Part shown: in pieces, positions 1 through 42,613 of the stretch
Layout of the letters: the number at the start of each line of letters is the position of its first letter
Numbering within the stretch: position 1 is the stretch's first letter
Assembly (NCBI GenBank): GCA_018969425.1
Contig: JAGWYJ010000028.1
Span: forward strand, 1 to 42,613
DNA length: 42,613 bases
Source of the DNA: Alphaproteobacteria bacterium
GTDB taxonomy: Bacteria > Pseudomonadota > Alphaproteobacteria > Caulobacterales > Hyphomonadaceae
Direction: 5' to 3'
The notes under the pieces: generated by a model
What the model was told of the DNA's origin: nothing
Database searches by the model: none
The model's input: only the letters and a program-made list of their open reading frames with translations
Made by a program: the position numbers and the translations under genes

Positions 1-504
1 GTGGCGCTGGACGACGGGTTCACGCTGCGGGCCAGGGAGGTGGTGGAGCGCCTGGAAGAGGCCAGGCTCTTCGAGACGGTGATTCACACGCTGCCGCTCG
101 GCGCGCCGATCGCCGAGCCCTATCGTGAGACCTCAGGTTTCGGTTCAAGACCGGATCCCTTCACCCGCCGGAATGCGTGGCATGACGGCGTGGATCTTGC
201 AAAGTTCTACGGTGCGCCGATCACAGCGACGGCGCCTGGGGTGGTGTCGTTTGCGGGAGTGAAGGCGGGGTACGGCCGCGTCGTTGAAGTGGATCACGGG
301 AAGGGTTTCAAGACCCGTTACGGCCATCTTCAGTCGATTACGGCGAAGGTCGGAGCTAAGGTGGCGATCGGTCAGAAAATCGGCACCATGGGATCGACCG
401 GACGCAGCACCGGCCCTCACCTCCACTACGAAGTCTACTACAACGGAAAATCATACGATCCGATCAAGTTTTTGAGGGCCGGCAAGCATGTTTACAAAGG
501 GTAA
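1..504 (+). CDS. M23 (LytM-type) metallopeptidase, 5' end cut by window
   Basis: Only the C-terminal 167 residues are present. The reading frame is open at base 1, so the true start lies upstream and the GTG at base 1 is probably internal. The peptidase domain shows the LytM zinc signature: H61 and D65 in WHDGVDLA, H109 in RYGHL, and H140/H142 in GPHLHYE. M23 enzymes cleave peptidoglycan cross-links in the periplasm. The missing N-terminus would be expected to hold a membrane anchor and coiled coil, by analogy with family members that sit beside bactofilins; that is inference. The gene overlaps the bactofilin start by 17 nt, so the two are very likely co-translated. The domain is intact with all expected ligands, so an active endopeptidase is likely, although the cleaved bond cannot be read from sequence. 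Confidence 0.9.
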   Translation: MALDDGFTLRAREVVERLEEARLFETVIHTLPLGAPIAEPYRETSGFGSRPDPFTRRNAWHDGVDLAKFYGAPITATAPGVVSFAGVKAGYGRVVEVDHGKGFKTRYGHLQSITAKVGAKVAIGQKIGTMGSTGRSTGPHLHYEVYYNGKSYDPIKFLRAGKHVYKG

Positions 505-949
505 GACACCAGAGCCGCCGCCGCCAGCGGCGAAGCCGACTATCCCCGAGCCGGCCAAAAGGCCTCTTCCGGCCTCCAAGGCTGCGCCTTCGCTGATCAG
601 CGCCGACGTCAAGATGAAAGGGACGATCGTCTCTCAGGGCGAGCTCCAGATCGACGGTCACATCGAAGGCGATGTCCGGGCGCTCGCCCTCACCATCGGC
701 GACACGGGCGCGGTGAAGGGCGAAGTGATTGCCGAGACGGTCGTCATCCGGGGTACCGTCGAAGGACGCATTCGCGCCCGGAAGGTTCAGCTGTGCACGG
801 GCGCCAAAGTCCGCGGGGATATCTTCCACGCATCCCTCGCCATTGAGCCGAATGCGATCTTCGAAGGCGCTGTGAAGCATGCGCAGGACCCTATGGCCGA
901 GGCGCCGGCGACGGCCCCGACCCCACAGGCCCCTCCGCCCGTCGCCTGA
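488..949 (+). CDS. Bactofilin (DUF583) cytoskeletal scaffold protein
   Basis: This 153-residue protein has the bactofilin layout. It has a proline/alanine-rich disordered N-terminus (about 1-35), a central right-handed beta-helix core (about 36-130) with repeating short strands such as GELQIDGHIEGDV and ETVVIRGTVEGRI, and a short proline-rich tail. Bactofilins polymerise without nucleotide and recruit cell-wall enzymes to local sites (stalk or curvature in relatives). The ATG at 488 lies inside the upstream M23 gene, a 17-nt overlap that implies translational coupling. Pairing of a LytM peptidase with a bactofilin is a recurrent arrangement in other bacteria, so the two probably act as one morphogenetic module. 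A terminator follows at 982-1011. Orthology to Caulobacter BacA or BacB is not claimed. Confidence 0.93.
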   Translation: MFTKGKTPEPPPPAAKPTIPEPAKRPLPASKAAPSLISADVKMKGTIVSQGELQIDGHIEGDVRALALTIGDTGAVKGEVIAETVVIRGTVEGRIRARKVQLCTGAKVRGDIFHASLAIEPNAIFEGAVKHAQDPMAEAPATAPTPQAPPPVA

Positions 950-981
950 GATCGTCTGCAAGACTCAATGTGAAAAGACGA

Positions 982-1011
982 ACGCCTCCGGAGTTAACCG
1001 GGGGCGTTTTT
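982..1011 (+). terminator. Intrinsic terminator after the bactofilin gene
   Basis: A 10-bp stem (982-991 pairing with 998-1007, one G-T wobble) encloses a six-base loop AGTTAA and is followed by a short T run (1008-1011). It lies 33 nt after the bactofilin stop. On the opposite strand the stem is followed by TCGTCTTTTC, so it may also help end prfB transcripts arriving from the right. Confidence 0.8.
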
Positions 1012-1108
1012 CATATCCGTAAGATAGTCCGAGAGCCGCTCTGGAACGCTGAGCGAAACGCTGCACGGATCTCCTGATCCCACGATCCGGACGGCGTCCT
1101 CAGATGAA

Positions 1109-2228
1109 CTAATCGAGGTCTTCGACCGCGGCCCCGACTTTCTGAGACAGGGCTGCGGCGAGGAACGGGTCGATATCCCCGTCGAGCACGCCCTGCGAGT
1201 CCGACGTCTCAACGCCCGTACGAAGATCCTTCACCATCTGATAGGGCTGGAGCACATAGGACCGGATCTGGCGCCCCCAGCCGATCTCACTCTTGGAGTC
1301 CTGCTCCGCCTGAGCGGCCTCCTCGCGCTTCTTGAGCTCAAGCTCATAAAGCCTGGCCCGCAGCATGTCCCAGGCCTTGGCCCGGTTCTTATGCTGCGAA
1401 CGATCGGTCTGGCACGACACGACAATTCCAGTCGGAATGTGGGTCAGTCGAACGGCGCTGTCTGTCTTGTTGATATGCTGACCGCCTGCGCCGCTGGCGC
1501 GATAGGTGTCGGTCCTGACGTCCTTTTCCTCAATATCAACGACAATCGTGTCGTCGATCACAGGGTAGACCCAGACTGAAGCGAAGCTCGTATGGCGTCG
1601 GGCGTTGGAATCGTAGGGCGAAATCCGGACGAGACGATGGACGCCTGACTCACTCTTCAGCCAGCCATAAGCGCTGTCCCCATGGATGAGGAGCGTCGAA
1701 GATTTGATTCCGGCTTCTTCGCCGACATGCTCTTCAACTTCCTCAATCTTGAAACCGCGCGCATTCGCCCACCGGACATACATCCGCCGGAGCATCGACG
1801 CCCAGTCCTGGCTTTCCGTGCCCCCGGCGCCGGCGTGGATTTCGATATAGCAGTCATTGCCGTCGACCTCTCCAGAGAGGAGGGCCTTCAGCTCGGCCTC
1901 CTCCGCCCTGCGCACAGCGGCTCGAAGGGCGCTTTCGACCTCCGCGAAAAGAGAGACATCCCCTTCCGCATCAGCCATCTCCCAGAGCTCGACAGCATCG
2001 CTGGCCTCGCGCTCAAGGGCGCGAACATCGTTCATTGACGCTTCAAGCTGATTGCGTTCCCGCATGAGGGTCTGAGCCCGCGCCGGATCGCCCCAGAAGT
2101 CGGGCCTCTCGGACAGCGCGTTCAGTTCATCCAGGCGTTTTTCGGCGACGCCCCAGTCAAAGACGCCTCCTCAGCAGTCCTACGGACTGCTTGATTCGCT
2201 CCACCATGTTCTCGAGTTCGGGCTGCAT
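1109..2228 (-). CDS. prfB: Peptide chain release factor 2, with programmed +1 frameshift
   Basis: RF2 recognises UGA and UAA stop codons and triggers peptide release. The product has 372 residues if translation starts at ATG 2228-2226 ([14 protein letters not shown]), reads 23 codons to CTT at 2162-2160, skips one base at the in-frame TGA (2159-2157) and continues at GAC 2158-2156 ([13 protein letters not shown]). The catalytic GGQ loop is present ([10 protein letters not shown]). The stop-codon recognition tripeptide reads SPY, in [13 protein letters not shown], rather than the E. coli SPF; I recall SPY as common in alphaproteobacteria. Without the frameshift, only a truncated 318-residue frame starting at an internal ATG (2065) would be called, lacking most of domain 1. 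The gene follows mrcA by 69 nt on the same strand, so it probably lies in the amidase-mrcA-prfB transcription unit. Confidence 0.95.
2156..2171 (-). promoter_or_regulatory. RF2 programmed +1 frameshift element
   Basis: Read on the minus strand, the site is AGGAGG CGT CTT TGA C. A strong internal Shine-Dalgarno (plus-strand 2166-2171) is separated by three bases from the slippery CTT codon, which is followed by UGA and C. Spacing and order match the E. coli prfB element (AGGGGG TAT CTT TGA C). When RF2 is scarce the ribosome pauses at UGA, slips +1 from CUU to UUU, and makes full-length RF2; when RF2 is plentiful, termination gives a 23-residue peptide. This is a known autoregulatory device, seen directly here. 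Confidence 0.95.
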
Positions 2229-2297
2229 GTCACCGGCCTGTCTGAGATGAGCCCCCTGCCGCCCGGAAGCGGACGGAAGGAAGTTCGCGCTCGGGGT

Positions 2298-4889
2298 CTA
2301 GAAGATGCCGTCCTTAAGTGTCAATTCCTCTCGCGGCGGAGGCTCCTGAAGCAGCCCCGGATCGACCGGAGCGGCAGGCCGAGCCGGCGGAGTTGAGGTG
2401 CCGTCCACAGGAGCGCTGACGGCCTCGTCTCCCGCCAGAACGCGGGAATAATCGACCCGATAGCCATCGGCCGTATACCCGCCCGGCTCGCACCGCTCCG
2501 TAGGCTCTGTCCCAGGACGGAACGCTTCGAGGATCACCAGGCGACTGTCAGGCGCGGGGAGACATCCAGAATCGGCATCCACCTCAACCAGCCTGACGCC
2601 CTGAGGAATGCGGAACGGCAGAGCAGGCCTGTCCTTCAGAGCCGCAAGCATGAAGTCGCGGAAGACAGGCGAGGCGACGCGCCCTCCGGACTCGCCGTCC
2701 CCCATGTCGCGGGGCTTGTCGAACCCGATCCAGACGCCCACCACGAGGTCGGGACTGAACCCGACGGTCCAGGCGTCGACCTGATCGTTCGTCGTTCCCG
2801 TCTTGGCGGCGAGGGGTTTGCCGACAGAGCGGGCGGTCGCCGCCGTTCCGCGTTCGACAACTCCTTCAAGGATCGAGACCATCTGATAGGCGGTCACCGG
2901 ATCAATGACCTGGTCGCGATCGTCCGTGAACGCCGGCGGCTGGAGACCCGACCTCCAGCTGGTGGAACACTCGCCGCACTCGCGCTCATCCTGCCGGAAG
3001 ACTGTCTGACCGTAGCGGTTCTGGATCCTGTCGAGCAGAATGGGCTGAACCCGCTTGCCGCCGTTCACCAGCATCGCATAGGCGGTCACCATCTTCATCG
3101 GCGTCGTCTCGCCAGCGCCCAGGGACATCGACTGATAGGCGGGGAGACGATCATAGATACCGAAGCGTTCGCCGATCTCCGACACCTTTTCCAGACCCAT
3201 GTCCTGAGCCAGTCGGACGGTCATGGCGTTCCTCGACTTCTCGATCCCCAGCCGAAGCGTGGACAGGCCGTAGAACTCGTCGGAATAATTGCTGGGCTTG
3301 TAGCACGTCTCCTGAGTTTCATCCGAGCAGTCCACGAACGGCGCATCGAGAACCCGGCTGGACGGCGTCCACCCGTTTTCCAGAGCCGCCGCGTAGACGA
3401 AAGGCTTGAACGAGGAGCCTGGCTGGCGCATCGCCTGGACCGACCGGTTGTACTGGCTGCGGCTGAAAGAATACCCGCCGGCCATCGCCAGCACGCGACC
3501 CGTATGAGGGTCCATGGCGATCAGCGCGCCCTCCACGTCGGGCGTCTGACGCAGACGCCAGGGTCCCGAGGTCGGAGTTTTCGCATCCGCATAGTCCGTG
3601 ATCAGCTGGGAGGAGACATCCGGAACCGGACGTCTCGAGACCAGAACCACATCCCCCGGAGCAAGGCCGCCCTTTCCCTTTCTCTTGAACGGGGCGGCCC
3701 ACTTGACATCCTCACCAGAGAGAACGCCCTTCGAACCGTCGGCGAATAGCAGCCGAACCTCCCCCTTGACCGAGGTCACAGCCGCAGCGCGCCAATCCGG
3801 CGCCGCTCCGGCGATACGGGCCTTTCCCTCGTCGGTTTCCAGAAAGGCGCTCAGCTCCTCAGCGGCGGCCTCTCCGACCTTCACGGTCCCGACCGGCCCC
3901 CGCCATCCGCGACGTCGGTCATAGGTTTCAAGGCCGGCGCGAAGAGCCGTCTGACCGATGAGCTGCAGGTTGGTGTCGAGGGTTGATCGGATCGAAAGCC
4001 CGCCTTCGTAAAACCCCTTCGTCGCTTCCTTCTCGTTTCCAAACCCTTCCAGACGACGTTCCTTGCCGAGCCGAAGGATCTCTCGCCGCACCTCCTCGAC
4101 AAAATAGGCTGAGGCCACGTTCTCGTCCGTGTCGAGGCGCGCGACCGTGGTCAGCTTTTCAGCCTTGGCGATCGCGCCTTCATCCTCATCGACGAACCCG
4201 TTAGCCACCATTCTGTCGATGACCCAGTTCCGGCGTTCGACCGCCGCCTCGGGACGATTGTAGGGATTAACCCGGCTTGGACGTTGCGGGAGCGCTGCGA
4301 GCATCGCCGACTCGGCGAGGGTCAGATCGTTCAGGGATTTGCCGAAATAGTTGAGCGCGGCGGCCCCGACGCCATACGACCGCCCTCCGAGAAAAATCTC
4401 GTTCATGTAGAGTTCGAGGATCTGATCCTTTGAAAACTGCTTTTCGAGCCGACCGGCGAGGATCGCTTCGCGCACCTTGCGCGCGATCGACCGGTCGTCG
4501 CCGACCAGCATATTTTTCACCACCTGCTGAGTGATGGTCGACCCGCCGGTCATGCGCCGGCCGCGAATGGCGTTTCCGAGGGTGCCGCGGATCATGCCCC
4601 AGAGATTGATGCCCGAATGTTCGAAAAACGTCTTGTCCTCAGCCGAGATAAAGGCCTCGACCAGCTGACGCGGCAACTCCTCGGAGGGAACGTACACACG
4701 GTGCTGATTGGCGAACTCAGCCACAAGACGTCCGTCGCCCGCGTGGACGCGACTGGTGATGGGCGGCTCGTAATTGGCCAGCTCCTTCTCGGAGGGAAGA
4801 TCCTGAGTGACGAGGAGGAACCAGCCGCCGACCCCGATCACCAGAATGGCCGCCGCCGCCAGAGCGCCGAAAAGGATCTTTCTGAGCAT
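2298..4889 (-). CDS. mrcA: Penicillin-binding protein 1A (class A bifunctional PBP)
   Basis: A bifunctional peptidoglycan synthase of 863 residues. It has a short cytoplasmic start (MLRK), one transmembrane helix (about 5-27), then a glycosyltransferase family 51 domain with the catalytic Glu at E84 (SAEDKTFFEH), GGSTITQQ and the REAILAGRLEK region. An OB-like insert follows, then the transpeptidase domain with S492-x-x-K (GSSFKPF), the SRN motif and KTGTTND. The start is placed at ATG 4889 because the next in-frame ATG upstream (4961) would add 24 hydrophilic residues ahead of the membrane helix. The gene lies between the amidase and prfB on the same strand, a familiar alphaproteobacterial order linking wall synthesis and wall cleavage. 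The C-terminal tail (about 820-863) is proline-rich and probably disordered. Confidence 0.95.
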   Translation of the reverse strand: MLRKILFGALAAAAILVIGVGGWFLLVTQDLPSEKELANYEPPITSRVHAGDGRLVAEFANQHRVYVPSEELPRQLVEAFISAEDKTFFEHSGINLWGMIRGTLGNAIRGRRMTGGSTITQQVVKNMLVGDDRSIARKVREAILAGRLEKQFSKDQILELYMNEIFLGGRSYGVGAAALNYFGKSLNDLTLAESAMLAALPQRPSRVNPYNRPEAAVERRNWVIDRMVANGFVDEDEGAIAKAEKLTTVARLDTDENVASAYFVEEVRREILRLGKERRLEGFGNEKEATKGFYEGGLSIRSTLDTNLQLIGQTALRAGLETYDRRRGWRGPVGTVKVGEAAAEELSAFLETDEGKARIAGAAPDWRAAAVTSVKGEVRLLFADGSKGVLSGEDVKWAAPFKRKGKGGLAPGDVVLVSRRPVPDVSSQLITDYADAKTPTSGPWRLRQTPDVEGALIAMDPHTGRVLAMAGGYSFSRSQYNRSVQAMRQPGSSFKPFVYAAALENGWTPSSRVLDAPFVDCSDETQETCYKPSNYSDEFYGLSTLRLGIEKSRNAMTVRLAQDMGLEKVSEIGERFGIYDRLPAYQSMSLGAGETTPMKMVTAYAMLVNGGKRVQPILLDRIQNRYGQTVFRQDERECGECSTSWRSGLQPPAFTDDRDQVIDPVTAYQMVSILEGVVERGTAATARSVGKPLAAKTGTTNDQVDAWTVGFSPDLVVGVWIGFDKPRDMGDGESGGRVASPVFRDFMLAALKDRPALPFRIPQGVRLVEVDADSGCLPAPDSRLVILEAFRPGTEPTERCEPGGYTADGYRVDYSRVLAGDEAVSAPVDGTSTPPARPAAPVDPGLLQEPPPREELTLKDGIF

Positions 4890-5038
4890 CTCGCACCTGT
4901 CCTGGCCTGATCCGGCGCACACCCGAGCGCCGGACACCGATCCATGATCACCCGGAATCACCGGTCAATGCGGTATCTTTATGGCGCGGAAGCGAAGACG
5001 GGTAGCTCGATTGGCGCCTTATTCCTCGCCCCTCGCCC

Positions 5039-6259
5039 TCAGCGTTCCGCCAGAAGAGGCGCCTCGCGGGAGAAAAAGACGTCGATCGCCGCCAGAACGC
5101 CGCCGGCCAGTCTGGCGCGTCGGGCGTCGGAAACGAGCATCGCCTCATCCGCCGGATGGGTCATGAACCCCATCTCAAGAAGCACGGCAGGCACATCGGG
5201 ATTGAGAAGAACGAAGAAACCGCGTTTTCGGTGGGTATTGGCAAGGGCGGGCCAGCCCGCCTCAGACAGAGCGGGAATAAGCATCTGGGCGAACCTGGAG
5301 GACTGGTTCTTGGTCTCCCTCTGGACGAGATCAGCCAGAATATCGTTGACCTCCCGGGGCCGGCTGGAGTCCGTCTCGACATCCAGGATCCAGTCATTGC
5401 GATGCCGAACCTCCTCGGCGCGCTTTTCCCCCTCAGCGGACAGGGTGTAGACGGAGGCCCCGCGGACCGACGAGTTGGACCCGGCGTCCGCATGAAGAGA
5501 TATAAACAGATCCGCCCCCAGATTGCGGGCTCTCTCCACCCTCGTCTCCAGCTCGATGAATTCGTCGCGGGTTCGTGTGAGCGCAACCCGGTAGCGACCG
5601 CTCGCCATCAGCTCATCCTTAATAAGTCGAGCGATTTCAAGGGTAACGTCCTTCTCTCTTAAGCCGCTTGAGGACACCGCGCCTGGGTCGCGTCCTCCGT
5701 GCCCGGGATCGATCACAATCAGCGGGCGACGGGCCGGATCGATTGCGGGACGGGGCGTTGCGGCAGGGGGAGCGGCACGAACCGGAGACGCCCGTTCCGG
5801 GGACGACTTCGCCGCAACAGGCGCGGAGAGCGCGGAAGGCTCGATCGGGCGCAGGTCGAGAACGATCCGGTAATGCGGATCGTCGCCTGCAGGCGGGAGG
5901 GCGAAGCTGCGCGCCAGCCGCGCCGGAGCCTTGAGTTCGAAGGTGAGACGAGACGAGGTGGAGGAGTTGTGGGCGTATCGGTAGGCCTGCACCAGCCCCT
6001 CCCCGTCGCCGCGGCCCGATTCGGCGGTCAGACCGCCGAGGGACCAGCGCACCTTCGGAAGATCGACGACAATGCGCTCACCGCCGTCCTGAGAGGAAAA
6101 TGTTTTAAAAGTCAGAGGCTTGTCACTGTCTATGACGATCCGCGTCTGACTTTGCCCCCCTCCAAAGCGCAACCCTGTGATCCGCGACGACGTCGGCTCA
6201 GCGAGGGCCGTCAGAGCAGGCCACAGCAAAAGAAGAGCTGTCAGGAGCCAACGCGACAC
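5039..6259 (-). CDS. N-acetylmuramoyl-L-alanine amidase, AmiC type (AMIN + Amidase_3)
   Basis: A periplasmic zinc amidase of 406 residues that removes stem peptides from peptidoglycan, usually during septum splitting. A signal peptide (1-20, ending ALA-EP) precedes an AMIN domain (about 25-135) that would localise it, a proline/alanine-rich linker (about 140-175), and the Amidase_3 domain. The zinc ligands are visible as H187 (DPGHGGRDPGA), E202 (LREKDVTLEIA) and H256 (SLHADAG), and the catalytic Glu is E362 (LLEMGFMTHP). The start is GTG at 6259, because it begins directly at the signal peptide and GAAGGA lies about 12 nt upstream. It is the first gene of the minus-strand series leading to mrcA (149 nt gap) and prfB, and is divergent from rne. 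Confidence 0.93.
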   Translation of the reverse strand: MSRWLLTALLLLWPALTALAEPTSSRITGLRFGGGQSQTRIVIDSDKPLTFKTFSSQDGGERIVVDLPKVRWSLGGLTAESGRGDGEGLVQAYRYAHNSSTSSRLTFELKAPARLARSFALPPAGDDPHYRIVLDLRPIEPSALSAPVAAKSSPERASPVRAAPPAATPRPAIDPARRPLIVIDPGHGGRDPGAVSSSGLREKDVTLEIARLIKDELMASGRYRVALTRTRDEFIELETRVERARNLGADLFISLHADAGSNSSVRGASVYTLSAEGEKRAEEVRHRNDWILDVETDSSRPREVNDILADLVQRETKNQSSRFAQMLIPALSEAGWPALANTHRKRGFFVLLNPDVPAVLLEMGFMTHPADEAMLVSDARRARLAGGVLAAIDVFFSREAPLLAER

Positions 6260-6644
6260 GAAACCAAAAAATCCTTCAAATCAGACCATTCGCCCCCATC
6301 AGAGTATGTCATGCCCGCCTTAACCATTCGTTCAGTCGCATTCGGCTTTCAAAAAGGCGACGAAGTGTGCAATGAATGAAAAACGGTCGCCGATTGGGCG
6401 TCCGATCGTCTTTAGCGACACCGCTCGGTAAGGGTTGACTGCTAGAGACGTCTAATACGGTTTTCAGCGCGCACGGGGCGCGAGGTTTCGCTCCCTTGGT
6501 CAGGTCCTTCGATGAACGCGTCCTCGCGAGTTTCAATTAGCCTGACCGGCCGCCGGATCCATTCGACGCACTTTCCCATCCTTTCGCGGGTGAGCTCAGC
6601 GCACGTGCGCGCCGCCTGCTCTTCAGACAACAAGGAATTCCTTC
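6260..6644. other. 385-nt divergent intergenic region and rne leader
   Basis: This is the longest gene-free stretch in the window, lying between the divergent amidase gene and rne. It must hold both promoters. I see one promoter-like pair toward rne (6435-6458), listed separately, which would leave a leader of roughly 180 nt. In E. coli the rne 5' UTR mediates RNase E autoregulation; a long leader here is compatible with that, but no conserved structure could be assigned. No tRNA, small ORF with a convincing ribosome site, or repeat was seen. Confidence 0.5.
6435..6458 (+). promoter_or_regulatory. Candidate promoter toward rne
   Basis: TTGACTG (6435-6441) is followed, nine bases later, by TCTAATAC (6451-6458). 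This resembles the Caulobacter housekeeping consensus TTGACGS-N10-14-GCTANAWC, with a spacer one base short. Seen in sequence only, and the spacing is not ideal. Confidence 0.35.
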
Positions 6645-9155
6645 ATGAGCAAGCTCATGCTGATCGATGCGACCCACCCGGAGGAGACCCGGGTCGCCGT
6701 CGTTTCAAACGGACAAATTGAAGATTTCGATTTCGAGGCCCGGGACAAAAGACAGCTCCGGGGCAATATCTATCTCGCCAAGGTGACCCGCGTAGAGCCC
6801 TCGCTCCAGGCGGCGTTCGTCGAATATGGCGGCAATCGCCACGGTTTTCTGGCGTTCAGCGAAATCCATCCGGACTATTATCAGATCCCGAAAGAGGATC
6901 GCGACGCACTGATGGCCGAGGCCGCGGACGAAGCGCGCTCGGCGGGCGGCGGCGACGACGAGGATGACGGAGAGGAAGACGACGAAGGCGAGGCCGAAGA
7001 GGTCATCCGCCGCAACGCGGCTCACTTTCAGCGCAAATACAAGATTCAGGAGGTCATCCGCCGCCGTCAGGTGATCCTGGTTCAGGTCGTCAAGGAAGAG
7101 CGCGGCAACAAGGGAGCGGCGCTGACGACCTACCTCTCGCTTGCCGGTCGTTATTGCGTGCTGATGCCTAACACAGCCCGAGGCGGCGGGATTTCCCGTA
7201 AGATCACCAACGCCGCCGATCGGCGTCGCCTCAAGAAGATCACATCCGAATTCGAGGTTCCTCGAGGCGCAGGCCTGATCGTGAGAACGGCCGGAGCCAA
7301 ACGCACCAAGCTCGAAATCCGCCGCGACTTCGAATATCTGACCCGCCTGTGGGAGCAGATTGTCACCCGTACGATGGAATCCATCGCTCCGGCCCTGATC
7401 CACGAAGAGGGCCATCTGGTTCTGCGGGCGGTCCGCGATCTCTATGACAAGGATGTCGAGCAGATCATTGTCGAAGGCGAGGAGGCGTTCACCGAAGCGC
7501 GCAATTTCGTCCGCATGCTCATGCCGAGCCACGCGAGGAAAGTGACGCTCCACGCAGAGACCCCTCCCCTCTTCGTCACCACTGGGGTCGAGGACCAGCT
7601 GGAGAGCATCTTTTCGCCGGTCGTGCAGCTGCCCTCGGGCGGCTATATCGTGATCAATCAGACCGAGGCCCTTGTCGCCATCGACGTCAATTCGGGCAAA
7701 GCGACCCGTGAGCGCAATGTCGAGACGACAGCGCTCAAGACAAATCTGGAGGCCGCCACAGAGGCGTGCCGTCAGATGCGTCTTCGGGATCTGGCGGGCC
7801 TGGTCGTAATCGACTTCATCGACATGGAGGAGACCAAGAACAACCGCGCCGTCGAAAAGCGCATGAAAGACAGCCTGAAGATAGACCGGGCGCGGGTGCA
7901 GACGGGTCGGATCAGCCAGTTTGGTCTGTTCGAAATCTCACGCCAGCGTCGCCGAGCGGGCGTCCTCGAACTGTCCAGCGAGGTCTGCGACCACTGCGCC
8001 GGGACGGGTCGCGTCCGGGCGATCGGATCAGCCGCTCTCCAGCTGCTCAGAACCATTGAAGCGAGAGCTGCAGACGATCGCGTCGATACGATCAATGTTC
8101 AGGCGCCGCCCGAAGTGGCCCTGTACATCCTCAATGAAAAGCGTCCCTCGATCGCGGCCATTGAAGCGACCTGCCATGTGACGGTCCGCATAGAAGCCAA
8201 CTCGGGTCACAAGCCTGGCGAGTATCTGATCGAAGCCAGCGCGGATGGGGAGCCTGTTCCCTACAAGCCCATCAAGCCGGTTGATTACGCCAAACTCCAC
8301 CCCGTCCCGCCCCCGGCGCCCGGAGAGGAAGAGGAAGAGACCGACGAGGAGCTCGACGAACTCGAGGCCTCGGAGGACGAGGACGTCGAAGACGAGGCAG
8401 ACGACGTCACATCGGATGATGAAGATAACGACGAGGACGCCTCGCGAGCCGATGCGGACGAGGATGACGGCGACGATCGTCATCGCCGCGAGGACGGACG
8501 CAAGCGAAGAGGACGCCGGGGAGGACGCCGCCGCAGGGGAGGACGCGAGGAAGTCGCTTCCGAAGAGACCCCGCAGACAGACGTCCCATCTCCTGAGAGC
8601 GCCTCGGAGGATGCGCGTTCTGGCGGACGCGGGCGTCGCCGCCGGGGCGGGAGAGACCGCGATGGCGGGCGCACCCGCATTCCGGATATCGCAGCCGACG
8701 GCGGCGAGCGGCTGGATGCGATCGCATCTGCGCCCTTCCTGATCGCCGCGCCCATCGATGAGGCCAGCGAGGAGGAGGCGACAGCCTCCGCAGCGGACCA
8801 GACCGTTTCCGCCGCCGCCGAGACGCCCCCCCTGCCTCCGATCGCACCTGAGGCGCCTCCCCCGCCCGTGACGTCGGAAGCCGAAAAAACTCCGGTTGAG
8901 ACAGCTCTTGAACACGAAATCGCCTCATCCGACCTGCAGCCTGACGCTGAGCCCATCGCGCCGCCCGCGGCGCCGACGGTCAGCCTGGAGGTTGAGAATG
9001 CGGGAACGGGAGATGCGGCGACTGAAGAGACTGAGCGCGCCGATGCGGGCGAGACAGCTCGCGAGCGGAGCCATCCGCTTCATGGCGTGGTCATCGAGCC
9101 CGAGCCTAAAACGCCGCGAAAAACCGGATGGTGGTCGCGGCGTCGGTCCGGCTGA
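6645..9155 (+). CDS. rne: Ribonuclease E
   Basis: The 836-residue endoribonuclease that initiates mRNA decay and rRNA/tRNA processing, and scaffolds the degradosome. The catalytic half shows an S1 domain (about 35-160) interrupted by an acidic insert (about 95-120) as in other alphaproteobacteria, a 5'-sensor region, and DNase I-like catalytic aspartates D347 (AIDVNSGKATRE) and D390 (VVIDFIDM). The zinc-link is C448/C451 (CDHCAGTG). From about 560 onward the protein is low-complexity: a long Asp/Glu block, two arginine/glycine-rich RNA-binding blocks and proline/alanine/glutamate-rich linkers. It ends with KTGWWSRR (W829-W830), which resembles the GWW motif that recruits PNPase in Caulobacter. 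The ATG at 6645 follows AAGGA at 6632, placed inside a 12-bp palindrome. M48 and DsbA-like genes follow on the same strand. Confidence 0.97.
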   Translation: MSKLMLIDATHPEETRVAVVSNGQIEDFDFEARDKRQLRGNIYLAKVTRVEPSLQAAFVEYGGNRHGFLAFSEIHPDYYQIPKEDRDALMAEAADEARSAGGGDDEDDGEEDDEGEAEEVIRRNAAHFQRKYKIQEVIRRRQVILVQVVKEERGNKGAALTTYLSLAGRYCVLMPNTARGGGISRKITNAADRRRLKKITSEFEVPRGAGLIVRTAGAKRTKLEIRRDFEYLTRLWEQIVTRTMESIAPALIHEEGHLVLRAVRDLYDKDVEQIIVEGEEAFTEARNFVRMLMPSHARKVTLHAETPPLFVTTGVEDQLESIFSPVVQLPSGGYIVINQTEALVAIDVNSGKATRERNVETTALKTNLEAATEACRQMRLRDLAGLVVIDFIDMEETKNNRAVEKRMKDSLKIDRARVQTGRISQFGLFEISRQRRRAGVLELSSEVCDHCAGTGRVRAIGSAALQLLRTIEARAADDRVDTINVQAPPEVALYILNEKRPSIAAIEATCHVTVRIEANSGHKPGEYLIEASADGEPVPYKPIKPVDYAKLHPVPPPAPGEEEEETDEELDELEASEDEDVEDEADDVTSDDEDNDEDASRADADEDDGDDRHRREDGRKRRGRRGGRRRRGGREEVASEETPQTDVPSPESASEDARSGGRGRRRRGGRDRDGGRTRIPDIAADGGERLDAIASAPFLIAAPIDEASEEEATASAADQTVSAAAETPPLPPIAPEAPPPPVTSEAEKTPVETALEHEIASSDLQPDAEPIAPPAAPTVSLEVENAGTGDAATEETERADAGETARERSHPLHGVVIEPEPKTPRKTGWWSRRRSG

Positions 9156-9194
9156 GTTCGTGACCGCGGGATCGGGGCCGGGAAGGACAGGACG

Positions 9195-10541
9195 ATGAAG
9201 GCGTTCAAAACCCTCGCCCTGACACTGGCGGGTCTCGGAGTTCTCTCCTCGGCGCCCATGGCGAACGCCCAGGGGGTGATCAGGGATGCGGAAATCGAGG
9301 CGATCCTCCGCACCTATTCGGATCCGATCTTCGAGGCTGCCGGCCTCAAGCCCTCGGACGTCGACCTGTTCATCATCAGCGATCCGTCCCTGAACGCCTT
9401 CGTCGCCGGGGGGCAGAGAGTTCATCTCAATACCGGACTGATCATGGCCTCAGAGCGGCCTGAGGAGCTCAAGGGCGTCATAGCCCATGAGACCGGCCAT
9501 ATCGCCGGCGGACACAATGTGACGCGCCGACAGGCCATGGAGGCGGGCAACTTCACCTCCATGATATCGATCGGACTCGGAGTGCTGGCGATCGCCGCCG
9601 GCGCCCCGGATGCGGGGATGGCCCTGATTGGCAGCGCTCCGCAGTTCGGACTACTGACCCTTTTCAAATACACCCGCAACGAAGAGAGCTCAGCCGACCA
9701 GTACGGTCTGACCTTTCTTGAAAAAACCGGTCAGTCGGCAGACGGTCTCGTCGCGTTCATGGAGCGCTTCCGCTATCAGGAGCTGATGTCGGAATCCCGC
9801 AGGGACCCGTATTTCCGTTCGCACCCCGTTTCGACCGACCGCATCGGAATCATGCGTTCAAGGGCGGCGGAGATCTCAGCCAAAGCCTCAGCCCAAAGTG
9901 AGGAAGCCGTCGATCAGCTGGCGATCATGAAAGCCAAGCTCGTCGGATTTCTTCAGCCCGCCTCGCGCGTATTCTCCAAGTACCCGAAGTCGGACACATC
10001 GATTCCGGCGCGCTATGCGCGAGCCATCGCCGCCTACAGAGCCCTCGACATCAAGGCGGCGACCCTCGACACGCAAGCGCTCATCAACGACTTCCCGGAC
10101 AATCCCTACTATCACGAACTTATGGGTCAGATCCTGTTCGAGAACGGTCGGATAGCGGAATCAATCCCCCCGCATCGACGATCCGTGGAGCTGGCCCCGG
10201 AGCAGGCTCTGCTCAAGGTCAACCTCGCCCGCTCTCTGGCGGAGACCAAGGACAACGACAATCTCAAGGAAGCCGAAGGGCTTCTGATCGACGCCCTGGT
10301 GCTCGAGCGGGACAACGCATTCGCATGGAACCAGCTGGCCCGCGTCTACGCCCGACAAGGCAGGGTCGGGGATGCGGACCTTGCGACCGCCGAAGAGGCC
10401 TACGCTGTCGGCGACATTCAGAGGGCGTTCGTGTTCTCGAAGAGAGCGTCCTCCAAGCTCGATCCGTCGACGCCCAACGGCCGGAGAGCCTCGGACATCG
10501 CCGCCATAACCGATCCCAGACTGAACGGCCGACGCGGCTGA
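9195..10541 (+). CDS. Periplasmic M48 metallopeptidase with C-terminal TPR region (BepA-like)
   Basis: A 448-residue exported zinc protease. Its signal peptide (1-26, ending ANA-Q) is followed by an M48 domain with HETGH (H98, E99, H102) and the third ligand E164 in NEESSAD (E164 and D168 fit ExxxD). A hydrophobic, glycine/alanine-rich stretch (about 124-155) separates the two ligand regions. Residues from about 255 form helical repeats consistent with TPRs, as in E. coli BepA, which degrades stalled outer-membrane proteins and assists LptD assembly. That role is inferred by architecture; notably, lptD lies elsewhere in this window. The gene is 39 nt after rne and 33 nt before the DsbA-like lipoprotein, so it may share their transcript. 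Confidence 0.9.
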   Translation: MKAFKTLALTLAGLGVLSSAPMANAQGVIRDAEIEAILRTYSDPIFEAAGLKPSDVDLFIISDPSLNAFVAGGQRVHLNTGLIMASERPEELKGVIAHETGHIAGGHNVTRRQAMEAGNFTSMISIGLGVLAIAAGAPDAGMALIGSAPQFGLLTLFKYTRNEESSADQYGLTFLEKTGQSADGLVAFMERFRYQELMSESRRDPYFRSHPVSTDRIGIMRSRAAEISAKASAQSEEAVDQLAIMKAKLVGFLQPASRVFSKYPKSDTSIPARYARAIAAYRALDIKAATLDTQALINDFPDNPYYHELMGQILFENGRIAESIPPHRRSVELAPEQALLKVNLARSLAETKDNDNLKEAEGLLIDALVLERDNAFAWNQLARVYARQGRVGDADLATAEEAYAVGDIQRAFVFSKRASSKLDPSTPNGRRASDIAAITDPRLNGRRG

Positions 10542-10574
10542 CATGCCCCCCATCGATGTCTACGGAGTTCTGCA

Positions 10575-11294
10575 ATGAAACCCATCAGCCTGCTCATTGT
10601 GGGGACGATATCCGCAGCCCTGGCGGCGTGTTCGCCGCAGGATGGCGCTCGCGGCCCCGACAGCGTGGATCGGATGGCGCGCTCCGAGGTCGAGGCGATT
10701 GTGAAGGACTATCTGATCAGCAATCCGGAAGTTCTGAGCGAGGCGATACGGGCCCTGAGCGCTCATGAACAGAACAAGATGGTCGACAGTCTGTCGGCCG
10801 ACGTCCGCGACCCGTCTCTGGGACCGAAGGATGCGCCGATCACGATCATAGAGTTCTTCGACTACAACTGCGGATACTGTCACGCCGCCTACCCTTGGCT
10901 CTTCCGTCACCTCGACGACAAGGCGGGAGATGTCCGCGTCATCTTCAAGGAACTGCCCATCCTGGCGGAATCTTCGCTGATCGCCTCCCGGGGCGCCCTC
11001 GCAGCCCATCGTCAGGGCAAGTATCGGGAAATGCATCTGGCGTTGATGCGTTCAAAGGATCTGAGCGAGGCGGGTGTCGAGGCGACCGCAAGGACGGTCG
11101 GACTGGACATGAAGCGCTTCGCCTCGGACTTCACGGACCCGAAAGTGATGGACCATATCGCCGACGTCGCCCGTCAGTCGGAAGAAGCCGGAATTCGCGG
11201 AACGCCTGGATTCTTCATAAACGGCGAGTTCATCAACGGCTTTGATGAGCCCACGCTCGAGCGCATGATCCGGAACGCCCGCTCGAAACGCTGA
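10575..11294 (+). CDS. DsbA-family thioredoxin-fold lipoprotein (Com1-like)
   Basis: A 239-residue envelope protein. The N-terminus has a hydrophobic segment ending in LAAC-S, a good lipobox, so it is predicted to be lipidated at C19 rather than freely periplasmic. After a helical segment (about 30-75) comes a DsbA thioredoxin fold. The active site is CGYC (C99, C102) in FFDYNCGYC, and the cis-proline loop is GTPGFFINGEF. It probably oxidises or isomerises disulphides in exported proteins. It follows the M48 peptidase by 33 nt. The resolving partner (DsbB or DsbD) is not in the window, so oxidase versus isomerase cannot be decided. It converges on thiG with only 9 nt between stops. Confidence 0.88.
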   Translation: MKPISLLIVGTISAALAACSPQDGARGPDSVDRMARSEVEAIVKDYLISNPEVLSEAIRALSAHEQNKMVDSLSADVRDPSLGPKDAPITIIEFFDYNCGYCHAAYPWLFRHLDDKAGDVRVIFKELPILAESSLIASRGALAAHRQGKYREMHLALMRSKDLSEAGVEATARTVGLDMKRFASDFTDPKVMDHIADVARQSEEAGIRGTPGFFINGEFINGFDEPTLERMIRNARSKR

Positions 11295-11303
11295 GACGGC
11301 TCG

Positions 11304-12098
11304 TCAGATAAGACCGGCCAGAGGCGATGAAGGATCAGCGTAACGCTTCTTCTGCATGCGTCCTGCGAGATAGGCGCAACGCCCTGCGATGACGGCGTGC
11401 TTCATCGCCCGAGCCATCATCACAGGATCGCGCGCCTCGGCGATCGCCGTGTTCATCAGAACGCCGTCACATCCCAGCTCCATGGCCACCGCAGCATCTG
11501 AAGCGGTTCCGACCCCGGCGTCGACCAGAACCGGCACACGAGCCTGCTCGACGATCAGCCGAATGTTGACAGGATTCTGTATCCCCAGTCCCGACCCGAT
11601 CAGAGACCCCAGAGGCATGATGGCGACGCAGCCCGCCTCCTCGAGACGACGGGCGTAGACAGGATCATCCGAACAATAGACCATCACCTCAAAGCCCTCG
11701 GCGATCAGCTCCCGAGCCGCCTTCAGGGTTTCGGCCATATCCGGAAACAATGTCTTCTGATCCGAGAGAACCTCCAGCTTGACGAGGGTCCAACCTCCCG
11801 CCTCGCGCGCCAGCCTGAGCGTGCGCACAGCCTCCTCCGCCGTGTAGCACCCGGCCGTATTCGGCAGATAAGTGTAGCGCCTCGGATCCAGATGATCGAC
11901 GAGACGATCTCCGCCCGGAGCGGCGACATTGACCCGCCTCAGAGCCACGGTCACGATCTCAGCGCCAGCCGCCTCGGCGGCCTGGGCGTTCTGAGCGTAA
12001 CTGGCGTATTTGCCTGTTCCGATGATCAAACGGGAAGAAAACGTCCTTCCCGCGATGATCAGGGGATCGGAAAGATCGCTGCGACCCGGATCCATCAT
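11304..12098 (-). CDS. thiG: Thiazole synthase
   Basis: A 264-residue TIM-barrel enzyme. It condenses deoxyxylulose 5-phosphate, dehydroglycine and ThiS-thiocarboxylate to the thiazole phosphate of thiamine. The Schiff-base lysine is K107 ([10 protein letters not shown]); IIGTGKY near the N-terminus and the phosphate-binding [11 protein letters not shown] and GVLMNTAIA segments are typical. Its start overlaps the thiS stop by 4 nt (ATGA), so the sulfur carrier and synthase are translationally coupled. A second in-frame ATG follows immediately, so the start could be one codon later. No thiC, thiO, thiE or thiF lies nearby, and no TPP riboswitch was found in the 87 nt before thiS. Confidence 0.96.
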
Positions 12099-12295
12099 CC
12101 CCCTCCTACGAACTGCACGATCTCAAGCCGGTCGCCCTCCTCGAGGCGAGTGACCGGATAAAGGGAGCGTGAAACGATCTCCAGATTGCGTTCGACCGCA
12201 AGACCCCTGCCGTCAAGCCCCAGGGAGGCCAGCAACTGCTCCAGGGTCGCCCCATCCGGCGCCTCCCTGGGGTCCCCGTTAAGAAAGAGATTCAT
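12095..12295 (-). CDS. thiS: ThiS sulfur carrier protein
   Basis: A 66-residue ubiquitin-fold protein ending in the required Gly-Gly (FVGGG at the C-terminus). The terminal glycine is adenylated and converted to a thiocarboxylate that supplies sulfur for the thiazole ring. The opening [11 protein letters not shown] and the [19 protein letters not shown] tail are characteristic. It is first in a two-gene unit with thiG and divergent from aroQ. Confidence 0.95.
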
Positions 12296-12382
12296 TGGAT
12301 ACGCCCCACGTTTTCGCCTATTCCTTCACAAAATCGACCCCGCCGAGTCCGGAGGGGCCCGATTCCCAGCGAGACGGACGGA

Positions 12383-12832
12383 ATGAGCCTGACCATCTAC
12401 TGCCTGAACGGCCCGAACCTCAACCTTCTTGGTGAGAGGGAGCCGGCCGTCTACGGATCGGGAACGCTTGAGGATCTCAGACACCTCTGCGAAGCGACAG
12501 CCCGCTCCCTCGGAGCCGCCCTGGTCTTCAGGCAAAGCAATCATGAAGGCGAGCTGGTGGACTGGGTTCAGGAGGCCCGAAAGAGCGCTGATGCGGTGGT
12601 CGTCAATGCGGGGGGGTATACCCACACCTCGGTCGCCCTGCACGACGCGCTTAAGGTCTTGACCATTCCGGTCGTGGAAGTGCACCTCAGCAATCCGGGA
12701 GTCCGGGAAGAGTTCAGGCGGATAAGCCTCGTCTCTCCGGCGGCGTCCGGGGTTGTGGCGGGCTTCGGCGCGTACGGGTACCATCTGGCCCTCGAAGCTG
12801 CGGCGCACCTTGTAAATAAACGGAGATCCTGA
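12383..12832 (+). CDS. aroQ: Type II 3-dehydroquinate dehydratase
   Basis: Shikimate-pathway enzyme converting 3-dehydroquinate to 3-dehydroshikimate, forming dodecamers in the cytoplasm. At 149 residues it has normal family length. Active-site residues align by position with the Mycobacterium enzyme: R19 and Y24 (GEREPAVYG), N75 and H81 ([11 protein letters not shown]), H101 (VEVHLSN) and R112 (REEFRR). It precedes accB by 5 nt, an arrangement (aroQ-accB-accC) common in many proteobacteria, and so probably shares their promoter. Confidence 0.97.
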
Positions 12833-12837
12833 TCGCC

Positions 12838-13332
12838 ATGGCAGACAAACCCGTCGCTGATAAAGCCGCCAAGATCGACACCGGCCTTCTCCGTGAGATC
12901 GCAGCCATCCTCAGAGAGGCTGATCTCGGCGAGATCGAGATCGAGCAGGGCGGTTTGCGGGTCCGCGTATCCCGAAGCGGCCCGCCCGTCGTCCACAGCT
13001 CCGGCGTTGTCCACGCTCATCCCGCTCCGACCGCGGCCGCAGCCCCCGCGGCGCCCCCCGCTCCGGCCCCGAAACCCTCCGCACCCGCCGGAGACCATCC
13101 CGGAGCGGTTAAGTCTCCGATGGTGGGAACCGTTTATCTTGCGGCTGAGGCGGGAGCGGCTCCCTTCGTCAAGGTCGGCGACGCGGTGAAGGAAGGCCAG
13201 ACGCTTCTTCTCGTTGAGGCCATGAAGACATTCAATCCGGTTCTGGCCCCGCGCGCGGGACGGATTGCCCAGATTATCGTCGCCAACGAGCAGCCGGTTG
13301 AATACGGCGAAGCTCTCATCGTCATCGAATAG
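12838..13332 (+). CDS. accB: Biotin carboxyl carrier protein of acetyl-CoA carboxylase
   Basis: 164 residues. The N-terminal helix-rich part (1-50) binds the carboxylase; a proline/alanine-rich linker (about 60-87) gives mobility; the C-terminal lipoyl-type domain (about 88-164) carries the biotin attachment lysine K130 in EAMKTFN. It shuttles CO2 from AccC to the carboxyltransferase for malonyl-CoA formation. ATG 12838 lies 5 nt after the aroQ stop and the stop lies 7 nt before accC, so the three are co-transcribed. Confidence 0.97.
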
Positions 13333-13339
13333 CGCTCAG

Positions 13340-14698
13340 ATGTTCGAAAAGATCCTCATCGCGAACCGGGGCGAAATCGCCCTCAGGATCCATCGGGCGT
13401 GCCGTGAGATGGGCATCTCCACGGTGGCCGTACATTCCGAAGCTGACAGAAACGCCATGCACGTTCGGCTCGCCGACGAAAGCGTGTGCATCGGACCTGC
13501 GCCGTCAGGGAAGTCGTATCTCAACAAGGCCGCCATCATCTCCGCAGCCCGGATCACGGGCGCGCAGGCTATCCATCCCGGATACGGCTTCCTGTCGGAA
13601 AATGCGAAGTTCGCCGAGATCGTGGAAGCTCACAACATCACCTTCATCGGACCCAAGCCGGATCATATCCGGATGATGGGCGACAAGATCACAGCCAAGG
13701 AAGCGATCGCGCGAGCGGGCGTTCCTGTGGTGCCGGGTTCGCAGGGCGGCGTGGGCGATGTCGATGAGGCGCTGCGCACAGCGGCCGAAATCGGCTATCC
13801 GGTTCTTGTGAAAGCCGCTGCTGGCGGCGGCGGACGAGGGATGAAGGTGGCGCGCTCGGCGGCCGATCTCGAAACCGCCTTTCAGACAGCGCGAACCGAA
13901 GCCAAGGCCGCCTTCGGCGACGACAGCGTCTATCTTGAGAAGTATCTCGAGAAGCCCCGTCATATCGAGATTCAGGTCGTGGCGGACAGCCACGGCAACG
14001 TGATCCATCTGGGCGAACGGGACTGCTCCCTTCAGCGGCGGCATCAGAAGATACTGGAAGAATCCCCCTCTCCCGCTCTGAACGCGGCAGAGCGCGAAGC
14101 GATCGGCAGGACCGTCTGCGACGCGATCGGCAAACTGGGCTACCTGGGGGTGGGAACCATAGAATTCCTGTACGAGGATGGTCGCTTCTATTTCATCGAA
14201 ATGAACACGCGCCTTCAGGTCGAACATCCCGTGACTGAAATGGTCACCGGCGTCGACCTGGTCCGCGAACAGATAAGAATTGCGGCGGGGGCGCCTCTCT
14301 CGCTGACGCAGAAAGATGTGGTGCTCTCAGGTCATTCGATCGAGTGCCGCATCAATGCGGAAAACCCTGAAACCTTTACTCCCTGCCCGGGTCTCATTTC
14401 CGACTTCCACGCCCCTGGCGGTCTCGGGGTGCGTCTCGATTCAGCGGCCTATTCGGGCTACCGGGTGCCTCCTCACTATGACAGCCTGATCGGCAAGCTT
14501 ATCGTGCACGGACGCAATCGCACCGAGGCGCTGATGCGCATGCGGCGCGCTCTCGGCGAGATGGTCGTGGGAGGCGTCGAGACGACCCTGCCGCTTCACC
14601 AGAGGCTGATGAACGAGCCGGACATCCAGAACGGCGACTATGACATCCACTGGCTGGAGACATACCTCCGGACCGGCAAGGGAAGAGCGGGACACTAG
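13340..14698 (+). CDS. accC: Biotin carboxylase subunit of acetyl-CoA carboxylase
   Basis: A 452-residue ATP-grasp enzyme carboxylating the biotin of AccB. Start ATG 13340 gives the canonical [17 protein letters not shown]; an earlier in-frame ATG (13265) lies inside accB and would add unrelated residues. Visible motifs are K116 and K159 (ATP binding), the glycine-rich loop [11 protein letters not shown] (160-170), the [16 protein letters not shown] bicarbonate/biotin region, and [16 protein letters not shown]. No truncation. It forms a unit with accB upstream and aat 4 nt downstream. Confidence 0.98.
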
Positions 14699-14702
14699 GA
14701 CG

Positions 14703-15356
14703 GTGAGCGGGCGTTTCGGCACCGCAGACCTGCTGGACTGCTACCGGCGCGGCGTGTTTCCGATGGCCGACGCCCGCGACGATCCCAGATTATTCCTGGT
14801 GGATCCGGACAGACGCGGCGTCATTCCGCTGGACCGTTTCCATGTTCCGCGAAGCCTCAAGAAGATCGTTCGCGCCGATCCGTTTCAAATCCGCACCGAC
14901 AGCGCATTCACCGCCCTTATGGATCTGTGCGCCGAGAGCGCGCCGGATCGCCCCTCCACCTGGATCAACGCTCCCATCCTCAATCTCTACAGCGCCCTCC
15001 ATCGTGAAGGTTACGCCCACAGTCTGGAGTGCTGGCTCGACGGCGAACTCGTAGGAGGACTTTACGGCGTAAGTCTCGGAGGAGCGTTCTTCGGAGAAAG
15101 CATGGTGTCCCGCCGACCGCAGGCCTCCAAAGTCGCTCTGGTTCATCTCGTCGCGAGGCTGATAGCCGGAGGGTACCGATTACTGGACACTCAGTTTCTG
15201 ACGCGTCACCTCAGTCAGTTCGGAGCCGAGGAAATCGAGCGTGCGGAATTCCAGCGCCGTCTGGCTCACGCACTCGACATCGAGGCTGACTTCGGCCCGC
15301 CCGACGTTCAGCGAACCGGCGCCGAAGCGCTGCAGCTGATCACCCAGACGTCATAG
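14703..15356 (+). CDS. aat: Leucyl/phenylalanyl-tRNA--protein transferase
   Basis: This 217-residue enzyme adds Leu or Phe to N-terminal Lys/Arg of proteins, marking them for ClpS-ClpAP (N-end rule). Motifs include CYRRGVFPMAD near the N-terminus, WINAPILNLYSALHREGYAHSLE and the GNAT-like core GLYGVSLGGAFFGESM with LLDTQFLTRHLSQFG. The start is GTG 14703, which has AGGA (14697-14700) just upstream and lies 4 nt after the accC stop; the ATG at 14640 is buried in accC. Its 3' end overlaps the convergent DUF2155 gene by 49 bp. Confidence 0.95.
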   Translation: MSGRFGTADLLDCYRRGVFPMADARDDPRLFLVDPDRRGVIPLDRFHVPRSLKKIVRADPFQIRTDSAFTALMDLCAESAPDRPSTWINAPILNLYSALHREGYAHSLECWLDGELVGGLYGVSLGGAFFGESMVSRRPQASKVALVHLVARLIAGGYRLLDTQFLTRHLSQFGAEEIERAEFQRRLAHALDIEADFGPPDVQRTGAEALQLITQTS

Positions 15357-15700
15357 ACAGGATGCTCCAGGGCGTTCAGCCCTGGCGAGGATGCGAACAT
15401 CCATCCGGAAAAGAGCGTTTCGCCCTCCTCGCCGTCCGCCGCGGAAACAGGTCGGATCTCGAGAAAGGCAGCCGCCTCAGGCTTGTCCTCCGGAGGGGCC
15501 TGGTGACAGGCGCGCACGGTGATCTTGAGGCGGCCCTGTACGACGCTCTCTCCAACCTTTGCTGAAAGGTCGGACGCGTTTCCGGTGATCTTATCCAGAA
15601 ACCGGAGCCGCGCTCCGGAGCGGGGCTCCAACGCAGAAGCGTTCTGCAGGCAGAGGACAAGAGCGGACAGACACAGCGCCGCGGACGTTTTCCACTTCAT
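15308..15700 (-). CDS. DUF2155 exported protein
   Basis: 130 residues of a conserved alphaproteobacterial family without known function. A signal peptide (about 1-23, ending ASA-L) predicts a periplasmic location. The conserved core includes LFSGWMFASSPGLNALEH and YDVWVISC near the C-terminus, with two cysteines that could pair (one in VRACHQ, one in VISCSA). The start is ATG 15700 because a strong GGAGGT lies 6-11 nt upstream; the in-frame ATG at 15766 lacks a signal-like start. It follows NDUFA12 on the same strand, and the same neighbour set (accC-aat-DUF2155-NDUFA12) is common in alphaproteobacteria, so a link to respiration or envelope is suspected but not shown. Confidence 0.88.
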   Translation of the reverse strand: MKWKTSAALCLSALVLCLQNASALEPRSGARLRFLDKITGNASDLSAKVGESVVQGRLKITVRACHQAPPEDKPEAAAFLEIRPVSAADGEEGETLFSGWMFASSPGLNALEHPVYDVWVISCSASAPVR

Positions 15701-15805
15701 CGGGGCCACCTCCATGACGATCTGTCTAAGTCGGGCCGATCCCGACGTCATCTGCAAAACGCACATGAGGGATACGGTCCGGGCGGACGAAAATACGCTT
15801 CGCCG

Positions 15806-16198
15806 TCAGCCGCCGGGGGTCCACGACTCGTAATCGCCCGAGCTGTCGGCTCTCGCTCCGCCCTCGGCCAGACTGCCCTTGGGGCGATAAGCTCCCAGCG
15901 TGCCTGTCAGGTTCGCACGATGGGGTTTCTCCCATGACTTCCGCGGGAGCGGAGCCGTCGTCGGGGGCTGATCGAAAGTATGGTGCATCCATCCGTGCCA
16001 GTCCGGCGGAACCCGGGAAGCCTCAGCGAGCCCGTTATAAATGACATAACGACGCTTTCGTCCCTCGAGGCTCGGCTTCCGCTCCTCGAAGTAGCGGTTT
16101 CCCTGTTCGTCCATCCCAACCAGAGACGCCCGTCGGCCGATGTCGAAACGCGCCCCGAGGGTCGCTCCGTTCCACCACGTAAACAGCGCCTTGAACAT
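15806..16198 (-). CDS. NDUFA12-family subunit of NADH:ubiquinone oxidoreductase (complex I)
   Basis: 130 residues with the typical start MFKALFTWWNGATLGA and the conserved GRRRYVIYNG-like segment (here RKRRYVIYNGLAEASRVPPDWHGWMHH). NDUFA12 (B17.2 in mitochondria) is an accessory complex I subunit found in alphaproteobacteria and mitochondria but not in most other bacteria, so it supports the taxonomic placement. The C-terminal third is proline/glycine-rich and probably extended along the complex. It is first in a pair with DUF2155 (105 nt apart). Confidence 0.95.
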   Translation of the reverse strand: MFKALFTWWNGATLGARFDIGRRASLVGMDEQGNRYFEERKPSLEGRKRRYVIYNGLAEASRVPPDWHGWMHHTFDQPPTTAPLPRKSWEKPHRANLTGTLGAYRPKGSLAEGGARADSSGDYESWTPGG

Positions 16199-16413
16199 TG
16201 AGGGCTCCCTGATCAGCGGACCGCCGTGACGTCCGTCGACACGGCCTTGCCGGCCGAGCGCGGCGGACTATGACCCAGCCGGGCCCGCGGGTCCAGCGCG
16301 CCAGCGAGGGCGATACCACGAAAAATCGGATGGGCAAGCGCAGGCGAAGCGGATCATGATGCCGGGTGAGTCGCGCCGGACCTCCCTAGCCGGCGCCTCA
16401 ACGGAGATGATCC

Positions 16414-18801
16414 ATGTCTGAGACGCGAATCAGGTCCCAGGCCCGCCATCTGGCGCGTGTTCTCGAAACGGGGATCGCGTTGCTGGATGTGGACGCGCCC
16501 TCCTCAACGCTGCCGCGGCGGCTGAATGCGCACTTTACGGCGCTGAGGACCCTCCTCGGAGATGGAGAGGTGGCGGACCGGCTGTGCGACGCGATCCGCG
16601 CGCGCCGCATGAGCCCGATCGCGCCTCCAGACCGCCTCTCCGGGCCGCGCGCGACCCCTCTGCAGGCTTCAGCGCTTCCTGCAGCGCTGGCGGACGCCGC
16701 CGCAGCCGCGGCCTCGCGCAGCCTCGCCGCGCAGGCCTTTGTGTCCGTCGCGGACGCGCTGGAAACCCTGACCATCGAGACGGATGAAAGCGGACGGCCA
16801 ACCACGGAAGCGCTCGTGGACGCCTTTCGCGCCGGGGCGGACGCCGATCTCATCGAGATGGCGCTATCGGCCCCCGGAGGTCCAAGAGCCGCGGCGATCA
16901 GCCTGCGCCGCCAGGCCGCCCTGTCGCGCGAGCCAGGACGCCAGGTCTGGGAGATCCCGGCGTGGAGCGACCAGACCGCGGCTGACATGGCGAGCGTCGT
17001 CGAGCAGGCGGCGCGAACGCGACTGGCCGTCGAGATCCGCCTGACCGCCTCGTCAGGAGGCTCGGCTCAGTGCGGAGCGGTCATCAACCTCGCGAGATAC
17101 GCTTCGGGCGGGGACGACGATCTTCAGGTGCTTCGCCGGGATGCGGAGGCGGCGTCGAGCCTCGGAGCGGACCTGCGCCTCATCCTCGCGGGTCTGTCGG
17201 CCGCCGTCATGTCCCAGGGCAAGGCCTATGACAGTCCCGAAGGGCTCGATGCGGCCGCCGCCTTTTGCGCCGCAGCGCAGGCAGACGCCTGGAGGACGAG
17301 TCTGGAGCGCCCCTCCTCCGAGGCTCTGCAGTGGATCGTGGCGGAGAGCTGCGGGCCCGACCCGGTCGATCTCCTTCTGACCCAGGAAGACGAGCAGCTT
17401 CCTCACCTCTCGGCCTGTGTGACCGCAGCCCTCGAAGCGGCCGCAACCGAACGTGAAGCGCAGGATGTCAGACTGCGCATCCTGGGGGCTCGCACGCTGG
17501 ATCAGATCGACGGCCTGGAGCGAAGTCGGCTTGAGGCGCGCGGCTTGACGACCGAAGCTCTTGATCGGATCGAGCAGGCTCTGAAGGACGGTCTCGCCTT
17601 GTCCGCAGCGTTCTCACGATGGGTCGTCGGCGACGATGTGATCCGCGAACGCCTGCGTCTGTCACCCGACGCATTCGACACCGACGGCGAGGCCCTTCTT
17701 CGGGCGCTGGGGGTCTCCCAGGCTGAGATCGAGGATGCCCGTCTCGCCGTTCAGGGCCGTCGCCGGCCTGTCTCGAATCCGAAATCCCCCCTCGCGCGCG
17801 TCCTCGCCCGCTCAGACGGAGTGTCGGTCGACGCCCGGATCCGGATGGCGCGAGCCTGCGCGCCCGGCCTCGAGCGCCCCCCTGTGGTGACCCTGCCGGC
17901 GGTCTCGGACCCTGATGGCGCGTCATCGTCCCGACTGAGCGGTCTCAGGCGCGTCATGGCGGAAGGTCTGGGCCTCAGGATGGAGGCGGGACGACCGGGC
18001 GCCGATGCGGACCTGAGGAGCCGCATCGCTGATGCGCGCCGGCGGGCGAGGCTGCCTGCCGGTCTCGAGACTCAGTCCACGCATTTCGACCGCATCCAGC
18101 CTGCGCCGATCGTGATCAGCGAACCGCGTCCTGCAGAGCGACAGCGCCTGCCTGACAGGCGCAAAGGCTACATCCAGAAGGCCAGCGTCGGCGGTCACAA
18201 GGTTTATCTGCACACGGGCGAGTTCGACGACGGAGAACTCGGCGAGATTTTTATCGACATGCATAAGGAGGGCGCCGCCTTCCGGTCGCTGATGAACAAC
18301 TTCGCCATCGCCGTTTCGATCGGCCTTCAGTATGGCGTTCCCCTCGAGGAGTTCGTCGACGCATTCGTCTTCACCCGCTTCGAGCCGGCCGGAGAGGTGA
18401 CGGGCAATGACAGCATCCGGCGCGCCACATCCATTCTCGATTACATATTTCGCGAGCTCGCCGTCTCCTACCTCGGACGCGAGGATCTGGCGGAAGTCGA
18501 CCATGTCTCTGCTGACGGCCTGGGAGGCGGGGAACATGAAGGCGCCGAGCCGCCGCCGGCCGTTCGCCCCGAGCAGCTTATCTCGCGCGGGTTCAGCCGC
18601 GGCGTCCTGCCTGACAACATCGTCCTGTTCGAAAGCCGCAAGCCGACCACGCGAACCGAAACGGAAGCCCCGCCCATACAGCCGCAGCGAAGCTCGGAGT
18701 ATCTGTCGGACGCATGTCCGTCATGCGGACACTTCACGCTCAAGCCGGATGACGGAGTGGCTCTGTGCGAGGCCTGCGGAGCAGTGGTTCAGAGCGCCTG
18801 A
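16414..18801 (+). CDS. Degenerate class II ribonucleotide reductase-like protein (NrdJ C-terminal domain + zinc ribbon)
   Basis: 795 residues; start ATG 16414 follows CGGAGATGATCC. Residues about 583-697 ([20 protein letters not shown] through [18 protein letters not shown]) match the C-terminal region of alphaproteobacterial B12-dependent NrdJ nearly motif for motif. Residues 765-795 form a four-cysteine zinc ribbon (C768, C771, C785, C788) like the NrdJ tail. Upstream, several segments still echo Nrd[15 protein letters not shown] (268-281), [14 protein letters not shown] (377-390), [15 protein letters not shown] (428-442) and [11 protein letters not shown] (471-481). However, the protein is about 400 residues shorter than NrdJ as I recall it, the NxCxE thiyl-radical motif is absent, and the SGAISKT phosphate region is replaced by unrelated residues. 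Reductase activity is therefore very unlikely. It stands alone on + between NDUFA12 and aspS. No cobalamin riboswitch was seen upstream. The true role is unknown. Confidence 0.8.
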
Positions 18802-18861
18802 ACCGCTGCACTTTCGGGGATCGGGCGCGCCGCAATGAGGAGCGCCCGCGAAGACCGCAGA

Positions 18862-20667
18862 TCAGCTCTTGCGGTCGGCGCCGGCGGTGCGAATGGACAA
18901 CTCCCGCAACTGGCGGGGCGTGACCTCCGAGGGGGCCCCCATCATAAGATCCTGCGCCTGCTGGTTAAGCGGGAAGGCGATCACTTCGCGCAGATTCGAC
19001 ACCCCCGCCAGAAGCATCACGATACGATCAACGCCCGGGGCGGACCCGCCGTGCGGCGGCGCCCCGAAACGAAACGCGTTCAGCATTCCGCCAAACTTCT
19101 CTTCGACCGTCTCGCGTCCGTACCCGGCCAGTTCGAACGCCTTCAGCATGATGTCCGGCTTGTGATTTCGGATGGCGCCCGAGGAGAGCTCCACGCCATT
19201 GCACACGATATCGTACTGGAAAGCCGTGATGCCTTCGATCGTCTCACGATCTTCAGGCCGAAGGGCGAGAAAGGCCTCGTGATCGAAGTTCGGCATGGAG
19301 AAGGGATTGTGAGAAAAATCGATCTTCTTCTCGTCCTCATTCCACTCATACATCGGAAAATCGACGATCCAGCAGAACCGGAACTGGTTCTCCTCGACGA
19401 GCCCGAGCTCGCGCCCGACCCGGTTACGCGCCTCGCCTGCAAACTTGTAGAATGCCCCAGGCCGTCCTGCGACGAAGAAGACCGCATCGCCAACCTTGAG
19501 ATCGAACTGGCGGCGGATCGCCTCGACCCGCTCCGGCCCCAGATTCTTGGCGATCGGACCGGCCCCGCCTTCTTCTCCCTCGCGCCAGAACACATAACCG
19601 AGCCCGGGCTGCCCCTGCCCCTGCGCCCAGGAATTCATCTTGTCGCAGAAGGCGCGCGACCCGCCTCCCGGCGCCGGCAGCCCCCAAACCTCAACCGTCG
19701 GATCTGAGGCCAGCATGGCGGCGAAAACCTTGAACCCGGATCCCCTGAAGGCGTCGGAGACATTCTGCATCTCGAGAGGATTGCGAAGGTCAGGCTTGTC
19801 CGAACCGTATCTGCGGATGGAATCGGCATACCGGATCTGCGGGAACGGCGCATTCGTCACCGGCCGACCGCCCCCGAACTCGTTGAATACGCCCTCCAGG
19901 ACGGGCTCGATGGCGGCGAAAACGTCTTCCTGAGTGACGAAACTCATTTCAAAATCAAGCTGATAGAACTCTCCGGGCGAGCGATCGGCCCGCGCGTCCT
20001 CGTCCCGGAAGCACGGCGCGATCTGAAAATACCGGTCAAAACCGGCGACCATCAGCAACTGCTTGAACTGCTGGGGCGCCTGGGGAAGCGCGTAGAACTT
20101 GCCTGGATGAAGGCGGGACGGCACCAGGAAGTCCCGCGCCCCTTCCGGGCTCGAGGCCGTGAGAATCGGGGTCTGGAACTCCTGGAAACCCTGATCAATC
20201 ATTCGGCGACGCAGCGAGGAGATGATCGCCGATCGCAGGATGACATTGCGGTGGAGGCCCTCCCGGCGAAGGTCCAGAAAGCGGTAGCGGAGACGAATTT
20301 CTTCAGGGTAATCAAGCTCCCCGAACACAGGAAGGGGCAATTCCTCGGCCTCAGACTGAACGACCACGTCGAGGACCCGAAGTTCGATGTCCCCCGTCGC
20401 CAGGTTGGCGTTGCGCGTCCCCTCCTCCCGGGCGACGACCTCACCCGTCAGGGTCACAACGGTCTCGACCCTCAATTTCTCGAGGCGGGTGAACTGCGGG
20501 TTAGAGGGCGTCACCACGCACTGGGTCAGCCCGTAATGGTCGCGGAGATCGACGAACAGCAGCCCCCCATGGTCCCGCTTGCGGTGGATCCAACCCGACA
20601 GGCGAACGGTCCGGCCGACATGCTCCGAGCAGAGCTGACCGCAGGTGTGCGTCCTGTAGGCATGCAT
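18862..20667 (-). CDS. aspS: Aspartyl-tRNA synthetase, probably non-discriminating (Asp/Asn)
   Basis: A 601-residue bacterial-type class II synthetase with an N-terminal anticodon-binding OB domain (1-105), the catalytic core interrupted by a GAD insert (about 290-410), and the closing motif 3 region ([11 protein letters not shown]). Motif 2 is [15 protein letters not shown]. Two positions reported to separate tRNA-Asp-specific from relaxed enzymes carry the relaxed state: H33 (RDHGG, Leu30 in E. coli) and G83 (AREEGTRN, Lys in E. coli), as in Pseudomonas H31/G83. It probably also charges tRNA-Asn with Asp for GatCAB conversion. Divergent from rnd. Confidence 0.96.
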
Positions 20668-20790
20668 CGGGAAAACGCTCCTGATCGAGTAAAGCCGCTC
20701 GGAAGCGACTTGATTGATGGGCCGGACAAGCGCATGCCGCCCTCTGGATTGTCAATATAGCCTGATCGGCGCGCCGAGGGAGTTCAAGGT

Positions 20791-21960
20791 TTGACGAAAG
20801 AGGAAACGGGGGAAATCCGGCTCATCACGGACACGCAAGCCCTGGCGGAGGCCTGCGAGTCCCTGGCGAAGGGGACATTCATCGCCCTCGACACGGAGTT
20901 TCACCGGGAGAGCACCTATTGGCCTCAGCTATGCCTCATCCAGGCGGCCAATGAGGATTTCGATATCCTCGTGGATCCGCTGGCCGACATAGACCTGACC
21001 CCCCTCCTCACTCTGGTCGCGGATCGTTCGCGGACGAAAGTCTTTCACGCCGCCCGTCAGGATCTCGAGATATTCGCCCGAATCATGGGCGAGGTTCCCA
21101 CCCCGGTCTTCGACACCCAGATCGCAGCCATGGCTTGCGGGCTCGGCGATTCGATCAGCTATGAGAACCTCGTCTCCCGGGTTGTGAAGGGACAGGTCGA
21201 CAAGTCTTCCCAGTTCACGGACTGGATGAGGCGCCCCCTTTCGGAAAAACAGCTGCGATACGCTCAGGGCGATGTGACCTATCTGCGTCGCATCTACGTC
21301 ATCCTGCGCGAGCAGCTCGAACGTCGGGGACGGCTTGAATGGATCGAGGATGAACATGCCGCCCTGGTCGACCCGTCTGTCTACGCCTTCGACCCTCAGC
21401 AGGCCTGGAAACGTCTCAAGCTGAGAAAATACAAGGCGGACTACCTGGCGGTTCTCGCAGCCGTGGCCGCTTGGCGCGAGCAGGTGGCCCAGGAGACGGA
21501 CAAGCCGCGCGGCCGCATCCTCAAGGACGACGCCATTCAGGAGATCGCACAGCAAAAGCCCAGGACCGGCGAAGCGATCGAACGCCTGCGGGCGGTGCCG
21601 ACCGGGTTTTCCCGCTCACGTCACGGACAATCGCTGGTCGAGACGATCAACGCCGCATTGGCCGACCCCAAAGCGTTCGCTCCCGAGATCGACCAGCCTG
21701 AATCCGCAGGTCCGCCTCCCGGCGCCCTGACCGAGCTTCTCAAGGTGCTTCTGAAGCAGACCGCCGACGATGCGGGCGTCGCCCCCCGTCTGATCGCCAA
21801 TGCTGCCGACGTGGAGCGCATCGCGCGCGAAGCGTCCCCCGACGTGGCGGCCTTGCGCGGATGGCGACGCGACGTTTTTGGCGAACAGGCTCTGGCCCTC
21901 AAAGCCGGAAAGCTGGCCCTCGCAGCCTCCCCGAATGGGGTGAAGGTTCTGAGCGTCTAG
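20791..21960 (+). CDS. rnd: Ribonuclease D
   Basis: A 389-residue 3'-5' exoribonuclease for tRNA 3'-end trimming. DEDDy catalytic residues are visible: D34 and E36 (ALDTEF), D91 (HAARQDLEIF), and Y157/D161 (LRYAQGDVTYL). A C-terminal HRDC-type helical region (about 205-290) and a second helical segment follow. The start is TTG 20791: no ATG or GTG precedes the conserved LITDTQALAEAC with a better ribosome site, and AGGGAG lies upstream. The stop codon overlaps that of convergent ppx (shared CTAG). Confidence 0.93.
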   Translation: MTKEETGEIRLITDTQALAEACESLAKGTFIALDTEFHRESTYWPQLCLIQAANEDFDILVDPLADIDLTPLLTLVADRSRTKVFHAARQDLEIFARIMGEVPTPVFDTQIAAMACGLGDSISYENLVSRVVKGQVDKSSQFTDWMRRPLSEKQLRYAQGDVTYLRRIYVILREQLERRGRLEWIEDEHAALVDPSVYAFDPQQAWKRLKLRKYKADYLAVLAAVAAWREQVAQETDKPRGRILKDDAIQEIAQQKPRTGEAIERLRAVPTGFSRSRHGQSLVETINAALADPKAFAPEIDQPESAGPPPGALTELLKVLLKQTADDAGVAPRLIANAADVERIAREASPDVAALRGWRRDVFGEQALALKAGKLALAASPNGVKVLSV

Positions 21961-23450
21961 ACGCGCACCGCAGGCGTCATGCGAAGCTCCTGGGCTGCGT
22001 GAGCCAGACGCCTCTGAACGGATTCCGAGACGAGAGCGGCATGCGTCTCGTCCACCACAAGCTCGATCGTCCGACCGTCGCACTGCAGCCGGGCGTGCTG
22101 AAGCAGGGAGGCCGATCGCCCCGAAAAGTCGGCGGCCAGCCGCATCAGGGATCCAAGCGCGCGGGCGCGCCCGATCATGTCTGCCTCGAGCAACTGTTCG
22201 GAGACATCGCTTCTCACCCCGCGCTTGAAACGCGTGGCCACCGCGAGAGCCAGCGCAGCGCGCTCCCGGTGGGTGAGACCCGCCAGAGGGGCTCGCGCCA
22301 CCAGATCGAACGCAAGGGCCGCACGGTGATCGGGATGAAGGAGAGCGCCGATGTCCACCAGACGGCAGGCCGCCGCCGCAAGACGCGGCGCAAGGGTGTA
22401 GGGCTGCATAGCCGACAGCCAGTCCACGAGAGCAAGACCGAACTCCGCGGCCTGATCATCTCCCGCCACCAGAGCCTCGAGGCCCGCCTCCAGAGGATCC
22501 TCCTGACGTTCCGTCTCACTCAGGGAGTCAAAAATGACCCCCTCTCTGACGCCGTAGGAGGAGACCAGAACCGATCGGAACCGTCCGGTCTCAAGAGCGA
22601 CCTTCAGAACCGCCGCCGCGTAGGGAATGGTTGAGGCGCGCTTTTTGGCGATATCCTCGACCAGCGAGAGATGCTTTCGGCCCGACATCAGGTCATTGAG
22701 AAGGGGCACGAGCCTCACGGCGTCCATCTCATAGTTCTGGATGATATGAAGAGGCGCTCGGTGGATATCCATGTGGATCGAAGCGATCGAGCGCCACGCG
22801 CCTCCGACGGCGAAAAACGTCTCCGCCCCTCGCGCCAGCTCAGAAGCGCGCGAGAGAACCTGCGACACACGGGAGAGGACACGTCCTTCATGAAACCCGC
22901 CGCCGCCATCCAGGGCCAGAGGCCCCAGGGGATAGGTGGCGCCTCCCAGATACCGACCGCGCCCGATGCGGGCGAGCTCGAGGGAGGAGCCGCCGAGATC
23001 GCCGACAATGCCCTCCGTCTCGGGCGCGCCGCCCGCCAGAACCCCCAGCGCCGCGAAACGCGCCTCCTCGTCTCCGGAGAGAATGCGAAGCGTGAGACCT
23101 GTCTCCTGACGAACACGCTCACAGAAGGCGGCGCCGTCCGTCGCCTCGCGAACCGCAGCGGTCGCAAAAGCGATCAGCGTCTCGACCTTCTGAGCCCGCG
23201 TGATGGCGGCGAAGCGTGTCAGCGCAGCGACAGCCAGCTCGGCGCCCTCGGGACTGAGGCGACCGCTCGCGCCGAGCCCCCGGCCGAGACCTGCGAGAAC
23301 CTTTTCATTGAACCGCTGCTGCATCGCGCGGCCGCGCACGTCATGGACAACCAGCCGGACCGAGTTCGAGCCGACATCGATCACCCCGACCCGTCGCCAT
23401 CTCGGCTGCGGGTCTGAGACCTTGTATCGAGCTGCCTGGGTAGACTGCAT
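21957..23450 (-). CDS. ppx: Exopolyphosphatase / pppGpp phosphohydrolase (Ppx/GppA family)
   Basis: 497 residues. ASKHA phosphatase fold with phosphate loop 1 IDVGSNSVRLVVHD (about 24-37) and loop 2 GDLGGSSLELARI, plus the conserved SGDEEARFAALG segment. The C-terminal half (about 320-497) is the helical HD-like extension. It hydrolyses terminal phosphates of polyphosphate, and possibly pppGpp; sequence alone does not decide. It lies 44 nt after ppk on the same strand, so synthesis and breakdown of polyphosphate are encoded together. Confidence 0.93.
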   Translation of the reverse strand: MQSTQAARYKVSDPQPRWRRVGVIDVGSNSVRLVVHDVRGRAMQQRFNEKVLAGLGRGLGASGRLSPEGAELAVAALTRFAAITRAQKVETLIAFATAAVREATDGAAFCERVRQETGLTLRILSGDEEARFAALGVLAGGAPETEGIVGDLGGSSLELARIGRGRYLGGATYPLGPLALDGGGGFHEGRVLSRVSQVLSRASELARGAETFFAVGGAWRSIASIHMDIHRAPLHIIQNYEMDAVRLVPLLNDLMSGRKHLSLVEDIAKKRASTIPYAAAVLKVALETGRFRSVLVSSYGVREGVIFDSLSETERQEDPLEAGLEALVAGDDQAAEFGLALVDWLSAMQPYTLAPRLAAAACRLVDIGALLHPDHRAALAFDLVARAPLAGLTHRERAALALAVATRFKRGVRSDVSEQLLEADMIGRARALGSLMRLAADFSGRSASLLQHARLQCDGRTIELVVDETHAALVSESVQRRLAHAAQELRMTPAVRV

Positions 23451-23494
23451 CAGGGGGCTCTGATCCTCGGTGATCAGAGGCCTCGCCGACAGGG

Positions 23495-25723
23495 TCAGCC
23501 TCTGGGTTTCTTGAGCTCAGGCGGCGTCGCCATCCGCAGAGCGCTTCCCCGGCCTGAGAGGCTGGGATTCTCCATGAAGTACTCGTGCGCTCCGAAGGAG
23601 GGACCGCCCTCCCCGGTTGCGTTACGGACATAGCTTCCATCCGGCTGCAGAGTCCAGCTCTGCACCCTGTCATTGAGATTGGCGAGCATGATCTGATCGA
23701 GCACCTGATTGTGCACGGTCGGATTGAGGATCGGGGTAAGCGCCTCGACCCGACGATCCAGATTCCTGGGCATCCAGTCCGCCGAAGAAATGAAGACGCG
23801 GGCATGATCGGACGGCATCTCATGACCGTTTCCGAAGCAGACGATTCTCGAATGCTCAAGAAAACGCCCGACGATGGAGAGCACCTCGATCCGCTCGGAA
23901 AGTCCGGGCACGCCCGGGCGCAGACAACAGATGCCGCGCACGTTGAGGCGGATGGTCACACCCGCGCAGCTGGCCCGGTAGAGGGCATCGATGATCGTCT
24001 CGTCCACCAGAGCGTTCATCTTGGCCCAGAGCGTCGCGGGACGACCCGCCTTCGCATGACGGATTTCATCTTCGATGTGGGCCAGGAGGGTCGCCTTCAG
24101 ATTGACCGGCGACAGCGCGATCCGCTCGAGCTCCCGGGGACGGGAATACCCCGTCACATAATTGAACAATCGTCCGGCATCGCGTCCGAATGCAGGATCA
24201 GCCGTGAACAGGGAAAGGTCGTCATAAACGCGGGCTGTGATGGGATGATAATTGCCGGTCCCGAAGTGCGCATAGGTTCTCAGATGTCCCTGCTCGCGCC
24301 GGATAACGAGGCTGACCTTGGCGTGCGTCTTGAGCTCTATGAAACCATAGACGACCTGAACGCCGGCATTTTCGAGATCGCGGGCCCATCTGAGATTGGC
24401 CTCCTCGTCAAACCTCGCCTTGATCTCGACCAGAGCGGTCACGTTCTTACCCGCCTCGGCCGCCTCGATGAGGGCGGCGACGATCGGAGAGTTCTTGGAG
24501 GTTCGGTAAAGCGTCTGTTTGATCGCCACCACATCCGGATCGCGCGCGGCCTGCCGGAGAAACTGCAGCACGACGTCAAAGGACTCATAGGGATGGTGAA
24601 CAAGAATGTCCTTCGTCCGGATGGCTGCGAAGCAGTCGCCATTGTGCTCCCGGATCCGCTCAGGGAAGCGGGGCTCAAACGGCTTGAAGACGAGATCCGG
24701 CCGACCTTCGACGATGAGCTGAGAGAGATGCTCCATCCCCATAACGCCGTCGATCTCGACGATGTCGATCGGCTCTGCGCCGATTTCCTCGATGAAGAAG
24801 CGCTTGAGATCCTCGGGCGCCCCGCTTTCGATCTTCAGCCGGACGATCTGACCGCGCCGACGACGCTTGAGAAGAATTTCGAACTCGCGGACGAGATCCT
24901 CGGCCTCCTCCTCGATCTCGATATCGCTGTCGCGAATGACGCGCAGCACGCAACGCCCCTTTGAGACGCAGTCAGGAAACAGTGCGTCCTGGCAAAGCGT
25001 GATCACATTCTCCAGCGACAGAAAGCGACGCGCATCGCCCCTCGGCGGGAGCTCCATGAACCTCTCGACATAGGTCGGGATCGGCACCAGAGCGCGCAGA
25101 CGCACGCCATCGCCGGTTCTGACCAGAGAGAAGCCGACGGCGAAACCCTGATTGGGAATAAACGGAAAGGGGTGCGCCGGATCGATGGCAAGCGGGGTGA
25201 GAACCGGAAACACGCGCTCCATGAACTGAGCCCTGAGAGCGTCGCGATCCGCCTCGTCAAGATCGCCCAGCTCAAGCACTACCAGACCGGCTTCAGCCAT
25301 CTCCTCCCGGATCTGAACCCAGATTCGTTGCTGTTCGAGGATCACCTCGCCCGCGACCGAGTTGATGCGGGCGATCTGCTCGGCAGGGGTCAGTCCATCC
25401 TGACTCACACGCCCGAGGCCGCTGCGGACCTGTTCACGAAGACCCGCCACGCGAACCATGTAGAACTCATCGAGATTGCTTCCGGATATCGACAGGAAGC
25501 GCAGACGCTCGAGAAGCGGATGACGTCGGTTTTCCGCCTCTTCGAGGACACGGGAGTTGAATCTCAGCCACGACAGTTCTCGATTGAAGAAGCGGTCCGG
25601 AGACGAAAGCAGAGATGCGGCCTCAACCACCGGGCGCGCCCTGGCGGCGCGGCCCGGGGCCTTCCTGCCGCGAACGCGCTTGCGCGCCAGTTCGCCGCCT
25701 ACCGCTGGTTTTCGCCCGGCCAT
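23495..25723 (-). CDS. ppk: Polyphosphate kinase 1
   Basis: A 742-residue enzyme making polyphosphate from ATP at the membrane. The N-terminal domain begins at [20 protein letters not shown] (45-64), as in all PPK1. The phosphorylated histidine is H467 ([10 protein letters not shown]), with the second conserved histidine H486 in [23 protein letters not shown] (433-444) is the conserved acidic/basic motif before it. The first 40 residues are a lysine/arginine-rich extension not seen in E. coli. Between hdaA (upstream) and ppx (downstream) on the same strand. Confidence 0.96.
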
Positions 25724-25803
25724 AGCCGCCCAATCCCGTTCATCACGCCCGCGCGGCCAGTCTTGACGCTGGGCCTGCGAAAGACGGTTACCAGATAATT
25801 ATT

Positions 25804-25836
25804 ACGGTTTTGTTCCGCCTCGGTAAGGAAAACCGT
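25804..25836 (-). repeat. Inverted repeat between hdaA and ppk
   Basis: ACGGTTTT (25804-25811) and AAAACCGT (25829-25836) are perfect inverted 8-mers enclosing a 17-base loop, starting 3 nt after the hdaA stop. It could form a hairpin that attenuates transcription between hdaA and ppk, but there is no T run, so it is not a standard terminator. TAATAAT just beyond could serve as a -10 for ppk. Confidence 0.35.
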
Positions 25837-25839
25837 TCC

Positions 25840-26526
25840 TCACCCCGCTTCGCGACCAAGTGCGCGAAGTACATTGCGGGCCGAATGCAGACTGAACCCC
25901 CTGCCAGGGGTCTGTACGATCTGTTCCGCGACCCTTGCGACTGCGTCCCATGACCGCTCCATTCGCTCGACCAGATAAACCAGGGAGGCGGTAGGAACCG
26001 AAAGATGAAGTCGGAGGCACTCCTCCTGCAGGCGCAGGAGCAGCGTCGGTTCATCGGGTTCGCCAATGACGGTCGTGGGCGTCGCCCGCAATCTGGACAC
26101 AAGATCGCCCGGAGCGGCGAACCAGGCCGCCGGCTCTGTCAGACCCGACACGAGGACGCTCACTCCTCTCGAGCGACACAGATTGAGCGCGGTCAGAAGA
26201 CGCGTCGGCTCCTCGCAGCGGTCAGCGTCGTCGATGGCGAGCGCAGCAATCGACAGGCGCGAGATCTCTTCAACATCCGTCGCAGCAAGCTGCCCCCCGG
26301 ACATGAGAGCAGCCCCCGCCTCACAGGCCCACATCCGGACCAGCCGACTCCGTCCGGACCCGCGGTCTCCGACAAGAGCCATCTGCCTCTCTGGCCAGGA
26401 GCGCCAGCGCAGCAGGGCCTGAACCGGCGCGTGATACGGTCCTGTATCGATCAGGGGCCGGGCGGACGGGTCGATACGAGGGAAATCAAAGTGAAGCTGC
26501 CGACCGAGATCCCCGCCCTGGCTCAT
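25840..26526 (-). CDS. hdaA: HdaA, DnaA-related regulator of replication initiation
   Basis: A 228-residue short AAA+ protein related to DnaA domain III. In Caulobacter HdaA binds the sliding clamp and stimulates DnaA-ATP hydrolysis after initiation. The N-terminal clamp-binding motif is visible as Q10-L11-H12-F13-D14-F15. The Walker A loop is GDRGSGRS (53-60) with Arg in place of the usual Lys, as in Hda, and Walker B reads LAIDDAD. The start is ATG 26526, overlapping the DUF2066 stop by 4 nt (ATGA); an in-frame ATG 27 nt upstream lies inside DUF2066. HdaA and ppk are neighbours here, with no AI-2E transporter gene between DUF2066 and hdaA as in some relatives. Confidence 0.9.
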   Translation of the reverse strand: MSQGGDLGRQLHFDFPRIDPSARPLIDTGPYHAPVQALLRWRSWPERQMALVGDRGSGRSRLVRMWACEAGAALMSGGQLAATDVEEISRLSIAALAIDDADRCEEPTRLLTALNLCRSRGVSVLVSGLTEPAAWFAAPGDLVSRLRATPTTVIGEPDEPTLLLRLQEECLRLHLSVPTASLVYLVERMERSWDAVARVAEQIVQTPGRGFSLHSARNVLRALGREAG

Positions 26527-27536
26527 CGGGCAGGCAGGGCTCCCAGACGCCACCCATTGTCCTCGCCGGTCAGGTCAACGCCGCGCGCACGGAGATCTGC
26601 GGCAAGCTGATCGGCCCGCCCCGCATAGACGAATGACACGTCAGCCCCGCGGGTCGACAGCGACTCGATCGAAAGCGAGCTCACCATACGGGACGTTTCG
26701 AGGGCCTTACGGATCCGGATCCAGTCCGCAACGCCTGAGAAGGAGACGGTGGCCTCCATTCGGGCCGAGCCTTCGGTTCGGACGATGGAAGCTGTCTTCC
26801 AGACATCCTCCAGCGCCGCCACAGCGCCCGTCTGGGCCTGCGCAGGGTCGGCGAAGGGACCCGCCTGCACAAGAAGGGACGGCGCAGCGCCCGCCCGAAG
26901 CTCCATGAGCCGGACAAGGATACGGCCAGCTTGCGAGAACGCCTCTGCGACAACGACGCGCCGTGCGCCGACAGCAGCCGCTTCAGCCTCGACATCAACC
27001 CAGGACGGGGTTCGATCCCAGGCCTCAACAGACACGACGAAAGGCGTCAGGACCGTCGCATCTTCCTTTCCAGCCCAGGCGCGGGCCCACACATCCGGAG
27101 ACAGGCCGGCGGCGGTGGCCGGAGACACAAGAGCTCGCTCAGCCTGAGTCTCCACGAACGGAACCTTTCGCTCATCGAGATAGGCGCGCACAGCCTTCGC
27201 ATCGAACCGCACTGACAGAACAGCGATGTAACGGCTCGCCGTCCGCTTCTCGTCGCCCTGAGTGTCGGTGGAGAGGTAGAAGCGGGCGATCGCCGCCGGA
27301 TCGATCGGCTGAGTGGCCGCGGCGCGGTCGGCAGGCAGGGTCAGACGTTCGATCAGACGCTTCGCAGCCGTCAGCCGGGCCTCCGCCAGACCCTGTCGCT
27401 GGGCTTCGACGGCGCTTGCGGCCGTAACGTCGACGCGCAGATCCCGAACCTCAAACGGATCGGCCGCCGCCGTCCTTCCGAGAAGGACGAAACTGACGAC
27501 AAGAAGGGACAGGACGAATCTGGAAAGCTGGCTCAT
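26523..27536 (-). CDS. DUF2066 exported protein
   Basis: 337 residues with a clear signal peptide (about 1-25, hydrophobic VLSLLVVSFVLLG, ending AAA-D). The remainder is alanine-rich with alternating helical and beta segments and no catalytic motif that I recognise. DUF2066 is a proteobacterial family of unknown function found next to hda/hdaA genes. It is translationally coupled to hdaA by the ATGA overlap, and divergent from purM with 87 nt between starts. A periplasmic location is predicted from the signal. Confidence 0.85.
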   Translation of the reverse strand: MSQLSRFVLSLLVVSFVLLGRTAAADPFEVRDLRVDVTAASAVEAQRQGLAEARLTAAKRLIERLTLPADRAAATQPIDPAAIARFYLSTDTQGDEKRTASRYIAVLSVRFDAKAVRAYLDERKVPFVETQAERALVSPATAAGLSPDVWARAWAGKEDATVLTPFVVSVEAWDRTPSWVDVEAEAAAVGARRVVVAEAFSQAGRILVRLMELRAGAAPSLLVQAGPFADPAQAQTGAVAALEDVWKTASIVRTEGSARMEATVSFSGVADWIRIRKALETSRMVSSLSIESLSTRGADVSFVYAGRADQLAADLRARGVDLTGEDNGWRLGALPAR

Positions 27537-27623
27537 ACGCTGAGGTTAGCAGCGCCTTAGGGACTTGCGAAGACACGCTTCGCACACTGGATGCGGGCCT
27601 CCGCCCATGTTAACTCCGACCCC

Positions 27624-28655
27624 ATGACCTCCCACGATTCCCGCTCTGCGCTGACCTACCGTGACGCCGGCGTCGATATTGACGCCGGAGATGCTCTGGT
27701 CGACGCCATAAAGCCGCTCGCCGCCTCGACGCGCCGCCCGGGCGCGGACGGCGGACTGGGCGGATTTGGCGGATTATTCGACCTGCGCGCTGCGGGGTTC
27801 AGGGACCCTGTGCTTGTGTCAGGCACTGATGGGGTCGGAACGAAGCTCATGCTGGCTTTCGCGACCGGACGTCACGAAACGATCGGCGTCGATCTTGTGG
27901 CCATGTGCGTCAACGACGTGCTTGCCCAGGGGGCCGAGCCTCTGTTTTTTCTGGATTATTTCGCAACCGGAAAGCTGGAGACCGGGGTCGCCGCACGGGT
28001 TGTCTCCGGGATCGCCGCCGGATGCCGGGAGGCGGGGTGTACCCTTATCGGCGGAGAGACCGCGGAAATGCCGGGTATGTACGCGCCCGGTCACTACGAT
28101 CTTGCCGGGTTTGTGGTCGGCGCTGCGGAACGCACCGATCTCCTGCCGCGCACTCAGGACATGATCGCAGGGGACACGCTGATTGCGCTGCCCTCCTCAG
28201 GTCCGCACTCGAACGGCTACTCCCTCATCCGGCGCATCGTCGAGAGAACGGGCCTGGCCTGGACGGACCCCGCGCCCTTCGAGACAGATCGCTCACTGGG
28301 CGAAGCGCTCCTCGCCCCGACCCGTATCTATGTGCGATCTCTTCTTCCCCTGATCCGGCAGGGCCGCATCAAGGGTCTCGCCCATATCACAGGGGGCGGC
28401 CTCACGGAGAATACGCCGCGTATGTGCCCTGACGCGCTCCAGCCCAGGATTGACGGAGCAGCCCTTCGTCCCTCACCGGTGTTCGAATGGCTTCAGTCTG
28501 AGGGACGCGTCGCCGAAGACGAAATGCGGCGAACCTTCAACTGCGGCGTCGGAATGGTGATTGCCGTCGGCGCAGGGCAGGAAGACAACGTGATGGCGGA
28601 TCTTGAAGCGGCGGGTGAGACGCCCTTCGTCATCGGCGAGCTCGCATCGGCGTGA
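27624..28655 (+). CDS. purM: Phosphoribosylformylglycinamidine cyclo-ligase (AIR synthetase)
   Basis: 343 residues of the fifth step of de novo purine synthesis. Motifs include [17 protein letters not shown] near the start, [14 protein letters not shown] (ATP site), [11 protein letters not shown] and [16 protein letters not shown]. The start is placed at ATG 27624 (MTSHDSRS), close to the conserved YRDAGV; ATG 27591 would add 11 residues and neither has a strong ribosome site, so this is uncertain. The stop overlaps the purN GTG start by 3 bases (GTGA). Confidence 0.95.
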
Positions 28656-29299
28656 CGCGACGCCGTCTCGCCATCCTCATATCCGGACGCGGCTCCAACA
28701 TGGAGGCGATCCTGAACGCGGCGCGCGACCCGCGCTTCCCCGCCGAGCCTGTCGTCGTTCTGTCCAATCGCCCTGACGCAAAGGGCCTTGAAACGGCGAG
28801 AACAAGCGGTCTCGACGCGATCGGTCTGGATCACAGGGCCCATGGTCGGGACCGGGAGGCCTTCGAACGGATCATGCACGCCCATCTGGTCGAACACGAT
28901 GTCGAGCTGGTGGCTCTGGCCGGTTTCATGCGCCTGCTCACCCCCTGGTTTGTCAGCGAATGGAGCGGCCGGCTCCTGAACATCCATCCGTCCCTGCTGC
29001 CCAAGTATCCCGGACTGGACACCCATGCCCGGGCTCTCGAGGCGGGCGACACGGTTCACGGGTGCACGGTGCACCTCGTGACCCCGGGGCTCGACGAGGG
29101 GCCCGCTTTGGGATCGGCGGAAATAGATGTTCGTCCGGGAGACACGCCCGACACGCTGGCCGCCCGGGTCCTCAAGGGGGAGCACCTGCTCTACCCCCTC
29201 TGCATCGCCGGGCTTGCGACGGGATCGACCAGCCCGGTGCGCCGCGCCGTCCATGTAGGCGAAGACGAGATCCGACTGCTGGCGCCGGACCGGTGGTAA
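28652..29299 (+). CDS. purN: Phosphoribosylglycinamide formyltransferase
   Basis: A 215-residue transferase adding the formyl group from 10-formyl-THF to GAR. The phosphate loop is SGRGSN (11-16), and the catalytic triad is N110, H112 ([12 protein letters not shown]) and D148 (TPGLDEGP). GTG 28652 is the start, overlapping the purM stop, which shows translational coupling of purM and purN. Convergent with the VOC gene after 13 nt. Confidence 0.96.
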
Positions 29300-29312
29300 C
29301 CCCGACCTTCGG

Positions 29313-29885
29313 TCAAGCCTGCGTCCCGCCCCGCGGTCCAGGACCCGAACGCCCTTCGTGAAGCCAGGCGGCGTGTCGGGGCGCCTTTCGCGTGCGCGCC
29401 CATTCCTCAAGCATCTCAGGGGCCACGCGCCTGAGCTCGGCAAGTTCGGAAGATGTGGCCGTATCGCAGGTGAGCTCGAGACGGTGCCCGTCAGGGTCGA
29501 AGAAATAGATCGACTGGAAGATGCCGTGATCGACCGGTCCGATCACATCAAGTCCGAAGGACAGAACACGCGTGCGAGCCGCCTCCAGCGCCTCAAGCGA
29601 GCCGACCCGAAAGGCGATGTGCTGAACCCAGGCGGGCGTGTTCTCGTCTCGTCCCATCTCGCTTTGCGTGGGGAGTTCAAAAAAGGCGAGGACATTGCCT
29701 GCGCCTGCGTCCAGAAAGACGTGCATATAGGGGTGGTCCTCTCCGGTCGAAGGAACGCGGTCTTCTGAGATCGCAAGTTCGAACGCCATCCCGAGAACGC
29801 GCGAATAGAACTCCACCGTCCGGGCCGCATCGCGACACCGGTAAGCGACATGGTGAACGCCCATCAGAGGGACCGGATCGCTCAT
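29313..29885 (-). CDS. VOC-superfamily (glyoxalase/extradiol dioxygenase-like) protein
   Basis: 190 residues. Two beta-alpha-beta-beta-beta halves are seen, with likely metal ligands H11/H12 ([11 protein letters not shown]), a histidine in VQHIAFRV, and the glutamate of GHRLELTCD. These suggest a metal-dependent VOC enzyme (dioxygenase, isomerase or glyoxalase). The C-terminal extension (about 145-190), with [15 protein letters not shown] and a glycine-rich tail, lies outside the VOC fold. Its start overlaps the hppD stop by 4 nt (ATGA), so it is co-translated with hppD and probably acts on tyrosine or 4-hydroxyphenylpyruvate-derived compounds. The substrate is unknown. Confidence 0.82.
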
Positions 29886-30967
29886 GCATCGTCTCCCGAG
29901 GTCAGAACGCCGCGGCGGATCTGATCACGCTCCATACTCTCGAAAAGCGCCTTGAAATTACCCTCGCCAAAGCCCTCATCGCCCTTTCGCTGGATGAATT
30001 CGAAGAACATCGGACCAATCTGAGGCTGCGCGAAGATCTGCAGGAGAAGACGAGCGCCCTGTGGGCCTGTCGATCCGTCAAGAAGAATACCCCGACGCGA
30101 CAGCGCCTCGACAGTCTCGCCATGACCGGGCAAACGCTCCTCGAGCATGTCGTAATAGGCCCCGGGAGGGGGGTCGAGAAACGGCGCCCCGAACGCCTTC
30201 AGCCGGTCCCAGCAAGCCGGAAGGTCATCGCAGATAAAGGCGACGTGCTGGATCCCCTCGCCGTTGAAGCGTCGCAGGAACTCGTCGATCTGCCCGCGCC
30301 CGCCCTTTCCTTCTTCATTGAGCGGAATCCGGATTTGCCCGTCGGGAGCGGCCAGAGCCATGGAGGTAAGCCCCGTATACTCCCCTCGAATGTCGAAGAA
30401 ACGCATTTCCCGGAAGTTGAACAGTCGCTGATAGAACCCTGCCCAGTACGCCATTCGCCCTGAGTAGACATTGTGCGTGAGGTGATCGATCCGCACCAGT
30501 CCGGCGCCCTTCGGATGACGATCGACGCCGGGAAGATAGTCGAAATCGATGTCGTAGATGGACAGCTGATCGCCATATCGATCGATCAGATAAAGGATGG
30601 AGCCGCCTATCCCGCGCACGGCCGGAAGACGCAGCTCCATGGGGCCGGTGCTCACTTCGACGGGCTCGGCGCCGTTCTCGAGGAGATGCCGGTAAGCGCG
30701 TCCGGCGTCCTTGACGCGAAAGCCCATACCGCAGGCGCTGGGTCCGTGCTCCCGGGAGAAGTACCAGGCGGGCGACCTCGGCTCGTAATTGGTGATCAGA
30801 TTGATCCCGCCCTGACGCCAGAGCTCGACATCCTTGGATCTGTGTCGGGCGATCCGTTCAAATCCCAGGCTCGCAAAGGCCGACTCGAGAAGGCCCTTCT
30901 CGGGCGCGGAGAACTCGATGAATTCGAACCCGTCGAGGCCTGCCGGATTATGGGGCATATCGAGCAT
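29882..30967 (-). CDS. hppD: 4-hydroxyphenylpyruvate dioxygenase
   Basis: A 361-residue Fe(II) enzyme converting 4-hydroxyphenylpyruvate to homogentisate in tyrosine catabolism. The VOC-fold metal triad is H162 (RIDHLTHNV), H241 (IQHVAF) and E323 ([18 protein letters not shown]). The start is ATG 30967 because GGAGGG (30973-30978) is 5 nt upstream; ATG 30982 lacks one. It heads an operon with the VOC gene. Homogentisate dioxygenase, maleylacetoacetate isomerase and fumarylacetoacetase are not in this window, so downstream steps must be encoded elsewhere. The promoter region to its right carries paired palindromes next to a divergent MarR gene. Confidence 0.96.
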
Positions 30968-31015
30968 GGAAACCCTCCGCATGAAGAGATTCGACGGCGC
31001 GGGACGCGCTTACTG

Positions 31016-31045
31016 GTTGTTATCACAATCAGTTGTAAATACAAC
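31016..31045. promoter_or_regulatory. Divergent hppD/marR promoter region with two palindromic operator-like sites
   Basis: Two related 14-bp palindromes, centres 16 bp apart: GTTGTT-AT-CACAAT (31016-31029) and GTTGTA-AA-TACAAC (31032-31045, perfect 6-2-6). Toward marR, TTGTTA (31017-31022), a 17-nt spacer and TACAAC (31040-31045) form a weak promoter. Toward hppD, TTGTAT (31044-31039), a 16-nt spacer and TAACAA (31022-31017) form the opposite one. The palindromes cover both sets of elements, so the MarR protein could repress both genes. Binding is inferred from position. Confidence 0.6.
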
Positions 31046-31076
31046 AATTCTGATCTGACGCGCGGAGCGCCGGCCC

Positions 31077-31517
31077 ATGCCTGAAGCCCTGGTTCTCGAG
31101 AATGCATGGACCTACAAGATCGCCGTTCTCGCCGATCTCATCTCGCGACGGATCACACGCACCCTGCAGGACGTGTCGACCCTCAACCTCAGCCAGTGGC
31201 GCGTCCTCGCCGCCATCGCCGACCGTCCGGGCCGCACCGCGAGCGAAGTGGTCGCGGTCACGCCGATGGACAAGGGACTGGTGAGCCGGGCCGCTGCCTC
31301 CCTCGTCGCCGACGGGCTGATCGAGCGTCGCGCCTCGTCCGCCGACGGACGCCTCAGCCACCTTCACCTCACTCCTTTGGGACAGGCGACTTACGACGAA
31401 ATTCTCGCAGCGCTCGATCTGAACGGATCAACCGGCCGCGGACGCCTGTCCCCCGCTAGGGAGAAAGCCCTCCTCTCGGACCTGAGCGCCCTGATTGAAG
31501 CCTACGGGCCCCGCTGA
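31077..31517 (+). CDS. MarR-family transcriptional regulator
   Basis: 146 residues with the MarR winged helix-turn-helix: SQWRVLAAIADRPGRTASEVVAVTPMDKGLVSRAAASLVADGLIERR in helices 2-4 (about 39-87), then the wing ASSADGRLSHLHLTPLG. It would act as a dimer. Located 109 nt from hppD, divergent, with two palindromes between. Likely autoregulatory and controls hppD and the VOC gene; the ligand may be a tyrosine-pathway aromatic acid, which is inference. Confidence 0.9.
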   Translation: MPEALVLENAWTYKIAVLADLISRRITRTLQDVSTLNLSQWRVLAAIADRPGRTASEVVAVTPMDKGLVSRAAASLVADGLIERRASSADGRLSHLHLTPLGQATYDEILAALDLNGSTGRGRLSPAREKALLSDLSALIEAYGPR

Positions 31518-31589
31518 CGCAAAGGGTCAGGCGTCGAAGCCCCTTTCCAGAACAGCACGCGCAAGTGCGAGCGAGCCCGCAAACGACAA

Positions 31590-31615
31590 GCGCCGGTCCC
31601 GTGAGGGACCGGCGC
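31590..31615 (-). terminator. Intrinsic terminator for the TonB-dependent receptor gene
   Basis: A perfect 11-bp stem, GCGCCGGTCCC (31590-31600) with GGGACCGGCGC (31605-31615), closes a GTGA tetraloop (CACT-type on the other strand). It lies about 38 nt past the receptor stop (31654). On the minus strand it is followed by TTGTCGTTTG, a weak T tract. It may also protect the receptor transcript 3' end. Confidence 0.7.
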
Positions 31616-31653
31616 AAGCCGTAATCACCGGCGCCAAGCCGTGATGTGCAGGA

Positions 31654-34392
31654 TCAGAAGTGGATCTGAAGCTCGACGCCCCAGGTCCGCGGAAGGGTCC
31701 GCGTATAGTTCTGATAGTAGTAGCCCACCACGTTGTTCGGCCCCACCGGAAGGGTGGGATTGTAGCAGACATCCGATGCGGTGGTGCACTGCGGAGTGGG
31801 TGTCGTATTCGTCCGCGGGTTCGCCCGGAACGACTGGCTCGCCGAGTCATAGCCGTCGCCGTCGAACACGTTTCGGACGAAACCGATCACCGTGAACACG
31901 CCGTCAGCATCGTTCCAGATCATGCGCGCATCGGTCTGGTCGAACGCCGGCGTGATATCTCCCAGATTCTTGAACACGCTCGAAGTGAAGCTGTCGCGCC
32001 AGTAGTAACTGACGGAAGGCGTCAGCGAGGAGCCGTCCTCGAAGTTGAAGTCGTAGGACGCGTTGAAGGCAACCTTGTTTTCCGGCGACTGCGGAAGGAC
32101 GTTGCCCTCAAGAGACTGCAACGGATTGACATAGGTCGGATCCGTCGTCGGCACTGTCGTGGGCACATCCGGGTTGGAGTAGATCCCGCTCTTGACGATC
32201 TCGGGCTTCAGATACGCGTAGGTGAAGCGCAAGGTCAGATCGTCGATCGGACGCCACACGGATTCAAGTTCGAAACCGGTCGTCTGCACTTCCGGAACGT
32301 TCCTCAGGCTGCTGATCCGGGTCTCGCCCGACGTGCCGGGGTTCAGAACCTCCGTCAGCGGAATCTGAATGTCCGTGTAGGCGTAAAGGAAGGCCGCAGT
32401 GTTGACCGTCAGATCCCACTGCCGGAACTCCTGCTTCCATCCCAGTTCGTAGGAATCCACAAATTCAGGATCTGTTCGCGGGAAAGGCGACATGCTGGTC
32501 GCGTTGAACGCCCCGGTCTTGTAACCGCGGCTGTACTTCGCATAGGTCAGCGTGTCGGATGAGGGCGACCACTCGACGCCCGCCGTTCCGGTCGTCGCCT
32601 GCCACTCTTCAGCCAGCTGACGGGACGACACGCCCGTGACCGGGTTGAAGGTTATGCCGGTCGGGTTGGCGACGGTCGCCGACAGAACGCCCGGCTGAGG
32701 AGCTGTCGTGATCGCCTTGCCGCCATTCCAGGAGTTCTGGGTGATGTTCGCAAACGGAATGCCGCAGATGAGCAGGCAGTTGAGCTCGGCTTCCTCGACA
32801 ATGTTCTTGTTGTCGATCGAGTAACGCAGACCCAGCGTGGCCTTGAACTGGTCGTTGATCTGCCAGTCGAGCTGACCGAAAAGACCGTACGCGTTGTTCA
32901 GGCCGCGGTTGTCCGTGTAGGTCAGGAGCCGGTCTGCGTTGGCGATGTTGGCGCCCGTTATGGTGAATGGCGAGAAGCTGCTCACTGGGGTCGACACAGC
33001 CGCCAGCGGCTCGTTCAGCAGGTGAGTGCGGATCGGCTGACGGAAGTTCTCCTGATACGCGTAGAGACCTGCGATCCACTGCAGCGGACCGCTGCCAGTG
33101 GAGATGAAGTTGAGCTCGTTGGAGAAGAAGGCCCGGTTTTCGTTATAGTCGAGCGTCTGATCAGGGAAGATAGTCCGGGTGAAGGTGCCGGTATTGGACG
33201 GCTGCCCGGCCGAAGTCGCCTTGTAGGTGATGGACTTGACCGGGGTTCCGTCCTGATCGCCCGTCAGATGATACCGATAGAAAATATAGCCCCCGACATA
33301 CTTGATGTCGAAGCCTGGGGCCTCATAGACCATCTCCAGCGCGAAATCGTCGTAATTATCGAGGTCGGCGATACGAGGATAGGAGTCGTTCAGGTCCGTA
33401 TTGCCAACGACCATGCGCGGATTGACGGAAAGAGATCCGGACTGCGTGTAGCTGATAACAGATGCGTTCGGCGTGCACCCAAGACCATTCTGCAACGCCG
33501 TCGTGCAGTAAGCCCAGGTCGGCTGAGGAAGAACGCCGCCGGCGTTGAAATTGCGGTTATAAGGAGCGTTCGATCCGCCTCCGGTCCGCCCGCCGGGAGG
33601 TCCGGCCTGCGTGTAGCGGCCCGAGGTGTACTTGGTCCACCAGCTGAAATTCTCACCGATGTCGCCTTCGAACTGAACCTCGGCGTTCCAGTTCTTGATG
33701 TTGTAACCCTCGGTGTCGTTCGTTCCGTGGTTATAATAGACGCCCTCGTCGCGAACTTCCTTGTAGGCCGTCACGCGTCCGCGGAGCCAGTCTTCGATCA
33801 GCGTTCCCGACATCGAGAAGCCGACTTCTTTCTGGTCATAATTTCCGAAACCGACCTTGAACTCGCCCTTGAAATCCTCAGTGGGACGCTTCGAGACGAT
33901 GTTCAGGGCGCCGCCGACCGAGTTTCGGCCATAGAGCGTTCCCTGCGGTCCGCGAAGGACCTCAATGCGGTCGATGAACAGATTATCCCGCCCCGCGATG
34001 GAGGCGAAGGACTGATAGACGCCGTCCGTATAGTTGGCGACGCCCGGCTCGGCCCCGAAATTGTTGGTGACGCGACCAACGCCGCGAAGCGTCACGCGCT
34101 CGTTGGCGGCGGTGTAGGACAGGCCGGGGGTGAAGTTCGTGAGGTCGGTAATGGTGTTGATGCCGAGCTCGTCGCGCATCTCCGACGTCACCGCGGTCAC
34201 GGCGACCGCAACGTCCTGAACCGTCTCTTCACGCTTGTTGGCCGTGACGACGACCACCTCGCCCTTGCTCTTGTCAGCGACCGCCTTGGCTTCGGCCGTC
34301 TGCTCTGCAGGGGCCGGGGTCTGCGCCATAACCGGCATGGCGAACCCTAAGGCCGCCAGACTCACAAGCGACAATCGCTTTCCAAACAACAT
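31654..34392 (-). CDS. TonB-dependent outer-membrane receptor
   Basis: A 912-residue receptor. Signal peptide 1-23 (MAQ cleavage region), TonB-box-like EVVVVTANKREETVQDV, then a plug domain (about 45-165, with VTLRGVGRV, IDRIEVLRGPQGTLYGRNSVGGALNIVSKRP) and a beta-barrel ending in the required aromatic residue (LQIHF). The start is ATG 34392 because GGAGGAGAG lies upstream; the upstream ATG would place hydrophilic residues before the signal. Alphaproteobacterial receptors of this size import siderophores or other scarce nutrients, but the substrate cannot be read. No TonB, ExbB or transporter genes are adjacent. It shares the region with the TPR gene, divergently transcribed. Confidence 0.93.
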   Translation of the reverse strand: MLFGKRLSLVSLAALGFAMPVMAQTPAPAEQTAEAKAVADKSKGEVVVVTANKREETVQDVAVAVTAVTSEMRDELGINTITDLTNFTPGLSYTAANERVTLRGVGRVTNNFGAEPGVANYTDGVYQSFASIAGRDNLFIDRIEVLRGPQGTLYGRNSVGGALNIVSKRPTEDFKGEFKVGFGNYDQKEVGFSMSGTLIEDWLRGRVTAYKEVRDEGVYYNHGTNDTEGYNIKNWNAEVQFEGDIGENFSWWTKYTSGRYTQAGPPGGRTGGGSNAPYNRNFNAGGVLPQPTWAYCTTALQNGLGCTPNASVISYTQSGSLSVNPRMVVGNTDLNDSYPRIADLDNYDDFALEMVYEAPGFDIKYVGGYIFYRYHLTGDQDGTPVKSITYKATSAGQPSNTGTFTRTIFPDQTLDYNENRAFFSNELNFISTGSGPLQWIAGLYAYQENFRQPIRTHLLNEPLAAVSTPVSSFSPFTITGANIANADRLLTYTDNRGLNNAYGLFGQLDWQINDQFKATLGLRYSIDNKNIVEEAELNCLLICGIPFANITQNSWNGGKAITTAPQPGVLSATVANPTGITFNPVTGVSSRQLAEEWQATTGTAGVEWSPSSDTLTYAKYSRGYKTGAFNATSMSPFPRTDPEFVDSYELGWKQEFRQWDLTVNTAAFLYAYTDIQIPLTEVLNPGTSGETRISSLRNVPEVQTTGFELESVWRPIDDLTLRFTYAYLKPEIVKSGIYSNPDVPTTVPTTDPTYVNPLQSLEGNVLPQSPENKVAFNASYDFNFEDGSSLTPSVSYYWRDSFTSSVFKNLGDITPAFDQTDARMIWNDADGVFTVIGFVRNVFDGDGYDSASQSFRANPRTNTTPTPQCTTASDVCYNPTLPVGPNNVVGYYYQNYTRTLPRTWGVELQIHF

Positions 34393-34470
34393 TGTACTCT
34401 CTCCTCCAGGTTCGGCGCTTCTCCGAGCCCTCCCCTTGAAATCAGGAGATCGCCGGCAATGACGCTCTGA

Positions 34471-34481
34471 TACAATTTGTA
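34471..34481. promoter_or_regulatory. Palindrome in the TonB receptor upstream region
   Basis: TACAATTTGTA (34471-34481) is an 11-bp perfect palindrome about the central T, 79 nt upstream of the receptor start. It could be an operator. Its halves (TACAA/TTGTA) are the same pentamers as in the hppD/marR sites but in the opposite order. Without further copies this is a weak candidate. Confidence 0.35.
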
Positions 34482-34603
34482 ACAGATCCAAATTGGCGGT
34501 GTGTTGTCCCGGACGTCAAGTCATAGCTGCGATGAGCGTAGCTATTCGCGCGTCAGGGAGTGATAAAAAGACACAGCTATCCGGCGCCACGTCACAAGAC
34601 GTG

Positions 34604-34632
34604 TTGACGATTCCGGCCCGATCCATCGTAAG
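34604..34632 (+). promoter_or_regulatory. Candidate promoter for the small TPR gene
   Basis: TTGACG (34604-34609), 17-nt spacer, then CGTAAG (34627-34632). The -35 match is good, the -10 weak. It is about 30 nt before the start codon, so the transcript would have a short leader carrying AGGTGA. Confidence 0.3.
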
Positions 34633-34661
34633 CTGTTTGATCTAGTGACATCAGGTGACAC

Positions 34662-35210
34662 ATGCCTTCGACCCTCAGAGCGCTCCTTCTGGCCTCCGCC
34701 AGCCTCCTCGGCGTCTCACTGGGAGCGGCGCCGCCCGCCTCGGCCCAGCGCATGGGCACCCCCAGCTCAGTTACAGGGGGCGGAAACACGGTTCTTCCAT
34801 CCCTAGAACGGACCAATCCGCAGTTGTTTTACCAGGAGGCGGTCAAGGCTCTCCAGGCCAAGGACTTCCGGGGAGCCGCCGCAGCGCTGAAGGAAGCGAT
34901 GAAGGATGACCCCCGGAATCCGACCTTCAACTATCTCATGGGGCTCAGTCAGATCGGTCTTAACGACCTCGAAGTCGCTCGCAGGCATCTGAAGATCGCC
35001 GCGAGCGGACGGAACGCCGCCCCTGAACCCAAAGGGCGGCTCGGATGGGTTGAGACGCGTCTGGGAGACGCCAAGGCGGCCCTTCGGCAGCGGGAGGATC
35101 TCGTGAAGATGCAGGCGGCCTGCTCGGGAAGCTGCCCCGAATCCGCCGCCATTTCCGAGGCGATTTCCATCATCGACAGCGCACGCCCGGCCGATGGGTC
35201 AGGCGGGTGA
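34662..35210 (+). CDS. Small exported TPR-containing protein
   Basis: 182 residues. An N-terminal hydrophobic signal (about 1-29, ending ASA-Q) is followed by helical repeats: QLFYQEAVKALQAKDFRGAAAALKEAMKDDPRN and PTFNYLMGLSQIGLNDLEVARRHLKIAAS are two TPRs (about 54-120). A cysteine pair (CSGSC) near 153-157 could form a disulphide. Ribosome site AGGTGA at about 34654. Function unknown; TPRs imply protein-protein contact in the periplasm. Convergent with ndk, 21 nt between stops. Confidence 0.8.
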   Translation: MPSTLRALLLASASLLGVSLGAAPPASAQRMGTPSSVTGGGNTVLPSLERTNPQLFYQEAVKALQAKDFRGAAAALKEAMKDDPRNPTFNYLMGLSQIGLNDLEVARRHLKIAASGRNAAPEPKGRLGWVETRLGDAKAALRQREDLVKMQAACSGSCPESAAISEAISIIDSARPADGSGG

Positions 35211-35231
35211 CCGCCCGACCCTGAAACGCCT

Positions 35232-35654
35232 TCAGCCGACGATTTCCTCGAGGCGGAAGAAAAACGCGATCTCGCGTTCGGCGCTCGCCTCGCTATCGGA
35301 CCCGTGGACGGAGTTTTCTCCGATCGATCGCGCGTAAAGCTTGCGGACGGTGCCGTCAGCGGCCTTTGCCGGGTCCGTGGCGCCCATGACCTCGCGGTGA
35401 TGGGCGACGGCGTTCTCGCCTTCAAGCACCTGAAGAACGACCGGACCGGAGGTCATGAAATCCACAAGCTCCCCGAAGAAGCCGCGCGCCTTGTGTTCGG
35501 CGTAAAAACCTTCGGCCTGGGCCCGGGTCAGGCGAACGCGCTTCTGCGCGACGATCCGCAGACCCGCCGCTTCAAAGACAGCGTTGACCGCTCCCGTGAG
35601 ATTGCGCGCCGTCGCATCCGGCTTGATGATGGAGAAAGTGCGCTGCAGGGCCAT
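35232..35654 (-). CDS. ndk: Nucleoside diphosphate kinase
   Basis: 140 residues, normal family length. Balances NTP and dNTP pools by phosphotransfer through H117 (ENSVHGSDS). The start [18 protein letters not shown] and the [15 protein letters not shown] segment are diagnostic. Last in the minus-strand series pepA-holC-ndk, 120 nt after holC; the gap is long enough for its own promoter, though none was assigned. Confidence 0.98.
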
Positions 35655-35774
35655 GAATCATCCTTGATTGACAGGTTCGGGGAGAGAAATCGAAGTTCGG
35701 CAGCCCTATAGCCGGAGGAACCGCTCTCCTCAACAGCCGATTGAAAGGCAGCGGCGTCAGACGGGCGGCCCCTG

Positions 35775-36227
35775 TCAGGCCCTCGCCGTCCAGCCTCCTC
35801 CGGGATCCTGCTGAAAGTATTTCACCCGCGCCCCGGCCTCGACAGCGGCCCGGTACTGACGACGGGCCTCGGCGCGCACCTCAGCGTTCGCCCCCTCGAA
35901 GACCACGAGGCAACGCTCGAAATGGCGCCCCTCCGCCCCCCGGCCGTCCAGAAGGATCGCCGCCCTGGCCCCATTTCTCGGATCCGCCTCGCGGGCGAGC
36001 AGGACGGGCTGCCGGTCCTCCTGAGCGCCCTCGCGTCCGTGAGGCAGGAAACTGTCGTCCTTCCAGGTCCACAGATAGCGGTCGAGACCGTTCAGGGTCT
36101 CCTCCTCGCCCGCAATCACCACCCGCCACCCCTTTTCGAGGCATTTTTCAACGAGCGGCGCGACAGCCTCGGGCACGGAGGTATGGTCGATATGGTAAAA
36201 CCACCACTCCCCCGGATCCGGCGCCAT
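35775..36227 (-). CDS. holC: DNA polymerase III chi subunit
   Basis: 150 residues. Chi contacts single-strand-binding protein and the clamp loader. Family features are the opening WWFYHIDHTSVPEAVAPLVEKCLEKGWRVVI (8-38), GLDRYLWTWKDDSFLPHG and the conserved closing FQQDPGGGW. The start is ATG 36227, 7 nt after the pepA stop; a further in-frame ATG (36257) lies inside pepA. The pepA-holC order is conserved across proteobacteria. Confidence 0.93.
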   Translation of the reverse strand: MAPDPGEWWFYHIDHTSVPEAVAPLVEKCLEKGWRVVIAGEEETLNGLDRYLWTWKDDSFLPHGREGAQEDRQPVLLAREADPRNGARAAILLDGRGAEGRHFERCLVVFEGANAEVRAEARRQYRAAVEAGARVKYFQQDPGGGWTARA

Positions 36228-36234
36228 GGAGGTC

Positions 36235-37710
36235 TCAGTCCTCGTAATGGTCCGCAATCAGCCGGTCGAGGATCCTGACCCCCCAGCCCGTCCCCCACAG
36301 CGGCTCAAGGGGATTGTCATTCCCAGGCTTCCAGGCGGTTCCGGCGATATCCAGATGCGCCCACACGCGGCCTTCATCGACGAAGCGATGAATGAACTGA
36401 GCGCCGACAATCGATCCGGCTGAGCGATTGCCGATATTCTTCATATCGGCGCATTCGCTGTCGAGCTGACGATCATAACCTGGCCCGACCGGCATCCGCC
36501 AAACGGGCTCTCCCTCGGCTTTGCCCGAGGCGAGCAACCGGTCCGCCAGCTCGTCATTATTGGAGAACAGCCCTGCATGTTCATGACCCAGGGCAATGAT
36601 GATCGCGCCCGTCAGCGTGGCGAGATCGACGATCGCGCGCGGGTTGAACTTCTTCTGCGCGTACCACATCACATCCGCGAGCACGAGGCGCCCCTCGGCG
36701 TCGGTATTGAGGATCTCGATCGTCTTGCCGGCGGCGGACCGGACGATATCGCCCGGACGCTGGGCCTTGGAGTCCGGCATGTTCTCCACCAGTCCGACCA
36801 GGCCCACCACATTGGCCTTGGCCTTGCGCCGGGCGAGGGCCACCATCGCGCCGACCACAGCGGCCGACCCGCCCATATCCCCTTTCATCTCGTCCATGCC
36901 CGGTCCCGGCTTGAGGGAGATGCCGCCGCTGTCGAATGTGACGCCCTTGCCGACCAGCGCCACCGGAGCGGCCTTCTTGTCCTTCGAACCGTTCCAGCGC
37001 AGCACGCACAGGCGCGATCCGGACTCGCTGCCCTGCCCCACGCCGAGAAGCGAGCCCATGCCCAGCTTCGCCATGGCGGGCTCATCCAGGACATCAATTT
37101 CCAGCCCAAGATCGGCGAGATCGGAGATGCGGGCCGCATAGGTCTCCGGATTGAGGACATTGGGCGGCTCGCACACGAGGGTGCGGGCGAGCTCGATCCC
37201 TTCGGCTCGCGCCGCCAGCGGCGCGTAATCCGACCGCGCTCCGGCCGCCGAGTCGGTGACGACGCTGACGACACCCAGAGACGGCTTCTTTTCGGGCTTC
37301 AGGGTCAGGCGATAGCCGTCGAACCGAAACGCGGCCAGGCGGGCGCCGAAGGCGAGCTGAGCGGCGACCGCGCGGTCCGGCGGTCCGACGAGGGACAGGG
37401 ATCGCGCTCCGCTGATCAGAAGCTTCCTGACCACGCCGGCCGCCGCCTTCTGCCAGGCGAGGTCGTCAATCGCCTTTCGCTTGCCCACCCCTGCGAGCAC
37501 GACGCGGTCGGCTTCGCTCCAGTCCGGCGCAAGAAACTCGAGAATCTGGCCGGCGCCCCCCTTAAAACCGGATGAGGCCGCTATGGCGCGCCGAAAGGCC
37601 GCTTCCGCGCCAGCCTCGAGGCCGTCTCCGAATTCAACGCCCTTTTCCCCCTCATAGGCGAAATAGGCGATCGCATCGCCAGAAGCTTCAGCTGAGAACT
37701 TGATCTGCAT
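36235..37710 (-). CDS. pepA: Leucyl aminopeptidase (M17)
   Basis: A 491-residue cytoplasmic aminopeptidase with two metals. The N-terminal macro-like domain (1-165) is followed by the catalytic domain. Ligands and catalytic residues are K255, D260 (GKGVTFDSGG), K267, D278 (KGDMGGSA), D337 and E339 (NTDAEGRL), and R341. First gene of the pepA-holC-ndk series, divergent from lptF. In E. coli PepA also binds DNA; nothing here shows that. Divergent pepA/lptF order is typical. Confidence 0.97.
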   Translation of the reverse strand: MQIKFSAEASGDAIAYFAYEGEKGVEFGDGLEAGAEAAFRRAIAASSGFKGGAGQILEFLAPDWSEADRVVLAGVGKRKAIDDLAWQKAAAGVVRKLLISGARSLSLVGPPDRAVAAQLAFGARLAAFRFDGYRLTLKPEKKPSLGVVSVVTDSAAGARSDYAPLAARAEGIELARTLVCEPPNVLNPETYAARISDLADLGLEIDVLDEPAMAKLGMGSLLGVGQGSESGSRLCVLRWNGSKDKKAAPVALVGKGVTFDSGGISLKPGPGMDEMKGDMGGSAAVVGAMVALARRKAKANVVGLVGLVENMPDSKAQRPGDIVRSAAGKTIEILNTDAEGRLVLADVMWYAQKKFNPRAIVDLATLTGAIIIALGHEHAGLFSNNDELADRLLASGKAEGEPVWRMPVGPGYDRQLDSECADMKNIGNRSAGSIVGAQFIHRFVDEGRVWAHLDIAGTAWKPGNDNPLEPLWGTGWGVRILDRLIADHYED

Positions 37711-37849
37711 GGGTTCGGGTCCGGCCTGCGAATTGACTACACTTATAAGTCGACGAAATCGTTCGGCGCGGTTAGCAGTGGTTCGGGCGACAGCCCGACC
37801 GGAGGCGCTGCGCGCACCGACCTCAGGTATCTGGCTCAGGTTTCTGGCA

Positions 37850-39004
37850 ATGTCAGGGTTTCAACGCTACCTCTTTCGAAACGTGCTGAGAACATTGCTG
37901 GCGATTGTCGGCGGTCTCGCCCTGATCGCCCTTCTGACCCAGGGTCTCACTCAGATAGACCTGATTGTCGAAAATCGCCAGTCGCTCCTTGTTTATCTCT
38001 GGGTTTCCTGCCTCGCGGCGCCGCAGATCATCTCCCTTCTCTCCCCCATCGCTCTCTTCGTCGCCACCGCAGCGGCCCTCAATCTCGCCCACCGGGAGAA
38101 CGAGATCGTGGTCGCCCAGGCCGCAGGCATGTCCAACTGGGGGGTAGCCTCGCCCGTCCTGCGGCTGGCGACGATCGCCGCCCTGCTCCACCTGGGGCTG
38201 AACCTCTGGGTCCAGCCGGCCGCCTACCGGGAAATGCGTCAGACCGTATCAGACGCCTCGAGCGACCTTGTCGCCTCCCTGGTTCAGGCCGGTCAGTTCA
38301 CCCAGCACCCTGGCGGCCTCACGACGTTCGCACGTGAAGTCGCGGGCCCCGAGATGAAGGACATTCTCATCAACGACAGCCGGACCCCATCCCAGACCGT
38401 GACCTATATCGCCCGTACGGGGGTGATAGCGCTGATGGAGGGCAAGCCGGCGATCGTCATGCGCGACGGCCTCGCCCAGCAGGTAGGTGAAAGCGGCGCG
38501 CTGGAAGCCCTGAGGTTCGAACAGTCGACCTTCGATCTGGCGCCTTTCGTGAACGATCAGAAGGCGGTGATCCTCAAGGAATCCGATCGCTATCTGCCCG
38601 AGCTCTTCTATCCGGACATGACCAATTACTATGACAATGCGAACGTGGAGCGCCTCCTCGCCGAGGGACATGCGCGTATCTCGGCGCCGCTCCTCGACAT
38701 AGCGATGGCCCTGCTGGCGGTCTTCGCCGTTCTTGGCGGGGATTACAGCCGGCAGGGATACGGTCGACGCATCGCCTTCGCCTCGGCTGCGGCCCTCGGG
38801 CTGCGACTGACCACATTCGCGGCCGTGTCTGCCGGCGAGGACAATCCGGCCCTGAACGCGCTTCAGTATCTCATCCCGCTCGCCGTGATCGTCTTTATTT
38901 CCCTCAGGTTCTTCCGGGAAAAGCCTCTGTCGACCTCCCTTGGGCGCAGACTGACCGTGCCCCTTCCGAACCGCCTGTCACGCCAGCCGCAGGCGGGGAC
39001 CTGA
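37850..39004 (+). CDS. lptF: LptF, permease subunit of the LPS export ABC transporter
   Basis: 384 residues. Six membrane segments: N-terminal cluster (RNVLRTLLAIVGGLALIALLT, the SLLSPIALFVATAAA region and the third at about 100) and C-terminal cluster (LLDIAMALLAVFAVLGG and the last two), around a periplasmic beta-jellyroll. It works with LptG and LptB to lift LPS from the inner membrane. The start is ATG 37850 (MSGFQRYLFRN), the family start; an upstream in-frame ATG lies at 37700 and is unlikely. Divergent from pepA, 3 nt before lptG. Confidence 0.94.
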   Translation: MSGFQRYLFRNVLRTLLAIVGGLALIALLTQGLTQIDLIVENRQSLLVYLWVSCLAAPQIISLLSPIALFVATAAALNLAHRENEIVVAQAAGMSNWGVASPVLRLATIAALLHLGLNLWVQPAAYREMRQTVSDASSDLVASLVQAGQFTQHPGGLTTFAREVAGPEMKDILINDSRTPSQTVTYIARTGVIALMEGKPAIVMRDGLAQQVGESGALEALRFEQSTFDLAPFVNDQKAVILKESDRYLPELFYPDMTNYYDNANVERLLAEGHARISAPLLDIAMALLAVFAVLGGDYSRQGYGRRIAFASAAALGLRLTTFAAVSAGEDNPALNALQYLIPLAVIVFISLRFFREKPLSTSLGRRLTVPLPNRLSRQPQAGT

Positions 39005-39007
39005 GCC

Positions 39008-40153
39008 ATGGTCATCATCGGCCGCATCCAGCGCTATGTCTTTCGCGAATGCCTGTCGGGCCTGTTGATGACCCTGGGCGTGATCCTCGTCGCCATTCTG
39101 CTGGTCGACGTCGTCGAACAGATGCGAACCATCGGCAGCCGCACCGACATCGGTATCGAGACCGCCTTCCAGCTGACGCTGATGAAGACGCCCGGTCTTC
39201 TCATGGAGACCTTGCCCTTTTCTGTTCTTGTCGGATCCATCCTGACCTATTCGCGCCTCAATCAGCGCAGCGAGATCCCGGCGATCCGGGCGGCAGGCGT
39301 CTCGGGCTGGCGCTTTCTTGGGCCGGTCATGGGCCTCGCCTTTGGGATCGGGGTCCTGATGGTGTCCGTCATCGATCCTCTGGCCACCCGGCTCAACCAG
39401 GAGTTTCAGGTAAGGCGGGCGGAGCTGCTCAACACCGCTCCGGCGACCGAAGGAGGGCCGCGAGGCGATGTCTGGCTGAGCCAGGGCGACATCGGACAGA
39501 GTGGAGGAACCGAAGGTCTCGAGGCGCCGGAAAGCCAGGCGATCATCACGGCGCGCCGGGTCGTAGGCCGCGGCGAAGCGCTTGAAGAGGTCTCCTTTTT
39601 CTACTTCCAGACCAGCAAAGACGGAACCGAACGCAGCTTCTCCCATCGCATCGACGCGGAACGGGCCACGCTGGTTCCGGGTTTCTGGCAGCTGGAGCAG
39701 GTCACGGAGAACCGGCCTGGCGGATCGATCGAACGTCAGGCCCTCCTCTCCCTGCCCACGACCCTTCGACCCGATACGCTCCTGTCCCGCTTCGCGTCGC
39801 CGAAAACCATCCCCTTCTGGGATCTTCCGCGTTTCATCCGCGACACCCGAAGCGCCGGTCTCGATGTTCGGGACTACGTGCTCAAGCTTCATACCCTTCT
39901 CGCCACGCCCTTCCTCATGGTCGCGATGGCGCTGATCGGGGCGGTGGTGTGCCTGCGCCTTGCGCGATCGGGCGGAGTGACGCAGCTCATCGCCGCCGGG
40001 GCCCTTGCGGGATTTGTCCTGTTTTTCACCACACGCATCGCCGCAGGCCTCTCGGCTTCAGGCGCAGCGCCGCCGGAAGCCGCCGCCTGGTGCCCGCCTC
40101 TCTTCGCTCTCTTCGGCGTTCTCGCCATCATAGCCCGGATCGAGGACGGCTAA
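39008..40153 (+). CDS. lptG: LptG, permease subunit of the LPS export ABC transporter
   Basis: 381 residues with the start MVIIGRIQRYVFRECLSGLLMTLG. Membrane segments occur at about 14-36, 60-80 and 97-120 and three in the C-terminus (about 300-380), with a periplasmic beta domain between. The cytoplasmic coupling-helix region NQRSEIPAIRAAGVSG contacts the LptB ATPase. It lies 3 nt after lptF, so the two are co-translated. LptG links to the LptC/LptA bridge; lptA, lptB and lptC are not in this window. Confidence 0.95.
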   Translation: MVIIGRIQRYVFRECLSGLLMTLGVILVAILLVDVVEQMRTIGSRTDIGIETAFQLTLMKTPGLLMETLPFSVLVGSILTYSRLNQRSEIPAIRAAGVSGWRFLGPVMGLAFGIGVLMVSVIDPLATRLNQEFQVRRAELLNTAPATEGGPRGDVWLSQGDIGQSGGTEGLEAPESQAIITARRVVGRGEALEEVSFFYFQTSKDGTERSFSHRIDAERATLVPGFWQLEQVTENRPGGSIERQALLSLPTTLRPDTLLSRFASPKTIPFWDLPRFIRDTRSAGLDVRDYVLKLHTLLATPFLMVAMALIGAVVCLRLARSGGVTQLIAAGALAGFVLFFTTRIAAGLSASGAAPPEAAAWCPPLFALFGVLAIIARIEDG

Positions 40154-40319
40154 GCGATACACGCACCCGCTTTCGGGCATTATCTCGAAAAACCTTCCTG
40201 AAGTCAGTCGACTGGCCAACTGACGAATTGCGGGCGAAGGTCTGGACGCCGAAGCAGGCTTCCCGTATCGCTCACCAAGGGCTCTGCGCCCGGCTGGACT
40301 GTATGAAGGATAGCGCCCG

Positions 40320-42551
40320 GTGTTGCGGTTGACCTGTCTCGCCTCAGCCATGTTCGCCCTGTCATCAGGGCTCACCGCCCACGCTCAAACTCCGCCTGCG
40401 CCCGAGACCGCCTCTGTCGGCGACGAGAGCCGCGAGGCGGCGGAGGAAGTCATCCTCAAGGCCCGCACGGTGACGGAAGATCGGCAGTCCGAAACGCTCA
40501 CCGCGGAAGGAGATGTCGAGGTTCGCGTGGGAGACCGGGTGCTCAAGGCGGATCGGCTGGTCTACGACCGGAAAGAGCAGACGATGCGCGCCCAGGGACG
40601 CGTTCAGATCACCGATGTGGACGGATCCGTTCAGTTCGCGGACGAAATCGAGGTCGATGAAGGCATAGAAAACGCCTTCGCCACGCGCTTCTCCGTCCGA
40701 CTCGACGAAAACACCATCGCCACCGCCTCATCCGCTATCCGAAGCGACGGGGTGAAGAACGCTCTGGAGCAGGTCATCTATACCGGATGCAAGATCTGCG
40801 AGGACGATAAGACCAAGACCCCCACCTGGTCGCTGCGAGCCCGCCGGGCCGTCCAGAACCAGGACACGCAGATGATCACCTACCAGGACGCCGTCCTCGA
40901 AATAAAGGGCGTGCCGGTCATCTACGTGCCGTATTTCGCCCACCCCGACCCGACCACCAAACGGCGTAGCGGATTTCTGACCCCCGACATGGGCGTCTCC
41001 TCCAAGATCGGCGTATTTTACGAACAGCCGTATTATCTCGCCCTGTCGCCCTCTCAGGATCTGACCGTCGCGCCTATGGTCGCCGCGCGGGTCAATCCCC
41101 TTGTCAAACTCAACTACCGCAAGCGTTTCTTCTCCGGCTATCTCGAGGCCGACGGAAGCTTCACCTATGAGCAGGAGTTCGACAGCGACGGCGAGAAGTT
41201 CGGCGACAAGACCTGGCGAAGCCATCTTTACGGCTACGGTCGGTTCGCGATCAACGACACCTGGGACTGGGGTTTCGGCGTCGAACGCCAGAGCGACGAC
41301 CTGTACGACCTCAGATACGATATCGATGGCGAGGACGACATACGGGGGCTCTACACGAGCCAGCCGCGCCAACTCCTGACCCAGGTCTTCGCCGTCGGTC
41401 AGAAAGAGGACTTTTTCTTCGAAACCGGAGTGCTGGCGTTTCAGGGGCTGCGAGCGGGGGACGACGATGGCCGCTTCCCGAAAGCCGCCCCGATCCTGTT
41501 TGCGCAAAAGGCCTATGATTTCGGAAACGCAGGAACAGTGACGGCCGATCTCAGCGCCGCAGCGCTGTTCCGGGACAAGCCCGCAATCCTTCCGGATGGA
41601 ACTCCGACCCTCGACAGCGCCCGCGTCACCGGCTCGGCGCAGTGGGAGAAGCAGTCGATTGTGGGGCCCGGCGTTCTGATCCGTCCATTCGCCATGGCTC
41701 GCGGCGATGTCTATCGTCTGGACGACGGGGGCGCAACCGGACAACGGGACGTCTCGCGCCTGCTCGGTCTCGCAGGCGCCCAGGCCTCCATGCCGTTCAT
41801 CCGGCGCGGCGAGGCGGTCGACCTCATCATCGAACCGATCGCGATGGTGGCCTACGGAAGCGAAGACCAGAACGACCAGGGCATTCCCAACGAAGACAGT
41901 CTCCTGTTCGAGGCGGATGAAACCAATCTCTTCAAGCCAGACCCGGTATCGACTTACGACCTCTGGGAAGGGGGCGCGAGAGGCTCTCTCGGCCTCAGCG
42001 CGACCGCCCGATTTGGAGACGGTTTCGAACTCTCTGGCGTGGTCGGCCGCCGGTGGCGGGACAAGGCTGATCCGGCCTTCAGCCGCCTCAGCAACCTCTC
42101 CGGGACAAAATCGGACTACGTCACGTCGGTGAAGGCGCGGGTCGGAGACAGACTGCAGGCCGAGGCGCGGATGCGGGTGACGGACGACATGAAGGTCGAC
42201 CGCATCGACCTCGACGCAAGCGCCAACATCTGGCGAATCAGGGGATCGGCCCGTTACTTCCGGGTCGCCTCCTCCTCAGCCTCAAGCGCCGGACAGGAAG
42301 GCGTGCTCCTCAACGGATCCTTCCGGATCGACGATCGCTGGTCAGCGATCATCAGCCAGCAGAGAAACATCACGGACGACCTCAACATCAGACTGCAGGC
42401 CGGCCTCGCTTATTATGACGAATGTTCTTATTTCTCCCTTGCTTACGAGCGGTCGAATACCCTCGACCGGTCGCTGGGCCCCTCGGAATCCATCCAGTTC
42501 CGCTTCGTCCTGACCGGCCTTGGCGGCGTTGCGGGAGACGAATTCGACTAG
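40320..42551 (+). CDS. lptD: LptD, outer-membrane LPS translocon
   Basis: A 743-residue beta-barrel that inserts LPS into the outer leaflet with LptE. Signal peptide about 1-22 (AHA-Q). An N-terminal OstA/LptA-like jellyroll (about 45-215; LTAEGDVEVRVGDRVLKADRLVYD) is followed by the barrel, ending near RFVLTGLGG. The start is GTG 40320 with GAAGGA 9 nt upstream; ATG 40350 is possible but would clip the signal. Cysteines are C157/C160 (TGCKIC) and C702 (DECSYF); the E. coli adjacent Cys pair at the C-terminus is reduced to one. 166 nt after lptG, which may hold a separate promoter. It lies in the same strand direction as lptFG. Confidence 0.94.
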   Translation: MLRLTCLASAMFALSSGLTAHAQTPPAPETASVGDESREAAEEVILKARTVTEDRQSETLTAEGDVEVRVGDRVLKADRLVYDRKEQTMRAQGRVQITDVDGSVQFADEIEVDEGIENAFATRFSVRLDENTIATASSAIRSDGVKNALEQVIYTGCKICEDDKTKTPTWSLRARRAVQNQDTQMITYQDAVLEIKGVPVIYVPYFAHPDPTTKRRSGFLTPDMGVSSKIGVFYEQPYYLALSPSQDLTVAPMVAARVNPLVKLNYRKRFFSGYLEADGSFTYEQEFDSDGEKFGDKTWRSHLYGYGRFAINDTWDWGFGVERQSDDLYDLRYDIDGEDDIRGLYTSQPRQLLTQVFAVGQKEDFFFETGVLAFQGLRAGDDDGRFPKAAPILFAQKAYDFGNAGTVTADLSAAALFRDKPAILPDGTPTLDSARVTGSAQWEKQSIVGPGVLIRPFAMARGDVYRLDDGGATGQRDVSRLLGLAGAQASMPFIRRGEAVDLIIEPIAMVAYGSEDQNDQGIPNEDSLLFEADETNLFKPDPVSTYDLWEGGARGSLGLSATARFGDGFELSGVVGRRWRDKADPAFSRLSNLSGTKSDYVTSVKARVGDRLQAEARMRVTDDMKVDRIDLDASANIWRIRGSARYFRVASSSASSAGQEGVLLNGSFRIDDRWSAIISQQRNITDDLNIRLQAGLAYYDECSYFSLAYERSNTLDRSLGPSESIQFRFVLTGLGGVAGDEFD

Positions 42552-42613
42552 GCGGCTTAACCGCACTGGAGCGTTGCGCCCGACCCTCGCCTCCCGCTAT
42601 TGTCCGTAACGGG

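Follow-up and report, generated by a model that had tools for sequence, protein, structure and literature searches.

The window analysed here, a stretch of 42,613 nucleotides, contains a 795-amino-acid open reading frame (ORF) with an ATG start (16414-18801, + strand), coding for a degenerate form of the class II ribonucleotide reductase (RNR) NrdJ. The gene lies between a divergent NDUFA12 gene and a convergent tRNA synthetase gene that we read as aspS, downstream of a conserved block of genes; the features of the locus, and the parts of the protein, are as follows.

12838-15766, mixed strands: accB, accC and aat (+) and a DUF2155 gene (-), conserved upstream block (Pfam; synteny)
15806-16198, - strand: NDUFA12 gene, divergent neighbour and syntenic anchor (Pfam; synteny)
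16414-18801, + strand: degenerate NrdJ, a putative RNR pseudoenzyme, 795 aa (ORF, PRK07562 and TSCPD matches, orthologues, dN/dS)
16711-16938, + strand: insert 1, aa 100-175 (aligned with residues ~302-395 of the intact NrdJ L107)
16939-17415, + strand: first part of the barrel remnant, aa 176-334 (AlphaFold2, catalytic columns, Foldseek)
17416-17754, + strand: insert 2, aa 335-447, all-helical (matches 712-826 of 7b9p)
17776-18051, + strand: second part of the barrel remnant, aa 455-546 (SGAISKT replaced)
18139-18489, + strand: TSCPD/IscU-like domain, aa 576-692 (Pfam; 80% median identity between degenerate and intact forms; dN/dS 0.000-0.052)
18700-18798, + strand: zinc ribbon, aa 763-795 (four zinc-type cysteines kept, the two of the redox pair lost)
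18862-20667, - strand: aspS, convergent neighbour and syntenic anchor (Pfam: class II D/K/N-type tRNA synthetase with GAD domain; synteny)

A TonB-dependent receptor gene (Plug and beta-barrel domains; 31654-34491, - strand), unrelated to the degenerate NrdJ, also lies in the window.

Profile matches and lost catalytic residues

Residues 574-749 of the window protein match positions 967-1143 of PRK07562, the alphaproteobacterial NrdJ model (E 6.7e-96), and the Pfam TSCPD domain (PF12637), its only Pfam match over cut-off, passes the gathering threshold on residues 591-683 (E 2.3e-10; 41.1 bits vs. 22.8), which confirms the NrdJ C-terminus that a sequence-only reading of this DNA had placed in the ORF. 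The score against PRK07562 is 322 bits, below the curated full-protein cut-off of 1737 bits, and a PHROGs search recovered the NrdJ C-terminus again and nothing more. The weaker echoes that had been noticed further upstream, in NrdJ order, were recovered by two methods: phmmer aligns residues 335-448 with 712-826 of the NrdJ chains 7b9p and 7b9q (E 4.7e-5; 7b9p is assigned to R. sphaeroides by its title), and a profile-profile comparison (hhalign), in which 31 degenerate sequences were set against 6 full NrdJs, places residues 222-792 opposite 490-1222 (E about 4e-128). The 13-residue stretch 217-229, previously proposed to line up with the ACNLASLNL segment, does so in this profile alignment, its ‘AVINL’ standing opposite ‘ASLNL’. 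With 795 residues against the 1222 positions of the full model the protein is 35% shorter, close to the third that had been estimated as missing; across the degenerate family, lengths range from about 740 to 1060 amino acids vs. about 1190 to 1400 for intact NrdJ. One 1117-amino-acid NrdJ frame with NPCSE (L208; G095:C44, about 26339) has an odd C-terminus, as if broken near its end.

Catalytic positions were compared in an alignment of 59 degenerate rows (56 distinct sequences; four, L091, L102, L145 and L157, open at the 5' end) and 52 full rows, some of them partial, from which a chimera (L097) and five short or cut frames (L100, L147, L150, L156 and L158) were omitted. The omitted L097 (L097:11-2119; DDSO01000136.1, from the metagenome-assembled genome ‘Brevundimonas sp. 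UBA2388’) reads as an intact-type NrdJ from the barrel to TSCPD and then continues into a Brevundimonas degenerate tail, and is probably a misassembly through near-identical TSCPD DNA.

The loss of the catalytic centre, claimed earlier from the missing NxCxE and SGAISKT motifs, is borne out by the aligned columns. The thiyl cysteine of NxCxE, whose conservation at the aligned position would have spoken for a working enzyme, is found in none of the 59 degenerate rows, nor is the glutamate, and the asparagine occurs in two (G019 and G022), the window gene not being among them; N, C and E are all present in 51 of the 52 full rows, the remaining row being gapped. An NxCxE string occurs in a single degenerate row (G020), away from the aligned site. 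For the active-site cysteine pair, C134 and C333 in what we take to be T. maritima NrdJ numbering, all 59 degenerate rows are gapped at the C134 equivalent (the four 5'-open rows being uninformative there), and at the C333 equivalent 57 are gapped and 2 have alanine. Both the thiyl cysteine and its partner are lost from the first part of the barrel remnant. The string SGAISK is absent from all 59 degenerate rows, one of which (L109) keeps the lysine in the SGAISKT column. In full rows the residues of the catalytic columns are present apart from gaps in one or two.

The protein closes, as had been noticed, with a four-cysteine ribbon (C768/C771/C785/C788). Every degenerate row has exactly four cysteines in its last 45 residues, arranged CxxC..CxxC, vs. 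six in 51 full rows and seven in one; a shift of the aligned L102 row brings one of its zinc cysteines into a redox column. Judged by the alignment, the two cysteines missing from the degenerate ribbon correspond to the redox-active pair described in an excerpt of Loderer et al. 2017 (PMC5704485), a loss that the sequence-only reading had missed. The deletions extend further: set against the intact L107, the window protein (P0001) has no counterpart for residues 51-100, 201-250 and 601-650 and hardly any for 151-200 and 251-300. The window gene lacks the marks of a working class II RNR that were sought, namely NxCxE, the active-site cysteine pair, the six C-terminal cysteines and a score over the PRK07562 cut-off.

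Kept regions and predicted fold

What the degenerate proteins retain is unevenly distributed. The median identity of degenerate to full rows reaches 0.80 for TSCPD (0.83 among full rows and 0.89 among degenerate rows), in keeping with the strong C-terminal retention claimed earlier, followed by 0.40 for the ribbon, 0.28 for insert 2 and 0.19 for insert 1, and falls to 0.15-0.17 for the barrel remnant, vs. 0.68-0.80 among full rows. Two NrdJ stretches, residues 307-399 and most of 704-827 of L107, are absent from a short class II RNR encoded on contig C24 of the same genome, the one such enzyme with which the stretch opposite insert 1 was compared, and correspond to about 100-180 and 335-447 of the window protein.

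AlphaFold2, run on 37 sequences, gave a mean pLDDT of 80.9 for the window protein, with strands in the first barrel part at 177-181, 206-210, 220-225, 254-259 and 294-296. Foldseek returned 23 matches with E <= 0.001 for this model, all of them class II RNRs, the best being 7b9p (R. sphaeroides NrdJ; 2.8e-9). Because the alignment contained 12 intact NrdJs, the prediction was repeated with 25 degenerate sequences only; the resulting model (pLDDT 71.7) has strands much alike up to about residue 523, with TSCPD poorly modelled, and Foldseek again ranked class II RNRs first, with 23 at E <= 0.001. Both models accordingly place an RNR-like barrel remnant upstream of the C-terminal domain, the point on which the sequence-only reading had been staked. 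The TM-score against 7b9p is 0.34 by query length, and at most 0.36 by either length among the matches listed; since these values are low, the upstream part is to be taken as a remnant, not a complete barrel.

We read the TSCPD region as the IscU-like domain of class II RNRs, a term used by Burnim 2022 (PMC9669993, in excerpt). Residues 576-692 of the window protein contain no cysteine, so an Fe-S role like that of IscU is not suggested, and an IscU-type Fe-S scaffold was set aside.

Locus, spread and selection

The genome that contains the window, 99.98% complete at 3.25 Mb, yielded a single match each to TSCPD and to the window protein, and its only PF02867 matches are NrdA (on contig C13) and the short RNR on C24. 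A search elsewhere in the genome for a full NrdJ or for NrdAB, suggested with the earlier reading, recovered no full NrdJ and did recover class I NrdA and NrdB. The genes nrdA and nrdB (L005:5483-7339 and 8684-9733) lie about 1.3 kb apart, each with an NrdR-like box upstream; neither product (618 and 349 amino acids) has an ATP-cone, a domain recovered once in this genome, in NrdR. The C24 gene (L004:6008-7783; G000:C24:16007-17782) encodes a 591-amino-acid class II-type RNR over the TIGR02504 cut-off, without TSCPD, and adjoins genes that by eye look galactose-related; its PF02867 match pattern (3-521) recurs only in G002 among the 41 genomes described next.

Across these 41 genomes (our own and 40 relatives), 31 have the degenerate form, six the full form and none both; neither form was recovered in four (G007, G015, G025 and G039), G015 having a partial match. 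NrdA or another RNR barrel is present in 39 of the 41, the two lacking one being 73% and 86% complete. Further RNR barrels (PF02867 2-523, frames of 582-828 amino acids) occur in G029 (C1:1007477-1008877), G013, G014, G018 and G031, which have the degenerate gene, and in G025, which does not; the G029 enzyme exceeds the TIGR02504 cut-off and comes with a TSCPD match of its own. In a survey of 140 genomes of the order, in which TSCPD matches in frames below 1190 amino acids were checked individually in part, TSCPD lies in a frame of at least 1190 amino acids in at least 32 genomes, each with a single TSCPD match among the matches listed, and nine genomes, six of them of one genus, have no TSCPD match among those listed.

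The arrangement accB-accC-aat-DUF2155-NDUFA12-nrdJ-aspS is found, in whole or in part, at most degenerate loci with enough flanking sequence and at some intact ones. Intact nrdJ sits in the accB-to-aspS arrangement in L104, L108, L112, L117, L127, L146, G028, G032 and G040, and the order NDUFA12-nrdJ-aspS surrounds an intact gene in L108, L112, G100 and G153; other intact genes, for example several from Bradyrhizobium, have no such neighbours within the available flank. Genes outside the NDUFA12-aspS locus include both intact (G027, G035, G036) and degenerate (G016) forms. Within family f4, one locus is occupied by intact genes in G100 and G153 and by degenerate genes in G071, G143, G066, G061 and G056. 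The NDUFA12-aspS locus of G025 and G039 has no nrdJ-type gene, which, together with the nine genomes of the order that have no TSCPD match, indicates that the degenerate gene is dispensable there.

These observations do not support the earlier proposal that the gene is a paralogue produced by duplication: neither a second TSCPD match nor a full NrdJ was found in the genome, the gene occupies the locus of intact nrdJ in many alphaproteobacteria, and none of the 32 long-frame genomes has a second TSCPD match. The single TSCPD, the nrdJ locus and the lack of co-occurrence argue that nrdJ itself was changed in place and not copied, and the window gene looks like such a product; an old duplication with complementary losses afterwards is conceivable on formal grounds. 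By its chromosomal place and by homology along the protein, we consider it an orthologue of nrdJ by descent.

Named carriers of the degenerate gene include Hyphomonas sp. ih12, Henriciella marina, Maricaulis maris, Maricaulis salignorans and Marinicauda pacifica, and also Caulobacter sp. HMWF025 and species of Phenylobacterium and Brevundimonas. The control genome of Caulobacter vibrioides has TSCPD over cut-off and nothing over the PRK07562 cut-off, a pattern that is suggestive only, because an intact-type enzyme (G036) also misses that cut-off. In excerpts of the Caulobacter literature, CCNA_01966 is listed as NrdJ under nucleotide reduction in a B12 scheme for C. crescentus (PMC6538847) and called a vitamin B12-dependent RNR (PMC5869019); this ‘NrdJ’ is probably of the same dead kind.

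Purifying selection on the degenerate gene is indicated by both frames and substitution rates. No internal stops were seen in the matches listed among relatives, and all 31 degenerate-bearing genomes have complete frames. The ratio dN/dS (omega) was estimated by NG86 for seven pairs of degenerate genes, in four of which dS exceeds 1, so that those values are rough. Whole-gene omega is 0.027 (G000/G002), 0.042 (G012/G003), 0.057 (G012/G013), 0.075 (G001/G006) and 0.077 (G014/G008) in the five closer pairs, and 0.147 (G000/G012) and 0.279 (G000/G023) in the two pairs most diverged by protein, while TSCPD omega is 0.000-0.052 across all seven; these values imply that the whole protein is constrained, TSCPD most of all. 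Counting orthologues with intact frames and estimating dN/dS, proposed earlier as checks, thus came out in favour of a retained gene.

In a tree of insert 2, TSCPD and the tail, built without the chimera L097 and without G100 and G153, the 59 degenerate rows form one clade with support 100/99. A flanking-gene tree (51 rows, D_L105 dropped, no accC) needs two changes between degenerate and full forms, and a TSCPD-only tree (70 rows, thinned, without G095) needs three; for the latter, one origin is not rejected (p-AU 0.37) and the f4 group as one clade is (p-AU 0.005). Depending on the tree, catalysis may thus have been lost once or more often.

Upstream regions were scanned with a tandem NrdR-box model, trained iteratively from one consensus, two boxes of this genome and 21 nrdA upstream regions, and thresholded at the 99% level of 1350 shuffled sequences (555 random genomic stretches give nearly the same level). 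Rows with fewer than 300 bases upstream, 5'-open rows, L097, L100, L147, L156 and L158 were excluded; for some rows the first ATG served as the start, which has probably displaced some of the upstream stretches. NrdR-type tandem boxes lie above threshold upstream of 20 of 54 degenerate genes, about 0.5 being expected, and of 27 of 49 full genes. They are found at 14 of 15 genes of a Caulobacter/Brevundimonas/Phenylobacterium group drawn from the tree and at three of 12 same-genus relatives tested (G008, G014, G003); upstream of the window gene the scan found none (score -3.5). An alignment suggests that the site is wearing away in other same-genus relatives, and the boxes could be left over from the enzyme stage.

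Proposed role and relation to known systems

In light of the sequence comparisons, we interpret the window gene as an RNR-derived pseudoenzyme whose catalytic residues have been lost, with a remnant of the fold kept under purifying selection. The explanation that we favour, at a probability of roughly 0.6, is that nrdJ lost catalysis in place and was retained as a non-catalytic partner or regulator in dNTP metabolism. What is left of the protein is a shrunken barrel with two accessory inserts, the zinc scaffold and a TSCPD/IscU-like domain that has hardly changed; it is encoded at the former place of nrdJ, in genomes where class I NrdA is present as well. TSCPD and its carrier might form oligomers, and the most likely target would be the class I enzyme, whose own subunits lack an ATP-cone here. 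Our preferred guess, loosely held, is that the protein scaffolds or regulates NrdAB in response to dNTPs; it is preferred because NrdAB lacks an ATP-cone and the C-terminal region of a class II RNR supports dATP/dGTP-dependent oligomers. According to an excerpt of PMC5704485, the class II RNR of Stackebrandtia needs a C-terminal domain of 150-220 amino acids for the tetramers and hexamers induced by dATP and dGTP; this effect may not transfer, because it concerns one distant enzyme and depends on the whole C-terminal region. According to an excerpt of PMC9669993, what the IscU-like domain does in class II RNRs has yet to be reported. The more specific proposal that the dead reductase acts in trans as an allosteric subunit, its TSCPD sensing dATP or dGTP by oligomerising and so switching or scaffolding the ATP-cone-less NrdAB in much of the Caulobacter/Hyphomonas/Maricaulis group, probably including C. 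crescentus, strikes us as unlikely in this full form. With much of the first barrel half deleted, the window protein is less likely to sense B12.

Of the other explanations, a TSCPD job unrelated to RNR, for example with a cell-cycle, respiratory or metal-handling partner, catalysis having been lost once that job sufficed, is possible if doubtful. The near equality of TSCPD identity between dead and living forms (0.80) and among living ones (0.83) suggests a surface or ligand common to both, and NrdR boxes are absent at the window gene and at most tested genes outside the Caulobacter-type group; against this, the boxes at 14 of 15 genes within that group tie the gene to dNTP supply there. That the window protein is instead an NrdJb-like half of a split class II RNR, serving a separate catalytic chain such as the C24 enzyme, is very unlikely: the genome does have that short RNR without TSCPD, yet a further non-NrdA barrel occurs in only seven of the 31 degenerate-bearing genomes, at least that of G029 having its own TSCPD, and no degenerate row has the redox cysteine pair.

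A decaying pseudogene without function, not yet removed, might be argued from the background-level identity of the barrel to intact forms and from the loss of the gene in some lineages, but this is made highly improbable by the complete frames, the omega of 0.027-0.077 in closer pairs and the 0.89 TSCPD identity among degenerate rows. We regard as extremely improbable a fusion of an NrdJ C-terminus to an unrelated N-terminal protein, as might be thought from TSCPD alone exceeding the Pfam cut-off, given that the profile alignment runs through 222-792 in NrdJ order, the degenerate-only model still matches class II RNRs first, and inserts 1 and 2 are recognisable as those of NrdJ. Each of the last three readings, fusion, pseudogene and split RNR, was put to the test and discarded.

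The retained, non-catalytic partner or regulator favoured here would matter in several ways. A dead enzyme with one nearly frozen domain points to a function of that domain separate from catalysis, and the degenerate family, as a natural removal of the catalytic part, makes the role of the IscU-like domain directly testable. The finding also bears on dNTP synthesis in Caulobacter, for which the published B12 scheme (PMC6538847, in excerpt) lists CCNA_01966 as NrdJ. In a literature search limited to CC-licensed PMC papers, no description of a degenerate NrdJ family was found.

Loss of activity in an RNR lineage has a counterpart in the beta-herpesvirus R1 homologues, large RNR subunits that lack RNR activity and have taken another role. 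In contrast to the degenerate NrdJ these are class I-type and viral, the product of an unrelated event, and we know of none with a TSCPD domain. With alphaproteobacterial NrdJ (PRK07562; 7b9p) the degenerate form shares a common locus in many genomes, the domain order, the inserts, TSCPD and the zinc ribbon scaffold, whereas it is without the active site, the redox pair and much of the first barrel half. In NrdJb of the split class II RNR, as excerpted from PMC9669993, an IscU-like domain and zinc finger are likewise carried on a chain without an active site; the degenerate form, by contrast, has a barrel remnant ahead of them and lacks the redox pair, and in most of the hosts examined a further class II chain is absent. 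The cysteine-rich C-terminus of class II RNRs of the dimeric type (Loderer 2017, PMC5704485; PMC9669993; both in excerpt) likewise consists of a TSCPD/IscU-like region followed by a four-cysteine zinc ribbon, from which the degenerate form differs in having lost the electron-shuttle pair of the six cysteines (PMC5704485), there being no active site left to reduce.
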